This document shows, in pieces, positions 1-64,000 of a stretch of DNA of 64,000 nt. This DNA comes from Clostridiales bacterium. Lineage in GTDB: Bacteria > Bacillota > Clostridia > Lachnospirales > Lachnospiraceae. Each line of letters opens with the position of its first letter. The stretch's first letter is position 1. The notes beneath the pieces are model-generated. The model was not told the origin of the DNA. It did no database searches and worked only from the letters and a program-made list of their open reading frames with translations. The stretch lies in assembly GCA_021199255.1 (NCBI GenBank), contig JAJQIK010000088.1:1-64000 (forward strand), in the 5' to 3' direction. The translations under genes were made by a program, and so were the position numbers.

Positions 1-14
1 GGAGCGTGACGATT

Positions 15-1376
15 ATGGGTATTTTATCAGGATTATTCAGGTCAAGGGATAAGCCAAAGGACAGCACGGCAGGAAGTGCATGGAGGTTTTACTTCGGTAA
101 CTCCTCATCAAACAAGCTGGTGTCCGAGCGGTCGGCGATGCAGGTGGCTGCGGTGTATGCCTGTGTAAGAGTTCTTGCGGAGGCTGTTGCTCAGCTGCCT
201 CTTCACTTGTACCGATACACTGGTGAAGGGAGCAAGGAAAAGGCGGCGGACCATCCGCTGTATTTCCTGCTGCATGATGAGCCGAATCCGGAGATGAGTT
301 CCTTTGTCTTCCGGGAGACGCTTATGACGCACATCCTGCTGTGGGGAAATGCCTACGCGCAGATTATCCGAAATGGCAAGGGCGAAGTGGTGGCACTCTA
401 TCCGCTTATGCCAAACCGTATGAGGGTTGACCGGGATGAACACGGGCGGCTCTATTATGAATATACACTCAGCGATGATGACGCTCCGCAGATAAAGAAA
501 ACGATTCTGAAACCATCGGAAGTGTTGCATATCCCTGGCCTTGGTTATGACGGGCTTGTGGGTTACAGCCCTATCGCGGTGGCAAAGAACGCGGTAGGCC
601 TGACCATTGCCACGGAGGAATACGGCGCGAAGTTCTTTGCAAACGGCGCGACACCGGGCGGCATCCTGGAGTATCCGGGAACGGTCAAAGACCCGGACAA
701 GGTGCGCGAGGCGTGGAATAAGGGCTTCGGAGGGAGCGGCAACTCTAACAAGGTCGCTGTTTTAGAGGAGGGCATGAAATACACGCCTATCTCCATCAAC
801 CCGGACGAGGCACAGTTTCTGGATACCCGTAAATTTCAGATAGATGAGATTGCGAGGATTTTCCGTGTGCCGCCTCACCTGATTGGCGACCTGGAGCATT
901 CGACCTTTTCCAACATCGAGCAGCAGTCGCTGGAGTTTGTAACCTATTCCCTGCAGCCGTGGCTGGTCCGCTGGGAGCAGGGTATCCACAGGGTGCTCTT
1001 AAATGAAAATGAGCGAAAGGATTACTTCGTGAAGTTCAATGTTGACGGCCTGCTCCGTGGAGATTACCAGAGCCGGATGAACGGCTACGCCACGGCAAGG
1101 CAGAATGGCTGGATGAGCGCCAATGATATCCGTGAGCTTGAGAACCTCGACCGTATTCCTGAAAAGGACGGCGGCGATTTGTATCTGATAAATGGAAATA
1201 TGACTAAGCTGGCTGACGCTGGTATTTTTGCGGCAGAGGCTGGAAAGGAGAACGAGAACGATGAAGAAGTTCTGGAACTGGAAGACCCGGACGGTGACGG
1301 GTCAGGCGACGGAAGCTCCGGTTCAGGAGAGAACACTCTACCTGAACGGAACCATCGCGGACGAAAGCTGGTTTGA
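15..1376 (+). CDS. Phage portal protein, HK97 family
   Basis: The 453-residue product resembles HK97-type portal proteins, which form the dodecameric ring at the capsid vertex through which DNA is packaged. Typical signatures are the early stretch AVYACVRVLAEAVAQLPLHL, the IIRNGKGEVVALYPL strand region and the late FRVPPHLIGDLEHSTFSNIE segment that precedes the wing/stem. I chose the ATG at 15, because the GTG at 6 lies only one base behind the GGAG at 1-4. The acidic and Gly/Ser-rich tail (about residues 410-440) is encoded in the region that overlaps the next gene by 116 bases in another frame. It is first in the window; the terminase genes are expected just upstream. Confidence 0.93.
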   Translation: MGILSGLFRSRDKPKDSTAGSAWRFYFGNSSSNKLVSERSAMQVAAVYACVRVLAEAVAQLPLHLYRYTGEGSKEKAADHPLYFLLHDEPNPEMSSFVFRETLMTHILLWGNAYAQIIRNGKGEVVALYPLMPNRMRVDRDEHGRLYYEYTLSDDDAPQIKKTILKPSEVLHIPGLGYDGLVGYSPIAVAKNAVGLTIATEEYGAKFFANGATPGGILEYPGTVKDPDKVREAWNKGFGGSGNSNKVAVLEEGMKYTPISINPDEAQFLDTRKFQIDEIARIFRVPPHLIGDLEHSTFSNIEQQSLEFVTYSLQPWLVRWEQGIHRVLLNENERKDYFVKFNVDGLLRGDYQSRMNGYATARQNGWMSANDIRELENLDRIPEKDGGDLYLINGNMTKLADAGIFAAEAGKENENDEEVLELEDPDGDGSGDGSSGSGENTLPERNHRGRKLV

Positions 1377-2016
1377 TGATGATGTCACACCTCAGCTTTT
1401 TAAAGATGAGTTAAACTCCGGCACAGGCGACATCACGGTCTGGATTAATTCACCCGGCGGCGACTGCGTGGCGGCGGCCCAGATTTACAACATGCTTATG
1501 GATTACAAGGGCAACGTGACCGTAAAGATTGACGGCCTTGCCGCTTCCGCTGCCAGTGTGATTGCGATGGCAGGAACGAAGGTGCTGGTGTCGCCAGTAT
1601 CAATGATGATGATCCATAACCCCGCGACCATTGCGATGGGCAATTCCGCAGAAATGCAGAAGGCTATCGCCATGCTGGACGAGGTGAAGGAAAGCATCAT
1701 GAACGCCTATGAAATCAAAACAGGGCTGTCGCGCACCAAGATTTCCCACCTCATGGATGCTGAAACATGGATGGACGCCAACAGCGCTGTGGAGATGGGC
1801 TTTGCCGATGAGATTATGAAACGCTCTGACGCGGAGGACATCGATGTTCCGCAGGTGAGCATGGTGTACTCCAGGGCGAACGTCACCAACTCCCTTATGG
1901 AGAAGCTGGCGCAGCACTGCAGGATTGAGAAGCCTGCTGTTGAACCTGTTACTGACACTGGCCGCAAAGCGGATGACCTGCTTGAGCGGCTCAACCTAAT
2001 CAAGAATCATTTTTAA
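1261..2016 (+). CDS. ClpP-type prohead maturation protease
   Basis: This 251-residue protein belongs to the ClpP/crotonase-fold serine proteases used by many HK97-like phages to trim the capsid scaffold during prohead maturation. The nucleophile is visible as Ser96 in GLAASAASVIAMAG and the histidine as His119 in MMMIHNP. The N-terminal WINSPGGDCVAA motif is the oxyanion/substrate loop of the family. I start it at ATG 1261, behind AAAGGAGA, rather than at the TTG at 1228. It overlaps the portal gene by 116 bases and is followed directly by the capsid gene, its expected substrate. Confidence 0.92.
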   Translation: MKKFWNWKTRTVTGQATEAPVQERTLYLNGTIADESWFDDDVTPQLFKDELNSGTGDITVWINSPGGDCVAAAQIYNMLMDYKGNVTVKIDGLAASAASVIAMAGTKVLVSPVSMMMIHNPATIAMGNSAEMQKAIAMLDEVKESIMNAYEIKTGLSRTKISHLMDAETWMDANSAVEMGFADEIMKRSDAEDIDVPQVSMVYSRANVTNSLMEKLAQHCRIEKPAVEPVTDTGRKADDLLERLNLIKNHF

Positions 2017-2030
2017 GGAGGATTTTTATC

Positions 2031-3182
2031 ATGACTATTCAGGAATTACGTGAAAAGAGAAACAATGTATGGAATGGCGCAAAGGCATTCCTGGATTCCC
2101 ATCGTAACGCGAACGGCACGCTTTCCGCAGAAGATGCGGCGGCTTACGATAAGATGGAGACCGAAATCAATGACCTGGGCAAGGAAATCTCCCGTCTGGA
2201 AAGGGCGGCTGAGATTGAGAAGCAGCTCACCCAGCCGACTTCCAACCCGATTACCGGCCAGCCGGGCGGCAGGGATAAGGCCAAGTCTGGCAGGGCAAGC
2301 GATGAGTACCGTCAGGCGGCGCTTGCGGCTCTGCGTTCGAACTTCAAGAACGTGAGCAATTACCTCAGCGAGGGTGTTGACGCTGACGGCGGCTATCTGG
2401 TGCCGGAGGAATGGGATAAGCGTCTGATTGACACTCTCGATGAGGAGAACATCATGCGTGGCCTCTCCACCATCATCACCACCAGCGGTCTGCACCGTAT
2501 CAACCTTACGGCGAACAAGCCGGCTGCGGCATGGATTGAGGAAGGCGGCGAGCTGACCTGGGGAGACGCGACCTTTGACCAGGTAACGCTGGATGCGTAT
2601 AAGCTCCATGTGGCTGTGAAGGTTACCGAGGAGCTGCTCTACGACAATGCCTTTGGTCTGGAGAGCTACATCACCACCCAGTTTGGCAAGGCTCTGGCCA
2701 ATGCCGAGGAGGATGCTTTCCTTAACGGTGACGGTTCCGGCAAGCCGACCGGTCTGTTCACTTCCGCGACCGTGTTTGACACTGTGGCGGCTGTGGATTC
2801 CGACAGCCTGATCAGCCTTGTGTATGGCTTAAAGCGTCCGTACCGCAAGAACGCTTCCTTCATCATGAACGATGCCACCATCGCGGCGGTGCGCCAGTTG
2901 AAGGACAACAACGGAGCCTACATCTGGCAGCCGAGTTACCAGGCAGGGGAGCCGGACCGTATCCTTGGCTACAAGGTATACACTTCCGCTTATGCTCCGG
3001 CTGACGGCATCGCGTTTGGTGATTATAAGTACTATAACATCGGCGACCGTGGCACCCGTTCTTTCGCGGAGCTTCGTGAACTCTTCGCGGGCAACGGCAT
3101 GATTGGCTACGTGGCAAAGGAGCGCGTGGATGGCAAGCTTGTGCTGCCGGAGGCGGTTCAGGTCTTAAAGATTGGCGAGTGA
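2031..3182 (+). CDS. Major capsid protein, HK97 fold
   Basis: The 383-residue product matches the HK97-type major capsid layout. An N-terminal charged helical region of about 100 residues (scaffolding delta domain) is followed by the capsid fold, which starts near the YLVPEEWDKRLIDTLDEENI segment. The delta domain is expected to be removed by the preceding protease. Signatures include the VKVTEELLYDNAFGLESYI segment, NGDGSGKPTGLF and the late ILGYKVYTSAYAP strand. A strong ribosome site (AAGGAGG) lies upstream. It assembles the icosahedral head. Confidence 0.95.
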   Translation: MTIQELREKRNNVWNGAKAFLDSHRNANGTLSAEDAAAYDKMETEINDLGKEISRLERAAEIEKQLTQPTSNPITGQPGGRDKAKSGRASDEYRQAALAALRSNFKNVSNYLSEGVDADGGYLVPEEWDKRLIDTLDEENIMRGLSTIITTSGLHRINLTANKPAAAWIEEGGELTWGDATFDQVTLDAYKLHVAVKVTEELLYDNAFGLESYITTQFGKALANAEEDAFLNGDGSGKPTGLFTSATVFDTVAAVDSDSLISLVYGLKRPYRKNASFIMNDATIAAVRQLKDNNGAYIWQPSYQAGEPDRILGYKVYTSAYAPADGIAFGDYKYYNIGDRGTRSFAELRELFAGNGMIGYVAKERVDGKLVLPEAVQVLKIGE

Positions 3183-3246
3183 TGATTTTTATGATAAGTC
3201 TGGCGGCTGGGAATGCCGCCAGCTTTCATGGTGAGGAGGTGGCACT

Positions 3247-3522
3247 GTGGATTTGACGGTTGATGAGATGAAGAATTACCTGCGGGTGGATTTTGATGAC
3301 GATGATACGCTGATTGAGGCTCTGATTTCCTCCGCGACACGGACATGCATGGATATCATCCGCACGGATGACGAGTCTGTTCTGGCTGAAGCGGAAAACG
3401 GCAAAATCGCGGTTATGTTCACGGTGGCCTACCTTTATGAGCATCGTGAGGAAGCTGACCATCATGCACTGACGCTGACACTTCGTGCGCTCCTGTTTGG
3501 ACAGCGGGAGGAGGGATTTTGA
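3247..3522 (+). CDS. Head-tail connector protein, gp6/gp15-like
   Basis: This 91-residue acidic helical protein starts at GTG 3247 behind GAGGAGGT. It opens with DLTVDEMKNYLRVDFDDDD, the typical start of the gp6-like (SPP1 gp15 / HK97 gp6) adaptor family that binds beneath the portal. The position directly after the capsid gene supports this. It overlaps the next gene by one base, so translation is probably coupled. Confidence 0.85.
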   Translation: MDLTVDEMKNYLRVDFDDDDTLIEALISSATRTCMDIIRTDDESVLAEAENGKIAVMFTVAYLYEHREEADHHALTLTLRALLFGQREEGF

Positions 3523-3863
3523 TGGAGGTCGCTCTTTTAAATGTGAAGGTAACATTCCAGAAGCATGAGGTGGTGACGGATGATATCGGGAACCACACCA
3601 ATGAATGGACGGATTATTACTCCTGTTTTGCCACGGTAAGCGGCGAGGACAGCGTGAAATCCACGGAAGGCGAGACGGCAGCAACGACAACCGACCATTC
3701 TGGCATAAGCTTTACTGTCCGCTACTGCAAGGCGGCATCCGTGATTAACAGCACGGAGTATCGGGTTATCTTCGGAGATGAGATTTACAATATTCTTTCG
3801 GTTGACCACATGAATTTTAAGAGAAAATCGCTTAAGGTCCGGTGCGAGAAAGTGAGGCGGTGA
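3522..3863 (+). CDS. Head closure / head-tail adaptor protein
   Basis: This 113-residue beta-rich protein fits the SPP1 gp16-like head-tail adaptor family that closes the portal channel. The motif VTFQKHEVVTDDIGNHTNEW followed by a W/Y-rich strand and a late YRVIFGDEIYNILSVD segment is typical. The ATG at 3522 overlaps the stop of the connector gene (TTTGATGG). The TTG at 3519 is a less likely start. Confidence 0.82.
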   Translation: MEVALLNVKVTFQKHEVVTDDIGNHTNEWTDYYSCFATVSGEDSVKSTEGETAATTTDHSGISFTVRYCKAASVINSTEYRVIFGDEIYNILSVDHMNFKRKSLKVRCEKVRR

Positions 3864-3865
3864 CG

Positions 3866-4246
3866 ATGGCTTCAGACAGGGTAACGATTAACGAGATGGC
3901 CTCCGCTGTCATGGAGAGTCTGACGGAGTATGCCGACCTTGCTGCCGATGAGATGAAGAAGGCGGTACAGACAGCCGGGAAGACGGTCAAGAAGGAAATC
4001 GAGACTACTGCTCCAAAGGATACCGGAGCCTACGCGAAAAGCTGGGCTGTCAAGAAAACAAAAGAGACATCGCAGTCGATGGAGGTTGTGGTGTATTCTA
4101 AAACGAAGTATCAGCTGGCACATCTCCTGGAGCACGGCCACGCACTCCGAAACGGCGGACGGGCAAAAGCTTATCCGCATATCGCTCCTGCAGAGGAGAA
4201 AGGTCTGGAGAAGCTGGAGTCTGAGTTGAAGAAAGGACTATCTTAA
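3866..4246 (+). CDS. HK97 gp10-like head-tail joining protein
   Basis: This 126-residue basic protein carries the hallmark of the HK97 gp10 family: a helical N-terminus, then TAPKDTGAYAKSWAVKK, and a late HLLEHGHALRNGGRAKAYPH segment. These proteins sit at the head-tail joint. I place the start at ATG 3866, just after the preceding stop; in-frame GTG codons at 3842 and 3860 are weaker options. The stop overlaps the next ATG by one base. Confidence 0.86.
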   Translation: MASDRVTINEMASAVMESLTEYADLAADEMKKAVQTAGKTVKKEIETTAPKDTGAYAKSWAVKKTKETSQSMEVVVYSKTKYQLAHLLEHGHALRNGGRAKAYPHIAPAEEKGLEKLESELKKGLS

Positions 4247-4563
4247 TGACACACGCAGAAGTAAAAGAAATGGTGGAGTCCATCGGTCTTCCGAGCGCCT
4301 ACCATCATTTCGCAGAGGGTGAGTCGCCTGATCCGCCTTTTGTGGTTTTCCTTTATCCAAACGATGACAACTTTGCAGCGGACGGTATCGTGTATTTCAG
4401 CGTGAATGTCCTGCATATCGAACTGTACACGGATAAGAAGGAGCCGAATTTGGAGGCACAGGTGGAGACGGTACTCACGGAGTATGGAATTTATTATAAC
4501 AAGAGCGAAGTATGGATTGAGAGTGAGCGTCTGTACGAGGTACTCTACGAAATGGAGGTATAA
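4246..4563 (+). CDS. Tail terminator-like minor protein
   Basis: This 105-residue protein sits in the slot where tail terminator/completion proteins are encoded, between the gp10-like gene and the tail tube gene. The pattern YHHFAEGESPDPPFVVFLYP, then a strand with LHIELYTDKKEPNLEAQVE, is typical of the small Siphoviridae protein found there. Its start overlaps the preceding stop (TTAATGAC). Function is inferred mainly from position and this pattern. Confidence 0.75.
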   Translation: MTHAEVKEMVESIGLPSAYHHFAEGESPDPPFVVFLYPNDDNFAADGIVYFSVNVLHIELYTDKKEPNLEAQVETVLTEYGIYYNKSEVWIESERLYEVLYEMEV

Positions 4564-4565
4564 GA

Positions 4566-5153
4566 ATGGCTGACAATAACAAGGTTAAGTTTAACCTGAA
4601 AAACGCGCACTACGCGAAGCTGACGCTGGATGATGACGGGAACGCGACCTATGGCACTCCGGTGGCGCTGCCTGGTGCGGTTTCGCTTTCTCTGGACGCG
4701 AACGGTGAGCCGGAGAATTTCTATGCTGACGGCATTGCCTACTATGTCATCAATAACAACATGGGCTATGAGGGAGACCTGGAGCTTGCGCTGATTCCGG
4801 AGTCCTTCCGCACGGACATCTTAAAGGAGACGCTGGATGACAACGGCGTGCTGGTGGAGAATTCCGAGGTGGAGCTGGAGTCGTTTGCCCTGCTCTTTGA
4901 GTTTGACGGCGACCAGAAGCACATCAGGCACGTCCTGTATAACTGCTCCGCTTCCCGTCCGAAGATTGAGGGCCAGACGAACGAGGACACCAAGGAGGTA
5001 CAGACGGAAACGCTGTCCATCAAGGCGACTCCTCTTTCCGATGGCATGGTCAAGGCTAAGACCGGAAACACCACAAATACCACGGCCTATGACGCCTGGT
5101 ATGATGCGGTTTATATTCCGTCCACCACGACTGAAGACAGCGGCACTGCTTAA
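4566..5153 (+). CDS. Major tail tube protein, phi13 family
   Basis: This 195-residue protein resembles the phi13-type major tail proteins that polymerise into the tail tube. Diagnostic stretches are LPGAVSLSLDANGEPENFYA and NNMGYEGDLELALIPESFR, followed by the VLYNCSASRPKIEGQT strand. It starts three bases after the preceding gene. It is followed by the tail-assembly chaperone pair, which agrees with the standard tail operon order. Confidence 0.92.
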   Translation: MADNNKVKFNLKNAHYAKLTLDDDGNATYGTPVALPGAVSLSLDANGEPENFYADGIAYYVINNNMGYEGDLELALIPESFRTDILKETLDDNGVLVENSEVELESFALLFEFDGDQKHIRHVLYNCSASRPKIEGQTNEDTKEVQTETLSIKATPLSDGMVKAKTGNTTNTTAYDAWYDAVYIPSTTTEDSGTA

Positions 5154-5188
5154 GGTGCCGCTGACCTGAATGAAGGGAGATAATCATC

Positions 5189-5569
5189 ATGGGATTAAAG
5201 AAAACAGTGCAGATTGACGGGAAGGATGTCGTGTTTAAGGCAAGTGCGGCAATCCCCCGTATTTATCGTCTGAAGTTCCAGAGGGATATTTATAAAGACC
5301 TGCGCAACCTGGAGCAGGCCGTGGGCAACTCCGATGAGGGGCAGTCAAACCTTGACCTGTTCTCTCTGGAGATGTTTGAGAACATCGCCTACATCATGGC
5401 AAAGCACGCGGAGCCTGATAAGGTTCCTGATTCGCCAGAGGAATGGCTGGATGAGTTTAATACCTTTTCCATCTACCAGGTTCTGCCGGAGATTATTAAG
5501 CTGTGGGGATTGAACATCCAGAGCGATGTAGAGTCTAAAAAAAACTTCGCAAAAGTGAGCGGGAAATGA
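5189..5569 (+). CDS. Tail assembly chaperone, G-like
   Basis: This 126-residue helical protein corresponds to lambda gpG-type chaperones, which hold the tape measure protein during tail assembly. It starts with GLKKTVQIDGKDVVFKASA, typical of the family. Near its end the codons AAA AAA AAC form the canonical slippery heptamer A-AAA-AAC. A -1 shift there continues into the next open frame and would give a longer G-T fusion of about 180 residues ending at 5730. The unshifted protein ends at 5569. Confidence 0.88.
   Translation: MGLKKTVQIDGKDVVFKASAAIPRIYRLKFQRDIYKDLRNLEQAVGNSDEGQSNLDLFSLEMFENIAYIMAKHAEPDKVPDSPEEWLDEFNTFSIYQVLPEIIKLWGLNIQSDVESKKNFAKVSGK
5539..5545 (+). other. Programmed -1 frameshift site (A-AAA-AAC)
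   Basis: The zero-frame codons are TCT AAA AAA AAC TTC (5534-5548), so 5539-5545 reads A AAA AAC, a strong -1 slippery heptamer. After slipping, translation reads CTT CGC AAA AGT GAG CGG GAA ATG with no stop until 5730. Location and architecture match the conserved G/G-T frameshift of siphophage tail chaperones. Confidence 0.85.
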
Positions 5570-5730
5570 CAACCCCGCTCTTTCTTTTGCGCTGTGTGCA
5601 GTTGGGCATCAGCATAAGGGATTTGGACTTGCTGACCATCGGGCTTGTGAACGATATGTATTGTGAAAGTGGAAATGACTCTTACTCATACGCGCGTCTC
5701 GGAACTCAGGAGGATTTCGACCGATTCTGA
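5566..5730 (+). CDS. Tail assembly chaperone T region
   Basis: This 54-codon frame lies in the -1 frame relative to the upstream chaperone gene and overlaps its stop (ATGA). The product begins MTTPLFLLRCVQLGISIRDL and ends with a GTQEDFDRF-like tail, the usual T-domain pattern (a short helical region with a D-rich end). It is most likely expressed as the C-terminal part of a frameshifted G-T protein, not alone; no ribosome site of its own is convincing. It then contacts the tape measure protein. Confidence 0.8.
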   Translation: MTTPLFLLRCVQLGISIRDLDLLTIGLVNDMYCESGNDSYSYARLGTQEDFDRF

Positions 5731-5743
5731 ACGGATTTTCTGG

Positions 5744-5772
5744 TTGCTTTAAAGGCTGTATTCGGATATACT
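5744..5772 (+). promoter_or_regulatory. Promoter of the VOC cargo gene
   Basis: TTGCTT (5744-5749) and TATACT (5767-5772) are separated by 17 bases, the optimal sigma-A spacing. It lies just downstream of the T-region stop and directs transcription into the cargo gene at 5827. The -10 element is 5/6 consensus; the -35 is 3/6. Confidence 0.6.
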
Positions 5773-5826
5773 TTAGAGCAACCAGTGTTCGAGTACAGGC
5801 TGATAATTAGGAATTGGGAGGGTCAG

Positions 5827-6210
5827 ATGGAAATAGATCACGTTGCAATGTATGTAAATGATTTAGAAGCTACGAGACAGTTCTTTGAGAAATATTTAGG
5901 TGCGAAGTCAAATGATGGCTATCATAATATGAGTACTGATTTCAGATCTTATTTTTTGTCGTTTGATGATGGCATTCGGCTAGAGATTATGAATAAGCCC
6001 AATATGCAAAATATGGATAAACCGCTGAGCAGGACAGGTTATGCGCATCTTGCGTTTCGTACAGGAAGCAAGGAACTTGTAAACGAACTGACTAATCGTT
6101 TAAAGCAGGACGGATATGAAGTTATAAGTGGCCCGCGCATCACAGGGGATGGTTATTATGAGAGCTGTATTGTAGGAATTGAAGGAAATCAGATAGAAAT
6201 CACTGTGTAA
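5827..6210 (+). CDS. VOC-fold (glyoxalase/dioxygenase) cargo protein
   Basis: The 127-residue protein opens with MEIDHVAMYVNDLEATRQFF, the classic beginning of vicinal-oxygen-chelate proteins (glyoxalase I, bleomycin/fosfomycin resistance, dioxygenase family). Candidate metal ligands are His5, a second His in GYAHLAFR, and the late Glu in GNQIEITV. The substrate cannot be told from sequence. I start at ATG 5827 behind GGGAGGGTC. The gene splits the usual chaperone-tape measure pair, is more AT-rich than the neighbouring tail genes, and has its own promoter-like sequence and terminators. It therefore looks like a horizontally acquired moron, possibly expressed in the lysogen. Confidence 0.85.
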   Translation: MEIDHVAMYVNDLEATRQFFEKYLGAKSNDGYHNMSTDFRSYFLSFDDGIRLEIMNKPNMQNMDKPLSRTGYAHLAFRTGSKELVNELTNRLKQDGYEVISGPRITGDGYYESCIVGIEGNQIEITV

Positions 6211-6261
6211 CCATTACAGTTTATTGAGTTGATGTAAAGATAAGAACATAAAACCATGAAG

Positions 6262-6287
6262 CGTCTGTCATGCCGACAGGCGTTTTT
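6262..6287 (+). terminator. Intrinsic terminator after VOC gene
   Basis: An 8-bp stem CGTCTGTC/GACAGGCG (one G-U pair) with loop ATGCC is followed by TTTTT. It lies between the cargo gene and the tape measure gene. Confidence 0.72.
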
Positions 6288-6292
6288 CTTTG

Positions 6293-6315
6293 GAGTCGAG
6301 AAATCGGCTCTTTTT
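6293..6315 (+). terminator. Second tandem terminator before tape measure gene
   Basis: GAGTCGA, a GAAA tetraloop and TCGGCTC are followed by TTTTT. It is only six bases behind the previous hairpin, making a tandem pair inside the late tail operon. Confidence 0.65.
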
Positions 6316-6341
6316 GTTTGCCTAAAACGGAGGTGAGGATT

Positions 6342-9197
6342 GTGGCGGCAAGTCGAATTAAGGGTATTACAGTCGAGATTGACGGCGATACCACTGGTCT
6401 ATCAAAGGCACTGAGCAGTGTAAATAAAGAGATGAAGTCAACGCAGTCCCAGCTGAAGGATGTGGAAAAGCTTTTAAAGCTTGACCCCACGAATACAGAA
6501 CTACTTTCTCAGAAACAGAAGCTCCTTACCGAGGCGGTCTCTGAGACAAAGGAAAAGCTGGAAACGTTAAAAACCGCTGCGGAACAGGCAAACACGGCTC
6601 TGGCAAACGGTGAAATCAGTCAGGAGCAGTACGATGCCCTGCAGCGTGAAATCATCGAGACTGAGGAAGAATTAAAAAAGCTGGAGACGCAGGCGGAGCA
6701 GTCCGCGACAGCGCTCCAGAAGATTTCAGCAACCGGTGAGAAGCTGCAGTCTGTTGGTGATTCGATTTCCACGGTTGGCACGAAACTCCTGCCGGTAACG
6801 GCCGGAGTGGTGGCACTCGGAACTGCGGCTGTAACTACGGCGGCAAACTTCGAAACAGCCATGTCCAGCGTTGAGGCTCTGATTTCTTCAAGCTCCTCGG
6901 ATATCGAAGGTGATATGGAGAAGCTGGAGGAGGCGGCTCGTTCTGCTGGTGAGACCACGAAGTTTTCCGCGACAGAGGCTGCCGAGGCAATGTCTTATAT
7001 GGGTCTTGCGGGCTGGTCTGCGGATGAGATGTGCGAAGGTCTTTCTGGTATTCTGAACCTTGCGGCGGCCTCGGAGATGGATCTGGCAACGGCATCTGAT
7101 ATTGTTACGGATTACTTGTCAGCCTTTGGTTTAACGGCGGCTGATTCCGAAATGCTTGTTGACAAGATGGCCTATGCCATGAGTAATTCCAACACCAGCA
7201 CGGAGCAGTTGGGCGAGGCATACAAAAACTGTGCGGCAACATCAACCCAGCTTGGCTATGGTTTGGATGAGACAACAGCAGCTTTGATGGTTATGGCGGA
7301 CGCTGGTATCAAAGGCGGCGAGGCCGGTACCGCGCTCTCCTCTATCATGACGAGACTCGGTAATAATACCTCCGGCTGTACTGACCTTCTGGCGGAGTAT
7401 GGCATTGAGGTATATGATGCGGAGGGCAATGTAAACTCGCTCTCCAACATCCTTTCCGGGATGCAGGATATCTGGGCTGATTTGACGGATGAGGAGAAAG
7501 CAAACCTCGCTTACGTTGTAGCAGGTAAAACGGCGCAGTCAGAATTAATGACTGTCCTCGGTGAGACAACGGGCAGCTTTCAGGAATATCAGGAAGGTCT
7601 GGCAGGGTGCTCCGGCACGGCGGAGGATATGGCTGCGATTATGCAGGATAACCTCGAAGGCCAGCTAACTATTTTGAAATCACAGTTACAGGAGCTTGCC
7701 ATTTCCTTTGGTCAGATGCTTCTGCCGGTTATCAAAAATGTGGTGGGTGTGATTCAGAACATCGTGGACTGGCTGAATGGTCTGGATGACAGCACCAGAC
7801 AGATAATCCTGACTGTGGCTCTGGTGGCTGCGGCTATCGGTCCGGTGCTGATTGTGGTCGGCAAGGTCATTTCAGCGGTTGGAACCATCATGACGGTTAT
7901 TCCGAAACTGGTGAGCGCTTTCAACATGGTAAAGAATGCCTTTTCCGCTTTAAGCGCGGTGATGATGGCAAACCCGATTATGATTGTGGTTGCGCTGATT
8001 GCGGCTCTGGTGGCGGCTTTCATTTATCTCTGGAACACGAACGAGGAATTCCGGCAGTTCTGGATTGACCTTTGGGAAAACATCAAAGAGGCTGTCACTG
8101 TTGCGGTTGAAGCAATCTCCACGTTTCTGTCAGAAGCATGGGAAACCATAAAAACAGCGGCGCAGACGGCGTGGACTGCCATTTCGGAGTTCTTTGCGAC
8201 AGTCTGGGAGGCAATAAGCACCACGGTTTCAAATGTGGTTACCGCGATACAGACATTTCTTCAGACAGCATGGAATACAATCCAGACGATAATCCAGACG
8301 GTGTTGACGACAATCCAGACGATATTTACTACCATTTGGAATGCAATCCAGACTGTGATTACGACGGTGGTTACAGCCATCCAGACATTCATAACGACTG
8401 CCTGGAATACGATTTGCACGATTATCACCACGGTGCTGACAGCCATCCAGACGGTCATCACCACGATATGGAACGCGATTTCTTCCGTGATATCGACAAT
8501 CGTGAATGGGATTTCTTCCACGATTTCTACAGTGTGGAACACAATCTCAAATACGGTATCCACGGTGGTAAATACCATCAAGTCGACTGTCACGAAGGTT
8601 TTTACAGCTATCTGGAATGGCATCAAAAATACAGTATCAGGAATTTATAATACGGTGAAGGACGGATTTAACAAGGCGGTGGATTTCATTAAGGGTCTGG
8701 CGTCCTCGGCATTCAGCTGGGGTGCGGATATCATCAATGGTATTGTTAATGGCATTAAAAGCTGTATCAGCAAAGTGACCGATGCGGTATCCGATGTCGC
8801 GGAAACCATCAAATCCTTTCTGCACTTCTCCGTGCCGGACGAAGGACCGTTGACGGATTACGAGGACTGGATGCCGGACTTCATGGAAGGGCTGGCTGAT
8901 GGCATTGAAAAGAGCCGTGGACTCTTACAGGGAGCGATGTCGGATGTAGCTGCAGACATGGTAATAAATCCGCAGGTGTCTGCGGCGCAGATTAGCGGCG
9001 GTTATGGCAGCAACGGAAATGGCGGAGCGGACAATTCAGTTTCCAGTATCCTCTCCGGCATCCGTGAGATGGTGGATTCACTGAGTGGTCAGAATGCCGG
9101 TATTATTTCCATTCCGGTATATCTTGGCAACTCACTCTTGGATGAGGTAATCGTGGACGCACAGCAGAGACAGAACCTGCGCTCAGGTGGACGATAA
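6342..9197 (+). CDS. Tape measure protein
   Basis: At 951 residues this is the longest phage gene, and it fixes tail length (about 140 nm by the usual 0.15 nm per residue). Layout: an N-terminal coiled coil (about 25-130), the TP901-type core with alternating Ala/Gly-rich helices (about 150-480), membrane-prone hydrophobic helices (about 490-590), and a long Trp/Ile/Thr repeat region of about 11-residue period (about 600-760). A C-terminal domain contains HFSVPDEGPLTDYEDW, a motif common near the end of Firmicute tape measures. I start it at GTG 6342 behind GGAGGTGAGG, not at the earlier in-frame ATG at 6270, because the intervening bases form two terminator hairpins. Confidence 0.93.
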   Translation: MAASRIKGITVEIDGDTTGLSKALSSVNKEMKSTQSQLKDVEKLLKLDPTNTELLSQKQKLLTEAVSETKEKLETLKTAAEQANTALANGEISQEQYDALQREIIETEEELKKLETQAEQSATALQKISATGEKLQSVGDSISTVGTKLLPVTAGVVALGTAAVTTAANFETAMSSVEALISSSSSDIEGDMEKLEEAARSAGETTKFSATEAAEAMSYMGLAGWSADEMCEGLSGILNLAAASEMDLATASDIVTDYLSAFGLTAADSEMLVDKMAYAMSNSNTSTEQLGEAYKNCAATSTQLGYGLDETTAALMVMADAGIKGGEAGTALSSIMTRLGNNTSGCTDLLAEYGIEVYDAEGNVNSLSNILSGMQDIWADLTDEEKANLAYVVAGKTAQSELMTVLGETTGSFQEYQEGLAGCSGTAEDMAAIMQDNLEGQLTILKSQLQELAISFGQMLLPVIKNVVGVIQNIVDWLNGLDDSTRQIILTVALVAAAIGPVLIVVGKVISAVGTIMTVIPKLVSAFNMVKNAFSALSAVMMANPIMIVVALIAALVAAFIYLWNTNEEFRQFWIDLWENIKEAVTVAVEAISTFLSEAWETIKTAAQTAWTAISEFFATVWEAISTTVSNVVTAIQTFLQTAWNTIQTIIQTVLTTIQTIFTTIWNAIQTVITTVVTAIQTFITTAWNTICTIITTVLTAIQTVITTIWNAISSVISTIVNGISSTISTVWNTISNTVSTVVNTIKSTVTKVFTAIWNGIKNTVSGIYNTVKDGFNKAVDFIKGLASSAFSWGADIINGIVNGIKSCISKVTDAVSDVAETIKSFLHFSVPDEGPLTDYEDWMPDFMEGLADGIEKSRGLLQGAMSDVAADMVINPQVSAAQISGGYGSNGNGGADNSVSSILSGIREMVDSLSGQNAGIISIPVYLGNSLLDEVIVDAQQRQNLRSGGR

Positions 9198-9210
9198 GGA
9201 GGTGTACGCT

Positions 9211-9573
9211 TTGGCTTTTATTCAATATCTAACCTTTGACGGAGAGGCTCTGCCGGAGCCTGATTCTTATGAGGTGTCAATGGAGGATGTGGAGGCGGAC
9301 TCCTCCGGAGAAACGGAGGCAGGAACGACACAGAGGGATGTGGTGCGCTTTGGCGTGCACACAATCTCTGTGTCCTTTACTGTTACGGCAAAGTGGCTTA
9401 AAAAACTGACGGCATACAAGCAGCAGGCAAAAATCGTGGTGGAGTTTTTTGATATGGAGACAGCGGAGACTGCTTCTGCGGAGATGTACATCTCTGGTTA
9501 CAAATCGAAACGGGAAGCGGATTCGTCTTATGGTGGGCTGTGGAATGTGTCTTTTTCGTTAAAAGAGTTCTGA
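9211..9573 (+). CDS. Small tail protein, DUF6711-like
   Basis: The 120-residue product begins at TTG 9211 behind AAGGAGGT. Its pattern (FDGEALPEPDSYEVSMEDVE at the start, then a WLKKLTAYKQQAKIVVEFFD segment) resembles the small beta-rich proteins (DUF6711-like) encoded after the tape measure in Lachnospiraceae phages. It probably belongs to the distal tail. The assignment rests on position and resemblance; no catalytic motif is visible. Confidence 0.65.
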   Translation: MAFIQYLTFDGEALPEPDSYEVSMEDVEADSSGETEAGTTQRDVVRFGVHTISVSFTVTAKWLKKLTAYKQQAKIVVEFFDMETAETASAEMYISGYKSKREADSSYGGLWNVSFSLKEF

Positions 9574-9578
9574 CACTA

Positions 9579-9607
9579 TTCTCAAAAAGTGAGTTTTGTG
9601 ATATATT
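9579..9607 (+). promoter_or_regulatory. Possible promoter of cargo gene 2
   Basis: TTCTCA (9579-9584), a 17-base spacer and TATATT (9602-9607) with an upstream TG at 9599-9600 (extended -10). It lies right after the tail gene stop and ahead of the unknown gene at 9696. Confidence 0.45.
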
Positions 9608-9695
9608 TTGAACTTGTATTCTCAGAATAAATGTTGCATTATACGAGCACCATACGGCAGTTATGGCAAATTATAATATTCAGGAGGCAAAGACT

Positions 9696-10208
9696 ATGTT
9701 CAAAATTAAGAATGACAGGATTTATCCTAACCTTGCGCCAATGACGCTTTCGGTCAAAATCCCAGAGGATTTCTGGCTTGTGGCGTTTCCAGATGCCGGT
9801 TCACCAAATGACATCGTTTTCCGTACATCGGATGGGTCAGCTACTATCGAGATTCTGATTGGGTACAAGACGGGAGATGACACAGCGCAGGAACTGCTTG
9901 ACAACATCGAAGGGTGTCCGGAAGAATATGTAGAGGGACCATATCCTATCGAAGTCAATGGGATGAAGGGACATTACCTGTATTGCGCAAGCGAGATTGC
10001 ACAGTATGTGGTTCTGCTTGATGTGGAAGACTTAGGGCTTAAGAGTGCGGATTCTTTTTATGGTACGGAAGAGAAAAGCTCGGTTGACCGTATTCAATTT
10101 TCTGTGAGTGTTTCTTCGGAAGAAGGCGAGGAAGGAAGAAAAGCTATCCACGAAACCATGAAAAATGAGACTATCAAGGAATTGCTTTACAGCATCAATG
10201 TAGAATAA
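9696..10208 (+). CDS. Unknown cargo protein inserted in tail operon
   Basis: I do not recognise this 170-residue acidic, apparently cytoplasmic protein. It has an alternating strand/helix pattern (LAPMTLSVKIPEDFWLVAFP at the start; GMKGHYLYCASEIAQYVVLL in the middle) and a charged helical C-terminus. There is no signal peptide or membrane segment. I chose ATG 9696, eight bases behind AGGAGG; an upstream in-frame ATG at 9663 has no ribosome site. It sits between two tail genes, with its own promoter-like sequence and a terminator, so it resembles an independently expressed moron. It could be an exclusion or immunity factor, but nothing in the sequence proves this. Confidence 0.7.
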   Translation: MFKIKNDRIYPNLAPMTLSVKIPEDFWLVAFPDAGSPNDIVFRTSDGSATIEILIGYKTGDDTAQELLDNIEGCPEEYVEGPYPIEVNGMKGHYLYCASEIAQYVVLLDVEDLGLKSADSFYGTEEKSSVDRIQFSVSVSSEEGEEGRKAIHETMKNETIKELLYSINVE

Positions 10209-10227
10209 GAAATAACATATTTTAAAG

Positions 10228-10256
10228 GCATCAGTCAGAAACGGCTGGTGCTTTTT
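10228..10256 (+). terminator. Intrinsic terminator after cargo gene 2
   Basis: GCATCAGTC, loop AGAAAC and GGCTGGTGC form a 9-bp stem with two G-U pairs, followed by TTTTT. It lies just before the next tail gene. Confidence 0.75.
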
Positions 10257-10282
10257 ATTATAGGCTGAGGGGAGGTGCTTTG

Positions 10283-12097
10283 ATGTATGCGGTAAGTGAT
10301 GAGTTTCTGACAGCGGTGCAGGAAAACACCCGCACCTACTATTGGTCAGGAACGATTACAACGACTGCCGAGAAGGTGTATGACTTTGATTATAAGAACA
10401 TCGTGAAAGGAAGCGGCTATGTGACATCAAAGTGCTGCTCCAGCTCCGAGATTGAACTGGGTACAGTGTATTCCGCAGAGATGGGAATCACGCTCTACTC
10501 GGACGTTGACCGGTACACGTTAGAAGACGCCGTGGTGGAGCTTTACTATCATCTGCTCCTGACCGATGGAACATATGAGACGGTTCCGATGGGTATCTTT
10601 GAGATTGCGGAGGCAAACAGGACGCTAAACTGTCTTGAAATCACAGCCTATGATTATATGCTCCGCTTTGACAAGGACTTCTCCAGTACGGACTCGACCG
10701 GTACGGCATGGGGCTTTATTTCCTTATGCTGCACGGCCTGCGGTGTGGAATGTGCCCACACTCAGGAAGAAATTGAGGCAATGGCAAACGGAAATATCAC
10801 GCTTTCCATCTACTCAGAGAATGACATTGAGACATACCGGGATGTGCTCTACTATGTGGCGCAAATTCTCGGCGGCTTCTTTATTATAAACAGGACTGGT
10901 CAGTTGGAGCTTCGCAAGTACGGTACGGACGCAGTGATGGAGATTGAGAGCAGGCACAGGTTTTCAAGCAGCTTCTCTGACTTCATCACAAGGTACACGG
11001 CGATAAGCTCCACAAATCTTCGGACAGAAACGGCTGAGTATTATTCGCTTGATCCGGATGATGGGCTGACCATGAACCTTGGCTCAAATCCTCTGCTGCA
11101 GTTTGGTCTGGAGGCGACCAGGCAGGAAATCTGCATGAATATTCTTTCTGACCTGCAGGCAGTCAATTACGTACCGTTTGACTCGGACACGATTGGCAAT
11201 CCGGCACTGGATTTGGGAGATGTTCTCAGGTTCTCTGGCGGCTCGGCGGATGAGGAGCAGATTTCATGCATCACATCCTTTAACTGCGTCATCGGCGGCA
11301 AGATGACACTAAAGTGTGTGGGCAAAAATCCGAGGCTCTCTCAGGCAAAGTCAAAGAATGACAAAAACATCTCAGGACTTCTAAGCCAGGTGGACGCTGC
11401 GGAGATTGCGATACACACATATACGAATGCTTCTGCCTATACAATCGGAAAGACAAAAACTGAGGTGGTGAGCATTGAGTTTGCCGCCTCGCAGGACACG
11501 AGCGCGGAATTTATTGCGCAGATACTGATTGACATTGCGGCGGACGCAGTGACAAAGACGGCGACTGCGGAAGGAACGATTACCATTCCAGACACATCCT
11601 CTGACAGCGAGGATACAGAGACATCCGGGACGGAGGTTGAAGTCTCGCTTCCCGTCACCTGGACGGAGGACGGCGAGACACTTGTCTATGTGGTCTATGA
11701 GTTGAACGATGATGAAATAACTGTATTCTATCCGGTGGAGACCTGGCACAGCGGCAAACACATCCTGACACTCTACTACCCGATTTCTGATATTGCCTCG
11801 GATGTACTGAATACCTTTAAGGTTTATCTCAGACTTGAGAATGGAACCGGAACGGTGGAAATCGGCGGCTGCCTTGCGGTCATCACTGGTCAGGCACTTG
11901 GTGCGACATACAAGTGGGATGGCACTCTGGAGTTTGAGGATGAATATACACCGTTTACGATTGGCGGTGGTATCACGGTGAAGTCTTTTAGTGACAGCAT
12001 GGACTACGAGATGATTGAGCAGAAGGAATATGAATACACGGAGAGCGTGGCAAGGATTAGCATCGGTGCTTTTGCTTCTCCGTTTGACACAGAATAG
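10283..12097 (+). CDS. Tail/baseplate protein, tail-endopeptidase region
   Basis: This 604-residue protein starts at ATG 10283 behind GGGGAGGTG. Its first half resembles the tail hub/tail-associated proteins encoded two genes after tape measures in Firmicute siphophages. Segments such as ELGTVYSAEMGITLYSDVDR, then NRTLNCLEITAYDYMLRFDK and LDLGDVLRFSGG, are typical of the gp27-like hub fold. The second half is a Thr/Asp-rich beta region, probably a carbohydrate-binding or fibre part. It most likely forms the tail tip and helps with host contact. No clear protease motif is visible. Confidence 0.78.
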   Translation: MYAVSDEFLTAVQENTRTYYWSGTITTTAEKVYDFDYKNIVKGSGYVTSKCCSSSEIELGTVYSAEMGITLYSDVDRYTLEDAVVELYYHLLLTDGTYETVPMGIFEIAEANRTLNCLEITAYDYMLRFDKDFSSTDSTGTAWGFISLCCTACGVECAHTQEEIEAMANGNITLSIYSENDIETYRDVLYYVAQILGGFFIINRTGQLELRKYGTDAVMEIESRHRFSSSFSDFITRYTAISSTNLRTETAEYYSLDPDDGLTMNLGSNPLLQFGLEATRQEICMNILSDLQAVNYVPFDSDTIGNPALDLGDVLRFSGGSADEEQISCITSFNCVIGGKMTLKCVGKNPRLSQAKSKNDKNISGLLSQVDAAEIAIHTYTNASAYTIGKTKTEVVSIEFAASQDTSAEFIAQILIDIAADAVTKTATAEGTITIPDTSSDSEDTETSGTEVEVSLPVTWTEDGETLVYVVYELNDDEITVFYPVETWHSGKHILTLYYPISDIASDVLNTFKVYLRLENGTGTVEIGGCLAVITGQALGATYKWDGTLEFEDEYTPFTIGGGITVKSFSDSMDYEMIEQKEYEYTESVARISIGAFASPFDTE

Positions 12098-12106
12098 GAG
12101 GCATAT

Positions 12107-13513
12107 ATGAAACTGAAAGGAACAATGGTCATTGAACTGACCGATGTGGACACGGGAGACGTGGAGACCTATACGGAAGAGAATATGGTCACCAATGCGG
12201 TGAATAACATCCTCGGCGCTAATCCGCTGGGGATTTTTTACAACACAACTGATAGTTCTTATACAATGTTAACCTGGAACGATTATCTGCTTCCCATCTG
12301 TCCAAATATGATAGGAGGCATTCTACTTTTTCCGAATGCACTGGATGAGGACGTGGATAACATCTATCCGCAGTCAGATAACCTGCCGGTGGCGTATGCT
12401 TCCAACGATGTAAACGGCACAACAGACCTTGCCAGAGGAAGCCTTAACCAGACGGAAAGTAAGGCTCTTGACAACGGTTATAAGTTTGTCTGGGAGTTTT
12501 CGGCGAGCCAGGGAAACGGCACGATTGCAGCGGCAGCGCTTACCGGGTCGCTTGGAGGACAGTTTGCTTATGGCAATGACGTAGGCGATACTACGGCTTT
12601 CCTGCAGGTAAACCAGATGGGATTGCAAGCGGATTTTTCAGACCAGCAGATGCTGTTTGAAGCAGTCAGCATCGATTTTGAAAATGAGGTGCTGTATTCG
12701 TTTGACTGGTCGGATTCTTCTGTGGTGATTAAGAAAGCGCGGATTCCCATCACGTCTATTGGACTTGTTGAATTGTTGGACGATACCACGATTACACTGC
12801 TTGATGAGACGGTAATCACACCGTCAACATTTAAATTCACGACGAGCTATTATTCGTATGGAGCGTTCATGGACGGCCAAGACGGTTACTGGTACGGTTT
12901 TGCCAACGGCTCCGGTAACTCAAGTGGCAGTGCTTCCATGACGTGGATTAAGATAAGCAAGACAGACTACTCCTACACGGAAGGCTCCTGGACACTCTCC
13001 AATGCCACTCTTAAGAGCGTGGGATACCGGTATCTGGCCAGCAACTATATGTATTTTTATCAGTATGCCTGCGTCCGTGATGGTTATCTGTATGTCATGG
13101 CGTATGACGCGGCAGGAATTTACAAAATCAATATCTCCAACTCAGCGGATGTGACGCTGATTGACCTTGGCTTTACTTCCGCATGGAAGTCAGTCGGCGA
13201 GACCGGAAGCGCGGGCGGTGTGTATATGCTCCGGGTGCAGGATTTAATCATCGGTTATGATTTTATCTTGACAGCGGATGATACGGTTATTGCTACGGTC
13301 GGAAGCACAAAGTTTGGACTTCTGTGTACGCAGATGTTCCAGTACAAGAATTTTCTTATTGGCTGGGGCTGTGCCATTGGCACGAACTACAGACAAGCGT
13401 ATCTGCTCACTCCGTACATGGCGACCATCAATAATCTGGACTCGTCTGTGGTGAAGGACTCCAGTAAAACAATGAAAATTACGTACACACTGACCGAGGC
13501 AGACAGCGATTAA
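12107..13513 (+). CDS. Tail fibre / receptor-binding candidate
   Basis: This 468-residue protein starts ten bases after the preceding tail gene. It begins with MKLKGTMVIELTDVDTGDVE and ENMVTNAVNNILGANPLG, a beginning seen in tail-tip proteins. The rest is rich in aromatic and small residues in repeating strand units (YWYGFANGSGNSSGSASMTW and DGYLYVMAYDAAGIYKI), as expected for a beta-propeller or beta-helix adhesin. As the last structural gene before the lysis module it is the best candidate for receptor binding. The family is not recognised with certainty. Confidence 0.65.
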   Translation: MKLKGTMVIELTDVDTGDVETYTEENMVTNAVNNILGANPLGIFYNTTDSSYTMLTWNDYLLPICPNMIGGILLFPNALDEDVDNIYPQSDNLPVAYASNDVNGTTDLARGSLNQTESKALDNGYKFVWEFSASQGNGTIAAAALTGSLGGQFAYGNDVGDTTAFLQVNQMGLQADFSDQQMLFEAVSIDFENEVLYSFDWSDSSVVIKKARIPITSIGLVELLDDTTITLLDETVITPSTFKFTTSYYSYGAFMDGQDGYWYGFANGSGNSSGSASMTWIKISKTDYSYTEGSWTLSNATLKSVGYRYLASNYMYFYQYACVRDGYLYVMAYDAAGIYKINISNSADVTLIDLGFTSAWKSVGETGSAGGVYMLRVQDLIIGYDFILTADDTVIATVGSTKFGLLCTQMFQYKNFLIGWGCAIGTNYRQAYLLTPYMATINNLDSSVVKDSSKTMKITYTLTEADSD

Positions 13514-13519
13514 TGACAA

Positions 13520-13551
13520 AAGCGGCTGGGGCTTTAAAACCTCTGCCGCTT
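13520..13551. terminator. Terminator between tail operon and symE-like gene
   Basis: AAGCGGCTGGGG and CCTCTGCCGCTT pair over 12 positions with one mismatch. On the - strand the hairpin is followed by TTTTGTC, so it suits the end of the opposite-strand gene; it may also reduce readthrough from the + strand. Confidence 0.55.
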
Positions 13552-13593
13552 GGTGTGCTTTGGTGGGAAAGGTTGCTGGGATATCCAGCTGGA

Positions 13594-13929
13594 TTACTTC
13601 TTGCGGGATCTGCGGTTGGAACCGTATTTGACCTGTGGCTCGGCTACCATCGGGAGCGACTCAGGTGTCCGCTGCCTCCGCAGCTCATCGATTTCACGGA
13701 GCTTCTTTTCGAACTCCAGCTGAAGCTCCCTCTCGCGGATGGCGTTCTCTTCCTCTTCGGAAAGGGTTCGGATGCGGATGAAACCTTCCTCGTACTCGAC
13801 CACGAGGCGGGTGCCGACTGAAAAGCCGAGGGCTTCAAGCCATTTGCCTTCCATCTGGATTTTGGGGAGCAGGCCGCCGTTTGCCTGATACTTGTTGGAA
13901 TACTGCACTTTGATGTTCTTTGTCTTCAT
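13594..13929 (-). CDS. SymE-like toxin-family protein
   Basis: The 111-residue product contains GGLLPKIQMEGKWLEALGFS followed by GTRLVVEYEEGFIRI, the signature of the SymE (AbrB-fold) family, known in E. coli as an SOS-induced RNA-cleaving toxin or nucleoid-compacting protein. A basic C-terminal tail follows a helical region. I start at the ATG complementary to 13927-13929, behind AAAGGAGG; a longer in-frame extension to 14040 lacks support. It is the only clear - strand gene in the phage, lying between the tail and lysis genes. Members of this family are common in Clostridia prophages; toxicity here is not shown by sequence. Confidence 0.8.
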   Translation of the reverse strand: MKTKNIKVQYSNKYQANGGLLPKIQMEGKWLEALGFSVGTRLVVEYEEGFIRIRTLSEEEENAIRERELQLEFEKKLREIDELRRQRTPESLPMVAEPQVKYGSNRRSRKK

Positions 13930-14082
13930 GAAAAATCCTCCTTTGGCTTCGCCGTTGTTTGGCGGTGTTGTTTTTGGTAGTGTATTAATCACTCTGAAAG
14001 CAGATAAAAGCAAGCACAATCGGAGGTATAAATTGTACAAATATCAGCGCGGAGATTTGTGCTGATTATGGTCTGGAAACTG

Positions 14083-14114
14083 GCAGCTTCTCTACAGGAG
14101 AGACTGCTTTTTTT
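14083..14114 (+). terminator. Hairpin with T-run before holin gene
   Basis: GCAG..TCTC, loop TACAG and GAGA..CTGC (with a two-by-two internal loop) are followed by TTTTTTT. A second hairpin (ATCAGCGC/GTGCTGAT) lies just upstream at 14042-14067. The 14,000-14,140 gap may hold a short leader RNA. Confidence 0.6.
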
Positions 14115-14142
14115 AATACAAAATTGAAAGGTAGGTAGTGTT

Positions 14143-14589
14143 ATGAAGGAATTTTGGAACCTGATTCAGATGGTCTTTACCGCAATCGGCGGCTGGCTGG
14201 GGTACTTCCTCGGCGGTTGTGACGGGCTGCTCTTTGCCCTGATTGCCTTTGTGGTGATTGATTATCTCACCGGGGTGATGTGCGCGATTAACGACCAGAA
14301 GCTTTCGAGCGAGGTAGGCTTTCGAGGTATCTGCCGCAAGGTCTTAATCTTTCTGCTCGTGGGGATTGGCAGCATTCTGGATGCACAGGTCATCGGAACG
14401 GGAAGTGTGCTGCGGACGGCAGTCATTTTCTTTTACCTCTCCAACGAGGGAATCTCCATTCTGGAGAACGCGGCGCACCTGGGGCTTCCGGTGCCGGACA
14501 GACTGAAGCTCGTCTTAGAGCAGCTGCATGAACGCTCGGAGGATGAAAGCTCCGACGAAACAGAAAACGATAATGAGGAGGAGAACTGA
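14143..14589 (+). CDS. Phage holin, toxin secretion/lysis family
   Basis: This 148-residue membrane protein belongs to the Cph1/TcdE-like holin family (phage_holin_4). It shows three hydrophobic segments (about 12-55, 68-88, 94-110), the family motif VIDYLTGVMCAINDQKLSSE with GFRGICRK, and a charged Glu/Asp-rich C-terminal tail. It forms the lesions that release endolysin. Three bases separate it from the endolysin gene. Confidence 0.93.
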   Translation: MKEFWNLIQMVFTAIGGWLGYFLGGCDGLLFALIAFVVIDYLTGVMCAINDQKLSSEVGFRGICRKVLIFLLVGIGSILDAQVIGTGSVLRTAVIFFYLSNEGISILENAAHLGLPVPDRLKLVLEQLHERSEDESSDETENDNEEEN

Positions 14590-14591
14590 TT

Positions 14592-16202
14592 ATGAATTTG
14601 GTAGAAAGCATTTTAACAAAAAATCCCTGCTATACAGCAGGTAAAACCATTACAGTCAAGGGTCTGATGCTACACTCGGTTGGATGCGCACAGCCCTCGG
14701 CATCTGCGTTTATCAATAGTTGGAACAAGGAAAGCTATTCATCCGCCTGCGTCCACGCTTTTATTGATGGAAATGACGGAACCGTTTATCAGACGCTCCC
14801 GTGGAACCATCGCGGCTGGCACTGCGGTAAGGGAACGTCAGGCTCATCGGCAAATGACACCCACATCGGTGTAGAAATGTGTGAGCCGGGATGTATCACG
14901 TATTCGTCCGGCTCAAACTTCACCTGCTCTGATACAAAAACGGCAAAGGCTGTGGCAAAGAGAACCTATGAGGCGGCGGTTGAACTGTTCGCGTATCTCT
15001 GCGAGAAATACAGTCTGGACCCGACAGCGGACGGAGTCATTATCTCCCATGCGGAAGGGTACAGCCGTGGCGTGGCTTCAAACCACGCGGACCCGGCACA
15101 TCTCTGGAAGGGGCTTGGCTTAAGCTATACGATGGACACCTTCCGTGCGGCAGTAAAGGCAGCAATGGGAACGGTAAGTAGCGGCACACAGGCGACAGTC
15201 TTTAAGAGCCTGTCCGAGGCTGATGTGATTGCAAAAGTGGGTCCGCTTGCCACGGCGGATATGAAGTCTACCGGCATTCTGGCATCCATCACCCTGGCAC
15301 AGTTCATTCTGGAATCCGGTTATGGCAAGTCCGAGCTTGCGCAGAACGCAAACAACTGCTTTGGCATGAAAAAGTCGCTGTCTGGAAACACGTGGAGCGG
15401 CTCTGCATGGGACGGTTCGTCGATTTATACCAAGGAGACGAAGGAACAGAATTCTGACGGCAGCTATACGACCATTACAGCGGATTTTCGCAAGTACAGC
15501 TGTGTTGAGGATTCTATTACCGACCACTCAGCTTACCTGCTCGGAGCGAAGAACGGTAATAAGCTTCGCTACGATGGCATTGCCGGGATGACAAACTACA
15601 AGGAAGTTGCACAGCTCATCAAGGACGGCGGATACGCAACCTCACTGACCTATGTAGACAACCTGTGCAGCATCATCGAGAAGTGGAATCTTACTCAGTA
15701 TGATGTGGTTACAAGCACTTCATCCGACACCATCATCTCCGAGTCGAGCCTTCCTGCAGTTCCGTTTTTGGTGAAAGTCATCATCAGCGATTTGAACTAC
15801 CGCGACCAGCCGTCCATGAGCGGCGCGGTCAAGGGACAGACCGGCATCGGAACCTTTACCATTACCGAGGTGAGCAATGGCTGGGGCAAGCTGAAAAGCG
15901 GTGCTGGGTGGATTTATCTCCTGAACACGAGCTATTGCACGATTGGCTCAACGGTGAGCAGCAGCACGACATCTTCCGCATCGGAAGTGCCGTACATGGT
16001 TAAGGTGACGATTACGGATTTGAACATCCGCACTGGTCCAGGAACCAACTATTCTAAGACCGGCAAGCAGACTGGCAAGGGGACATTTACCATTGTGGAG
16101 GAATCCGCCGGTGAGGGTTCCACGAAAGGTTGGGGCTTGCTTAAGGCATACCAGAGTACACGAAAAGGATGGATAAGTTTGGACTACGCTACAAAGGTTT
16201 GA
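14592..16202 (+). CDS. Endolysin: amidase + glucosaminidase + two SH3b domains
   Basis: This 536-residue lysin has an N-terminal N-acetylmuramoyl-L-alanine amidase (Amidase_2/PGRP, about 20-195). Zinc-ligand histidines are visible in GLMLHSVG and SHAEGYSRG..NHADPAHLW. A glucosaminidase domain (about 200-370) shows STGILASITLAQFILESGYG with its catalytic Glu, and NNCFGMK. Two SH3b wall-binding repeats follow (about 390-455 and 465-536), each with a DLN(Y/I)R start. It would cut both the glycan-peptide amide bond and the glycan chain. No signal peptide is present, so it depends on the holin. Confidence 0.93.
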   Translation: MNLVESILTKNPCYTAGKTITVKGLMLHSVGCAQPSASAFINSWNKESYSSACVHAFIDGNDGTVYQTLPWNHRGWHCGKGTSGSSANDTHIGVEMCEPGCITYSSGSNFTCSDTKTAKAVAKRTYEAAVELFAYLCEKYSLDPTADGVIISHAEGYSRGVASNHADPAHLWKGLGLSYTMDTFRAAVKAAMGTVSSGTQATVFKSLSEADVIAKVGPLATADMKSTGILASITLAQFILESGYGKSELAQNANNCFGMKKSLSGNTWSGSAWDGSSIYTKETKEQNSDGSYTTITADFRKYSCVEDSITDHSAYLLGAKNGNKLRYDGIAGMTNYKEVAQLIKDGGYATSLTYVDNLCSIIEKWNLTQYDVVTSTSSDTIISESSLPAVPFLVKVIISDLNYRDQPSMSGAVKGQTGIGTFTITEVSNGWGKLKSGAGWIYLLNTSYCTIGSTVSSSTTSSASEVPYMVKVTITDLNIRTGPGTNYSKTGKQTGKGTFTIVEESAGEGSTKGWGLLKAYQSTRKGWISLDYATKV

Positions 16203-16210
16203 TGCTGAAC

Positions 16211-16250
16211 CCCGTGGAGAGTGATTTACTCTCTGCGGGTCTATTTTTTT
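16211..16250 (+). terminator. Intrinsic terminator after endolysin
   Basis: CCCGTGGAGAG and CTCTCTGCGGG form an 11-bp stem (two G-U pairs) with loop TGATTTA, followed by TCTATTTTTTT. It ends the lysis cassette. Confidence 0.85.
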
Positions 16251-16321
16251 GCACTGAATATAAGGCGCGTATAATTAACAAGTTTTGTGTAAAACGTGTT
16301 CACCAAGGGATGCCGTTTGCA

Positions 16322-16330
16322 TGATATAAT
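16322..16330 (+). promoter_or_regulatory. Extended -10 promoter of lipoprotein gene
   Basis: TGATATAAT gives a consensus -10 with the extended TG motif. The -35 region is poor. It lies 49 bases upstream of the lipoprotein start in an AT-rich leader. Confidence 0.55.
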
Positions 16331-16378
16331 TTAATAGATTATATAGACAAAAGAGTCTAGAGAATATAGGAGGGAAAA

Positions 16379-17761
16379 ATGATAAATGATAATTTCTCTG
16401 GAATGAGAGGACTTGCAGTCGGATGTACAGCGTTGTTGATATTGGGCCTGGTAGGTTGTAATAGTAATAGCTCATCTGATGTATTATATGGTGTTACAGT
16501 CCCATCTGAAACGAACCAAACCAATGCATCGCAAGATTTGTCAAATTCTACAGATGGTAACACTGATTCAGGAGAAGCAAGAAAAACGGTTGATGGTACA
16601 AGTGAAACAGAACAAGATTCATCAAATTTTATAGATGATTACACTGATTTGGTAGAAGTAGGGGAAAAGGTTGAAGATACAAGTGAAGAAGAACAAATTA
16701 GTCTCGAATTTGGACAGTTGGATAATACAGGAACCGACTTTAACAATCTTGTAAAAAGCGATGGAAGTATAGCTTTTGATGATGATTACATATATTTCTA
16801 TGATTATTACGGCTATGCTAGTGAAGAGAGACTCATTTCCCGTGTGCATTTTGATGGAACAGGTTATGAAAGGTTAGGCATTGATGAACTCTATGGCCGA
16901 ACTGGTTCAAGTATTTATATGAATATTAAGGATGGATATCTTTACTGGTCTAGTTGGTGGTATGCTTATAGGTATTGTATAGATACAGGGGTTCAGGAAA
17001 CATTAAACACTGATGAACTGGCTTCTTACATGGTAGTCATTGATAACTATCTTTATATCGTGGGCGAATACTATGATTTAAAAGTTATAGATTTGCAGAC
17101 ACTAGATTCTTTGAGCATTCTCAATGCAAACGATTATTTTTATTATACTAACCTTGGTACTAATTATTCGGTTGAGGTGGTATCTGATGGTGAAAATATT
17201 TATCTGATGGGAGCAAGCAAAGATCGCACATCAGTCGTGATTATAACCTTGGATATGGAAAAAATAAATAATTATTTTGAACAAACACAATTATCAGAAA
17301 ATTACATAGATAATTGTATAGAAATAACGACAGGCGGCGAAATTTACGGTGATTTGTATTTTGCAAAAAATGGGTTTCTTGTTCCAGTATATAATGGCTC
17401 ATACTTTGATTATGAAATGTATACTTTTAAGGGTACGAAGCTGGGAAGTTATGCAAACTTTACGAATGATTGGAACTATTCTGGTATATACAGAATAGGA
17501 TGTTGGTATATTATAGATGGAAATATATCTTTTACAACAAAAAATGGTTTAGTAATATGTGAGGACGTGAACTTAAAAAACCCCGAGATAATAACATTAG
17601 ATGGATACACTGGCTATGATAACGATTCTAGTCTCTTCCAGGTTGGTGTTTATAATGGAAATTTATATGTGATACAACAAACTGGTCAGGGAAGTTTTTC
17701 GCTGATTACACTGAATTCACAGGGAGATACTTCTATTTGTGATTTTCAACTAGAGGAATAA
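16379..17761 (+). CDS. Lipoprotein with DUF5050-like beta-propeller
   Basis: This 460-residue protein has a lipoprotein signal peptide (Arg at residue 10, hydrophobic core, LVGC lipobox with Cys about 27). A Ser/Thr/Glu/Asp-rich linker (about 30-105) follows, then repeated strands of the type DDYIYFYDYYG, DGYLYWSSWW and DNYLYIVGEYY. These resemble DUF5050-type propellers of Clostridia surface proteins. It is much more AT-rich than the phage genes and carries its own promoter-like sequence and terminator. Placed after lysis, it is a likely lysogenic-conversion gene displayed on the host surface. A role in superinfection exclusion or adhesion is possible but inferred. Confidence 0.75.
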   Translation: MINDNFSGMRGLAVGCTALLILGLVGCNSNSSSDVLYGVTVPSETNQTNASQDLSNSTDGNTDSGEARKTVDGTSETEQDSSNFIDDYTDLVEVGEKVEDTSEEEQISLEFGQLDNTGTDFNNLVKSDGSIAFDDDYIYFYDYYGYASEERLISRVHFDGTGYERLGIDELYGRTGSSIYMNIKDGYLYWSSWWYAYRYCIDTGVQETLNTDELASYMVVIDNYLYIVGEYYDLKVIDLQTLDSLSILNANDYFYYTNLGTNYSVEVVSDGENIYLMGASKDRTSVVIITLDMEKINNYFEQTQLSENYIDNCIEITTGGEIYGDLYFAKNGFLVPVYNGSYFDYEMYTFKGTKLGSYANFTNDWNYSGIYRIGCWYIIDGNISFTTKNGLVICEDVNLKNPEIITLDGYTGYDNDSSLFQVGVYNGNLYVIQQTGQGSFSLITLNSQGDTSICDFQLEE

Positions 17762-17802
17762 TATACGTATAAGATTAAAATAGAGTGTTATATAGATAGA
17801 AA

Positions 17803-17838
17803 AGAGCGATTGCTAAAGCAGCAGTCGTTCTTTTTTTT
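17803..17838 (+). terminator. Intrinsic terminator after lipoprotein gene
   Basis: AGAGCGATTGCT, loop AAAGC and AGCAGTCGTTCT form a 12-bp stem (two G-U pairs), followed by seven or more T. Confidence 0.88.
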
Positions 17839-17930
17839 GCGCAAAAATCGGAAAAACTTAGATTTGGCTACACCCCTGTCAGAAAAGGAGGAGGTGTTTG
17901 TGCCTCTCTCCTGTTGATGGAGGCAGCCAT

Positions 17931-18005
17931 ATGACTAAAGTTATTTCGTTCAAATCTGGATTTCGTGTCCAAAGGATGTTAGAAGGAGGTGCTTCTAATG
18001 ACTGA
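17931..18005 (+). CDS. 24-residue leader-like ORF before HTH gene
   Basis: ATG 17931 follows GATGGAGG at a good distance and encodes a short basic peptide beginning MTKVISFKSGF. It ends at 18005, eight bases inside the next gene, whose ribosome site lies within this frame. The arrangement suggests translational coupling or a leader peptide for the recombinase operon. No relatives are recalled with certainty. Confidence 0.4.
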   Translation: MTKVISFKSGFRVQRMLEGGASND

Positions 18006-18399
18006 AGACCAGAAATCGCGGATAAAAACACTGAGAGAAAACGGCGTGGGCTATGTGCGTATCGCCCAGACGCTTGGATTATCACAGAATACGGTAAGCT
18101 CATACTGCCGCAGAAATGGTCTGGCAGGAACAAAGCCTCCTGCCGGACAGCACCTGTGCCGGTATTGCGGCTGTCCTGTTGAGCAGACAAAAGGACGCAA
18201 AGAAAAGAAATTCTGCTCTGACTCATGCCGGATGAAGTGGTGGAACAGCCATCTGGATAAGGTGAACCGCAAGGCAAACTACGAGTTCATCTGTCCTCAT
18301 TGCAAAAAGACATTCACGGCCTATGGGAATTCAAACAGAAAATACTGTTCGCATGAGTGCTATGTCGCTGACAGATTTGGAGGTGGCGCGGATGAGTGA
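17998..18399 (+). CDS. HTH protein with two zinc fingers, recombinase operon
   Basis: The 133-residue product begins with a helix-turn-helix (residues about 3-45: GVGYVRIAQTLGLSQNTVSS). Two Cys-rich units follow: CRYCG..FCSDSCRMKWW and CPHCKKTF..YCSHECY, each a treble-clef/zinc-ribbon type. Such proteins commonly precede large serine recombinases in Firmicute prophages and integrative elements and probably act as a regulator or recombination directionality factor. The start at ATG 17998 follows AGAAGGAGGT; the in-frame GTG at 17989 is too close to that site. Confidence 0.78.
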   Translation: MTEDQKSRIKTLRENGVGYVRIAQTLGLSQNTVSSYCRRNGLAGTKPPAGQHLCRYCGCPVEQTKGRKEKKFCSDSCRMKWWNSHLDKVNRKANYEFICPHCKKTFTAYGNSNRKYCSHECYVADRFGGGADE

Positions 18400-18568
18400 G
18401 GAGCAGCTTAAGAACGAAAAGATGTATCTTGCCACCATGAATATGGCAAAAGACCTGCTGGTGAAGGGTATCATCACCGAGGAGGAGTATCACGAAATTG
18501 ATACAATTTTTACCAATAAGTACGCACCATCTTTGGGCAGATTATTCTCGAATATCCGCTTGATTTAA
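18392..18568 (+). CDS. Small SHOCT-like protein
   Basis: This 58-residue protein starts at ATG 18392 behind GGAGGT and overlaps the HTH gene by eight bases. The stretch MAKDLLVKGIITEEEYHEID resembles the SHOCT oligomerisation motif. It is frequently found before serine recombinase genes; its function is unknown. Confidence 0.72.
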   Translation: MSEEQLKNEKMYLATMNMAKDLLVKGIITEEEYHEIDTIFTNKYAPSLGRLFSNIRLI

Positions 18569-18612
18569 TAGGAAGAAAGAGCGAATATACGACACTGACA
18601 AGGAGGTGCGCT

Positions 18613-20139
18613 ATGGCAACAATCAGGAAAATTGAACGGAAGATTCCTACCATACAAAAGAAAAAGCGTGTCGCCGCATATGCCAGAGTCTCGCTTGCAT
18701 CGGAGCAGTTGATGCATTCGCTCTCAGCCCAGGTGAGTTATTACAGCTCGCTGATACAGAAGAATCCTGAGTGGGAGTATGCCGGAGTGTATTCTGATGA
18801 AGGTATCACTGGAACATCCACAGCAGGCAGAAAGGGATTTAACGACCTTGTGAAAGACTGCGAGGACGGCAAAATCGACATTGTTCTGGTCAAATCCATC
18901 AGTCGATTTGCGAGAAACACGGTAGACCTACTGGAGACGGTACGTCATTTAAAAGACATCGATGTTGAGGTTCGATTTGAGCGTGAGCACATCAGCTCAT
19001 TCAGTGGTGACGGAGAATTGATGCTGACGATTCTCGCGTCGTTTGCACAGGAAGAAAGCCGGAGCATGTCAGAGAACATTAAGTGGGCTGTGCAGAAAGG
19101 CTATCAAAAGGGAGAGCCTCATTCTCCTGCACGGACTTATGGTTATGAATGGAACGGTGAGGAGTATGTAGTTGTTCCTGAAGAAGCGGAGGTTGTGCGC
19201 TTTGTATTCGAAGCATATGAATCGGGCACATCCCTTTTGCAGATACCAAAGATTCTTGCATCAAAAGGAATTAAAGGATTGACTGGCGTCCCATTTAGCA
19301 GGGCAACACTCAAGGGCATGATTTCAAATGAGATTTACATTGGCAATTTGGTGTTTCAAAAAACCTACTCAGAATCAGTCAGAAAAAGAAAGCGCAACTA
19401 CGGCGAGGTACCTCAATATCGAGTGGAGGAAGCCCATGAACCCATCATTAGCAAGGAATTGTTTTATAGAGTTCAGGAAGAAAAAAAACAAAGAGGCGAG
19501 GCGGCCTCAAATAAAAATGCAGTTTTAACATGTTTCTCAGGGAAGATTAAATGCGGTAAATGTGGCTATTCCTGTAGCAGAAGAAGCATTCCGCACAGCA
19601 AAACGACTGAGCGAGAGTACAATAAGCGGTGGGTCTGTAATTTGTCTGAAACTAAGCAGAAGTGCGACTTAAGGCCACTGAGCGAGGATGAATTAAGATG
19701 CGCTTCATCGGAGATGCTTGGCTGTGACCCATTTGATGAGAATGAATTTCTGCGCAAGGTAGAAAAGGTGGCTGTTTTTGATGACCATCTGGACTTTTTT
19801 TTAAAAGACGGAAAAAAGAAGTCTTGGCAGCGAAAGTATTCACGTAAAGACTCGGCGAGAACGTGTTTTAGCAAAAAGATGGAGTGCGGTATTTGTGGCA
19901 GTCCTCTCATAAGAGAAAGTGCATTGAAAAGATTTAAGTGTAAAAACAAACGAAAGTCCATGGCTCTTTGTGCATCAAGACCGATAAAAGAGGATGAGCT
20001 ACAAAGGGCTTCGCTTACCATTCTCGGAGCAAATTATGAGATGGGGTTTTGCTGTGAAGTCAGTAAGGCGGTAGTGTATGACGAGCGCGTGGATTTTCTA
20101 TTGAAAGACGGGAGCGTGAAGGTATGGGAAAGAGAGTGA
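18613..20139 (+). CDS. Large serine recombinase 1, duplicated zinc ribbon
   Basis: This 508-residue protein has the resolvase catalytic domain (about 18-165) with nucleophile Ser27 in YARVS, the DEGITGTS motif, and the SRFARN and AQEESRSMSEN motifs. A recombinase domain (about 185-290) follows. Instead of the usual zinc ribbon plus coiled coil, it has two similar units: CGKCGYSC (about 313) and CGICGSPL (about 424). Each is followed by an Asp-rich strand (FDDHLDFFLKDG and YDERVDFLLKDG). This suggests internal duplication and loss of the coiled-coil arm. It overlaps recombinase 2 by 16 bases. The pair probably mediates integration and excision at comEC. Confidence 0.9.
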   Translation: MATIRKIERKIPTIQKKKRVAAYARVSLASEQLMHSLSAQVSYYSSLIQKNPEWEYAGVYSDEGITGTSTAGRKGFNDLVKDCEDGKIDIVLVKSISRFARNTVDLLETVRHLKDIDVEVRFEREHISSFSGDGELMLTILASFAQEESRSMSENIKWAVQKGYQKGEPHSPARTYGYEWNGEEYVVVPEEAEVVRFVFEAYESGTSLLQIPKILASKGIKGLTGVPFSRATLKGMISNEIYIGNLVFQKTYSESVRKRKRNYGEVPQYRVEEAHEPIISKELFYRVQEEKKQRGEAASNKNAVLTCFSGKIKCGKCGYSCSRRSIPHSKTTEREYNKRWVCNLSETKQKCDLRPLSEDELRCASSEMLGCDPFDENEFLRKVEKVAVFDDHLDFFLKDGKKKSWQRKYSRKDSARTCFSKKMECGICGSPLIRESALKRFKCKNKRKSMALCASRPIKEDELQRASLTILGANYEMGFCCEVSKAVVYDERVDFLLKDGSVKVWERE

Positions 20140-21701
20140 TTCAAATACCTGCTACGGTTTCACGGTTCACCGAGGCTCCAATCAATGAGCGACGGAAACG
20201 AAAAACGGCAGGTTATGCAAGAGTATCAACAGACAGAGATGAGCAGGCAACAAGTTATGAAGCGCAGATGAGTTACTACAAGGATTACATCGAGAGTCGG
20301 GATGATTTGGAGTTTGTGGGAATGTATTCAGATGAAGGTATCTCCGCAACCAGCACAGCCCGCAGGGATGGCTTCAACAGGATGATCGAAGATGCGCTTG
20401 CAGGAAAAATTGAACTGATAATCACAAAGTCGGTGAGCCGGTTTGCAAGGAACACAGTTGACTCCCTCACCACAATCAGAAAGCTTAAAGAGAAGGGTGT
20501 CGAGTGCTATTTTGAGAAAGAGAACATCTGGACGCTCGATTCCAAGGGAGAGTTGCTCATAACCATCATGTCGAGTTTGGCGCAGGAAGAAAGCCGGAGT
20601 ATTTCAGAGAATACTACCTGGGGACAGAGAAAGCGCTTTGCCGATGGCGTGGCGAGTGTAGCATATTCGAGTTTCCTCGGCTATGATCGTGCTCCGGGTG
20701 GAGGCTTCGCTGTCAATCCTGAACAGGCAGAAACGGTCAAGCAGATTTACAAATGGTTTCTCGAAGGTCTGTCCACATATGAGATTGCAAAGCTTTTGAC
20801 AGAAAAGAAAATTCCTACACCAATGGGAAAAGAAAAATGGTATCCTAAGACAGTCGGAAGTATTCTGCAAAACGAGAAGTACAAAGGTGATGCCCTTTTG
20901 CAGAAGTATTACGTGGCAGATTTTCTGTCAAAAAAACTCAAGAAAAACAATGGCGAAATCCCACAGTACTATGTAGAAGGCGACCATGAGGCAATCATCG
21001 ATCCGGTCACTTTTGATTTGGTTCAAGCGGAGATTTTGAGAAGAGACAAATCATCAAGTAAGTACAGCGGCATAAGCATTTACTCGTCAAAGATTAAATG
21101 TGGCGAGTGTGGTAACTGGTACGGGTCAAAGGTTTGGCACTCCAATGACAAGTATCGCAAGGTAATCTACCAGTGTAATCATAAGTTTAAAGGCGATAAG
21201 AAATGCTCCACTCCGCATCTGACAGAGGTAGAGATACAGGAAAAGTTCATGCAAGCCGTGAACCTTCTGATTGGCGAAAAGGATGAGCTTATTGAAAACG
21301 CGAAGCTTATGATGCAGACGGTCTGCGATACAAGTTCGCAGGAAAAAGAAGCCGAGGAGCTTGCCGCCGAGATGGAGGTTCTTGCGGGAATGGTACAGGA
21401 TGCCATAAGCGAGAATGCAAGAGTGGCAAAGGACCAAAATGAGTACGGCCTAAGATACAATGAACTGACGAGTAGGTATGATAAGAAGAAGACAAAGTAT
21501 GAAGAGCTTCTGGCCACGATAGCTGATAGGGATGCCCAGGCTAAGCTCTTTAAGAATTACATTGCCACTCTAGAGTCGATTGATGGTTTCTGCACGGAAT
21601 TTGATGCGAGGTTGTGGGCCGGTTTACTTGAATATGCCACGGTGTACACGAAAGACGACATCCGCTTCACATTCAGAGGCGGCACGACAATTAAAGTATA
21701 A
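20124..21701 (+). CDS. Large serine recombinase 2
   Basis: This 525-residue canonical large serine recombinase has a catalytic domain with Ser35 in YARVSTDRDEQ, then DEGISATS, SRFARNTVDS and AQEESRSISEN. The recombinase domain spans about 195-300, a zinc ribbon (CGECGNWYGSKVW..YQC) lies near 335-365, and a coiled coil follows (about 395-480). The C-terminal strand block with YTKDDIRFTFRGG is typical. Being complete, it is the likely integrase; the first recombinase could be a partner. It starts inside the end of recombinase 1. Confidence 0.93.
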   Translation: MGKRVIQIPATVSRFTEAPINERRKRKTAGYARVSTDRDEQATSYEAQMSYYKDYIESRDDLEFVGMYSDEGISATSTARRDGFNRMIEDALAGKIELIITKSVSRFARNTVDSLTTIRKLKEKGVECYFEKENIWTLDSKGELLITIMSSLAQEESRSISENTTWGQRKRFADGVASVAYSSFLGYDRAPGGGFAVNPEQAETVKQIYKWFLEGLSTYEIAKLLTEKKIPTPMGKEKWYPKTVGSILQNEKYKGDALLQKYYVADFLSKKLKKNNGEIPQYYVEGDHEAIIDPVTFDLVQAEILRRDKSSSKYSGISIYSSKIKCGECGNWYGSKVWHSNDKYRKVIYQCNHKFKGDKKCSTPHLTEVEIQEKFMQAVNLLIGEKDELIENAKLMMQTVCDTSSQEKEAEELAAEMEVLAGMVQDAISENARVAKDQNEYGLRYNELTSRYDKKKTKYEELLATIADRDAQAKLFKNYIATLESIDGFCTEFDARLWAGLLEYATVYTKDDIRFTFRGGTTIKV

Positions 21702-21711
21702 AAAATTCACG

Positions 21712-21746
21712 GCGGTCACTCCGATTTAAGGAACGACCGCTTTTTT
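21712..21746 (+). terminator. Terminator after recombinase operon
   Basis: GCGGTC..TCC, loop GATTTAA and GGA..GACCGC, followed by TTTTTT. Confidence 0.8.
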
Positions 21747-21792
21747 AAATTGTAGAAATATGGTATAGTAAACGTAATTGCGGAGGTGTGCT

Positions 21793-22029
21793 ATGGCAAA
21801 GTTTAAGGCAGGAGATGCGGTTTTTATAATAGAGTCTAATCGGATAATCAGGGAAGCCACTGTCCTTAAATCTGGCGGTGGCTTTTACACCATCCGTTTT
21901 GCAGATTCCGGCGGTGGTATAAAAGTTAGGGAGAACAGGCTTTATGCCACAAAGGAAGATGCGCAGACACAACTAACTTCTTCTTCTCTTAACTCACAAA
22001 AACACAGGACTCCATATGATTTTATGTAG
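21793..22029 (+). CDS. Small KOW/SH3-like protein at prophage end
   Basis: The 78-residue protein begins MAKFKAGDAVFIIESNRIIR and continues with strands of the type GGGFYTIRFADSGGGIKVRE. This is a short SH3/KOW-like beta-barrel pattern followed by a polar tail. It starts behind GGAGGTG, with TATAGT about 30 bases upstream as a possible -10. It is the last phage gene before the attachment junction. Its function is unknown. Confidence 0.68.
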   Translation: MAKFKAGDAVFIIESNRIIREATVLKSGGGFYTIRFADSGGGIKVRENRLYATKEDAQTQLTSSSLNSQKHRTPYDFM

Positions 22030-22116
22030 TTCTCATGCTAAAAGACCATGTGCAATGACCTTGTGCATCGTTACATTGTATCAAAATCTAAGGCGTAACG
22101 AAGGTCGCCCATCATG
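22030..22116. other. attR region (phage-comEC junction)
   Basis: Phage-side non-coding DNA with short repeats (TGTGCA twice at about 22049-22066) changes into comEC coding sequence. The comEC frame is open only from 22092, after a TAA at 22089-22091, so the crossover lies about 22092-22116, just before or within codons for the KVAHHGS motif. The core dinucleotide cannot be fixed without attL. Confidence 0.7.
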
Positions 22117-22343
22117 GTTCCCGCAATTCCACGCCCGACGCGTTTCTGGAAGCCGTCAGCCCGCGTATCGCCCTGATTTCCGCCGGAGAAAACAATTCCT
22201 ACGGGCATCCCCATACAGAGACGCTGGAACGGCTGCGTCAGCAGGGCGCGCTGATTTACTGCACCAAGGACGCCGGGGCTGTCATGGTCAGAACCAATGG
22301 AGAGAATCTCAGGGTGGTAAGCTGGCAGCCGGGAAAAACATAG
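22092..22343 (+). pseudogene. comEC: comEC 3' fragment, interrupted by prophage
   Basis: From GTC at 22104 to TAG at 22341-22343, 79 codons encode VAHHGSRNSTPDAFLEAVSP and, further on, SAGENNSYGHPH, then IYCTKDAGAV. This is the C-terminal part of the metallo-beta-lactamase domain of ComEC/Rec2, the DNA-uptake channel. The rest of comEC must lie at the left end of the prophage. The following gene is holA, the usual neighbour of comEC in Firmicutes. The fragment lacks a start and should be silent unless the phage excises. Confidence 0.9.
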
Positions 22344-22367
22344 GCGGCAGTAAAATCAGCAAACAAC

Positions 22368-22396
22368 TTGACACCCGCCGCCAAAACGAAGATACT
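22368..22396 (+). promoter_or_regulatory. Promoter of holA
   Basis: TTGACA (22368-22373), 17 bases, GATACT (22391-22396). It lies downstream of the comEC stop, so holA expression should survive the prophage insertion. Confidence 0.7.
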
Positions 22397-22456
22397 ATTA
22401 GTGGTAAGACTGAAAACGCGTTGCACCGGAAACGCTGCGGGAAGAGCTGGGCGGAT

Positions 22457-23434
22457 ATGCAGAAACTCAACGAAGAAATCAAAACAGGACAGATGAAGAA
22501 GATCTATCTCCTTTACGGAGAGGAAGCCTATCTGCGCAGTCAGTACAGAGATAAGCTCAGAACCGCGCTGACGGACGGCGACGATTCCATGAACTGCCAT
22601 TATTTTGAGGGGAAGGATGTGCCGATGGGAGAAGTGATTGACCTGGCGGAGACGATGCCCTTTTTAGCCCGGCGCCGGGTGATTATTCTGGAGAACAGCG
22701 GCCTTTTTGCCCATGGCGGGGAGCGGCTTGCCGAATATCTGGCGGCGCCTGCCGAGACTGCCTTTTTTGTATTTGTGGAACCGACGGCGGATAAGCGCAG
22801 TAAGCTTTATAAGGCGGTTACTGCGAAGGGACGCGCCGTAGAATTTAAGGCGCAGGACGAGGCGGTGTTAAAACGGTGGATATTAGGTTTTCTGAAGAAG
22901 GAAAACAAAAAGATAACGGAACGGGATTTGACCTTTTTTCTGGAAAAGACCGGAACGGACATGGAAAATATTCGCGGCGAGCTGGAAAAGCTTCTGTGCT
23001 ATTGTATGGATCGGGAGGTAATCTCAGCGCAGGATATCGAGTCCGTCTGTACCAGGCAGGTGAGCAATCAGATTTTCGATATGATTAACGCGCTGGCGAT
23101 GAAACAGCGGAAGAAGGCGATGGATTTGTATTACGATCTTCTGACCTTAAAGGAACCGCCTATGAGAATCCTTTACCTGATTACCAGACAATTCAATCTG
23201 CTTTTTCAGGTAAAAGAGCTGAAACGGAAGGGCTGTGATGCGGATACGATTGGTAAGAAGACGGGGCTTGCCCCTTTTATTGCCCGTAAATATGTGGCGC
23301 AGGCGGCAAGGTTCCAGGAGACGGATCTCAGGAGGGCGCTTCAGGACTGTGTAGAAACGGAAGAGGCGGTCAAGACCGGTAAAATGAACGATGTCATGAG
23401 CGTGGAGCTTTTGATTATAAAATACAGCGGATGA
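22457..23434 (+). CDS. holA: DNA polymerase III delta subunit
   Basis: The 325-residue product is the clamp-loader delta subunit, which opens the sliding clamp. It starts with a helix and then KKIYLLYGEEAYLRSQYRDK, the degenerate nucleotide-fold start of HolA. It continues with domain II (KTGTDMENIRGELEKLLCY) and domain III (PMRILYLITRQFNLLFQVKE). The open frame extends far upstream to 22016 but that part is comEC DNA read in another frame; ATG 22457 fits family length. Its own promoter lies upstream. Confidence 0.95.
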   Translation: MQKLNEEIKTGQMKKIYLLYGEEAYLRSQYRDKLRTALTDGDDSMNCHYFEGKDVPMGEVIDLAETMPFLARRRVIILENSGLFAHGGERLAEYLAAPAETAFFVFVEPTADKRSKLYKAVTAKGRAVEFKAQDEAVLKRWILGFLKKENKKITERDLTFFLEKTGTDMENIRGELEKLLCYCMDREVISAQDIESVCTRQVSNQIFDMINALAMKQRKKAMDLYYDLLTLKEPPMRILYLITRQFNLLFQVKELKRKGCDADTIGKKTGLAPFIARKYVAQAARFQETDLRRALQDCVETEEAVKTGKMNDVMSVELLIIKYSG

Positions 23435-23495
23435 AAATTATAAAAAGAGCAGGGTTCACGGGAAGAACGGACAGCGGGAACGGAGGAGAAAAGCA

Positions 23496-23990
23496 GTGTT
23501 TGAATTATTGGTTATTATTTTGATTGTCGTATGGGTCGTCAGAAAAAGGAAAAATAATATGCAGGAAGCTGCCGGGGGCGGCGGAAAAACGCCTGATGCC
23601 ACTGTAACGGCCGCTGGCTCCAGGGACAGGAGATACGATATGGGAACGAACGGCCAGAGGACGCGCACAGGGCAGGGCGCGTCCCGTTCCCATAAGGAAA
23701 CGCCCCAGGCCGCCATACAGGAGGCAAAAGAAGACGGCAATTCCACCACGGCTTATTTGATGGAGAAAGCGGAAGCGGACGCCAGGGAGCATGCCAGAGA
23801 AAAATATGAGGAGCAGAAACGGCTGCATACGGCCTCCGGCGGGCTTGCCGTAGCCGAGCGGCTGTTCGAGGGCGATCCCGTCCCGCAGGGTAAAAAATGC
23901 GTGGTCTGCGGCTATTGCGCGGCGGAAAATCTGGTGCCGATGATTCCCAGAACCCAATATAGCTGTTATTTCTGCAGGGAACCGTTATAG
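23496..23990 (+). CDS. Membrane-anchored zinc-ribbon protein, unknown
   Basis: This 164-residue protein starts at GTG 23496 behind GGAGGAG. One N-terminal membrane helix (about 2-16, FELLVIILIVVWVV) is followed by a polar, low-complexity region and a charged helix (about 80-115). The C-terminal zinc ribbon has CVVCGYCAAEN and CYFCREPL. It lies between holA and yqeY. No function is known to me. Confidence 0.75.
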   Translation: MFELLVIILIVVWVVRKRKNNMQEAAGGGGKTPDATVTAAGSRDRRYDMGTNGQRTRTGQGASRSHKETPQAAIQEAKEDGNSTTAYLMEKAEADAREHAREKYEEQKRLHTASGGLAVAERLFEGDPVPQGKKCVVCGYCAAENLVPMIPRTQYSCYFCREPL

Positions 23991-24056
23991 GCTGGCCGGC
24001 GGGAAGATTTGTATAAAATTCAGTTGGAAACGATGATGTTTCAGAATGGAGGAGCA

Positions 24057-24503
24057 ATGAGCAAGATCGATGAAGTAAGACAGGAAATGGTAGCGGCAAT
24101 GAAGAATAAGGATAAGGAGCGCAAGGATTCCCTGTCCATGCTGTTGTCCGCATTGAAGAACAAGGCTATTGATAAAAGGGAGGATTTGACGGAGGCTGAG
24201 GAGTTTGAAGTCATTGCCAGGGAGATCAAGCAGACAAAAGAGACGATGGAAACGGCGCCGGACGACCGGACGGATATTAAAGAACAGTGCCGGAAGCGGC
24301 TGGCTGTGTATCAGGAGTTTGCGCCGGCCCAGATGAGCGAGGACGAGATCAGGGAGACGATTCAGGACGTGATTTCCGCTCTGGGACTGGAGAATCCTAC
24401 CGGTAAGGACAAGGGAAAGGTCATGAAGGAATTGATGCCGAAGGTCAAGGGGCGCGCGGACGGCGGCATGGTCAATAGGCTTGTCGGGGAAATCCTGGGC
24501 TAG
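24057..24503 (+). CDS. yqeY: GatB/YqeY domain protein
   Basis: The 148-residue product is a stand-alone YqeY protein, related to the tail domain of GatB and implicated in tRNA-dependent processes. Typical segments are RKDSLSMLLSALKNKAIDKR and KGKVMKELMPKVKGRADGG. It starts at ATG 24057 behind GGAGGAG. Its stop overlaps the stop end of the opposite-strand araC-type gene. Confidence 0.93.
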   Translation: MSKIDEVRQEMVAAMKNKDKERKDSLSMLLSALKNKAIDKREDLTEAEEFEVIAREIKQTKETMETAPDDRTDIKEQCRKRLAVYQEFAPAQMSEDEIRETIQDVISALGLENPTGKDKGKVMKELMPKVKGRADGGMVNRLVGEILG

Positions 24504-25354
24504 TCTTCGTACATGCTCCGGAATTCGGTAGGCGTACAGTCTTTGATGATTTTAAACATTCTGATGAACGCGGAGAGGCTGGAGAATCCCGACTGGAGGG
24601 CAACCTCGGTGATGGATATTTCGGGATCTACGAGAAGCTTTTCCGCGTGTTCTATTCTTTTCTTGTTCAGATATTTATAGAAAGAGTTCCCTGTAAAATT
24701 TTTAAATAACCGGGTGAAATGATACTTGCTGAAGCCGGCCAGGCTGGCGGCGTAGTCTAAGGACAGGTCTTCGGTGCAGTGATCCTGTATGTACTGGCAT
24801 ACATAAATAAATTTGGCGGTATATTCCTTCTGCTTAGTGTAGGTAACGTCAGATTTGATCCTGTCCCCGGTGTATTTTCTGCCGATCAGGACAAGCATTT
24901 CAATCAGCTTGGCGTAGATAGAGGCGCTTGCCAGAAAGGAATCGCTGAAATATTCCCTGTAAATATCCAGCATAAGCTGGCGGAGCCTGTCGTGGATGTC
25001 CGGCGCGTTTTCTTCGGTAATAAGAAGCGCCTGGGGAATGTTGGAAAGCATGGATTCAATATCCGCTACATTGTGCAGCATTGGAAAATCCGCCTGAAAA
25101 ATAAGACGTTCTCCCTCTGTAGCGGACAGGCTGTGGATAACGCCGGAATTAATCAGAAGAAGGTCGCCCTCCTGCAGGACATAAGATTCCTTTTTGCAGA
25201 TGATTTCATAAGAGTTCTTTAATGGCATCAGGATTTCGATCGGTGTATGCCAGTGCGCCGGATATGCCTCATAATCTGTGTTGTCATAAAGCATAAATCC
25301 TTTGATCTGTTTAAAATTGACAGTTTCCTTGATACCGTTTAAGGTTTCAATCAT
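24500..25354 (-). CDS. AraC-family transcriptional regulator
   Basis: The 284-residue protein has an N-terminal cupin-like sensor domain (about 20-100, with HWHTPIEILMPL and LLLINSGVIHSL) and two C-terminal helix-turn-helices (about 185-280, including YAASLAGFSKYHFTRLFKN and VALQSGFSSLSAFIRMFK). It is divergent from the sugar transporter operon and separated from it by a repeat-bearing AT-rich gap, so it probably controls that operon in response to a sugar. It converges on yqeY with a four-base overlap. Confidence 0.92.
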   Translation of the reverse strand: MIETLNGIKETVNFKQIKGFMLYDNTDYEAYPAHWHTPIEILMPLKNSYEIICKKESYVLQEGDLLLINSGVIHSLSATEGERLIFQADFPMLHNVADIESMLSNIPQALLITEENAPDIHDRLRQLMLDIYREYFSDSFLASASIYAKLIEMLVLIGRKYTGDRIKSDVTYTKQKEYTAKFIYVCQYIQDHCTEDLSLDYAASLAGFSKYHFTRLFKNFTGNSFYKYLNKKRIEHAEKLLVDPEISITEVALQSGFSSLSAFIRMFKIIKDCTPTEFRSMYED

Positions 25355-25760
25355 ATCTCTACGCTCCTGTTATGGTGTGGGATCCGTTTTGCGGCCTCCA
25401 ATTAATAAAAATTGCTTTTGAATTATCAAAAATTGCTATTTTTAATTAAATATAAATTTATAAAACAAAAAAATTGCTATAAGAATAGTTCCATAATAAC
25501 ATAAAATCAAGAAAAAACAATTAAAAAAATAGAGAAAAATGATAATATTTTAAAGCGTTTTGGAAGACTAAAAGTCAAAATGCACAAAAAATAAAAATAA
25601 AAATAAGAGAAAAACACAAAAAAGCATATAACAAGAATTAAAAACAGAGCAATTTTTAGAACTCATCAAGCAACTATTGGGAAGAACAGGAAGCGTCGCT
25701 TTGTTATTCTGTAATTGTAACAGGTGTTTATCGATTCTTTTAAAGGGAGGTTATTGGATT
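25355..25760. other. AT-rich divergent regulatory gap
   Basis: A 406-base gene-free gap of extreme A+T content between the regulator and the transporter operon. It carries the direct repeats listed separately, an inverted copy (AGCAATTTTT, 25648-25657) and the ribosome site of the binding protein gene (AAAGGGAGG). An in-frame extension of the binding protein to 25677 is not supported. No RNA gene is seen. Confidence 0.6.
25407..25478 (+). repeat. Three direct repeats AAAAATTGCT, putative operators
   Basis: Copies at 25407-25416, 25428-25437 and 25469-25478 are 21 and 41 bases apart, close to two and four helical turns. They lie upstream of the divergent regulator gene. Phased direct repeats are typical for AraC-type proteins. 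Confidence 0.5.
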
Positions 25761-27119
25761 ATGAGAAGAAAGGCAATGGCGGTTTTATTAAGCGCGGCGA
25801 TGGTATCCTCGGTATTGGCAGGCTGTGGAAGCGGCTCTTCTGCAGACAGCGGTTCTTCTGCCGATAGCGGCGGGACGGCTGCCACGGAGGCGTCCGATGA
25901 GGCGGAGGCTGCTGTGAATGTCGCCGACGGCGAGGTGCAGGAAATCACATGGATGTTCTGGGATGACTTAAACGCGACGGAGGATCTGATCACGATAGGC
26001 TATAAAGAGGTGGTTGACAGATTTAACGAGGATTATGACGGCGTTTATCATGTAACGCCTGTCACCACCAATTTGGAGGAGTATTATACGAAGCTGAATG
26101 CGCTGGTTGCTTCCGGACAGACGCCGGATGTATTTATCGTAAGCCCGGGCCCTAATCTGGACGTATATGTAGAACCGGGTATTACCGCAGATTTGACAGA
26201 TTATTTGAAGCAGGACGGCTGGATGGATACCTTCAATGGCGGCGAAGGGGCATTCTCACAGCAGACCTATGATGGTAAGATTTATGCGGTGCCGCTTAAT
26301 ATAGCGGCAGCCTGTGTATTCTACAACACGGAAATGTTTGCGGCAGCAGGCATCGACACTATGCCTACAGATTGGGAGGGGCTGCTTGACGCCTGCCAGA
26401 AGCTGCAGGATGCAGGCTATACGCCTTTGACAATTTCCGCAGGTACGGCATGGTGCTTATCGATGCTGGCTGGTTATCTTTGTGATGCAGAAGGGGTGGA
26501 TCTGGCTGCCATTGACGCCGGAGAGGCGCACTGGACAGACGACAATGTAGCGCAGGCCGCTGCCAAGATGCTTGAGATTTCTCAGTATTTCCAGGCTACC
26601 GCTGCCGGCGACACCAATGATGTGGCTACCGCGAACTTCTATAACGAAGAGGCGGCAATGCTGATCCAGGGCTCCTGGGCAATTGCGCAGATTAACGGGG
26701 CAAATCCTGATTTTGAGGATAAATGCGGCGTCTTTGCCTTCCCGGGTACCAACGGAAGGGTAATCGCAAAATCCGACAGTCTTGCCATGAGCGCAACCAC
26801 CCAGTATCCGGAAGCGGCGATAGCGTTTATGAAGTATTTTACAGATGATACGGCGCAGAAGTACACGGCTGAAATCGGCGGCAAGATCCCGGTAACCACG
26901 GTGGATTACGACGAGTCGGTTGCCCCGGCGCAGCTTGCTTATGTCATGGACGTATTCAGCAACGCGGAATCTACTTTTGGCTTCTATAATGAGTCTCTGG
27001 CCAGCACCGAGGCAGGCTCTACTTTTGACGACGCCATGGTTTCCATTTATCTGGGCACTCCTATAGAAGAGGGATTGCAGACGATTGAGGATTTCTACAT
27101 CAATAATGTATGGAACTGA
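25761..27119 (+). CDS. ABC sugar-binding lipoprotein
   Basis: This 452-residue extracellular solute-binding protein (family 1) has a lipoprotein signal (RRK, hydrophobic core, SVLAGC lipobox) and a Ser/Ala-rich linker. The binding fold shows YYTKLNALVASGQTPDVF early, KIYAVPLNIAAACVFYNTEM, and the late MLIQGSWAIAQI and GGKIPVT motifs. It should capture an oligosaccharide for the two following permeases. The start is ATG 25761. The adjoining GH3 enzyme suggests a xylo- or gluco-oligosaccharide substrate. Confidence 0.93.
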   Translation: MRRKAMAVLLSAAMVSSVLAGCGSGSSADSGSSADSGGTAATEASDEAEAAVNVADGEVQEITWMFWDDLNATEDLITIGYKEVVDRFNEDYDGVYHVTPVTTNLEEYYTKLNALVASGQTPDVFIVSPGPNLDVYVEPGITADLTDYLKQDGWMDTFNGGEGAFSQQTYDGKIYAVPLNIAAACVFYNTEMFAAAGIDTMPTDWEGLLDACQKLQDAGYTPLTISAGTAWCLSMLAGYLCDAEGVDLAAIDAGEAHWTDDNVAQAAAKMLEISQYFQATAAGDTNDVATANFYNEEAAMLIQGSWAIAQINGANPDFEDKCGVFAFPGTNGRVIAKSDSLAMSATTQYPEAAIAFMKYFTDDTAQKYTAEIGGKIPVTTVDYDESVAPAQLAYVMDVFSNAESTFGFYNESLASTEAGSTFDDAMVSIYLGTPIEEGLQTIEDFYINNVWN

Positions 27120-27162
27120 TCTGCGGGCAGACAGGATTTTTTCTTTTGAAAATTAACAGAGG

Positions 27163-27199
27163 CTGGCAGGCGGCGCTTGGGCGCTGCTTGTCAGGCTTT
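27163..27199 (+). terminator. Stem-loop between binding protein and permeases
   Basis: CTGGCAGGCGGCGC, loop TTGG and GCGCTGCTTGTCAG form a 14-bp stem with three G-U pairs, followed by GCTTTTC. It probably works as a partial terminator or a 3' stabiliser that keeps the binding protein more abundant than the permeases. Confidence 0.55.
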
Positions 27200-27222
27200 T
27201 CACACAAATTGTGGAGGTTATC

Positions 27223-28110
27223 ATGGACAAATTATTGAGGGATAAAAAGGCCATTATTATTTTTGTGGCGCCGGCTTTTCTGCTATTTACCTTTGTGCTG
27301 TTTATTCCGATTTGTCAGTCAGTATACTATTCGCTGTGCAGTTATGATGCTCTGACTAAGCCGGAATTTATTGGATTGGAAAATTACAAGCAACTGCTTT
27401 TTAACGATAAAACCATGAAAATCGCATTGAAAAATTCTTTATTTTTTATGATTTTTTCCTGTGTGTCGCAGCTGGTGGTGGGGCTGATACTGGCGGCGTT
27501 TCTTACCAATATTGAGAAAGGAAGGAACTTTTTCAAAAATGTGTACTATCTGCCCTGCGTGCTTTCCTCGGCTGCCTTAGGACTTCTGTGGATGTTCATT
27601 TTCAGCCCCAAGCTTGGCATTAACCAGATTCTTGCGCTATGGGGGATTGAAGGGCCTTTGTGGCTGATGGATGTATCCGGTTATATTAATCTGCCCATGA
27701 AGGTTATCGCGTTTGTAGCATTGTGGCAGTATGTAGGACAGTCCATGATGCTCTATATGGCGCAGATTTCGGGAATTGACAGGAATTTGTATGAAGCGGC
27801 CTATATAGACGGCGCCACTAAGCCGAAAGCCTTTCTTTATGTGACGATGCCGTTGATCCGCCCTATGATTGCCACGGCGATGTCCTTAAACTGTATCGGT
27901 TCCCTGAAATTTTTCGATCTGATTTTTAATATGACGGAGGGAGGTCCGAACCATCAGACGGAGGTACTTGCCACGCATCTATATACACAGGGCTTTAAGT
28001 ATTTCAAGTACGGCTATGCCAGTGCGATCGGCGTTGTGCTTCTGGTGCTGTGCCTGATTGTAACTTTCATTATTAATAAATTTGTGAAAGTGGATTCCTA
28101 TGAAATGTAA
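27223..28110 (+). CDS. Sugar ABC permease, MalF type
   Basis: The 295-residue inner-membrane protein has six predicted helices and the EAA loop motif EAAYIDGATKPKAFLYVTMP, which contacts the ATPase. The YEAAYIDGA form is typical of carbohydrate (CUT1) permeases. It starts at ATG 27223 behind GGAGG. No ATPase is encoded nearby, so a shared MsmK-type ATPase is expected elsewhere. Confidence 0.93.
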   Translation: MDKLLRDKKAIIIFVAPAFLLFTFVLFIPICQSVYYSLCSYDALTKPEFIGLENYKQLLFNDKTMKIALKNSLFFMIFSCVSQLVVGLILAAFLTNIEKGRNFFKNVYYLPCVLSSAALGLLWMFIFSPKLGINQILALWGIEGPLWLMDVSGYINLPMKVIAFVALWQYVGQSMMLYMAQISGIDRNLYEAAYIDGATKPKAFLYVTMPLIRPMIATAMSLNCIGSLKFFDLIFNMTEGGPNHQTEVLATHLYTQGFKYFKYGYASAIGVVLLVLCLIVTFIINKFVKVDSYEM

Positions 28111-28131
28111 GAAAGGACAGGTTGAGAATCT

Positions 28132-28959
28132 ATGAAGAAAATCAGTATAGCTAAAATAGCGATATACATATTTTTGATATTACTTGCCTTTATTTATCTT
28201 GCGCCGCTGGTGTGGATGCTGTTTGTCTCGGTAAAGGATAATGCGGAGATTTTTACGTCTCCCTTTGCCCTGCCGCAGCAGATACAATGGGAGAATTATG
28301 CCTTTGCGTGGACGGCGGGATATCTGGGCAGGGCGACCCTCAATTCCGCGATTGTCTGTGTGACCACATTGATCCTCAGTATGGTAATCGGTTCCATGGC
28401 AGCTTTTGCGATTGCCAGGCTGCGCTGGAAATTCGCCAGGCTGATGATGACCTATTTTATGATCGGTATGATGATTCCTGTACATTGTGTGCTGATTCCT
28501 CTGTTTAAGACCTTTTCGGGAATCGGGATGTACAACAGTCTGACGGGATTGATTATTCCCTATACCACCTTTTCGCTGCCTATTACTATTTTTATCATGA
28601 CGGGATTTTTTGAAAATATGCCAAGAGAGCTGTTTGAAGCGGCATGTATCGACGGCTGTTCTATTTACAGGTGTTTTCTGTCTATTGCGGTGCCCCTTTC
28701 CAAGACTGGGCTGTTTGTCACCGGGCTGATGTCTTTCGTGGCGAACTGGAACGAGCTGCTTTTGGCAATGGTATTCATTTCCGATGACATGAAGAAAACG
28801 CTGCCGGTTTCCCTTTCCAAGTTCGTGGGACCTTACAATACGAATTATGTACAGATGTTTGCGGCGATTATTATTGCAATTGTTCCTACGATTGTGGTAT
28901 ATTGCTGTTTTAGTAATCAGATTGTAGACGGTTTAACGGCTGGCGCGGTAAAAGGATAA
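28132..28959 (+). CDS. Sugar ABC permease, MalG type
   Basis: The 275-residue partner permease has six helices and the EAA motif FEAACIDGCSIYRCFLSIAVP. It lies 21 bases after the MalF-type gene and 34 bases before the GH3 gene, so all are likely in one operon. The late segment VANWNELLLAMVF is characteristic of CUT1 MalG-type permeases. Confidence 0.93.
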   Translation: MKKISIAKIAIYIFLILLAFIYLAPLVWMLFVSVKDNAEIFTSPFALPQQIQWENYAFAWTAGYLGRATLNSAIVCVTTLILSMVIGSMAAFAIARLRWKFARLMMTYFMIGMMIPVHCVLIPLFKTFSGIGMYNSLTGLIIPYTTFSLPITIFIMTGFFENMPRELFEAACIDGCSIYRCFLSIAVPLSKTGLFVTGLMSFVANWNELLLAMVFISDDMKKTLPVSLSKFVGPYNTNYVQMFAAIIIAIVPTIVVYCCFSNQIVDGLTAGAVKG

Positions 28960-28993
28960 CACAATAGAAAACGATTAGAAATGAGGAGGCAGG

Positions 28994-31132
28994 ATGAGAG
29001 AACAGGCAAGAAGGCGGGCGCGGCAGAAAGCGGAGAGACTGGTAAACCAGATGACAATAGAAGAGAGGGCGTCCCAGTTGCGGTATGACGCCCCCGCAAT
29101 AGAGCGGCTGGGGATTCCGGCCTATAACTGGTGGGGAGAGGCTCTGCACGGCGTGGCCAGGGCGGGCACAGCGACAAGTTTTCCCCAGGCAATTGGTATG
29201 GCGGCGACCTTTGATACGGAATTGGTAGAGAAAGCAGGAGATGTGTCCGCTACGGAGGGCAGAGCCAAGTATAACGCGCTTTCAGAGGAAAACGACAGGG
29301 ATATCTACAAGGGGCTTACCTTCTGGTCGCCTAACGTCAATATATTCAGAGACCCAAGATGGGGGAGGGGGCATGAGACCTTTGGCGAAGACCCTTATCT
29401 GACCTCCCGCATGGGCGTGGCCTATGTAAAAGGCTTACAGGGGGAGGGGGAGGAACTGAAGACTGCGGCCTGCGCCAAGCATTTCGCGGTTCATTCCGGC
29501 CCTGAAGCGGTGCGCCATGAGTTTAACGCGACGGCTACGAAGAAAGATATGGCGGAGACCTATCTTCCCGCCTTTCAGGCCTGCGTGCAGGAGGCTGGGG
29601 TGGAAGCGGTTATGGGCGCTTATAACAGAACCAACGGGGAGCCGTGCTGCGGCAGCAGGACGCTGATACGGGATATTTTGCGCGGGGAATGGGGATTTCA
29701 AGGGCATTTCGTATCGGACTGCTGGGCTATCAAAGATTTTCATGAGCACCATATGGTGACCCATAATCCTCAGGAATCCGCGGCAATGGCGCTTAAGGCG
29801 GGCTGCGACATTAACTGTGGGGTGACCTATCTGCATCTTTTGAAAGCGTTGCAGGAGGGGATTGTGACAGAAGAAGAGATTACGGAGGCGGCGGTACGGG
29901 TCTTTACCACCAGATATCTGTTGGGTCTTTTTGACGGCAGCGGATATGATCAGATTCCATATGAGAAGGTGGAATGTGAGGAACATCTTGCCGTGGCGGA
30001 GCGCCTTACCAGAGAATCGGCAGTGCTTCTGAAAAATAATGGCGTTTTGCCGCTTAAGGCTGACGACGGCAAAACCATCGGGGTGATCGGCCCCAATGCC
30101 GACAGCAGAGCCGCTCTTATTGGTAATTATCATGGCACATCTTCCAGATATATCACAATTTTAGAAGGAATACAGGATAAAGTTGGACATAATGGAAGGA
30201 TCTTATATTCTGAGGGGGCACATCTCTTCAAGGATCGTGTGGAACCGCTGGCATGGGCGAACGACCGTATTGCGGAGGCGGTTGTTGTGGCAAGGCACAG
30301 CGATGTGGTAGTACTCTGCGTGGGATTGGATGAAACGCTGGAGGGAGAAGAGGGAGATACCGGTAACAGTTACGCGTCGGGGGATAAACCGGATCTGATG
30401 CTGCCGAAGTCCCAGAGAGATCTGATGGAGGCTGTGCTGGCCGTGGGTCGGCCTGTTATCGTATGCCTGATGGCGGGAAGCGCAATCGATCTGTCCCTTG
30501 CAGATGAAAAGGCGGATGCGGTTTTGCAGTTGTGGTATCCCGGCGCCAGAGGCGGCAAGGCGGCAGCGGATATTTTATTTGGAGAATGTTCTCCCTCAGG
30601 TAAGCTGCCGGTAACCTTCTATCGGACGCTGGAGGGGCTTCCTGCTTTCGAGGATTATTCCATGAAGGGAAGAACCTATCGTTATATGACCGGCGAGGCG
30701 CTATATCCTTTCGGTTATGGCCTGACCTACGGCGATGTGGAAGTCCGGGGGGCGGAGCTGATTTCCCGGGAAGTAAGCGCGGACAGGGAGGCGTGTCCAC
30801 GAGAAGTGTTCCTGCAGGCGGAGGTAGTAAACCATGGCAGTATGGGGACGGATGAGGTGGTACAGGTATATGTGAAGGATTTGGAATCCCAATATGCGGT
30901 ACCTAATTACAGCCTGTGCGCTTTTGCCCGAATTCATCTGGAAGCGCGGGAAACGAAGAAGCTCTCCCTGCGGGTAGACGGCGGCGCTTTTTATGCGGTA
31001 AACGAAGAAGGAAAGCATATCTTCGACAGCAGGCGTTATGAACTTTATGTGGGAACGGGGCAGCCGGATAAGCGGACGGAGATGCTGACCGGGCACAAGC
31101 CTGTGAGGGTAGATGTAAGCTTTTTAAGCTAA
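28994..31132 (+). CDS. GH3 beta-xylosidase/beta-glucosidase, cytoplasmic
   Basis: The 712-residue glycoside hydrolase family 3 enzyme has no signal peptide. The N-terminal (beta/alpha) barrel starts with NWWGEALHGVAR, a pattern typical of family-3 beta-xylosidases, and includes SPNVNIFRDPRWGRGHETFG. The nucleophile Asp about 241 sits in FVSDCW. The second sandwich domain (about 350-560) and the FnIII-like domain (about 600-700) follow. It should cleave the oligosaccharides imported by the preceding transporter. Specificity (xylo versus gluco) is inferred. Confidence 0.9.
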   Translation: MREQARRRARQKAERLVNQMTIEERASQLRYDAPAIERLGIPAYNWWGEALHGVARAGTATSFPQAIGMAATFDTELVEKAGDVSATEGRAKYNALSEENDRDIYKGLTFWSPNVNIFRDPRWGRGHETFGEDPYLTSRMGVAYVKGLQGEGEELKTAACAKHFAVHSGPEAVRHEFNATATKKDMAETYLPAFQACVQEAGVEAVMGAYNRTNGEPCCGSRTLIRDILRGEWGFQGHFVSDCWAIKDFHEHHMVTHNPQESAAMALKAGCDINCGVTYLHLLKALQEGIVTEEEITEAAVRVFTTRYLLGLFDGSGYDQIPYEKVECEEHLAVAERLTRESAVLLKNNGVLPLKADDGKTIGVIGPNADSRAALIGNYHGTSSRYITILEGIQDKVGHNGRILYSEGAHLFKDRVEPLAWANDRIAEAVVVARHSDVVVLCVGLDETLEGEEGDTGNSYASGDKPDLMLPKSQRDLMEAVLAVGRPVIVCLMAGSAIDLSLADEKADAVLQLWYPGARGGKAAADILFGECSPSGKLPVTFYRTLEGLPAFEDYSMKGRTYRYMTGEALYPFGYGLTYGDVEVRGAELISREVSADREACPREVFLQAEVVNHGSMGTDEVVQVYVKDLESQYAVPNYSLCAFARIHLEARETKKLSLRVDGGAFYAVNEEGKHIFDSRRYELYVGTGQPDKRTEMLTGHKPVRVDVSFLS

Positions 31133-31294
31133 TCTTCATTTCGGAGCAACTTGGTTGCGAAGCGGCGGCGGGAAATCCGCAAAGGCGGTTTCTCGCCTGC
31201 CATAAAACAGATCACATAAGACCAGGGGCGTTGCGGAGGACAAATTTAGGCCGCGGCGTCCCTTTTCCGTTGTCCTGCGCGGCATAAAATATGG
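31133..31294 (+). other. Intergenic hairpin region after GH3 gene
   Basis: The gap holds a strong hairpin (GGCGGGAAATCCGC with GCGGTTTCTCGCC, 31167-31197) without a T-run. A second imperfect inverted repeat (TGCGGAGGACAA near 31235 with TTGTCCTGCGCGG near 31280) follows. No ORF is convincing. These may be repeat-type elements or structured 3' ends. Confidence 0.45.
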
Positions 31295-31324
31295 TTGCGA
31301 ACCAGCCTTAAGATGGTCTATACT
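31295..31324 (+). promoter_or_regulatory. Promoter of thrH
   Basis: TTGCGA (31295-31300), 18 bases, TATACT (31319-31324), 84 bases upstream of the thrH start. Confidence 0.6.
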
Positions 31325-31407
31325 AATATAAAAAGCTGCTTCGCCGTTGAAAAGGGATACTTGGAAAGCAGGAAAACGGCGGCATGGGAAAGGAACGGAG
31401 TTTCACT

Positions 31408-32019
31408 ATGAGTATGAATATTGTCTGTTTGGATTTGGAAGGGGTATTGGTGCCAGAGATATGGATTGCGTTTGCCGAGGCGAGCAATATTCCGGAACTT
31501 AGGAGAACCACCAGGGACGAGCCGGATTATGATAAATTAATGAAGTGGAGACTTGGCGTTTTAAAAGAGCACGGATTAGGATTAAAGGAAATTCAGGAGA
31601 CGATTGCAAAGATCGATCCGATTCCGGGCGCGAAGGAGTTCCTGGATGAGTTAAGAAGCATGACGCAGGTCATTATTATCAGCGATACCTTTACGCAGTT
31701 TGCAGGGCCTCTTATGAAAAAGCTGGGCTGGCCCACGATTTTCTGTAATTCTCTGGAGGTAGCGCCGAACGGCGAGATTACGGGCTTTAAGATGCGGATT
31801 GAAAATTCCAAGCTGAGTACGGTGAAAGCGCTGCAGTCCATCGGTTATGAGACGATAGCCAGCGGCGACAGCCATAATGACCTGGGTATGATTCAAGCAA
31901 GCAAGGCAGGATTTTTATTTAAAAGTACGGAACAGATTAAGAAAGATTATCCTGAGCTGCCGGCTTACGAGACTTATGAGGAGTTAATGGCTGCCATCAG
32001 GAAGGCGATTGCAGAATAA
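31408..32019 (+). CDS. thrH: Phosphoserine phosphatase / homoserine phosphotransferase
   Basis: The 203-residue HAD-family protein matches ThrH. It has the motif I region IVCLDLEGVLVPEIWIAFAE (DxE instead of the usual DxD), motif II in VIIISDTFTQF, and motif IV in ASGDSHNDLGM. ThrH of Pseudomonas dephosphorylates phosphoserine and transfers the phosphate to homoserine, bypassing homoserine kinase. ATG 31408 behind GGAACGGAG gives the usual family length; ATG 31384 is a poorer option. Homoserine dehydrogenase and aspartate kinase lie 11-14 kb downstream. Confidence 0.9.
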   Translation: MSMNIVCLDLEGVLVPEIWIAFAEASNIPELRRTTRDEPDYDKLMKWRLGVLKEHGLGLKEIQETIAKIDPIPGAKEFLDELRSMTQVIIISDTFTQFAGPLMKKLGWPTIFCNSLEVAPNGEITGFKMRIENSKLSTVKALQSIGYETIASGDSHNDLGMIQASKAGFLFKSTEQIKKDYPELPAYETYEELMAAIRKAIAE

Positions 32020-32100
32020 TCGGGAAACCTGACAGCCGGGAAGCATATGAGGAAACCGGAGGAGCCGCCGGAGGGCGAGGCAGGAAAGGGAGGAAAGCAT

Positions 32101-32391
32101 ATGAAATGTATTCGTGTAGCTATGGAGTCGGAGGTTGAGCCGTATGAGGTTGGGAAAGGACTGGAAGACGGCTTTGAACTGTGGGCCGATGTGGTAACCA
32201 AGGGCTGGATTGTTACGGATACGCTTATCAAAGTGAAGAAGGACAACGGCGCTATTGTATGTCCTTATATTATGAGCCGCAGAGGGCGTACCTTTATCGG
32301 GGAAGGAGATTATATTATTACGGACGCCGACGGCACCAGACATGTATGCGGTAAAGATAAGATTTTTCAGAGATATCGTAAGGTTGAGTAG
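32101..32391 (+). CDS. Hypothetical 96-residue protein
   Basis: This small protein starts behind GGGAGG and has a strand-rich fold with VTKGWIVTDTLIKVKKDNGA, then FIGEGDYIITDADGTRH, a pattern seen in phage-like "GDYI" domains of Clostridia. No function is known to me. It follows thrH by 81 bases and may share its transcript; a terminator follows. Confidence 0.7.
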   Translation: MKCIRVAMESEVEPYEVGKGLEDGFELWADVVTKGWIVTDTLIKVKKDNGAIVCPYIMSRRGRTFIGEGDYIITDADGTRHVCGKDKIFQRYRKVE

Positions 32392-32437
32392 TGCGGTGCG
32401 GAACAGTTAGTTCGACGGTAATCAAATAAAGAACGGT

Positions 32438-32478
32438 AAAAGCATTTGGAAGGCAGGGCAGAATCCAAATGCTTTTTT
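32438..32478 (+). terminator. Intrinsic terminator
   Basis: A perfect 13-bp stem AAAAGCATTTGGA/TCCAAATGCTTTT with a 13-base loop ends in TTTTTT. Confidence 0.85.
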
Positions 32479-32587
32479 GATGTCCGTTTTATGGGACTTA
32501 TCATGTGCTATTCTGGGACTGTAGATAGCTGCTGCCATGATGATGGGGCGTTTGACGGCGGATACAGAGGAAGAAAGGGTGTTGATG

Positions 32588-32950
32588 ATGAGAAAGGGCT
32601 TTGGAGTTACTGTAGTTTTGCTGGTTTTAGTGATTGTATTTTGTGTAAAGGGCACTGTTTATAGCAAAGAGAACAATGAACGCGCCAGGGAGAACCGCTA
32701 TTATGCCGTGCTGGAGGAAGAATACCGACAGGAAGCCAGAAGACTGTTGGAGGAACAGGGGTATGGCGGCTGCGGTGTGACCATGACCAGAATCACTTAC
32801 GCAGATGGGAGCCGCGAGTATACGGTACTGCTGCATCACAGCAGGCTTCAGGGGCTTAGCGCGGGGGAGCGGGCGGAATTGTTCCGCGCCTTGGAAGCGC
32901 TGGAGTTTGGCGGTGAGAGCGAGGCCTGTGAATTTTGCTATGAATTGTGA
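32588..32950 (+). CDS. Hypothetical membrane-anchored small protein
   Basis: This 120-residue protein has one N-terminal hydrophobic segment (about 5-20, VTVVLLVLVIVFCV) and then a charged extracellular-type domain. It has two late cysteines in EACEFC and one CG pair in GGCGVT. ATG 32585 or 32588 fit the AAAGGG site equally well. The family is not recognised. Confidence 0.6.
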   Translation: MRKGFGVTVVLLVLVIVFCVKGTVYSKENNERARENRYYAVLEEEYRQEARRLLEEQGYGGCGVTMTRITYADGSREYTVLLHHSRLQGLSAGERAELFRALEALEFGGESEACEFCYEL

Positions 32951-33010
32951 TTTTGTGCGCGGCGCGGGCTGGGCGGTTATATTTTTATCAGGTTTCTTTG
33001 AGAGAAGCGA

Positions 33011-33039
33011 ATGACATTTTGCCGATTTGGGATTATACT
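33011..33039 (+). promoter_or_regulatory. Promoter of DUF1653 gene
   Basis: ATGACA (33011-33016), 17 bases, TATACT (33034-33039), 43 bases before the start codon. Confidence 0.65.
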
Positions 33040-33081
33040 AAAGGATAGTGAGTATGACATTCTATAAGATAGGAGAAGTAT

Positions 33082-33585
33082 ATGAGACATAATCCCAAGC
33101 CGCAGGAAATGTATAGACATTTTAAAGGAAATTTATATCAGATCCGTTGTCTGGCAAGACATAGTGAGACGGGAGAAATGATGGTAGTCTATCAGGCGAT
33201 GTACGATACGTTTGAAATCTATGTCAGGCCTCTTGCGATGTTCATGGAGGAGGTCGATCGCGCACGGTATCCCCAGGCGGCGCAGAAATATCGTTTCGAG
33301 CTGCTGCAGGATATGGATAGCGAAGAGGAAGCGTACCAGATGGAGACGGAATCTGAGGAAGCCAATATTGATCCTCTGGTGATGGAATTCTTAGAGGCGG
33401 AAACTTATGAACAGAGACTTAATATCCTTGCGGCGCTGCATGACCGGATTACGGATGAGATGATCAACACGATGGCGGTTGCTGTTGATCTGGAGATCAA
33501 GGAAGGTGATGTGGAAGAGCGGTATGAGGAGCTTAAGGGCTGTCTGCTGACCTTTGAGAAGTATGAGTGTAACAGGCTGAGATAG
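33082..33585 (+). CDS. DUF1653 domain protein
   Basis: The 167-residue protein has a short N-terminal DUF1653 domain (about 8-70: YRHFKGNLYQIRCLARHSET, then VVYQAMYDTFEIYVRPLAMF). An acidic linker and a helical C-terminal region follow. DUF1653 is a small SH3-like domain of unknown function. It is followed after 45 bases by the nucleotidase gene and may be cotranscribed. Confidence 0.85.
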   Translation: MRHNPKPQEMYRHFKGNLYQIRCLARHSETGEMMVVYQAMYDTFEIYVRPLAMFMEEVDRARYPQAAQKYRFELLQDMDSEEEAYQMETESEEANIDPLVMEFLEAETYEQRLNILAALHDRITDEMINTMAVAVDLEIKEGDVEERYEELKGCLLTFEKYECNRLR

Positions 33586-33630
33586 GCTGTGATGCGATAC
33601 CTCCCGGAGAATGGAGAAGGAGGTATGGCT

Positions 33631-34572
33631 ATGGCTTATGATTTGGAGAACAAACTGGTAGTGGGGGTCTCTTCAAGAGCGTTATTTGATCTGACCTATG
33701 AGAACAGAATCTATGAGTCGGAAGGCGTAGAAGCGTATTGCAGATATCAGCTTGAGCATGAAGACGAGCTGCTGAAGCCGGGACCCGGCTTCCCGCTGAT
33801 CAGGGCGTTGCTGAACCTGAACAATCTGCCGGGCAAGGAGGGAAGCGTGGAGGTTATTATTATGTCCCGAAACAGTCCCGACTCTTCCCTCCGTGTATTT
33901 AAGGCAATAGAGCATTACGGGCTGAATATAACAAGGGCGGTGCTTGCCAGCGGAGCGTCGCTTGCACCCTATCTGACGGCGTTTAAGACAGATTTGTTTC
34001 TCTCCGCCTATGAGGATGATGTGCAGAGAGCGATTGATTCCAACATTGCGGCGGGAATTATCTGCATGGATGGACTGCAAACCTACGACTGTAATCGTCA
34101 GATTCGTCAGATCAGGATTGCCTTTGACGGGGACGCGGTATTATTTTCTGATGAATCAGAGCGTATTTATCAGGAGCATGGGTTGGAGGCCTTCGAGGAA
34201 AATGAGAGACGCAACGCGAATCACCCTCTGAAAGCGGGGCCTTTTGCGAAATTCCTCAAAACCTTATCTAATCTGCAAAAGGATTTTCCGGGAGAAGAGG
34301 CTCCTATCAGAACAGCGCTTGTCACAACCAGATGCGCGCCGGCGCATGAGAGAGTGATCCGCACGCTTCGGGCATGGAATGTCCGGATAGACGAGGTGTT
34401 TTTTCTGGGAGGGATCTGTAAGAAGGATGTGCTTCAGGCATTTGGCGCCCATATCTTTTTCGACGATCAGACAGTACATACGAAACCGGCGTCGGAGGTC
34501 GTACCGGCTGCGAGAGTACCTTATAAGAACAGAGAGCCGGAGAGCATGTCGGTAAAAGAGGACAGCAGTTAA
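33631..34572 (+). CDS. cN-I type 5'-nucleotidase
   Basis: The 313-residue product resembles the cytosolic 5'-nucleotidase I family (PF06189), which hydrolyses nucleoside monophosphates, typically AMP. Visible parts are KLVVGVSSRALFDLT at the start (catalytic loop of this atypical HAD-like fold), IAFDGDAVLFSDESE in the middle and the late EVFFLGG segment. AAGGAGGT at 33617-33624 favours ATG 33631 over ATG 33625. It may adjust nucleotide pools. Confidence 0.85.
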   Translation: MAYDLENKLVVGVSSRALFDLTYENRIYESEGVEAYCRYQLEHEDELLKPGPGFPLIRALLNLNNLPGKEGSVEVIIMSRNSPDSSLRVFKAIEHYGLNITRAVLASGASLAPYLTAFKTDLFLSAYEDDVQRAIDSNIAAGIICMDGLQTYDCNRQIRQIRIAFDGDAVLFSDESERIYQEHGLEAFEENERRNANHPLKAGPFAKFLKTLSNLQKDFPGEEAPIRTALVTTRCAPAHERVIRTLRAWNVRIDEVFFLGGICKKDVLQAFGAHIFFDDQTVHTKPASEVVPAARVPYKNREPESMSVKEDSS

Positions 34573-34577
34573 GAGCC

Positions 34578-34662
34578 GGGGACGCGTCCCTCCCGAAAAG
34601 CCGTACCGCCGAAGAGACAAGGAATCTCAGCAGGGGAACAGCCTGTGATGCAGGGGACGCGT
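34578..34662. repeat. GGGACGCGTCCC palindrome and partial second copy
   Basis: A perfect 12-base palindrome at 34579-34590 has a related GGGGACGCGT at 34653-34662 in the 127-base gap before the sfsA-mutY gene. These may be remnants of a dispersed palindromic repeat. Confidence 0.35.
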
Positions 34663-34699
34663 ACAACGGCGTGGAGAGGAAGAGAATGGTTGATATCAT

Positions 34700-36469
34700 A
34701 TGAAATATAGAGAAATAATTCCGGCTAAATTCATAGAAAGACCGAATCGTTTTATTGCCTATGTGGAGATCGCGGGGCAGAGGACAAAGGTTCATGTGAA
34801 GAACACTGGCAGATGCGGGGAATTACTGCGGGAGCAGGCGCAGGTCTATCTGGAAAAAAGTGACAATCCAGCCAGAACCACCGCCTATGACCTGGTGGTG
34901 GTCGATAAGGGAGGGCGGCTGGTCAATATGGATTCCAACGCGCCCAATAAGGTGGTTATGGAATGGCTGTCCTTAGGCGGATTATATCAGGACGTCAGTA
35001 TCATCAGGCCGGAGACAGTTTTTGGCAGATCCCGCTTTGATTTTTATCTGGAAAGTATTTCCGGCAGGAAGGCCTTTGTAGAAGTAAAGGGCGTTACGCT
35101 GGAAACGGATCATATTGCGTCGTTTCCGGACGCGCCGTCCGACAGGGCGGTAAAGCATGTAGAGGAATTGATAGAGGCGAAAGCGCAGGGGTATGAGGCG
35201 TATCTGATTTTTGTGGTGCAGATGAAAGGAATCGAGCGCGTGGAGCCCAACTGGCAGATGCAGCCGGCTTTCGGCGAAGCGCTTCAAAGGGCAAGGAGCG
35301 CGGGAGTCAGGCTGCTTGCTTATGATTGTATTGTGGGCAGGGACAGTCTGCGGATCGATATGCCGGTACCGGTGGTTGTGGATAGTATGGATCAGATTGT
35401 GGAGCCCTTGCTGGCGTGGTATGATAAGGGCAGGCGGATTCTGCCATGGCGCGAGGAGCCCACGCCCTATCATGTGTGGCTGTCTGAAATTATGCTGCAG
35501 CAGACCAGAGTTCAGGCGGTTAAGCCTTACTATGACAGATTTTTGAGGGAATTGCCGGATATTCCCAGTCTGGCGGAAGCGGATGAAGAACTGCTTTTAA
35601 AGCTGTGGGAGGGACTTGGTTATTACAACAGGGTTCGTAACCTGAAAAAAGCCGCCATGATGATTGTGTCCCAATATGGCGGCGAAATGCCGGAGGATTA
35701 CGAAGCGTTATGTAAACTTCCTGGAATCGGCAGTTATACTGCGGGCGCTATTTCCTCGATAGCCTTCGGCAATCCTGTGCCTGCGGTGGACGGCAATGTG
35801 CTTCGGGTGTTATCCAGACTGCGGGCAGACGAAAGGGATATTCAGGAAGCCAGGGTGCGCAAAGCCATAGAACAGGAGCTGCGACCGATTATGCCGCAGG
35901 ACAGGCCGGGAGATTTCAATCAGGCTTTAATGGAGCTTGGGGCTATGGTCTGTGTTCCCAACGGCATGGCGAAATGCGGAGAATGTCCGTGGAATCAGCT
36001 CTGCCAGGCGAGGAAGCAGGAACGGGTGCTGGAATTTCCCAGGAAAGCTTCCAGGAAGCCAAGAAGTATTGAGAAGAAAACGATCCTGGTGATTCAGGAC
36101 GCGGATAAGGTAGCCCTTCATAAACGCCCGGATAAAGGCTTGCTCGCGGGAATGTATGAATTTCCTTCTCTGGATGGATATCGAGAGGAAAAGGAGGTTA
36201 TAGAGTATCTGAAGCAACTGGGCCTGCAGCCCCTGCGCATTCGCAGGCTGCAGGACAGCAAGCATATTTTTACCCATAAAGAGTGGCATATGCGGGGATA
36301 TGTGGCAAGAGTTGATGAGTTATGTAAACCTAAAAATGGGAGCGGCGCAGAGGAGCTTATTTTTATTGATCCTGTAGAAACCAGAAGGGATTATCCGATT
36401 CCTTCTGCTTTTGCCGTGTATGCGGATTATATGGAAATGAAGAGGGGCATTGGGAATCCAGCCGATTAA
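34700..36469 (+). CDS. sfsA-mutY: SfsA nuclease fused to A/G adenine glycosylase MutY
   Basis: One 589-residue reading frame joins two normally separate proteins. Residues 1-225 are SfsA (DNA/RNA-binding nuclease-like): RPNRFIAYVEIAGQRTKVHV at the start and a PD-(D/E)XK-like core in RSRFDFYL and AFVEVKG. Residues about 228-589 are MutY: catalytic Glu263 in SEIMLQQTRV, Asp364 in VDGNVLRV (spacing 101, as in E. coli), and an iron-sulfur cluster C-X6-C-X2-C-X5-C (CVPNGMAKCGECPWNQLC). The C-terminal Nudix-like 8-oxoG recognition domain has GLLAGMYEFP. MutY removes A paired with 8-oxoG. The start is ATG 34700; its ribosome site is weak. Confidence 0.93.
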   Translation: MKYREIIPAKFIERPNRFIAYVEIAGQRTKVHVKNTGRCGELLREQAQVYLEKSDNPARTTAYDLVVVDKGGRLVNMDSNAPNKVVMEWLSLGGLYQDVSIIRPETVFGRSRFDFYLESISGRKAFVEVKGVTLETDHIASFPDAPSDRAVKHVEELIEAKAQGYEAYLIFVVQMKGIERVEPNWQMQPAFGEALQRARSAGVRLLAYDCIVGRDSLRIDMPVPVVVDSMDQIVEPLLAWYDKGRRILPWREEPTPYHVWLSEIMLQQTRVQAVKPYYDRFLRELPDIPSLAEADEELLLKLWEGLGYYNRVRNLKKAAMMIVSQYGGEMPEDYEALCKLPGIGSYTAGAISSIAFGNPVPAVDGNVLRVLSRLRADERDIQEARVRKAIEQELRPIMPQDRPGDFNQALMELGAMVCVPNGMAKCGECPWNQLCQARKQERVLEFPRKASRKPRSIEKKTILVIQDADKVALHKRPDKGLLAGMYEFPSLDGYREEKEVIEYLKQLGLQPLRIRRLQDSKHIFTHKEWHMRGYVARVDELCKPKNGSGAEELIFIDPVETRRDYPIPSAFAVYADYMEMKRGIGNPAD

Positions 36470-36502
36470 AATCTGAAGGAAAGAAAGGTACGGTCACATA
36501 GT

Positions 36503-37528
36503 ATGAAATTATTATCTGTAGCAATTCCAAGCTATAATTCGGAAGCTTATATGAAGAAATGCATTGAGTCGCTTCTGCCGGGCGGAGAGGATGTGGAAAT
36601 TCTGATTGTGGACGATGGCTCTACGGACAGAACCGCCGCAATCGCAGATGAATATGAGGCCATGTATCCCTCCATAGTAAAAGCGATTCATAAGGAAAAC
36701 GGCGGGCATGGCTCTGCGGTTAACGCAGGTCTGGAGCATGCTGCGGGTCTGTATTTTAAAGTGGTGGACAGTGACGACTGGGTTAAGGAAAGCGCTTACC
36801 ATACCATTCTGGAAACCTTGCGGGATATCATGGCGAGCGGTTCCTCGCTGGATATGCTGATCAGCAACTTTGTTTACGAAAAGGAGGGCGAGAAGAGGAA
36901 TAAGGTAATGAAGTACCGTCATGCCCTGCCGGAGAATAAGATTTTCGGCTGGAATGAAGTGAAGCATTTCCATAAGGGACAGTATATTCTTATGCATTCC
37001 GTGATTTTCCGCACCAAATTGCTGAGAGAGTGTGGGTTAAAGCTGCCGGATCATACCTTTTATGTAGATAATATTTATGTATTTGAGCCGCTTCCTTATG
37101 TGAAGAATATGTATTATCTGGATGTGAATTTCTATCGCTATTATATAGGCAGGGACGGACAATCCGTGAATGAACAGATTATGATATCCAGAATTGACCA
37201 GCAGATAAAGGTTAATAAAATTATGATCGATTATCTGGCGGACAATAAGGCCAGGATTTTTGGCAGGCCGAAATTAAAGAATTATATGCTGAACTATTTG
37301 GAAATTATCACGGTTATTTCTTCCATTCTGCTGATTCGCTCCAATACGGAGGAAAATTTAGAGAAAAAACAGCAGCTATGGCAATATATTAAACAGAAAG
37401 ACAAGGCGCTGTTCTTAAGGCTGCGGTACGGCGTGCTGGGAAGCTCCATGAATCTTCCGGGCAAGGGCGGAAGAAAGATTTCGGTAGAAGGCTATAAGCT
37501 GTGCCAGAGATTTTTTAAATTTAATTAA
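36503..37528 (+). CDS. Family 2 glycosyltransferase
   Basis: The 341-residue protein has a GT-A fold: LLSVAIPSYNSEAYMKKCIE at the start, ILIVDDGSTD, a sugar-binding loop with KENGGHGSAVNAG, and the metal-binding DSDDW motif. It is cytoplasmic and probably adds a sugar to an envelope glycan or lipid. It lies 33 bases after sfsA-mutY, converging on the PAP2-like gene. Confidence 0.9.
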   Translation: MKLLSVAIPSYNSEAYMKKCIESLLPGGEDVEILIVDDGSTDRTAAIADEYEAMYPSIVKAIHKENGGHGSAVNAGLEHAAGLYFKVVDSDDWVKESAYHTILETLRDIMASGSSLDMLISNFVYEKEGEKRNKVMKYRHALPENKIFGWNEVKHFHKGQYILMHSVIFRTKLLRECGLKLPDHTFYVDNIYVFEPLPYVKNMYYLDVNFYRYYIGRDGQSVNEQIMISRIDQQIKVNKIMIDYLADNKARIFGRPKLKNYMLNYLEIITVISSILLIRSNTEENLEKKQQLWQYIKQKDKALFLRLRYGVLGSSMNLPGKGGRKISVEGYKLCQRFFKFN

Positions 37529-37579
37529 AATCAATGACAAAGGGATTGATGATTTCGCTGCTCCTTTGCCTACAGTTTG

Positions 37580-37613
37580 AAACCGGAGACTCTGCTTATA
37601 GAGTTTCCGGTTT
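37580..37613. terminator. Bidirectional terminator
   Basis: AAACCGGAGACTCT, loop GCTTAT and AGAGTTTCCGGTTT form a 14-bp stem with one G-U pair between convergent genes. The - strand gene ends inside it. Confidence 0.8.
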
Positions 37614-38306
37614 CCTTTTGTTCTTATTCGCAAGATTGTGGTAGAAAGTGATCAGCGCGTCAGAGCCATATACCACAACATACATAATGGCCGCCATAAT
37701 GAAGGCGGTGGTCACGTCGAATACGGAGTGCTGTTTGATCAACATGGTCGATAAAATAATCGAGACACAGAGGAGGAAGGAAGCAATATGGATTCCTTTT
37801 CTCTTTGCCAGACGTTTGCTTTTCATAATAGCGATATGGCACCCCAGAGAATTATATACATGGATACTGGGCCACAGGTTCGTGGGGGTGTCGGACTGGT
37901 AAACGATGGATAGCAAACGCGTAAACACATTATCCCGCGGCATGGCATAGGGTCTTAAATGATGCCCGTTGGGCCACAGCGTAGACACCAAAAGGAAGAT
38001 GGTCATGCCGGTAAAAAGAAAGGTACAGGTTCTGAAATAATCGTCTTTATCTTTAAAGAAGAAATACAATACGACCACAGCCATATAGGCAAACCACAGC
38101 AGATAGGGCACAACGAATACCTCACAGAACGGGATATAGTCGTCCAAGGCTGTATGGATAATCCGATAATGGCTGGTGACGGTTTTCTCCAAATGCGCAA
38201 ACCATAACATATAGATGATTCCGTAGATTATAAGCGGAATGGCATGTTTATAGGAATGATAAAAATGTATCAGGGGCTGCATCTTCTTTCGCAAGGAGTT
38301 TTGCAT
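37596..38306 (-). CDS. PAP2-superfamily membrane protein
   Basis: The 236-residue membrane protein has about six hydrophobic helices. It carries the motifs WPSIHVYNSLG and KQHSVFDV, the second and third parts of the PAP2 (lipid phosphatase/inositolphosphotransferase) active site, with candidate catalytic histidines in each. Such enzymes recycle or transfer lipid-linked phosphate groups. It starts at the ATG complementary to 38304-38306 behind AAGGACG. Confidence 0.8.
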   Translation of the reverse strand: MQNSLRKKMQPLIHFYHSYKHAIPLIIYGIIYMLWFAHLEKTVTSHYRIIHTALDDYIPFCEVFVVPYLLWFAYMAVVVLYFFFKDKDDYFRTCTFLFTGMTIFLLVSTLWPNGHHLRPYAMPRDNVFTRLLSIVYQSDTPTNLWPSIHVYNSLGCHIAIMKSKRLAKRKGIHIASFLLCVSIILSTMLIKQHSVFDVTTAFIMAAIMYVVVYGSDALITFYHNLANKNKRKPETL

Positions 38307-38679
38307 GATTTCACGTCCTTATCTGACAACGTTGTGTCTCATATTAATATATGTCTGTTTACATACTCATAGAAGATATCATAGCAGATTAGGGACAAAA
38401 GTCAAAATACGTTTTCCATAAACTTTTCTCAATTTTTCATGAAATTCTGGCCATAATGTTGAACCGGCGCCGCCTGCCGCTTCCGCTGGCGGCATGTCTG
38501 TGGAATTATTTTTTGCAAAGCCCCTTTAAATATGCCTGTAAAAGCTCCTTGGCGCATATTTTTTGTCCAGAGTCGCTATGGTAGGACAGGTTCCGCGATG
38601 GAACAGACTATTTCGTTATTTTTATATATGGTATCCACTTGGGGAAATAATCGGTAGATATAAAAATCCTTTTAATAAT
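38307..38679. other. Gene-free region before cassette
   Basis: A 370-base stretch without a credible gene. It holds one hairpin, GCCGCC..GGCGGC (about 38470-38494), and AT-rich DNA toward the cassette promoter. Nothing else is recognised. Confidence 0.4.
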
Positions 38680-38709
38680 TTGACTTTGCTATATGATAAA
38701 ACATATAAT
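38680..38709 (+). promoter_or_regulatory. Near-consensus promoter of three-gene cassette
   Basis: TTGACT (38680-38685), 18 bases, TATAAT (38704-38709): 5/6 and 6/6 matches. It lies 51 bases before the first cassette gene. Confidence 0.75.
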
Positions 38710-38760
38710 ATTAAGCAGCAAAGTTAAATTTGATTACAGAGAAGAAAGGCTGAATGTTTT

Positions 38761-39471
38761 ATGGCACAGCAAACCCATTTATGGATTGAAGATAGGGAAG
38801 GAAAATCCGGTTTTGTTTTTTGGAAGAAATTTATGCAAGAACTGTTTCCCGACATTCTTATTGAAAGTAAAAAGAATAGCAGTGAACTGGTAAAAGCAGT
38901 GAAAAATATATCAGACACCGACAAATATATTGTTGCGCTGGATAATGCATTTGATAATCCGGAAATTTATCGGGAACGGCGCAGATTTAATAAGTACGCT
39001 GTAGGCAAAAACGTTATAAAACTGGATTTGATATGTTTTGAATATTTGCTGCTGGAGTTTAACCAATTGCTTGATTGGATATATGCTGAGGAAGACGAGT
39101 TTAGGCAAAAACGGGAAAAAGCTATCATTGCAAGAAATGCATTGATCAATATCATATCGAGTGGCAGTTTGAATTATAAATGGGCGGAAGAAATAGCGCA
39201 ATATGACGATAGTCTTGAAAAACGAAATGTTGAACAGCTTTCGGCGAAGCTTTTATATGATTTGACTCGCAATACGGGTTTTGAGGTATCAAAGGGCCGA
39301 ATTGGTGACTGCTGGGTGAAATCCTGTTGCGAATGGGGAAACAGGCAGGAAAATGATATATGCGGATTAGATATTTCAAGATTATCCCTTATGGACAAAA
39401 TGAAATCTATCTATTATGGAACGTCTCTCAAAGCAGAATTGCTTAAGGCGGGATTGGAGGTTGCGGTGTGA
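38761..39471 (+). CDS. Cassette gene 1, possible TOPRIM-like protein
   Basis: This 236-residue soluble protein is not assigned to a family with certainty. The start THLWIEDREGKSGFVFWKKF, with a strand then a conserved-looking Glu, is followed by YIVALDNAFDN with Asp residues. This resembles a TOPRIM-like core (strand-E ... strand-DxxxxD), as in OLD-type and DUF4435-type proteins. The rest is helical with a Cys-rich DCWVKSCCEW stretch. Its stop overlaps the next start by four bases (GTGA). It is AT-rich compared with flanking genes, which suggests transfer. Confidence 0.6.
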   Translation: MAQQTHLWIEDREGKSGFVFWKKFMQELFPDILIESKKNSSELVKAVKNISDTDKYIVALDNAFDNPEIYRERRRFNKYAVGKNVIKLDLICFEYLLLEFNQLLDWIYAEEDEFRQKREKAIIARNALINIISSGSLNYKWAEEIAQYDDSLEKRNVEQLSAKLLYDLTRNTGFEVSKGRIGDCWVKSCCEWGNRQENDICGLDISRLSLMDKMKSIYYGTSLKAELLKAGLEVAV

Positions 39472-39911
39472 TTCGAGTTTATAAAAATCGAAATGATATA
39501 CCAGAAGATATGGAATATATACAGCTTAACGATATATATTTCAATGAAACCACTTGCGATATGCTTGATGAAAGAGCAAAAGATATTATACGAAAAATAG
39601 ATTCGTCGGAACTCATAAGTAAGTACAAAATCAGAACCAGATTTGGCGACGATATTTTAAATATCGACAAGATATCATCTGGCTGTAAAACGGTGCTCAA
39701 TGTTCTTTATAATCCTGATAAAGCGTTTTGGTTACTTGATTGTGGAGAAAATGCGTTGGAAGTTCTGATGGGGATTGAAAAAGGGAATGTGTTTAGTGAA
39801 ACGCCGATGCTCCCGTTTGAATTGAGTCCTGTAGAAGCATATACGGCGGGTAATAGCAGGATAATAGACGACTATGAAGAGTTAAAGGAGTGGTGGCGTC
39901 ATGAAGAGTAG
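39468..39911 (+). CDS. Cassette gene 2, DUF4869-like protein
   Basis: The 147-residue product starts at GTG 39468, behind TTGGAGG, overlapping gene 1. The segments DIYFNETT, IDSSELISKYKI and GCKTVLNVLYNPDKAFWLLD, followed by CGENALEVL, match my recollection of the DUF4869 pattern. The function of that family is unknown. It overlaps the next gene by 11 bases, so the three products are probably made in fixed ratio. Confidence 0.65.
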   Translation: MIRVYKNRNDIPEDMEYIQLNDIYFNETTCDMLDERAKDIIRKIDSSELISKYKIRTRFGDDILNIDKISSGCKTVLNVLYNPDKAFWLLDCGENALEVLMGIEKGNVFSETPMLPFELSPVEAYTAGNSRIIDDYEELKEWWRHEE

Positions 39912-40329
39912 GCCTGTAGTTATGGAACATTATCATAAGGTTCATACAACCTATGTAGTGGATTTTACCTTTATTAATAACATCACCTTTCTCACAGGCG
40001 ATTCCGGGCAGGGAAAATCTGCGGTGTTTTCTTTCTTCGAGGAAGATGCGGCCAGGAATCCACAGTTGCTTTGTTTTAATTATTTAGATTGGCGGAAGGA
40101 TATTGCGCATACGATTGCCGACGCCGAAGGCAAGCTGATAGTTGTTGATAATGCTGATTTACTGCTGACCGATGAAATGAGAAAGCATATTGCGTTGGAC
40201 GTTAAAAATCAGTATCTGTTAATCGGCCGTGATCCCAGGAATTTGTATGCTACAAAGGATAACATTTTTGAACTTGTTAGTGAGAGGAAGGGAGAAAAGA
40301 CAGAATTTAGGATCGAGGCGTTTGAATAA
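39901..40329 (+). CDS. Cassette gene 3, minimal P-loop ATPase
   Basis: The 142-residue protein has a clear Walker A (TGDSGQGKS) at about 32-40 and a Walker B strand (KLIVVDNAD) near 79-87. A sensor-like strand follows ([13 protein letters not shown]). At this length it is only a bare nucleotide-binding core, so it likely acts as a subunit with the two upstream products. It ends 121 bases before glyA, whose own promoter follows. Confidence 0.75.
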
Positions 40330-40374
40330 GTATAAGGAATTTTCCTGTGAAACAGCCGCGAAACAGATAATGTA

Positions 40375-40404
40375 TTGCGCCCCGGTTCCCCCTTGTGATA
40401 TACT
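40375..40404 (+). promoter_or_regulatory. Promoter of glyA
   Basis: TTGCGC (40375-40380), 18 bases, TATACT (40399-40404), 47 bases before the start codon. Confidence 0.65.
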
Positions 40405-40450
40405 TACACTGATCTTTTACAGGACAATCAAAGAAAGGCAGGAACAAGGA

Positions 40451-41689
40451 ATGTATTCATTAGACGAAGTGAAGTCGGTAGATCCTGAAATCGCGCAGGC
40501 TATCGTAGATGAGCAGCAGCGCCAGAATTCCCATATTGAACTGATCGCCTCTGAGAACTGGGTGAGCAAGGCGGTTATGGCGGCTATGGGGAGTCCCCTC
40601 ACCAATAAATATGCGGAAGGTTATCCGGGCAAGAGATATTACGGCGGCTGTGAGTGCGTCGACGTGGTAGAGAATCTGGCGAGGGACAGAGCCAAAGAAT
40701 TGTTTGGCTGCGAATATGTCAATGTGCAGCCTCATTCCGGCGCACAGGCAAATATGGCGGTATTTTTTGCGGTGATGGAGCCGGGAGACACCTTTATGGG
40801 AATGAACTTGGATCATGGCGGGCATCTTTCCCACGGTTCGCCGGTCAATATGTCCGGTAAATATTTTAACTGTGTGCCTTACGGAGTCAATGACGACGGT
40901 TTCCTTGATTATGATAATGTGCGCCGAATCGCGTTGGAATGTAAACCGAAGCTGATTGTGGCGGGCGCTTCCGCTTACGCCAGGACACTGGATTTTAAGA
41001 AATTCAGAGAGATTGCAGATGAAGTGGGCGCTGTCCTGATGGTGGACATTGCGCATATTGCGGGGCTTGTGGCGACAGGGCTGCATCCGAGCCCGATTCC
41101 TTACGCCCATGTGACGACTACCACTACCCACAAGACCCTGCGCGGCCCCCGCGGCGGCATGATTATGTCCAGTCAGGAAGTGGCCGATCAATATAATTTT
41201 AACAAGGCTATCTTTCCGGGGATTCAGGGCGGCCCCCTGATGCATGTGATCGCCGCTAAGGCTGTTTGCTTTAAAGAGGCGTTAGCGCCCTCCTTTAAGG
41301 AATACCAGCAGGGTGTGATTGACAATGCGCAGGCGCTTTGCAAGGGCTTGCAGAGCAGGGATATTAAGATTGTTTCCGGCGGCACGGATAATCATCTGAT
41401 GCTGGTAGACCTGACGACCTATGACCTGACGGGCAAGGCGGTGGAAAAGCTGCTGGACGAAGCGCATATTACGGCTAACAAGAATACGATCCCGAATGAT
41501 CCGAAATCTCCTTTTGTGACAAGCGGTATCCGCCTAGGAACGCCGGCGGCAACCTCGCGCGGCCTGAATACGGAAGATATGGATCAGGTAGCGGAGGCGA
41601 TTTCCCTTGTGATTAAGGAGGGAGAGGCCGGAATAGACAAAGCGCGCGCGATTATCAAGACTTTAACAGACAGATATCCTTTGATTTAG
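40451..41689 (+). CDS. glyA: Serine hydroxymethyltransferase
   Basis: The 412-residue PLP enzyme interconverts serine and glycine, loading the one-carbon unit on tetrahydrofolate. Characteristic motifs are [25 protein letters not shown] and the PLP lysine in [16 protein letters not shown]. An upstream open extension to 40229 overlaps the cassette and is not used; ATG 40451 fits family length. Its folate product links to thyA and folA at 57.7-59.1 kb. Confidence 0.97.
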
Positions 41690-41748
41690 GAATAGGTATA
41701 TGGTTGATGTAAATAGGGCGGCCATTGACGCCGCTTTATTTCCCCCAG

Positions 41749-41784
41749 ACTCCTCCCGTAATGGAATTTTCGGGAGGAGTTTTT
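41749..41784 (+). terminator. Terminator after glyA
   Basis: A perfect 10-bp stem ACTCCTCCCG/CGGGAGGAGT with a 12-base loop ends in TTTT. Confidence 0.88.
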
Positions 41785-41946
41785 GCGGGAAATAATATTG
41801 GGGGTTGCCATAAAATAGCAAGTATGTTAGAATATCTTTCGGCAAAAAACAAATGTCTTTGACACAAAGACACACGGCAGCTGCAAACCGTTTGATTTTC
41901 GGGCTGGCTGCAGTTTGTGGTCTGAGAGTAAGGCGTGGGGAGCGAT

Positions 41947-42390
41947 ATGCAGGAAAAAACCGGATATTATGTGGTAAGGCAGAAGGCGGTTCCGGAGGTT
42001 CTTTTGAAGGTCGTGGAAGCCAAGCGGCTGGTGGAATCGGGACAGGCATTGTCGGTACAGGAAGCAGTGGACGCGGTAGGCATCAGCCGGAGTTCCTTCT
42101 ATAAGTATAAAGAGGATATTTTCCCATTCCATGATAATTCTCAGGGGACGACCATTACCCTGATGTTTCAGATGGATGACAGGACAGGCCTGTTGTCCGA
42201 TGTGCTGAAGATTATCGCGGAATTTGGAGCCAACATACTGACCATTCATCAGAGCATACCCATTAACGGGGTGGCGTCCCTGAGCCTGAGCGTGCAGGTA
42301 CTGCCTACTACCGGGGATATGTCGAAGATGATTGCGGCGATGGAGGCGCAGCAGGGCGTGCATAGCGTGAAGATATTAGCCAAAGAATAA
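41947..42390 (+). CDS. HTH-ACT domain protein (PheB/UPF0735-like)
   Basis: The 147-residue protein has an N-terminal helix-turn-helix-like segment (AKRLVESGQALSVQEAVDAV, then GISRSSFYKY). A C-terminal ACT domain starts with GTTITLMFQMDDRTGLLSDV. ACT domains bind amino acids. Located directly before hom, it probably senses an amino acid (threonine is plausible) and regulates the pathway. ATG 41947 is used. Confidence 0.85.
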   Translation: MQEKTGYYVVRQKAVPEVLLKVVEAKRLVESGQALSVQEAVDAVGISRSSFYKYKEDIFPFHDNSQGTTITLMFQMDDRTGLLSDVLKIIAEFGANILTIHQSIPINGVASLSLSVQVLPTTGDMSKMIAAMEAQQGVHSVKILAKE

Positions 42391-42444
42391 GTACAGACAT
42401 AGAAAGGGATAAAGCAGCATAAACGCTTTGGAATGGAGGAAATT

Positions 42445-43650
42445 ATGATTCAGGTAGCGGTATTAGGATACGGCACGGTAGGAAGCGGCGTCGTAGAAGT
42501 GATTGAGACAAACAAGGCGGATATTAACAAGAAAGCGGGAGAGGAATTGAACGTAAAGTATATTCTGGACTTGCGTGATTTTCCGGGAGATCCTTATGAA
42601 AAGAAGGTCATTCACGATTACCAGAGGATTCTGGACGATCCGGAGGTGACGGTGATCTGCGAGACGATGGGAGGGCTGAAGCCCGCCTATGATTTTACGA
42701 AGCAGGCGCTTTTGGCGGGCAAGAGCGTGTGCACCTCCAACAAGGAGCTGGTGGCAAGCCACGGGCCGGAGCTGATACAGATCGCGAAGGAGCATTGCTG
42801 CAATTATCTGTTTGAGGCCAGCGTGGGCGGCGGGATTCCCATTATTCGTCCCTTAAATTATTCCCTTACGGCGGAAAGGATTGACGGAATTACCGGTATT
42901 TTAAACGGTACTACCAACTATATTCTGACCAAGATGGACAGAGAAGGGGCGGATTTCGCGGAGGTATTGAAGGAGGCGCAGGAGAGAGGGTATGCGGAGC
43001 GCAACCCGGAAGCCGATGTAGAGGGATATGACGCCTGCCGTAAGATCGCAATCCTGTCTTCTCTCATGTGCGGCAAGAACGTCAGGTACGAGGATATTTA
43101 CACGGAGGGCATCACGAAAATTTCTTCCGCTGATTTCAAATATGCCAGACAGATGAATCAGTCCATCAAGCTGCTTGCCATGAGCAGGGACACGCAGGAG
43201 GGCTTTTTCGCTATGGTCGCCCCCTTTATGATTTCCAGGGAGCACCCGCTCTACAGCGTCAGCGACGTCTTTAACGCGGTGTATGTGCACGGCAATATGT
43301 TAGGAGATTCCATGTATTATGGACGGGGCGCGGGAAAGCTGCCTACGGCGAGCGCGGTGGTATCGGATGTGGTAGACTGCGCCAGACATCAGGGTAAGTC
43401 CATTATGTGCTTCTGGGATGAGGAAAATGTGCAGGTGGCCGATATAGCGGACGCAAAGCGTAAATTCTTTGTCAGGGTAAACGCCGGACAGAAAGAAGCG
43501 GCAATAGATGCTTTCCATGCGTTGGCGGAGGTCAATGTGGGCATTGAAGAGGAATTTGCTTTTATGACTCAGGAGATGAGCGAGCGAGAGTTTGAAGAAA
43601 AGATCGGGAAAGCGGGCGGCTGTATCAACAGAATCCGTTTGATGAAATAA
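42445..43650 (+). CDS. hom: Homoserine dehydrogenase
   Basis: The 401-residue NAD(P)-dependent enzyme reduces aspartate semialdehyde to homoserine. The Rossmann motif is AVLGYGTVGSGV, the catalytic region is NGTTNYILTKM with ERGYAERNPEADVEGYDACR, and a C-terminal ACT-like regulatory part follows. ATG 42445 lies behind GGAGG at 42436-42440; an in-frame ATG at 42433 precedes the ribosome site. Aspartate kinase follows. Confidence 0.96.
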   Translation: MIQVAVLGYGTVGSGVVEVIETNKADINKKAGEELNVKYILDLRDFPGDPYEKKVIHDYQRILDDPEVTVICETMGGLKPAYDFTKQALLAGKSVCTSNKELVASHGPELIQIAKEHCCNYLFEASVGGGIPIIRPLNYSLTAERIDGITGILNGTTNYILTKMDREGADFAEVLKEAQERGYAERNPEADVEGYDACRKIAILSSLMCGKNVRYEDIYTEGITKISSADFKYARQMNQSIKLLAMSRDTQEGFFAMVAPFMISREHPLYSVSDVFNAVYVHGNMLGDSMYYGRGAGKLPTASAVVSDVVDCARHQGKSIMCFWDEENVQVADIADAKRKFFVRVNAGQKEAAIDAFHALAEVNVGIEEEFAFMTQEMSEREFEEKIGKAGGCINRIRLMK

Positions 43651-43717
43651 AATAATTGGCGACGCTCCGGGATGGGGTTAGATTGATACAAAATGAGGGA
43701 AAGGCAGAGATTTATCT

Positions 43718-45037
43718 ATGAGAAAAGTTGTGAAGTTTGGCGGAAGCTCGCTGGCAAGCGCGGAGCAGTTTAAGAAGGTGGGCGCGATTATCCGCGCGGA
43801 CAAGGAGCGTAAATTCGTGGTTCCTTCCGCGCCGGGCAAAAGATCCTCTGACGACACAAAGGTGACGGACATGCTGTACGGCTGTTATGCGCTGGCGGAG
43901 CAGGGGAAGGATTTTAAGAAAGAACTGAAAGCGATTCAGGACAGGTATCAGGAAATTATTGACGGCCTGGAGCTCAAGCTTTCCCTGGAAAACGAATTTC
44001 AGACCATTGAGAAAATGTTCCGGGAAAAAGCGGGCGTCAATTATGCGGCGTCCCGCGGCGAATACTTAAATGGTATTATTATGGCGGACTATTTGGGGTA
44101 TGAATTTATCGACGCCGCGGAAGTCATACTTTTTAAGGAAGATGGAGAATATGACGCGGAAACCACCAACAGGAACCTCCGCCAACGGCTGGAGGGAGTG
44201 GAAGCGGCGGTTATTCCGGGATTTTACGGCGCATATGCGGACAAAACGGTAAAGACCTTTTCCAGAGGCGGCTCAGATATCACGGGTTCTATTGTGGCAA
44301 GGGCGATTAAGGCCAATGTATATGAGAACTGGACGGATGTATCGGGCTTTTTGATTGCTGATCCGAGAATCATTTATAAGCCGGAGGGTATCGAGACGAT
44401 TACCTATAAGGAGCTGCGGGAACTGGCCTATATGGGGGCGTCCGTGCTGCATGAGGACGCTATTTTCCCGGTTCGCAGCGAGGGTATCCCCATCAATATC
44501 CGTAATACCAACGCGCCGGAGGACAACGGCACATGGATTGTGGAGAGTACCTGCCAGAAGCCCAAGTATGTAATCACGGGAATCGCGGGTAAGAAAGGCT
44601 TTTGCGCGGTTAATATCGAGAAGGATATGATGAATTCTGAGATTGGGTTTGGCCGTAAGGTATTGCAGGCCTTTGAGGAAAACGGTATTTCCTTTGAGCA
44701 CGTGCCGTCCGGTATCGACACCATGACCGTGTTTGTGCATCAGGACGAATTTATGCACAAGGAACAGCAGGTGGTATCGGGGATTCATCGGCTTGCCGAC
44801 CCGGATTCCATCGATATCGAGGGAGATTTTGCGCTGATTGCGGTAGTAGGGCGGGGAATGAAGTCCACCAGAGGAACGGCGGGCAGAATTTTCTCAGCGT
44901 TAGCCCATGCCAACGTCAATGTCAAGATGATCGACCAGGGTTCCAGCGAGCTTAATATTATTATCGGTGTGGCCAATGCGGATTTCGAGACGGCGATCAA
45001 GGCGATTTACGATATCTTTGTCCTTTCTCAGATTTAA
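43718..45037 (+). CDS. lysC: Aspartate kinase
   Basis: The 439-residue enzyme catalyses the first step of the aspartate family pathway. It opens with RKVVKFGGSSLASAEQFKKV and contains FSRGGSDITGSI (substrate site). Two C-terminal ACT domains occur near 300-439, including FEHVPSGIDTMTVF and VNVKMIDQGSSELNI, which bind the feedback effector. It follows hom by 67 bases. No riboswitch is visible. Feedback by Thr or Lys cannot be told from sequence. Confidence 0.95.
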   Translation: MRKVVKFGGSSLASAEQFKKVGAIIRADKERKFVVPSAPGKRSSDDTKVTDMLYGCYALAEQGKDFKKELKAIQDRYQEIIDGLELKLSLENEFQTIEKMFREKAGVNYAASRGEYLNGIIMADYLGYEFIDAAEVILFKEDGEYDAETTNRNLRQRLEGVEAAVIPGFYGAYADKTVKTFSRGGSDITGSIVARAIKANVYENWTDVSGFLIADPRIIYKPEGIETITYKELRELAYMGASVLHEDAIFPVRSEGIPINIRNTNAPEDNGTWIVESTCQKPKYVITGIAGKKGFCAVNIEKDMMNSEIGFGRKVLQAFEENGISFEHVPSGIDTMTVFVHQDEFMHKEQQVVSGIHRLADPDSIDIEGDFALIAVVGRGMKSTRGTAGRIFSALAHANVNVKMIDQGSSELNIIIGVANADFETAIKAIYDIFVLSQI

Positions 45038-45089
45038 TCGGATAGAAAGCGGGGAAATTTGTTAAAAAAGCATGAAAAAGCTTTATTAG

Positions 45090-45146
45090 TAGAGAAAAAT
45101 ATGTTATCTTTTTATAATAAGGTGTTGGACGTTTGACATCAACGTC
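45090..45146 (+). promoter_or_regulatory. Promoter with operator-like dyad
   Basis: TAGAGA (45090-45095), 17 bases, TATAAT (45113-45118). Ten bases further the perfect dyad GACGTT-(7)-AACGTC (45128-45146) covers the start region, a suitable place for a repressor of the hydrogenase-like sensor gene. Confidence 0.5.
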
Positions 45147-45217
45147 ATAATATTCTGCGGTATATGCAAAAGATGGCAGTGATTGCCTGAAAAATGAAAT
45201 ACGGAGGGTGAACATTC

Positions 45218-47170
45218 ATGGCAGAGCAGTTAACGGACGCATTGGTTTATACCAATGAGAATTGTGTGGGGTGTAATAAGTGTATCTCTGCTTGCCCGGT
45301 TCTTACGGCTAATTATGCGGTACAGGAGGACGGCAGGAACAAGATTATTGTGGACGGTAAGGCGTGTGTCGCCTGCGGCGCGTGTTTTGATGCCTGCGCC
45401 CATGGCGCCAGAAGTTATCGGGACGATACGGAGCGGTTTTTTGAGGATTTGAAGAAGGGGGAGAAGATTTCCCTCTTGCTGGCGCCTGCGTTCCTGGCGA
45501 ATTATCCCGGCCAGTATGAGGCGGTTCTGGGCGGCCTGAAGCAGTTGGGCGTTAACCGCATTATCAGCGTCAGCTTTGGCGCGGATATCACGACTTGGGG
45601 ATATATTAAGTATATTACGGAGCATGATTTTACGGGCGGTATTTCCCAGCCCTGCCCCGCGATTGTAGGATATATTGAGAAGTATATCCCGGAATTGATT
45701 CCCAGTCTGGTGCCGATCCATTCCCCTATGATGTGCGGCGCGATTTACGTCAGGAAATATATGAAGATCACCGATAAGCTGGCCTTTATCAGCCCGTGTA
45801 TTGCGAAAAAGAACGAGATCGACGATCCGAATTGCGGCGGATATGTCTCTTACAATGTAACCTTTGACCATTTGATGGATTATGTGAGAGAGCATAATAT
45901 TTCCGGCCCCAAGGTGACGGACGAGATCGAGTACGGCTTAGGCTCCATTTACCCTATGCCGGGCGGCTTAAAGGAAAATGTGTACTGGTTCTGCGGCGAA
46001 GATGTTTTTATCAGGCAGATCGAGGGAGAGAAGCATGCCTATGAATTTTTAGAGGATTATAAAGAAAGAGTGCTTGGCAGGAAAGAGCTGCCCTTTATGG
46101 TAGACGCGTTAAACTGCGCAAAGGGCTGTATTTACGGGACGGGAGTAGAGGAGGAGAAAACCCAAACGGACGATACCCTTTACGAGCTTCAGAAGATTAA
46201 GGAGGCAAGTAAGAAAACCGGAAAGAAGCATACCTGGAGCCGGAACCTGACGCCGAAGCAGAGGCTTGCCTGCCTGAATAAGCAGTTTAAGGATTTGGAT
46301 ATCAATGATTTCATCAGACATTACAGCGATAAATCCGCGGGCGTCGGAATTAAGAGGCCTGATGCTGCGGAGCTGGACGCTATCTTTGCTTCCATGGAGA
46401 AGCATACGCAGTCTGAACGGAGTATTAACTGCTCCGCCTGCGGATATAATACCTGCGAGACCATGGCGGCTGCGATACATAACGGTTGTAACCATAAAGA
46501 CAACTGTATTCAGTATATCAAGGGAGAAGTGGAGAAGGAAAGCGTTATTGCAAGACAGATGGCTCAGGAGATGGAAGGCAAAAACGCTGAAATCCAATCC
46601 AAGAATGAGATGATCGCACAACTGATTTCAGAGGTTTCCGTTGATTTTGACAGTCTGGACACTTCCATTACGGAGATGTCTACCGGCAATAACGGCAACG
46701 CGGAGGAGAGCACCGGTATTTCTATTTCCATGAGCGACGTGGTATCCTTCTGTGATGATTTGAAAAAGGCGCTGGAGAGGATTCAGGGACTGCTGGGCAG
46801 GCTGGAAGAAAACAATGCCGAGATTACGGACGTTGCGGAGGAAACCAATTTACTGTCCCTGAACGCGAGTATCGAGGCCGCCAGGGCAGGCGAGGCCGGG
46901 AGGGGCTTTGCCATTATCGCTGAGAATATTAAGAAGCTTGCGGATCATTCCAAGGATACGGCAAGCGACAGCGACCAGAATAAAGAACAGATTCAGAACG
47001 CTATCGAAGAGCTTTTGCAGGATGCGGGCAAGCTGATCGATATTATTGACAGCGTGAATGTCAGAGTGACCAATCTGGCGGCGTCTACCGAGGAAATCGC
47101 GGCGTCCGCAGATATGGTAAGTACGATTTCCGCCGACTTAAAGGAAAAGCTGGAACGGTTAAGTATGTAA
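45218..47170 (+). CDS. [FeFe]-hydrogenase-like sensor fused to chemoreceptor signalling domain
   Basis: The 650-residue protein begins with two 4Fe-4S ferredoxin motifs ([23 protein letters not shown]). A hydrogenase large-subunit domain follows, with degenerate H-cluster loops: SQPCPAIVG where TSCCPxW is usual, SPCIAKKNE, and NCAKGCIYG. Next is a further Fe-S motif ([20 protein letters not shown]), and the C-terminal methyl-accepting-type coiled coil ([20 protein letters not shown]-like, about 530-650). It has no membrane segment. This matches the group D sensory class, thought to detect H2 or redox state. It probably signals through a CheA-type system. The loss of one Cys in loop 1 argues against catalytic hydrogen turnover. 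Confidence 0.9.
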
Positions 47171-47225
47171 TCGCTTTGGCGGCCGGCGGCGCTGAAAACG
47201 GCGTTCAGATGAAAAAGCATACAGG

Positions 47226-47260
47226 ACAGGGCTTTGCGTGCAGGATACGCGGAGCCCTGT
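47226..47260 (+). terminator. Hairpin after sensor gene
   Basis: ACAGGGCTTTGCGT, loop GCAGGAT and ACGCGGAGCCCTGT form a 14-bp stem with two G-U pairs; the following T-rich stretch is interrupted. Confidence 0.65.
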
Positions 47261-47371
47261 TGCTTATATATTTATTTGTAAGCGGGCATCCTGTTAAACG
47301 AGTGTGACAACTTCCATTTTTATGGGGAAGATATACGGAGCAATCGGAAGTTGATAAAAAGGGAGAAATTT

Positions 47372-48151
47372 ATGTGTGATAAAAAATCAAATGAAGATAC
47401 AATCAAAGAATTATCTCTTATGCTTATGTATCTGACAAGAAAACAAGATAATAACAAATTTTGCAGATACAGAGAGTTGAGCTGGAAGGGCTATGACTTT
47501 GATGTTATGGGGAAGCTTGAGGAAGAAGGATTATTGTGGCAGCCGAGAAGTCAAAGAGGGTATGACAAATATTTGTATCTTACAGAAGCTGGAAGAAATC
47601 AGGCGAAGGTACTGCTGGAACAGTATGGCTTTTCTGACAAGCGAATGTTAGAAAAATTTGAATTTCGGACAATCCATATATCAGAGGCGAAACAGGCGGC
47701 AGATATAGAACAGGTATGCTTTCCGCCGAATGAAGCATGTTCAGAAAAACACATGATAGAACGCATTGAGACAGCCTCTGATTTATTTTTGGTGGCAATT
47801 GATAAAGAAAACGGAAGGATTGCCGGTTTCTTAAATGGAATTGCAACAGATGAATATCAGTTCAGGGATGAGTTTTTTACGGATGCATCTTTACATCATC
47901 CAAATGGTAAAAATATTATGCTGCTGGGATTAGAGGTTCTTCCGGAATACAGAAAACAAGGATTGGCGCATGAAATTGTTTTTCAATATTTGCGCAGAGA
48001 AAGCGACCGAGATAGAAAAATGGTTACTTTGACTTGTTTGAAAAATAAAGTAAAATTTTATGAAAAGATGGGTTTTATGGACAGAGGGCTGTCTGGTTCG
48101 ACATGGGGAGATGAGGAGTGGTATGAGATGACATACGTTCTTAATATATAG
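47372..48151 (+). CDS. DUF6429-like winged-helix + GNAT acetyltransferase
   Basis: The 259-residue protein is a fusion. Residues about 8-90 (IKELSLMLMYLTRKQ.., WKGYDFDVMGKLEEEGLL, YLTEAG) resemble DUF6429, a small winged-helix-like domain. Residues about 100-259 are a GNAT N-acetyltransferase with the acetyl-CoA motif GLEVLPEYRKQGLAHEIV and a late VKFYEKMGF. The start is ATG 47372, behind AAGGGAG. The acceptor substrate is unknown; the second gene after the hydrogenase sensor suggests no pathway. Confidence 0.8.
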   Translation: MCDKKSNEDTIKELSLMLMYLTRKQDNNKFCRYRELSWKGYDFDVMGKLEEEGLLWQPRSQRGYDKYLYLTEAGRNQAKVLLEQYGFSDKRMLEKFEFRTIHISEAKQAADIEQVCFPPNEACSEKHMIERIETASDLFLVAIDKENGRIAGFLNGIATDEYQFRDEFFTDASLHHPNGKNIMLLGLEVLPEYRKQGLAHEIVFQYLRRESDRDRKMVTLTCLKNKVKFYEKMGFMDRGLSGSTWGDEEWYEMTYVLNI

Positions 48152-48191
48152 AAGGTTTTAATCATATAAAAGAGATTATGGAGAAAGCAAG

Positions 48192-48698
48192 ATGAATGCA
48201 GGAATTTATATTTTAGAATGTATTATTATGTGTATTGTATTTGGAACCGTTGTTATGAGTATTATAATAAAAAATCCAGTTTCGATGATTTCTGATTATC
48301 CACCTGAAATACAAGATAGATACTATCAAACGCAAGGAAAAGCGTTTGAGAAAGAAAAAATGACAATTGGAGCAATGATTAGAAAAATTATTGCTTTAAT
48401 AATATTTGCTGCTGTATTTGCGTGGATGGTGCATATTGCTGGTGGAGATACTTTTTTAAAAGCACTTTTCATGACATATGGATACATATTTGTTATATTT
48501 GCGTTTGATACATTCTTTTTGGACTGGGTTTTGTTTGCAAATATAAAGAAAATAAGACTACCTGGTACAGAGGATATGGATAAGGAATATCATCAAAAAT
48601 GGTTTCATGTTAAAGCCTGTTTTCCTATGATTCCTGTTTTTTTAATTGGCGGATTGGCTATTGCGGGTATTGTGTTATTAATTTGGCAGAAAGGATAA
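48192..48698 (+). CDS. Four-helix membrane protein, unknown
   Basis: The 168-residue protein has four hydrophobic segments (about 5-25, 65-85, 90-115, 140-165) and the conserved-looking cytoplasmic motif NPVSMISDYPPEIQDRYYQT. Proteins of this kind are widespread in Firmicutes and have no known role. It follows the acetyltransferase gene by 40 bases. Confidence 0.8.
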   Translation: MNAGIYILECIIMCIVFGTVVMSIIIKNPVSMISDYPPEIQDRYYQTQGKAFEKEKMTIGAMIRKIIALIIFAAVFAWMVHIAGGDTFLKALFMTYGYIFVIFAFDTFFLDWVLFANIKKIRLPGTEDMDKEYHQKWFHVKACFPMIPVFLIGGLAIAGIVLLIWQKG

Positions 48699-48704
48699 TT
48701 GAGC

Positions 48705-48776
48705 ATGAGATTGTTAATATATGGCGCTGGTGTTCTTGGTGGTAATATGGCTCATTATCTTAATAAAAGACATTGA
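48705..48776 (+). pseudogene. Start of a ketopantoate reductase-like gene, truncated
   Basis: ATG 48705 opens 23 codons reading MRLLIYGAGVLGGNMAHYLN, the NAD-binding start of the ApbA/PanE family, then stops at TGA 48774-48776. Nothing further of the family follows. It is a broken remnant, probably cut by the insertion described next. Confidence 0.7.
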
Positions 48777-48839
48777 AACAGACTCGGCAATAGCAATGCT
48801 GGGAATAGGGCTTGCATGTCTCGCAATATCACTTTTGCA

Positions 48840-48962
48840 ACAGGAGCAACGTATGCTTGTCGGCGCACGTCAACTATTGAAAGCGCCGAATATAAGAGCC
48901 GTATGTTCGGTACTGTGAGAGGACGGCGGCTAATCACCGTCTCCTGCTCGGTTTTCCGCCTT
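48840..48962 (+). other. Possible group II intron remnant
   Basis: The block containing AAGAGCCGTATG, then ACTGTGAGAGGACGG and ACCGTCTCCTGCTCG resembles the conserved segment at the start of domain IV in bacterial group II introns. No reverse transcriptase is present. It directly follows the broken reductase start, consistent with a decayed insertion. The similarity is from memory and weak. Confidence 0.35.
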
Positions 48963-49095
48963 TTTATGGAACGTAGGGAATGGAAGTAAACTGACAAAAT
49001 AAACTGTAAACAATAGGAAATAAATGTTAAAAATGTAAAAATAATCAATAAAAAGAAATAAATTGCAAAAATATCAAAAAAATTATAAAAATGTG

Positions 49096-49123
49096 TTGAC
49101 AAATAAAAAAGAGATGATATAAT
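49096..49123 (+). promoter_or_regulatory. Consensus promoter without an adjoining gene
   Basis: Perfect TTGACA (49096-49101) and TATAAT (49118-49123) with a 16-base spacer. No large ORF follows for over 400 bases. Confidence 0.7.
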
Positions 49124-49129
49124 AAAGAC

Positions 49130-49430
49130 ATAAACAAACAAATTCACATAGATATTCTAAAGAAAGAGAGGTACAGTCCACCGGAAACATAAACAAAACT
49201 TCCAATTAAAGTACAAATGAATAAGGAACCAATGATAAAACAAAGAACGTAGTCGAGTACATAAGAAAAGGTAACGAATCACAGAAGAGAAAATGAAAAA
49301 GACGTTACAGTATATGCATACGAAAGAAGAGTGGAAAGAGTACGGAAGATGAAAATTGGAGGTAAGACCATTGGATAGTATAGTATAGAAGCGGGTATTG
49401 ATTCTGAAGAGAATTGGTACCCGCTTCGCT
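49130..49430 (+). ncRNA. Candidate untranslated, purine-rich RNA
   Basis: Downstream of the consensus promoter lies a 300-base A/G-rich segment without a long reading frame, ending in a 10-bp perfect hairpin (GAAGCGGGTA, 49388-49397, with TACCCGCTTC, 49418-49427; inner ATTC/GAAT stem). No poly-T follows, so the hairpin may be a processed end. The segment does not resemble an RNA class I can name. A 19-codon frame at 49293 is the longest credible ORF inside. Confidence 0.45.
49293..49352 (+). CDS. 19-residue small ORF in candidate RNA
   Basis: ATG 49293 follows AGAAGAGAAA and encodes a charged peptide beginning MKKTLQYMHTKEEW. It is too short to judge by itself; the weak purine-rich ribosome site and codon sequence allow translation. 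Could be a dual-function RNA. Confidence 0.25.
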   Translation: MKKTLQYMHTKEEWKEYGR

Positions 49431-49548
49431 GTTGCAAAAAATGTGAATATTTGATGAAAATGTCTGAATTTGTGCGAATTTAAGGTGGCTTTTTCCGCTA
49501 AAATAGGTTATAGTATACTTGCAAATGTACGCAGGAATGGAGATTATT

Positions 49549-51018
49549 ATGGGAAAGTTATTTGGCAGAAGAAAAGGATACTCTGATGAAGAATATGATG
49601 AGGAAGAGTATGAGGACGAACTGTTAGAGGAAGACGAGGAAGAAGACTTCGAAGAGGATGAAATAGAAGAAACTGACGAAGAGGACGAGGAGGACGATGC
49701 CGAGGCTGAGCAGGAGGATGAACGCCGGGCTTATCGCCGCAGAAGGCGAATCCGTAATCAGGTGATATCCTACCTTGTGATTCTGGTCTTTTTGGCTGTG
49801 GTGGTTGCAGGCGGCGTGACAGTGGGCGTCAAGATATCGGCGAGTATGCAGGAAAAGAAACAGGCGGAAGTGTTGGCGCTGCAGCAGGCGGAAGAGGAAT
49901 CGCTGGAGGCTCAGGAGATGGTGATTGATACGCCTGAGACTATTTCGGGAGAGCAGGAAGAGGAAGAGGACGATCTGGGTAAGCTGGTAGATACCCTGAT
50001 TTCCGAGATGCCTGTAGAAGATAAAGTAGCAGGTCTTTTTGTGGTGACCCCGGAAGCGATTACCGGCGTGTCCACGGCGATACAGGCCGGGAACGGCACG
50101 CAGGAGGCTTTGAACCAATACGCAGTGGGCGGCCTGATTTATTTTGACCAGAATATTTCGGATAAAGAGCAGATCACAGAAATGTTGTCCAATACCACCG
50201 CCATGAGTAAGTATCCTATCTTTTTGGCAGTAGATGAAGAGGGCGGCTCGGTCAGCCGGGTTGCCAACAGCGGTATCGATGTGATACAGGTAGGCGATAT
50301 GGCTGAAATTGGGGCTGCGGGCGATATGACACAGGCCTATGAGGCAGGGGTGACCATCGGCGCTTATCTGACGGAAATAGGCTTTAATGTGGATTTCGCG
50401 CCGGTAGCCGATGTGGTTCCCGAAGACGGCAGCAGCGTCTTAGAGGATCGGTCGTTCGGGTCAGATGCGCAGACAGTAAGCGATATGGTCGCCAATATGG
50501 TAGAGGGCATTGAAGGAACCGGCGTCAGTTCGTGCTTAAAGCATTTTCCGGGAATCGGCAGCGCTTCTGAGGATACCCACGACGGAAGAGTGGAGACGAC
50601 CAAAACCTTAGAGGAAATGCGGCAGACGGATTTCCTGCCCTTCCAGGCTGGTATTGAAGCGGGCGCTGATTTCGTGATGGTAAGCCATATTACGGCATCG
50701 GCGGTGGACGAGGACGGCGTGCCCAGTTCCCTGTCGGAGGTCATTATGACGGATATCCTGCGGGACGAGCTGGGATTTGAGGGCGTTATTATTACAGACG
50801 CCTTGAATATGACGGCGATTACGGATTACTATACTTCCGAAGAAGCGGCTGTGAAAGCGATTGAGGCGGGGGCGGATATGCTGCTCATGCCGGAGGATTT
50901 TGACGCGGCATATGAAGGGCTGCTGGCGGCAGTACAGGCTGGGGAAATCTCAGAAGAGAGGATTGACGAATCCCTGAGACGTATCTATCGGATTAAGTGC
51001 GCCGGGAAGCTGGACTAG
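49549..51018 (+). CDS. Membrane-anchored NagZ-like GH3 N-acetylhexosaminidase
   Basis: The 489-residue protein has an unusual N-terminal acidic cytoplasmic region (about residues 12-60, mostly Asp/Glu). An Arg-rich patch follows, then one membrane helix (about 75-97), a linker, and a GH3 catalytic domain (about 150-489). Signatures include AVDEEGGSVSR, KHFPGIGSASEDTH (the NagZ-type histidine/aspartate loop) and the nucleophile Asp in ITDALNM. It should act outside the membrane on peptidoglycan-type GlcNAc-containing glycans. The start is ATG 49549 behind GGAG. Confidence 0.88.
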   Translation: MGKLFGRRKGYSDEEYDEEEYEDELLEEDEEEDFEEDEIEETDEEDEEDDAEAEQEDERRAYRRRRRIRNQVISYLVILVFLAVVVAGGVTVGVKISASMQEKKQAEVLALQQAEEESLEAQEMVIDTPETISGEQEEEEDDLGKLVDTLISEMPVEDKVAGLFVVTPEAITGVSTAIQAGNGTQEALNQYAVGGLIYFDQNISDKEQITEMLSNTTAMSKYPIFLAVDEEGGSVSRVANSGIDVIQVGDMAEIGAAGDMTQAYEAGVTIGAYLTEIGFNVDFAPVADVVPEDGSSVLEDRSFGSDAQTVSDMVANMVEGIEGTGVSSCLKHFPGIGSASEDTHDGRVETTKTLEEMRQTDFLPFQAGIEAGADFVMVSHITASAVDEDGVPSSLSEVIMTDILRDELGFEGVIITDALNMTAITDYYTSEEAAVKAIEAGADMLLMPEDFDAAYEGLLAAVQAGEISEERIDESLRRIYRIKCAGKLD

Positions 51019-51072
51019 GAGTTTTTCTTTTATGCTGTCTGAAAAACTATCCGAAAAAAATAAATTTTGGAG

Positions 51073-51101
51073 TTGACAAAGTAAAAACCATATAGTATAT
51101 T
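51073..51101 (+). promoter_or_regulatory. Promoter of tRNA-Gly
   Basis: TTGACA (51073-51078), 17 bases, TATATT (51096-51101), 39 bases before the tRNA. Confidence 0.8.
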
Positions 51102-51140
51102 AGTACTTGTCCGAGCGATAAGGCGCTCAGACAGGTATAC

Positions 51141-51213
51141 GCGCGAGTGGCTCAGTTGGTGGAGCACGACCTTGCCAAGGTCGGGGTCGCGGGTTCGAGT
51201 CCCGTCTCGCGCT
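51141..51213 (+). tRNA. tRNA-Gly (GCC)
   Basis: A full cloverleaf: acceptor GCGCGAG pairs with CTCGCGC (51206-51212), D arm, anticodon arm CGACC-TTGCCAA-GGTCG with anticodon GCC, and T arm GCGGG-TTCGAGT-CCCGT. The discriminator base is T (51213), usual for glycine. CCA is not encoded. Confidence 0.96.
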
Positions 51214-51220
51214 CTTCTGG

Positions 51221-51262
51221 AAAGAGTGAAAATGTTAGCAGGATAACGTTTTCACTCTTTTG
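51221..51262 (+). terminator. Terminator after tRNA-Gly
   Basis: A 17-bp stem AAAGAGTGAAAATGTTA/TAACGTTTTCACTCTTT with one G-U pair, ending in T. Confidence 0.88.
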
Positions 51263-51418
51263 CGTTGTCCGGAGCAATGATAGATGCGAAAATAGTATCA
51301 CTCTAAAAAGCGCCCTAAAAAAGCGGCGCGAAATCATTTGACAACACGCCCAAAATGTGTAATATGATAGGTGTACAGGAAGATTATCTATTGAAGAAGA
51401 GCATGAGGAGGAATAATC

Positions 51419-51655
51419 ATGAAGGTAATGAACATTGACGATCCTGAGAAGTTTTTTGAGGTCATCAACAAGTGTAAAGGAACTGTGGAACTGGTAACGG
51501 CGGAGGGAGACAGATTGAACCTGAAGTCTCAATTGACCAAATATGTAGCCCTTACGAAGCTTTTTGCAGATAATACGATTCCGGAAATGGAGATCGTAGC
51601 CCATGACCCGGATGACGTGAACCGTCTTCTGGAGTACATGGTAAGCGGCAAATAA
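51419..51655 (+). CDS. Small conserved Clostridia protein
   Basis: The 78-residue acidic protein starts behind GAGGAGG and has the pattern MNIDDPEKFFEVINKCKGTV, then GDRLNLKSQLTKYVALTKLF. It reads like a small conserved hypothetical protein; similar ones are sometimes annotated as a fragment of polyadenylation enzymes without basis. TTGACA and TATGAT with a 19-base spacer lie upstream (51339 on). A terminator follows. Confidence 0.7.
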   Translation: MKVMNIDDPEKFFEVINKCKGTVELVTAEGDRLNLKSQLTKYVALTKLFADNTIPEMEIVAHDPDDVNRLLEYMVSGK

Positions 51656-51687
51656 TCGCCGCGGTACATCAGATAGGAACATGAAAA

Positions 51688-51712
51688 CTCCGCTGCCTGC
51701 AGCGGGGTTTTT
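51688..51712 (+). terminator. Intrinsic terminator
   Basis: CTCCGCTG, loop CCTG and CAGCGGGG, followed by TTTTT. Confidence 0.88.
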
Positions 51713-51806
51713 CGATATACGCCCTTTTGGGAGCGTTCCCGCTTGTGGGATACGATAAGCCGTGGGGCTTATTTTTCAGGTGATATTTATAAATGGAGAA
51801 CAGACA

Positions 51807-52310
51807 ATGCATAATGAATTGACGAAACAGGATATTCAGAAAATGGAAGAGGAAATTGAGTACCGTAAGCTGGTGGTACGTAAGAACGCGCTGGAAGACG
51901 TCAAAGAGGCGAGGGCGCAGGGAGACTTGAGCGAAAATTTTGAGTATTATGCGGCGAAAAAGTTCAAGAATCAGAATGAGAGCCGTATCCGTTATCTGGA
52001 GCGAATGATCAAAACCGCGGTGGTGGTGTCCGACGAGTCCGCGGAGGACGAGGTGGGAATGAATAATACGGTGGAGGTTTTCTTTGAAGAGGATCAGTTG
52101 ACGGAGAAATATAAGCTGGTGACTACGGTGCGGGGCAATTCTTTAGAGGGGCTGATCAGCACGGAGTCGCCTCTTGGCAAGGCTCTGCTGGGGCACAAGG
52201 TAAACGACCGCGTGTATGTGGAGCTTACCCCCGGCACAGGTTATTATGTGGTCGTTAAATCTATTGAGAATACGGTAGACGACGGGAGCGACAAGCTTCG
52301 CAGCTTTTGA
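51807..52310 (+). CDS. greA: Transcription elongation factor GreA/GreB
   Basis: The 167-residue protein has an N-terminal coiled coil (about 1-75) with the acidic tip in DLSENFEYYAAK, which enters the RNA polymerase channel to stimulate transcript cleavage. A C-terminal FKBP-like domain contains ISTESPLGKALLGHKVNDRV. ATG 51807 gives the usual length. Confidence 0.94.
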   Translation: MHNELTKQDIQKMEEEIEYRKLVVRKNALEDVKEARAQGDLSENFEYYAAKKFKNQNESRIRYLERMIKTAVVVSDESAEDEVGMNNTVEVFFEEDQLTEKYKLVTTVRGNSLEGLISTESPLGKALLGHKVNDRVYVELTPGTGYYVVVKSIENTVDDGSDKLRSF

Positions 52311-52530
52311 GGAAGGGCTGCTGCCGTCTTTTGCAGCCGTTCTCATACAATCTATTATTTGTAATATTAAAGGGCTTTTCCACATATATCTTACAAAGAA
52401 AGCAACGGCTCCGCGCTTTGGCCTGCGGCTGGCCGCTGTCTGGAAAATGACAAGCTTACGGGACGGCTTTCCCGAATACAGGACAGGTTGCCGTGGCTGT
52501 GAGCTTGGGATGGATGTAGGAGGGGTGCGC

Positions 52531-55296
52531 ATGTATGAGAGAAAAACGGCGTCGGAGGTGATTCGGAGTCTGGGGACTGACAGAGAGCTGGGCTTAAGCC
52601 GTAGAGAGGCAATGGAGCGTAAGGCGAGATATGGCGCTAATAAGCTGAAGGATCAGGAAAAGAAGAGCGTGGCGCAGATGCTCTTAGAACAGTTGAACGA
52701 TCCGCTGATTCTGATTTTAATCGTGGCTATGGCCATTTCCCTGATGCTTCGGGAGTTGGGAGACGCGATTATTATTGTAACGGTAGTAGCGCTGAACGCC
52801 GCCATAGGAATCATACAGGAGGGCAAAGCGGGAAGGGCGGTAGAGGCGCTGAAGAAGATTTCTGCGCCGCAGGCGGTGGTTCTGCGGGACGGCGAGCGGC
52901 TTCAGGTTCCGGCGGAGGATCTGGTGCAGGGAGATATTGTTCTGCTGGAGGCGGGAAATATGGTTCCGGCAGATTTAAGGTTGATAGAAACACTGGGGCT
53001 TTGCACAGAAGAGTCTACCCTTACAGGAGAGTCTGTGCCGGTGGAAAAGGACGCGGAGCAGATGGGGGAAGGAAAAGGGGAGAACAGTTGTGTGAACCTG
53101 GCCTATATGTCCACCTATGTGACCCGCGGCAGGGGCAGGGGCGTGGTGGTGGCTACCGGCATGGATACCCGCATCGGCCACATTGCCGATATGCTGCATG
53201 GCGGCAGGGAGAAGCTGACGCCGCTGCAGGTCAAGCTGGGAGAACTGGGCAGGGTACTCAGCGCTTTGGCGGTGGGTATCTGCGTATTTTTATTTCTGAT
53301 AGCCGTATTGCAGAAGCGTGATGTGGGAGAAATGCTGCTCACGTCGGTTTCTTTGGCGGTGGCGGCGGTGCCGGAGGGACTGCCGGCTATCGTGACGATC
53401 GTGCTGGCGCTCAGCGTATCCCGAATGGTGCGCGCCAGAACCATTGTCCGTAAGCTGGCGTCGGTGGAGACGCTGGGCGCGGTGGAGGTGGTGTGCTCGG
53501 ATAAGACCGGTACTTTGACCCAGAATAAAATGACTGTGACCGAGTGTTATCTGGAGGGCAGGCTCATCAGGCGGGAGAAGCTTCGGGAGCTCTTTGCGCC
53601 GTCGGGACAAGGGCAGGAGACAGACCCCGGACGGCAGCATTTTCTCAGGGGAAGCGTCCTGTGCAATGACGGGGTGATTACGGAAGAAAGGAATCTGGGC
53701 GATCCTACGGAGATGGCGCTTCTTTATATGGCGCAGGACAGTGGCGCGGCTGTGGAACAGGTCAGGAGCCGTTTTCCCCGTGTGGAGGAGAGGGGCTTTG
53801 ATTCGGAACGGAAAATGATGACCACAGTGCACCGGGTGGGCGCGGAGACAATCGCCTATTCCAAAGGCGCTGCCGAGAGGATTCTGGAGGGCTGCGACCG
53901 TCTGTACCGGCAGGGGCAGATTACGGATCTTCTTCCCTCTGAACGGGAAGCAATCTTGCGCGTACAGAAGCAGTTGATGGGAGAGGGCAGGCGTGTTCTG
54001 GCGCTGGCCATGGAGCCCGGCGGCAGTATGCAGGAGAAGCGCATGGTTTTTCTGGGGCTGGTCAGTATGCAGGACCCTGTCAGGCCGGAGGCGGCGGAGG
54101 CGGTGGAAGCCTTTAAGAGAGCCGGCGTTACCACCGTCATGATTACGGGGGATCATCCCGACACGGCGTTTTCCATCGCGAAGGAGCTGGGCATCGCCTC
54201 TTCCGCGGAGGAATGTATTACAGGCCGGGAACTGGAGCATTTGAAGGAGCACAGCTTTTTGCAGAAGCTGCCTTCCCTCAAGGTGTTTGCCAGAGTGACG
54301 CCGGAGCATAAGGTAAAGATCGTGGAGGGATACCGGACGCTGGGAAAGACTGTGGCGATGACCGGCGACGGGGTAAACGACGCGCCCTCTTTGCAGGCGG
54401 CGGATATCGGCATAGCCATGGGGCAGAACGGTACGGACGTGGCGCGGGGAGCGGCGGACTTCGTGCTTATGGATGATAATTTCGCGACTATTCATCTGGC
54501 CATTAAGGAGGGAAGGGGTATCTATGAGAATATCAGGAAGTCGGTGCTTTTCCTCCTTTCCTCTAATCTGGGGGAGGTCATCACGATGCTGCTCACCATT
54601 GTGGCGGGGCTGCCCAGTCCCTTAAAGGCAAGCTTTATTTTGTGGATTAATCTGATTACGGATTCGCTGCCCGCGCTGGCGCTGGGGGTGGACGATAATG
54701 AAACGGAGGCGCTGATGCGGGAAGCGCCCCGTAAGAGGGAGGATTCCCTTTTTGCCAAGGGCGGCCTGCTGTGCGTCGTGTGCTATGGCCTGGTCATCGG
54801 CGGCGTAAGTCTGGCGGCATTTTTAAAGGTGCCTTACGACAGGATTGTGGCGGAGGGGCTGCCTGTAAGCTTACATAATATACTGGCAGGGCTTCAGATT
54901 TCCACGGTGCTGGCGCAGGCGCAGACCCATGCGTTTATGGTGCTGGGAATCAGTCAGTTATTTCACGCCATAGGAATGAGAGATGTGAACCGCTCGGTGT
55001 TCAAAATGAACCATCGCAATAATCCTTATATGCTGCTTGCCTTGGGGGCGGGGATTCTGCTTCAGATAGCGGTGACGGAGATTCCGCCGTTGATTCGGCT
55101 GTTTGGTACCGTGCGCCTGAGTATGACGGAATGGCTGCAGCTAATCGCGTTGTCCGCCACGCCGCTGATTGTGCACGAACTGCTGGTGGCGGCGGGGTAC
55201 AATCAGCGAATCCGGGGCAAACGGCAGGGAGAGCCCGCCGACAGGGCCGCTATGCGAGAACATGCAGCGCCAGCAGAAGAAGGAACAGGCCGCTGA
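52531..55296 (+). CDS. P-type cation ATPase, Ca2+ type (IIA)
   Basis: The 921-residue pump has N-terminal cation-ATPase domain, A domain with LTGES, and phosphorylation Asp324 in SDKTGTLTQNKMT. The P domain has GDGVNDAPSLQAADIG, and about ten membrane helices are present. The PEGLPAIVTIVLAL helix and the NLGEVITMLLTIVAG segment support Ca2+ or Mn2+ transport like PMR1/LMCA1. It exports the ion at ATP cost. ATG 52531 lies behind AGGAGGGG. Its last 47 bases overlap the opposite-strand ytaF. Confidence 0.93.
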   Translation: MYERKTASEVIRSLGTDRELGLSRREAMERKARYGANKLKDQEKKSVAQMLLEQLNDPLILILIVAMAISLMLRELGDAIIIVTVVALNAAIGIIQEGKAGRAVEALKKISAPQAVVLRDGERLQVPAEDLVQGDIVLLEAGNMVPADLRLIETLGLCTEESTLTGESVPVEKDAEQMGEGKGENSCVNLAYMSTYVTRGRGRGVVVATGMDTRIGHIADMLHGGREKLTPLQVKLGELGRVLSALAVGICVFLFLIAVLQKRDVGEMLLTSVSLAVAAVPEGLPAIVTIVLALSVSRMVRARTIVRKLASVETLGAVEVVCSDKTGTLTQNKMTVTECYLEGRLIRREKLRELFAPSGQGQETDPGRQHFLRGSVLCNDGVITEERNLGDPTEMALLYMAQDSGAAVEQVRSRFPRVEERGFDSERKMMTTVHRVGAETIAYSKGAAERILEGCDRLYRQGQITDLLPSEREAILRVQKQLMGEGRRVLALAMEPGGSMQEKRMVFLGLVSMQDPVRPEAAEAVEAFKRAGVTTVMITGDHPDTAFSIAKELGIASSAEECITGRELEHLKEHSFLQKLPSLKVFARVTPEHKVKIVEGYRTLGKTVAMTGDGVNDAPSLQAADIGIAMGQNGTDVARGAADFVLMDDNFATIHLAIKEGRGIYENIRKSVLFLLSSNLGEVITMLLTIVAGLPSPLKASFILWINLITDSLPALALGVDDNETEALMREAPRKREDSLFAKGGLLCVVCYGLVIGGVSLAAFLKVPYDRIVAEGLPVSLHNILAGLQISTVLAQAQTHAFMVLGISQLFHAIGMRDVNRSVFKMNHRNNPYMLLALGAGILLQIAVTEIPPLIRLFGTVRLSMTEWLQLIALSATPLIVHELLVAAGYNQRIRGKRQGEPADRAAMREHAAPAEEGTGR

Positions 55297-55885
55297 GCCA
55301 GGACAGGTCGACGTGAAAAAGGCATCGGAGAAAATACCCCAGCAGATACCCCAGCAGGAAGAAGAGCAGGTTGAAAAGCATGGCGCAGAGAAACAGGAGC
55401 GTCCATGGGATAGAATCTGCGGTAAACGCCATGCCTACCAGAATACTGTCCAGAGAGAGCGCTAAACTCAGCAGAAGCGCTTCCTTTGCGCTCAGGGTCT
55501 GCACATCTTCCTGATTGGCGTCTTCGGGCGACAGATAGATGGTAAAGATAATGTTGATCTGTTTGATTTTGCAGCCCCAGTTCCTGGCGAGACTGGGGCG
55601 TTTGGCCGCCAGGCGGCGGATCAGGCTTTCCGCCAGCCTGCTGAGACCCAGGATCGACAGCAGGGTAAAGGAAATCCAGGAAAGCGCCTGGGAGGGCAGC
55701 AGGCTGGCAAGCAGCGAGCCGACTTGATTGGCGGCGGTGACAAAAAGTGCCGGTACGCAGATTAGAATGATATAAGAGCAAGCCTTGACGCGGACGCTGC
55801 GGGTGCCATAGGATAATCCGGCGGTCAGGGAATCCAGGGTGACCGCAAGCAGAAAGAGCATTAAGGCGGGAAATAGATGGGACAT
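55250..55885 (-). CDS. ytaF: Sporulation membrane protein YtaF (MntP-like)
   Basis: The 211-residue protein has six membrane helices in two repeats. Each repeat carries the MntP/YtaF metal motif: TLDSLTAGLSYG and SLDSILVGMAF. YtaF is found in spore formers, and related MntP proteins export Mn2+. It ends 47 bases inside the convergent ATPase gene. The start is ATG at the complement of 55883-55885, behind AAGGGGAAG. Confidence 0.85.
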   Translation of the reverse strand: MSHLFPALMLFLLAVTLDSLTAGLSYGTRSVRVKACSYIILICVPALFVTAANQVGSLLASLLPSQALSWISFTLLSILGLSRLAESLIRRLAAKRPSLARNWGCKIKQINIIFTIYLSPEDANQEDVQTLSAKEALLLSLALSLDSILVGMAFTADSIPWTLLFLCAMLFNLLFFLLGYLLGYFLRCLFHVDLSWLSGLFLLLLALHVLA

Positions 55886-55989
55886 GAAAGCTTCCCCTTA
55901 TGACAGCCTTACTTTATTGTATGGGAAAAGGGAAAGGCTGCGCATGAAAAAGTTTCTAAAAAGATTTCCAAAAGATATTCTGGAAAAGA

Positions 55990-56018
55990 TTTACGCGTCA
56001 GTCAAAAAATGATATGAT
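55990..56018 (+). promoter_or_regulatory. Promoter of beta-CASP gene
   Basis: TTTACG (55990-55995), 17 bases, TATGAT (56013-56018), 22 bases before the start codon. Confidence 0.55.
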
Positions 56019-56039
56019 AAACAAATAGGAGGGTCGCGT

Positions 56040-57638
56040 ATGGAGCTTATGTTTATTGGGGCTGACCATGAGGTTACGGGAAGCTGTCATTATCTGCGGG
56101 TGGGTGACAAAAATATGCTGGTGGACTACGGCATGGAACAGGGAAGCCGGGCGTTTGAGAACTGCGAGCTGCCGGTAGAACCCGCACTGATCGATTATGT
56201 ATTTCTGACCCATGCCCATGTAGATCATTCCGGGCTGCTCCCGCTGTTGTATGCAAGGGGCTTCCGGGGACAGATATATGCCACGGCTGCGACCTGTGAT
56301 TTGTGCAATATTATGCTGCGCGACTGCGCCCATATCCAGATGCAGGAGGCGGAATGGAAAAACCGCAAGGCCAGGCGCAGCGCCAGCAACGAGCCGGTGG
56401 AGCCGCTCTATACGATGGAGGACGCGGACGGGGCAATCCGGCGTCTGGTTCCCTGTGATTATGACAGCGAAGTCACTGTCTGCGACGGTGTGAAGATAAG
56501 ATTTACGGATATCGGGCATCTGCTGGGTTCTTCCAGTATCGAGGTCTGGGCCACAGAGGACGGCGTGACGAAGAAGATCGTCTTTTCCGGCGATATCGGC
56601 AATTATGACCAGCCGCTTATCAAGGATCCGAAGCTGACGGCGGAGGCGGATTATGTGGTGATGGAATCTACCTACGGCGACAGGCTGCATGGTAAAGAAA
56701 AGCCGGATTACATTGGGGAACTGACAAAGATTCTGAAAACCACCTTTGACCAGGGCGGCAATGTGGTCATTCCTTCCTTTGCAGTGGGAAGAACGCAGGA
56801 AATGTTGTATTTTTTGCGGCAGATCAAGGCTGAGCGTCTGGTGAAGGGGCACGAGGATTTCCCTGTTTATGTGGACAGCCCGCTGGCGGTGGAGGCCACC
56901 GGGATTTTCCAGAAAAATGAATTTGAATGTTTTGATGAAGAGGCCATGGAGCTGGTCAGGCAGGGAATCAACCCGATCGCCTTTCCGGGGCTTAGGCTGG
57001 CCGTTACCAGTGAGGAATCCAAGGCGATTAATTTTGAAAATACGCCCAAGGTGATTATTTCCGCGTCAGGTATGTGCGAGGCGGGGCGTATCCGGCATCA
57101 TTTGAAGCATAACCTGTGGAGGCCGGAATGTACGATCCTGTTTGTGGGATATCAGGCGGTGGGCACTCTGGGGCGCATGATTTTGGAGGGCGCTAAGGAG
57201 GTTAAGCTGTTTGGAGAGCCTATTGAGATTCGCGCCCATGTTATGCAGCTTGCGGGTATGAGCGGCCATGCGGATAAGAATGGACTGCTGGCTTGGCTGC
57301 AGGGCTTTCGGCAGAAGCCGGAGAGGGTGTTTGTGGTGCACGGCGAGGACAGCGTCTGTAAGCTGTTTACCGAATGCCTGAAAATTGAGCATGGCGTCAG
57401 AGCCTACGCGCCCTACAGCGGTACGAGGTTTGATTTGCAAAGCGGCAGCTTCCTGTATGAAGCCGAGCCGGTGGCGCTGAAGAAGAAAGCCCACGGGGTA
57501 TCGGACGTCTTTGCAAGGCTGCTTGCCAGCGGGCAGAGGCTTATCGCCGTTATCCATAAAAACGAGGGCGGAGCCAACAAGGATCTGGCGAAATTCGCGG
57601 ATCAGATTAATTCCCTGTGCGATAAGTGGGAAGTGTGA
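56040..57638 (+). CDS. MBL-fold beta-CASP RNA-processing type protein
   Basis: The 532-residue protein has a metallo-beta-lactamase core. The zinc motif is LTHAHVDHSG, with later His and Asp ligands in DIGHLLGS and SGDIGNYD, and the late ISASGMCEAGRIRHHL belongs to the beta-CASP region. It is related to Ysh1/CPSF73-type nucleases (COG1236), found singly in many Clostridia. The C-terminal part has LAGMSGHADKNGL with a further zinc histidine. An RNA endonuclease role is likely from family knowledge; the substrate is unknown. Confidence 0.9.
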   Translation: MELMFIGADHEVTGSCHYLRVGDKNMLVDYGMEQGSRAFENCELPVEPALIDYVFLTHAHVDHSGLLPLLYARGFRGQIYATAATCDLCNIMLRDCAHIQMQEAEWKNRKARRSASNEPVEPLYTMEDADGAIRRLVPCDYDSEVTVCDGVKIRFTDIGHLLGSSSIEVWATEDGVTKKIVFSGDIGNYDQPLIKDPKLTAEADYVVMESTYGDRLHGKEKPDYIGELTKILKTTFDQGGNVVIPSFAVGRTQEMLYFLRQIKAERLVKGHEDFPVYVDSPLAVEATGIFQKNEFECFDEEAMELVRQGINPIAFPGLRLAVTSEESKAINFENTPKVIISASGMCEAGRIRHHLKHNLWRPECTILFVGYQAVGTLGRMILEGAKEVKLFGEPIEIRAHVMQLAGMSGHADKNGLLAWLQGFRQKPERVFVVHGEDSVCKLFTECLKIEHGVRAYAPYSGTRFDLQSGSFLYEAEPVALKKKAHGVSDVFARLLASGQRLIAVIHKNEGGANKDLAKFADQINSLCDKWEV

Positions 57639-57710
57639 GCGGGATGTTCGGCTTGAAGCCTATGGACGCCTTGCGGGGAAGGGTAGATTACAGTAAAGGA
57701 ACGATGGAGT

Positions 57711-58559
57711 ATGAGCGCGGCAGATCAGATTTTTATCAATATGTGTAAGGATATTCTGGAAAACGGAACCAGCACGGAGGGAGAGAAGGTCAGGCCTCAC
57801 TGGGAGGATGGGACGCCCGCCTATACGATTAAGAAATTCGGCGTGGTGAACCGGTACGATCTGTCTCAGGAGTTCCCGTTGATCACACTGCGCCGCACTG
57901 CTTTGAAAAGCGCCACAGATGAGCTGCTGTGGATCTGGCAGAAGAAGTCGAATAACGTGAAGGATTTGCACAGTCATATCTGGGACGAGTGGGCAGATGA
58001 GGACGGCTCCATCGGCAAGGCCTACGGTTATCAGATGGGAGTGAAGCATCGCTATAAAGAGGGCATGATGGATCAGGTGGACAGGGTGATTTACGATTTG
58101 CAGCACAACCCGTTCAGCCGCCGCATTATGACCAATATTTATGTTCATCAGGATTTGCATGAGATGAATCTGTATCCCTGCGCTTACAGTATGACGTTTA
58201 ACGTGACTCAGAAGAAGGGGCATGACAGGCTGACGCTGAATGGTATTTTGAATCAGCGCTCCCAGGACGTGCTGACTGCTAACAACTGGAACGTGGTACA
58301 GTATTCCGTGCTGCTTCATATGCTGGCCCAGGTCTGCGATATGGAGGTGGGAGAACTGGTGCACGTCATTGCGGACGCCCATATATACGACCGGCATATC
58401 CCTCTGGTTCGGGAGCTGATTGCAAGACCGGCCTACGAGGCTCCTGCTTTCCGGCTCAATCCGGAGATTCGGGATTTCTATCAGTTTACCAGAGACGACG
58501 TAAAGGCGGAAAACTATATCACCGGGCCGCAGATAGAAAATATTCCTGTCGCCATCTGA
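57711..58559 (+). CDS. thyA: Thymidylate synthase
   Basis: The 282-residue enzyme makes dTMP from dUMP with methylene-tetrahydrofolate. The nucleophile is Cys157 in LYPCAYSMTFNV, where most ThyA have PPCHY. The dUMP motif is NQRSQDVLTANNWNV rather than the usual QRSxDxxLGxPFN. The DGTPAYTIKKFG start and HIYDRHIP are well conserved. These changes mark a divergent clade but keep the catalytic residue. folA follows by 23 bases. Confidence 0.93.
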   Translation: MSAADQIFINMCKDILENGTSTEGEKVRPHWEDGTPAYTIKKFGVVNRYDLSQEFPLITLRRTALKSATDELLWIWQKKSNNVKDLHSHIWDEWADEDGSIGKAYGYQMGVKHRYKEGMMDQVDRVIYDLQHNPFSRRIMTNIYVHQDLHEMNLYPCAYSMTFNVTQKKGHDRLTLNGILNQRSQDVLTANNWNVVQYSVLLHMLAQVCDMEVGELVHVIADAHIYDRHIPLVRELIARPAYEAPAFRLNPEIRDFYQFTRDDVKAENYITGPQIENIPVAI

Positions 58560-58582
58560 CAGAAGGGAGAAAAGAAGGCTCT

Positions 58583-59074
58583 ATGAATTTAATTGTAGCG
58601 GTAGATAGTAACTGGGCCATCGGCTGCAGGAACAGCCTGCTTGTCAGTATTCCTGCGGATCATAAAATGTTCCGGCAGGAGACCACGGGCAAAGTGGTGG
58701 TGCTTGGGAGAAAGACCTTGGAGACGTTTCCCCAGGGGATGCCCTTGAAGAACAGAACTAATATTATTCTTTCGACGAATCCGGATTATCAGGTTAAGGA
58801 CGCGCTGGTGGTTCACAGTAAAGAGGAATTGCTGGAGGAACTGCGCAGGTATCGCAGCGAGGACGTATATATCATCGGCGGGGAGAGCGTTTACCGCATG
58901 ATGCTTCCTTATTGTGATGTGGCGCATGTGACCAGGATAGACCATGCTTACGAGGCGGACGCCTATTTCCCGAATCTGGACGAACTGGAGGAATGGGAGA
59001 TCACAGCGGACAGCGAGGAACAGACTTATTTTGATATTGCGTATGAATTTGTGAAATATGAGCGAAAACGATAA
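58583..59074 (+). CDS. folA: Dihydrofolate reductase
   Basis: The 163-residue enzyme regenerates tetrahydrofolate, used up by ThyA, with NADPH. Typical motifs are LIVAVDSNWAIGCRNSLL, VVVLGRKTLETFP and VYIIGGESVYRMML, with a late YFDIAYEFVKYERK. It is cotranscribed with thyA. Confidence 0.95.
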   Translation: MNLIVAVDSNWAIGCRNSLLVSIPADHKMFRQETTGKVVVLGRKTLETFPQGMPLKNRTNIILSTNPDYQVKDALVVHSKEELLEELRRYRSEDVYIIGGESVYRMMLPYCDVAHVTRIDHAYEADAYFPNLDELEEWEITADSEEQTYFDIAYEFVKYERKR

Positions 59075-59161
59075 GCATTTTTTCATACAGACAGATTCCC
59101 GTGTGCCGGGGGATTGCATGACGGGGATTTGGGAAAAGGGGAAAGCGGTAAGGAGGGTGAA

Positions 59162-61138
59162 ATGAGTCTGGAAACAAAGCAGACACCGGCAGAAAAAAAG
59201 GAAAAGAGGGCGTCCGCGCTTATGCAGGCCAAAGAACAGCTTGTGCAGAAGGACGTGGAGTTAAAGGACGCTGTGAAAGCGGCAAAGAAAGCGGAAGGAG
59301 CCAGAGATATCTTTCTGGCGAATATGTCCCATGAGCTGAGGACGCCGATTAACACGATTCTGGGACTCAATGAGTTGATTATCCGCGAGAGCCAGGACGA
59401 GGCGATCAAGGAATACGCGTTGGATATCAGGCAGGCGGGCAATGTCCTGCTGACGTTAGTCAGCGACATTCTGGATTTCTCCAAGCTGGAGGCCGGACAG
59501 CTGCAACTGACGGAAGGAATATACGATATCAGTTCCCTGCTCAACGATTTGATTAACAGTATTTCCATACAGCTTCGCAAGAAAAAGCTCGACCTGACGT
59601 TGGACATTGCCAAGGATATCCCGTATAAGCTGATGGGCGATGAAATCCATATTCGTCAGGTAATCAGCAATCTGCTGTCCAATGCCGTGAAGTTCACGGA
59701 CAAGGGAAGGGTTACGCTGCACCTTGGCTGGAAGCAGCTTGAGGGAGATGCCATAGAGATTGATGTAATCGTGAAGGATACGGGCATTGGCATTAAGGAG
59801 CAGGATCTGCCGAAGCTGTTCGGCGCGTTCCAGCGCATGGATTCGAAGGTTAAGAGCACCGGCAGAAGAACCGGCCTGGGGTTGGCTATTACCAAACGTC
59901 TGGTAGAGATGATGGGCGGCGAACTGGAGGTGCAGAGCGTGTATGGAAAGGGCTCCGCCTTCGCCTTTAAGCTGGTGCAGCAGGTGGTGGATCGGGCGCC
60001 CTTAGGGGATTTTGAACAGCAGTATAAGGAGAGCCTCAGAAGCCGGGAGAATTATCAGCAGAAATTTATCGCGCCCCTTGGAAGGATTCTGATCGTGGAC
60101 GATAACGCCATGAATCTGGCGGTGGCGCAGGGACTTTTGAAACAGACCCGGCTGCAAATCGACGTGGCGGGCAGCGGGGAGGAATGTCTGGAGTTAATTA
60201 AGCGCAAGACCTATCATCTGATCTGTCTGGATCATATGATGCCGGTGATGGACGGCGTGCAGACTCTGCACGCGATCAGGGCAATGGAGGGCAATCCTTC
60301 CAGAGACGTTCCGGTGATTGCCCTGACGGCGAATGCGGTGGCGGGAGCCAGGGAATTTTATATTAACGAGGGCTTTCAGGATTATCTTACGAAGCCCATC
60401 GACGCGGATAGGTTTGAGAATATGCTGATCGAGTATCTGCCCAGCAACGTCGTCTATCTGACCGGCGATCAGGATATGGGAAGGGACTATGAGAAAGAGG
60501 ACGCCGAAATGGCGCTGAGCATCAAGGAAAGCCAGTTGTATATGATCGGCTTTAATATCCGCAACGGATTAAAATACATGAATGGCGACAAGGCTCTTTA
60601 CGGGAAGGTGCTGCGGGATTTTCACACGATCCTGAAGGAAAAGGAGGAGGCGCTGCGGGACTTCCTGCAGAAAGGCGATATGCCCGGTTATGCCATTATC
60701 GTACATTCCTTAAAAGGAAATGCCAGAAACGTGGGTGCGGACGACTTGGCGGATTTGGCCTTTACGCTGGAAAAGATGAGCAAGGCGGGGCAATTGGAGG
60801 ATGTGGAAGTCCGTTCGCCCATTCTGTTCAGTACCATGCGAACCATGCGCGACAGCCTGAAAGTCTATCTGGATCATGAGGAAAAGACGGAGGTTGAGGA
60901 GAAAGCCGGGGAGGATAGCCGGAATCAGCAGATTACGGAGGACGAATGGCAGCAGGCATTGCGGGAACTGGCGGAGCGGTTAGATGATTTCGACGCGGAC
61001 AGCGCCAAGGCGAAGATTGTGGAGCTTAAGAAATATGACAGACCGGAATCGGATCAAAAGATGCTCCGGCTGTGTGAAAAGGCGGTCAGCGACTACGCTT
61101 ACGATATAGCGCTGGAGATTGTGAACGCGGTATTATAG
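59162..61138 (+). CDS. Soluble hybrid histidine kinase with receiver and HPt
   Basis: The 658-residue protein has no membrane segment. Order: an N-terminal coiled coil (about 10-48), HisKA with His57 in NMSHELRTP, and an HATPase domain with NLLSNAVKF and DTGIGIKEQDLPKLF. A receiver domain follows with phospho-acceptor Asp357 in CLDHMMPVMDG, then an HPt domain with His515 in IVHSLKGNARNVGA. It probably runs a multistep phosphorelay with an output regulator encoded elsewhere. The lack of a sensor domain suggests it is driven by a partner through the coiled coil. Start ATG 59162 behind AAGGAGGG. Confidence 0.93.
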   Translation: MSLETKQTPAEKKEKRASALMQAKEQLVQKDVELKDAVKAAKKAEGARDIFLANMSHELRTPINTILGLNELIIRESQDEAIKEYALDIRQAGNVLLTLVSDILDFSKLEAGQLQLTEGIYDISSLLNDLINSISIQLRKKKLDLTLDIAKDIPYKLMGDEIHIRQVISNLLSNAVKFTDKGRVTLHLGWKQLEGDAIEIDVIVKDTGIGIKEQDLPKLFGAFQRMDSKVKSTGRRTGLGLAITKRLVEMMGGELEVQSVYGKGSAFAFKLVQQVVDRAPLGDFEQQYKESLRSRENYQQKFIAPLGRILIVDDNAMNLAVAQGLLKQTRLQIDVAGSGEECLELIKRKTYHLICLDHMMPVMDGVQTLHAIRAMEGNPSRDVPVIALTANAVAGAREFYINEGFQDYLTKPIDADRFENMLIEYLPSNVVYLTGDQDMGRDYEKEDAEMALSIKESQLYMIGFNIRNGLKYMNGDKALYGKVLRDFHTILKEKEEALRDFLQKGDMPGYAIIVHSLKGNARNVGADDLADLAFTLEKMSKAGQLEDVEVRSPILFSTMRTMRDSLKVYLDHEEKTEVEEKAGEDSRNQQITEDEWQQALRELAERLDDFDADSAKAKIVELKKYDRPESDQKMLRLCEKAVSDYAYDIALEIVNAVL

Positions 61139-61155
61139 GCGGCGGTGTGTTGCGT

Positions 61156-61184
61156 ATTGACTTTTACGCGCAAAAGTATCATAT
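61156..61184 (+). promoter_or_regulatory. Promoter of ilvE
   Basis: TTGACT (61156-61161), 17 bases, CATATT (61179-61184), 60 bases before the start. No T-box or attenuator is visible. Confidence 0.55.
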
Positions 61185-61244
61185 TAAAAGAAGACAAAAG
61201 TACTGGACAGACAGGATACTTTGAGGAAAAAGGAGTTGGAAGAA

Positions 61245-62270
61245 ATGGAAAAGAAAAACATTGACTGGGAAAATCTTGGATTCAGTTATCAGGAGACAGC
61301 CAAGAGATTTGTGGCAAATTATAAAAACGGGACATGGGATGAGGGGGCGCTTATCTCTGACGCAAACGTTACGATTAATGAGTGCGCCGGCGTATTTCAG
61401 TATGCGCAGACCTGCTTCGAGGGCTTAAAGGCTTATACCACGGAGGACGGACATATCGTATGCTTCCGTCCTGATTTAAATGCGCAGCGTATGGAGGATT
61501 CCTGCAAGAGACTGGAGATGCCGGTATTTCCCAAGGAGCGTTTCGTACAGGCGGTTACCGACGTGGTGGCGGCTAACGAAGCCTATGTGCCGCCTTATGG
61601 CTCCGGCGCGACCCTGTATATCCGTCCATATATGTTTGGCAGCTCTTCCGTAATCGGTGTAAAGCCCGCGGATGAGTACCAGTTCAGAATCTTTACCACG
61701 CCCGTGGGTCCATATTTTAAGGGGGGCGCGAAGCCGCTGACCATCAAGGTAAGCGATTTCGACAGGGCGGCTCCGCATGGTACCGGCGATATCAAGGCGG
61801 GACTGAATTATGCCATGAGCCTGCACGCGATTGTAACGGCTCATGCAGAGGGTTATGACGAGAATATGTATCTGGACGCGGCCACCAGAACCAACGTGGA
61901 AGAGACGGGAGGCGCGAACTTCCTGTTTGTGACGAAAGACAATAAGGTAGTCACTCCCAAATCCAACAGTATCCTGCCCTCTATTACTAGACGTTCCCTG
62001 ATGGTAGTGGCCAGAGAGTATCTGGGCTTAGAGGTAGAAGAGAGAGAGGTTCCCTTTGCGGAGGTCAAGGATTTTGCGGAGTGCGGCCTGTGCGGCACGG
62101 CGGCGGTAATTTCCCCGGTCGGCAAGATTGTAGATCATGGTAAGGAAATAGCGTTCCCCAGCGGCATGAGCGAGATGGGGCCGATCACCAAGAAGCTTTA
62201 TGATACGCTGACGGGTATCCAGATGGGACGTATTGAAGCGCCCGCGGGCTGGATTCATGTTATTCAGTAG
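61245..62270 (+). CDS. ilvE: Branched-chain amino acid aminotransferase
   Basis: The 341-residue PLP class IV enzyme transfers the amino group to or from Leu, Ile and Val. It resembles the long (BCAT2-like) form. Segments include FEGLKAYTTEDG, a PLP lysine region in GTGDIKAGLNYAMSL, and EETGGANFLFV. ATG 61245 lies behind AAGGAG; the earlier start at 61221 is within the ribosome-site region. Confidence 0.96.
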   Translation: MEKKNIDWENLGFSYQETAKRFVANYKNGTWDEGALISDANVTINECAGVFQYAQTCFEGLKAYTTEDGHIVCFRPDLNAQRMEDSCKRLEMPVFPKERFVQAVTDVVAANEAYVPPYGSGATLYIRPYMFGSSSVIGVKPADEYQFRIFTTPVGPYFKGGAKPLTIKVSDFDRAAPHGTGDIKAGLNYAMSLHAIVTAHAEGYDENMYLDAATRTNVEETGGANFLFVTKDNKVVTPKSNSILPSITRRSLMVVAREYLGLEVEEREVPFAEVKDFAECGLCGTAAVISPVGKIVDHGKEIAFPSGMSEMGPITKKLYDTLTGIQMGRIEAPAGWIHVIQ

Positions 62271-62298
62271 AGAGTTATGCAGTAAGAAAAGATAGAGG

Positions 62299-62343
62299 AG
62301 AGGGATTAGGTTGCGCTGCGCGGGCAGAGAATTTAATCCCTCT
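62299..62343 (+). terminator. Hairpin after ilvE
   Basis: A perfect 10-bp stem AGAGGGATTA/TAATCCCTCT with a 25-base loop, followed by a weak T stretch. Confidence 0.6.
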
Positions 62344-62426
62344 TGTCAGGTGGCGGAATAGAAGTGGCAAAACGCTTAAAGGAAACAAGGACTAAGAGGA
62401 GCATACAGGCTGTGAACGGGAAAATT

Positions 62427-63167
62427 ATGGAGCAATATCCTTATTTATATGAAACACACCTGCATACCAGCGAATCCAGCGCCTGCGCCCGCAGTACCGG
62501 CGCGGAAATGGCAAGAGCCTGCAAGGAATATGGTTATACGGGGATTTTTGTGACAGATCATAACTGGGGAGGGAATACGAGGATTGACAGGAGCCTGCCG
62601 TGGGAACAGTGGATAGACAGGTTCTGCGAGGGATATGAACACGCTAAGGCGGAAGGGGAACGGATTGGGCTGGATGTGTTTTTCGGCTGTGAGACAGGCT
62701 TTGCGGGGACGGAGTTCCTGCTGTACGGAATCGATAAGCTGTGGATGAAAAGTCATCCCGCGTTACGGACGGCTACCGTGGAGGAGCAGTACCGACTGGT
62801 ACATGAAGCGGGAGGGCTGGTGATGCATGCCCATCCCTACAGGGAAGAGCCGTATATTCCGGAAATACGGCTTTTCCCGGAATGGGTGGACGGGGTAGAG
62901 GGTATCAACGCGACCCATTCCAATTCCCGCAGCATGGCGCATAAAGATCATGCATACGATGTAAAGGCGGTTCAGTATGCCAGAAAGCATGGACTGCCTA
63001 TGAGCGCGGGCTCTGATATCCATACAGTGCAGCTGCTGGGAGGCGGCGTGGCATTTTCCAGAAGACTGGCTTCCGCCAGAGATTATGTGACGGCAATCCT
63101 CACAGGGGAGGATTATGTACTGACGGACGGCGAAGCGTGGTATGATAAGAACGGCAATGAATTATAG
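62427..63167 (+). CDS. PHP-domain metal-dependent phosphoesterase
   Basis: The 246-residue protein begins with the PHP signature YETHLHTSESS and has TDHNWGG, VMHAHPY and SAGSDIHT, which supply the trinuclear metal-site histidines and aspartates. Related proteins hydrolyse phosphate esters (RNase AM/YciV, histidinol-phosphatase types); the substrate is unknown. GTG 62364 with AGGTGG is an alternative, longer start; ATG 62427 has a weaker site but fits the motif at the very N-terminus. Confidence 0.82.
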   Translation: MEQYPYLYETHLHTSESSACARSTGAEMARACKEYGYTGIFVTDHNWGGNTRIDRSLPWEQWIDRFCEGYEHAKAEGERIGLDVFFGCETGFAGTEFLLYGIDKLWMKSHPALRTATVEEQYRLVHEAGGLVMHAHPYREEPYIPEIRLFPEWVDGVEGINATHSNSRSMAHKDHAYDVKAVQYARKHGLPMSAGSDIHTVQLLGGGVAFSRRLASARDYVTAILTGEDYVLTDGEAWYDKNGNEL

Positions 63168-63179
63168 AGGTAGAGTGGA

Positions 63180-64000
63180 GTGACAAAAAGAATTCGATGG
63201 ATAGGCGCGGGGATTTTTCTTTGCGTGTTAGGGTTGGTCATAGTTTTGCTGACCCAATGTAACAGGAGCGACGGCATAGGAACTAAGGTAGTGCTGACGA
63301 TGGGCTTTGAGAAGGACGAGGTATTCCGTATTGAGGGCAGCTCCTGCAGGCTGCCGGAGCTTATGGTATATATGACGAATATCCAGAACCGTTATGAAAG
63401 CGTCTACGGCGCGGAAATCTGGGATATTGACGCGGACGGCGTGACCCTGGAGCAGAATGTAAAGGATATCGCGCTGGCACAGATCGCCCAGATTAAGACC
63501 ATGAATCTGATGGCGGAGAAGTATCAGGTGCAGTTGGACGAGGAAGAAAAGGCACAGGTGGAAAATGCGGCGAAGGCCTATTTTGATTCCCTGAGCGCGG
63601 CGGAAATTGAGGAAATGGGTGTGTCCGAGGAAACTATTCAGAGCCTTTATTCGGAATTTGCATTGGCGCAGAAGGTATATCAGTATACGATTAAGGATAT
63701 CAATCCGGAAATCAGCGATGATGAGGCGAGAACCATTACGGTGCAGCATATTCTGATAAAGACCTACGCCATAGACGGAACCGGCCAAAAGGTAGAATAT
63801 ACCCAGAAAGCGAAGCAGGACGCCTATCAAGAAGCCTGCGAGGTATTGGAGCTGGCAAAGGCGGGGGAGGACTTTGACGAACTGATCCGGAAATATAGCG
63901 AAGACGACCAATCCACTTATTCTTTTGGCAAGGGAGATATGGACCCTGCCATTGAGGAGGCGGCGTTTAATCTGGGTACGGATGAGATCAGCGATCTTGT
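63180..64000 (+). CDS. PrsA/SurA-type peptidyl-prolyl isomerase, 5' part
   Basis: This reading frame runs off the window. It starts at GTG 63180 with a basic end and a hydrophobic segment (IRWIGAGIFLCVLGLVIVLL) followed by TQC, a possible lipobox. A SurA-N-like helical region follows, then the start of a rotamase (PpiC) domain: ITVQHILIKT, DELIRKYSED and GDMDPAIEEAAF. It probably folds exported proteins at the outer face of the membrane. About 274 codons are in the window. Confidence 0.85.
   Translation, partial: MTKRIRWIGAGIFLCVLGLVIVLLTQCNRSDGIGTKVVLTMGFEKDEVFRIEGSSCRLPELMVYMTNIQNRYESVYGAEIWDIDADGVTLEQNVKDIALAQIAQIKTMNLMAEKYQVQLDEEEKAQVENAAKAYFDSLSAAEIEEMGVSEETIQSLYSEFALAQKVYQYTIKDINPEISDDEARTITVQHILIKTYAIDGTGQKVEYTQKAKQDAYQEACEVLELAKAGEDFDELIRKYSEDDQSTYSFGKGDMDPAIEEAAFNLGTDEISDL

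What the first reader, a model, noticed from the sequence alone, without database searches (positions are those of the whole stretch)
38680..40329. AT-rich three-gene cassette: possible TOPRIM-like, DUF4869-like and bare P-loop ATPase
Three overlapping genes (4- and 11-base overlaps) share one near-consensus promoter. They encode a protein with a TOPRIM-like acidic pattern, a DUF4869-like protein of unknown function, and a 142-residue ATPase with clear Walker A and B. The cassette is more AT-rich than its neighbours and is inserted just before glyA. Tight coupling of a putative nuclease-like protein with an ATPase recalls defence or toxin-antitoxin systems, but I know of no described system with this composition.
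Basis: partly seen in the sequence, partly recalled or inferred. Interest (0 to 1): 0.76.

Follow-up and report, generated by a model that had tools for sequence, protein, structure and literature searches.

The report
Mobile three-gene ATPase–effector cassette, undescribed
A small block of three overlapping genes, found together in many gut bacteria and apparently able to move between genomes, looks like an ATP-controlled switch holding a costly effector protein, perhaps for defence against phages, but what it does is untested.

Summary
Three overlapping AT-rich genes (P1 236 aa, P2 147 aa, P3 142 aa) follow a near-consensus promoter and are inserted before glyA: 14 of 29 congeneric loci show the empty site, and 0 of 29 match the trio in the 1.5 kb before glyA. 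The trio is a real unit: in 8 of 8 P1-found loci (the window's included) P2 and P3 lie beside P1. Three arrangements exist: P1-P2-P3, P2-P3-P1, and P2 followed by a P3-P1 fusion. P2 is DUF4869. P3 is a mini P-loop NTPase with Asn at the Walker-B glutamate; the fusion keeps Glu. P1 is a remote, sub-threshold relative of DUF4435 (AriB, the Toprim effector of PARIS), but the second Asp of DxD is absent in 54 of 54 distinct P1s, so Toprim membership is not met by sequence; no structure could be predicted. Copies of the 1.6-kb unit about 90% identical sit in non-alignable flanks. P1 is lost more often than P3 (24–29 of 77 against 6 of 79), as a costly effector would be. Best reading: an ATP-gated effector cassette, probably defence. 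A full-text search for DUF4869 found no paper.

The parts
38680..38709 (+). promoter-like TTGACT-18-TATAAT, 51 bases before the P1 start
   Evidence: 11 of 12 consensus matches; site count not above shuffles
38761..39471 (+). P1, putative effector: remote DUF4435 (AriB Toprim) relative; invariant E10 D11, D61, D65 N66, F93 E94; C184, C189, C190 (C201) possible metal site (guess)
39468..39911 (+). P2, DUF4869 protein; conserved S-x-G-C-K-T and CG-x-N motifs; GTG start, 4-base overlap with P1
39901..40329 (+). P3, mini P-loop (AAA_22/AAA_14/nSTAND-like) NTPase; Walker A GDSGQGKS, Walker B DNAD (Asn in place of the catalytic Glu); 11-base overlap with P2
38464..40364 (+). approximate limits of the inserted DNA relative to the empty site of congeners (tightest in L198, where 47 bases take its place)

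Best explanation
A horizontally mobile, ATP-gated effector cassette, most likely of the anti-phage / abortive-infection kind. P1 is the effector: a costly protein derived from or related to the DUF4435 (AriB-type Toprim) effectors, with an added Cys cluster in its C-terminal half. P3 is a minimal P-loop NTPase and P2 (DUF4869) its constant partner; together they form the control module that holds P1 silent and releases or activates it on an unknown trigger. Shown by sequence: the three genes are one co-inherited unit, P3 and P1 can be one polypeptide, near-identical units sit in different places, and P1 is the part most often lost. Inferred: that P1 is toxic or nucleolytic, that P3 binds ATP with little hydrolysis in the split form (Asn for Glu), that P2-P3 restrain P1, and that the trigger is a phage.
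For: P1-found loci: P2 and P3 beside P1 in 8 of 8. Fusion: hhalign match of P3 to the N-terminal half (prob 98.7, E 1.5e-15) and of P1 to the C-terminal half (prob 88 and 90, E 3.3e-7 and 1.7e-7) of the ~320-aa protein that follows canonical DUF4869. Co-inheritance: Mantel r 0.88-0.93 between P1, P2 and P3 distances in 42 loci, null maximum 0.38. P2/P3 overlap is 11 bases in 65 of 73. Mobility: pairs among L043, L050, L055, L061, L064, L072 are 89-93% identical over about 1.59-1.63 kb (one pair 1.73 kb) and stop aligning near the P1 ribosome site and the P3 stop; empty site in 14 of 29 congeners. Effector-first decay: in 80 P2-found loci P1 is lost in 24 of 77 (up to 29 with five that the script counted as intact) and P3 in 6 of 79; P1 lost with P3 intact 19, reverse 0 among loci where both can be judged. 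dN/dS medians of P2 and P3 stay at 0.13-0.18 in pairs with and without P1 loss. Defence-type neighbours: Septu-like pair in L068 (by eye), RloA/RloB-like ORFs in L183 (by eye), TOTE primase domain in 2 of 140 neighbours.
Against: No toxicity, nuclease or phage data exist. Second Asp of DxD absent in 54 of 54 distinct P1s and the fusion reads D-G-A-A or D-A-A-A. The DUF4435 match never passes the 27-bit cut-off (best 26.5), 39 of 45 P1s show none, and a thin DUF4435 alignment gave no hhalign signal. PADLOC has no match for the window's P1. Neighbour enrichment is only suggestive: 131 PADLOC families among 140 neighbours against 72 among 140 random ORFs, with mad3 hitting 4 in both. Loci were chosen on P2, so P2 loss is under-counted; with P3 as query P2 is absent in 4 and broken in 2 of 30. 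P1 is longer and at the cassette edge, which favours its loss; some loci are near-duplicates. L068 keeps part of P1 (to the contig end) while P3 is gone. The P2 median dN/dS is higher where P1 is lost (0.18 against 0.13).
Confidence: 0.45

Rival explanations
1. A toxin-antitoxin or selfish addiction cassette with no role against phage: P1 is the toxin, P2-P3 the ATP-dependent antidote, kept after P1 decays because other copies of P1 exist in the genome or pool.
For: P1 lost with P3 intact (P2 intact by selection) in 19 loci, reverse 0; several copies in some genomes (10 DUF4869 matches in G657); mobile unit that often starts at the ribosome site.
Against: In the canonical DUF4869 arrangement the supposed antidote P3 is fused to the toxin, so only P2 could be an antidote; PARIS, a similar-looking pair, was shown by gene deletion not to be a TA system (PMC9122126, passage). 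The window's own genome has one copy over the cut-off.
Confidence: 0.25
2. P1 is no longer an enzyme: a Toprim-derived domain that lost DxD and serves as a binding or scaffold part, the cassette acting as a sensor or regulator.
For: Second Asp of DxD missing in 54 of 54 distinct P1s and in the fusion.
Against: E10 and D11 (49 of 49 that reach them), D61, D65 and E94 (54 of 54) stay invariant, which is hard to explain without a metal or catalytic role; the fusion keeps E163 D164, D209 and E240 in 18 of 18.
Confidence: 0.17
3. A housekeeping or metabolic accessory operon of Lachnospiraceae unrelated to conflict.
For: Concentrated in one family: PF16163 in 78 of 397 family genomes against 1 of 398 (the window's own) drawn over the phylum, although named loci outside the family exist, e.g. 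Ruminococcus bicirculans.
Against: Patchy, scattered insertion, empty sites, frequent decay, multi-copy genomes.
Confidence: 0.08

Closest known systems
PARIS (AriA ATPase + AriB DUF4435 Toprim tRNase)
   Same: An ATPase coupled to a DUF4435-type protein; known as separate genes or as a fusion (PMC9122126, passage); P1 has a motif-1 Glu (compare AriB E26, PMC12409363) and matches DUF4435 weakly.
   Different: P3 is a 142-aa AAA_22/nSTAND-like NTPase, not AAA_15/AAA_21; third gene DUF4869; P1 lacks the second Asp of DxD and has a Cys cluster; below the published PARIS detection scores.
RloA/RloB, OLD, Gabija GajA (ABC ATPase + Toprim)
   Same: General plan of ATPase plus Toprim-class effector (recalled).
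   Different: No ABC ATPase found in the trio; RloB matched 1 of 45 P1s, at E 0.09.
DUF4869 (PF16163)
   Same: P2 is a member; 57 of 57 P2s scanned match it at E<=1 and the window's passes the cut-off.
   Different: No paper in the held library contains the name; the window's split type lies at the edge of the family (33.9 bits against about 200 for canonical members).
Minimal STAND/AAA NTPases (AAA_22, AAA_14, nSTAND3/5)
   Same: Walker A, Walker B and a sensor-like strand (label by recall) in about 115 residues.
   Different: Stand-alone, no other domain in the 142 aa; Asn for the catalytic Glu in the split types.

Membership tests
PARIS | DUF4435 at 27 bits or more (published rule, PMC9122126) | tested here: not met
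   16.6 bits in the window; best among 40 genomes holding the trio 26.5
PARIS | AAA_15 at 32 bits or AAA_21 at 27 bits (same rule) | tested here: not met
   no AAA_15/AAA_21 match for the window's P3 at E<=5; best among 5 fused relatives AAA_21 19.1 bits
PARIS | growth arrest on sensing a phage protein; tRNA cleavage by the effector | not testable with these tools
   needs experiments
TOPRIM | motif-1 glutamate after a hydrophobic strand | tested here: met
   E10 in 49 of 49 distinct P1s that reach that residue; 5 of 54 lack it through truncation
TOPRIM | DxD motif | tested here: not met
   D61 in 54 of 54, position 63 S/A/V/P in 54 of 54; D65 invariant instead
TOPRIM | Toprim fold | not testable with these tools
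DUF4869 (PF16163) | Pfam score over the gathering cut-off | tested here: met
   33.9 bits against 28.9
P-loop NTPase | Walker A and Walker-B aspartate | tested here: met
   GxxxxGK[ST] in 72 of 73 split P3s; AAA_22 20.9 bits in the window is under the cut-off of 27, 27.1 in L116's fusion is over it
P-loop NTPase, hydrolytic | catalytic glutamate after the Walker-B aspartate | tested here: not met
   window DNAD; arrangement-A P3s DN in 67 of 73, DH in 1, 5 rows mis-caught by the pattern; arrangement B DN in 4 of 4; fusion E89 in 18 of 18
Toxin-antitoxin | toxin harmful alone, neutralised by partner | not testable with these tools
   only indirect: asymmetric decay

The most novel reading that the evidence does not exclude
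A new, undescribed class of ATP-gated defence system in which a hydrolysis-poor mini-ATPase (Walker-B Glu replaced by Asn when the effector is a separate protein) forms, with DUF4869, a lock on a Toprim-derived effector with a re-arranged active site (E-D, D-x3-D-N, F-E). The S-x-G-x-K-T motif of DUF4869 might act as an ABC-signature-like element supplied in trans, so that P2 and P3 together would be a split ATPase head.
Probability: 0.12. Interest if true: 0.82.

Novelty: new variant of a known kind. Interest (0 to 1): 0.58.

Why it matters
In a sample of the window's family (Lachnospiraceae, judged from titles of matching records) 78 of 397 genomes carry DUF4869, and no paper in the library searched names it. 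If it is a defence system it adds a new control module to the ATPase-plus-Toprim class. The natural pair of split (Asn) and fused (Glu) forms makes the role of ATP hydrolysis in holding such effectors directly testable.

Tried and rejected
PARIS membership: rejected on published scores.

P2 as a relative of phage tail proteins: the 10 viral-contig hits share an SSGCKTLQN stretch in large phage ORFs (two read; 'tail tube' is recall); 5 of the 10 loci reach the P2 profile at E<=1, with 13-15 bits. The scan had selected on that motif, so I judged it chance.

Phage or plasmid carriage: two 'phage' records matched P2; L130 has rapZ-, whiA- and dnaE-like ORFs beside the pair (by eye). No plasmid match.

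P2 as AriA-like: PADLOC AriA matched 3 of 57, best E 0.011; PDC-S06 matched 8 of 57, best 2.6e-4, not followed up. Pfam gives no ABC family beyond one SMC_N at 0.12. Kept only in the novel case.

P1 against a thin DUF4435 alignment (6 rows) by hhalign: no signal (one column-shuffled null scored 126.96, an outlier I did not explain). PADLOC on 45 P1s: weak hits only, best Cas2_II 0.0041 in 5. Solved structures: one chance-level hit each for P1 and P2; KaiC and other P-loops for P3.

Defence-neighbour test: 131 against 72 PADLOC families. The tool tells families, not members; 140 of 151 nearest ORFs were scanned (11 left out for size or redundancy), and the control ORFs come from 20 stretches of 15 family genomes that themselves carry DUF4869. 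Only suggestive.

First P1 profile was contaminated by fused proteins and was rebuilt from unfused ones. The 59 P1 rows hold five repeats; 54 distinct rows were recounted. Of the 30 P3-query loci, 14 are genes already in the P2-query set, so the two surveys are not independent.

Full report
WHAT IS THERE. The window holds three overlapping genes on the + strand: P1 38761-39471, P2 39468-39911 (GTG start) and P3 39901-40329, with overlaps of 4 and 11 bases. A TTGACT-18-TATAAT site at 38680-38709 precedes them (11 of 12 matches; sites of this general kind are no more frequent here than in shuffles). GC is 0.37-0.41 against 0.486 for the window. In congeners the same flanking genes meet without the trio. 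Of 60 genus genomes searched 55 have glyA; 30 loci were fetched, one of them the window's own. In 14 of the other 29 the left flank lies 47-193 bases from the glyA-side match, and in 0 of 29 does tblastn find a trio protein (the loci reach 1.5 kb before glyA). Of the remaining 15, 11 carry by eye a lipid-kinase-like ORF there and L194 another ORF; I did not read L202, L207 and L218.

A CONSERVED UNIT IN THREE ARRANGEMENTS. Searching 194 genomes with P1 alone gave 8 with a match, the window's included, and in all 8 loci P2 and P3 relatives lie beside it. A genome-contig scan with P2 gave 165 confirmed places, of which the best 80 were kept. Arrangement A, the window's, is P1-P2-P3. Arrangement B (L006-L008, L097) is P2-P3-P1. 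Arrangement C is canonical DUF4869 followed by one ~320-aa protein. Its N-terminal half matches P3 (hhalign probability 98.7, E 1.5e-15) and its C-terminal half matches P1 (probability 88 and 90, E 3.3e-7 and 1.7e-7). In 30 canonical loci 17 have the fused frame intact, 10 have pieces of it and 3 have none in the stretch held. L097, L109 and L116 carry two units side by side, each with one part broken or missing. P1, P2 and P3 distances agree across 42 loci (Mantel r 0.88-0.93, null maximum 0.38 in 1000 permutations); this null does not correct for shared ancestry of the hosts. DUF4869 is in 78 of 397 family genomes but 1 of 398 drawn over the phylum, that one being the window's own. Named loci outside the family exist, for example Ruminococcus bicirculans (L116).

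THE PROTEINS. P2 is DUF4869 (57 of 57 match at E<=1). P3 is a minimal P-loop NTPase: AAA_22 at 20.9 bits in the window (cut-off 27) and 27.1 in L116's fusion, with AAA_14 and nSTAND3/5 also near. Its Walker-B position reads DNAD in the window; in arrangement A it is DN in 67 of 73, DH in one, and five rows were mis-caught by my pattern; in arrangement B DN in 4 of 4. The fusion has Glu in 18 of 18. So the catalytic glutamate is kept when effector and ATPase are one chain and lost when they are separate.

P1 AND TOPRIM. DUF4435 matches the window's P1 at E 0.007 (16.6 bits) and 6 of 45 P1s at E<=1, best 5.8e-6. I take this as remote homology to the AriB family. AriB is a two-metal Toprim tRNase that needs E26 (PMC12409363, passages and section 24). 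But the Toprim DxD is not kept: over 54 distinct P1s D61 is invariant, residue 63 is never acidic, and D65-N66 are invariant (59 rows with five repeats). E10-D11 are invariant in the 49 that reach them, F93-E94 in all 54. C184, C189 and C190 are in 54 of 54 and C201 in 53; a metal site is my guess. No structure could be made.

MOBILITY AND DECAY. Pairs among L043, L050, L055, L061, L064 and L072 are 89-93% identical over 1.59-1.63 kb (L050/L055 1.73 kb), and the alignments stop close to the P1 ribosome site and the P3 stop. L064 sits at the end of an ABC-transporter frame. I saw no recombinase among the three genes; the edges vary by tens of bases between pairs. In the 80 P2-selected loci P1 is lost in 24 of 77 that can be judged (3 at contig ends). 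Five more counted as intact carry a deletion or stop (L085, L097, L080, L105, L100), giving up to 29. P3 is lost in 6 of 79. P1 lost with P3 intact: 19; P3 lost with P1 intact: 0; both: 5. Outside this count, L068 keeps part of P1 up to the contig end and lacks P3. Some of the 80 loci are near-duplicates. With P3 as query (30 loci, 14 of them genes already in the first set), P2 is absent in 4 and broken in 2, and by my reading P1 is lost in 11 of 28 that can be judged. dN/dS medians are 0.13-0.15 for P3 and 0.13-0.18 for P2, the higher P2 values in pairs with P1 loss. Since P1 losses look independent and possibly recent, this does not prove selection on P2-P3 without P1.

SURROUNDINGS. Immediate neighbours are diverse. 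By eye a Septu-like ATPase-HNH pair follows P2 in L068; L065 is 99.6% and L052 about 91% identical to it there. RloA/RloB-like ORFs precede an orphan P3 in L183 (by eye); Pfam finds a TOTE primase domain in 2 of 140 neighbours. PADLOC gives 131 families among 140 neighbours and 72 among 140 random ORFs, a suggestive but crude difference.

HOW IT PROBABLY WORKS. I think P1 is an effector that costs the cell, P3 an ATP-dependent switch and P2 its constant partner. The plan resembles PARIS, an ATPase with a DUF4435 effector known both as two genes and as a fusion (PMC9122126, passages). It is not PARIS: both published score rules fail. Whether it protects from phage or is an addiction cassette cannot be decided from sequence. 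No paper in the held library contains 'DUF4869', and one contains DUF4435, TOPRIM and defense together.

VERDICT. A real, conserved, mobile gene trio of unknown function; a new variant of the ATPase-plus-effector kind.

Noticed in passing
window 39901-40329 and L116:4664-5620: Walker-B glutamate is Asn in split P3s but Glu in the P3-P1 fusion; a type-linked swap.
   Followed up: partly
L130 and L131 (GenBank MT835885, MT835722): Records filed as bacteriophage carry DUF4869 plus the fused protein; L130 also has rapZ-, whiA- and dnaE-like ORFs (by eye), so it is probably a bacterial contig.
   Followed up: partly
L097:2927-6862: Two trios of different arrangement (P2-P3-P1, then P1-P2-P3 with truncated P1) lie about 1.1 kb apart, followed by a macro-domain-like ORF.
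   Followed up: no
L183:172-1905: An orphan P3 directly after RloA/RloB-like ORFs (by eye), without P1 or P2 in the stretch held.
   Followed up: no
L068:18-3252: P1-P2 followed by a Septu-like ATPase and HNH ORF (by eye) in the place of P3.
   Followed up: no
G657: One genome with 10 DUF4869 matches; within-genome spread not examined.
   Followed up: no
window 47250-49500: A second AT-rich stretch (GC down to 0.30) in the window.
   Followed up: no
upstream of glyA in congeners (L193, L196, L199, L204, L208 and others): The same intergenic place is either empty or holds a lipid-kinase-like gene (11 of 29 loci, by eye) in other species of the genus.
   Followed up: partly
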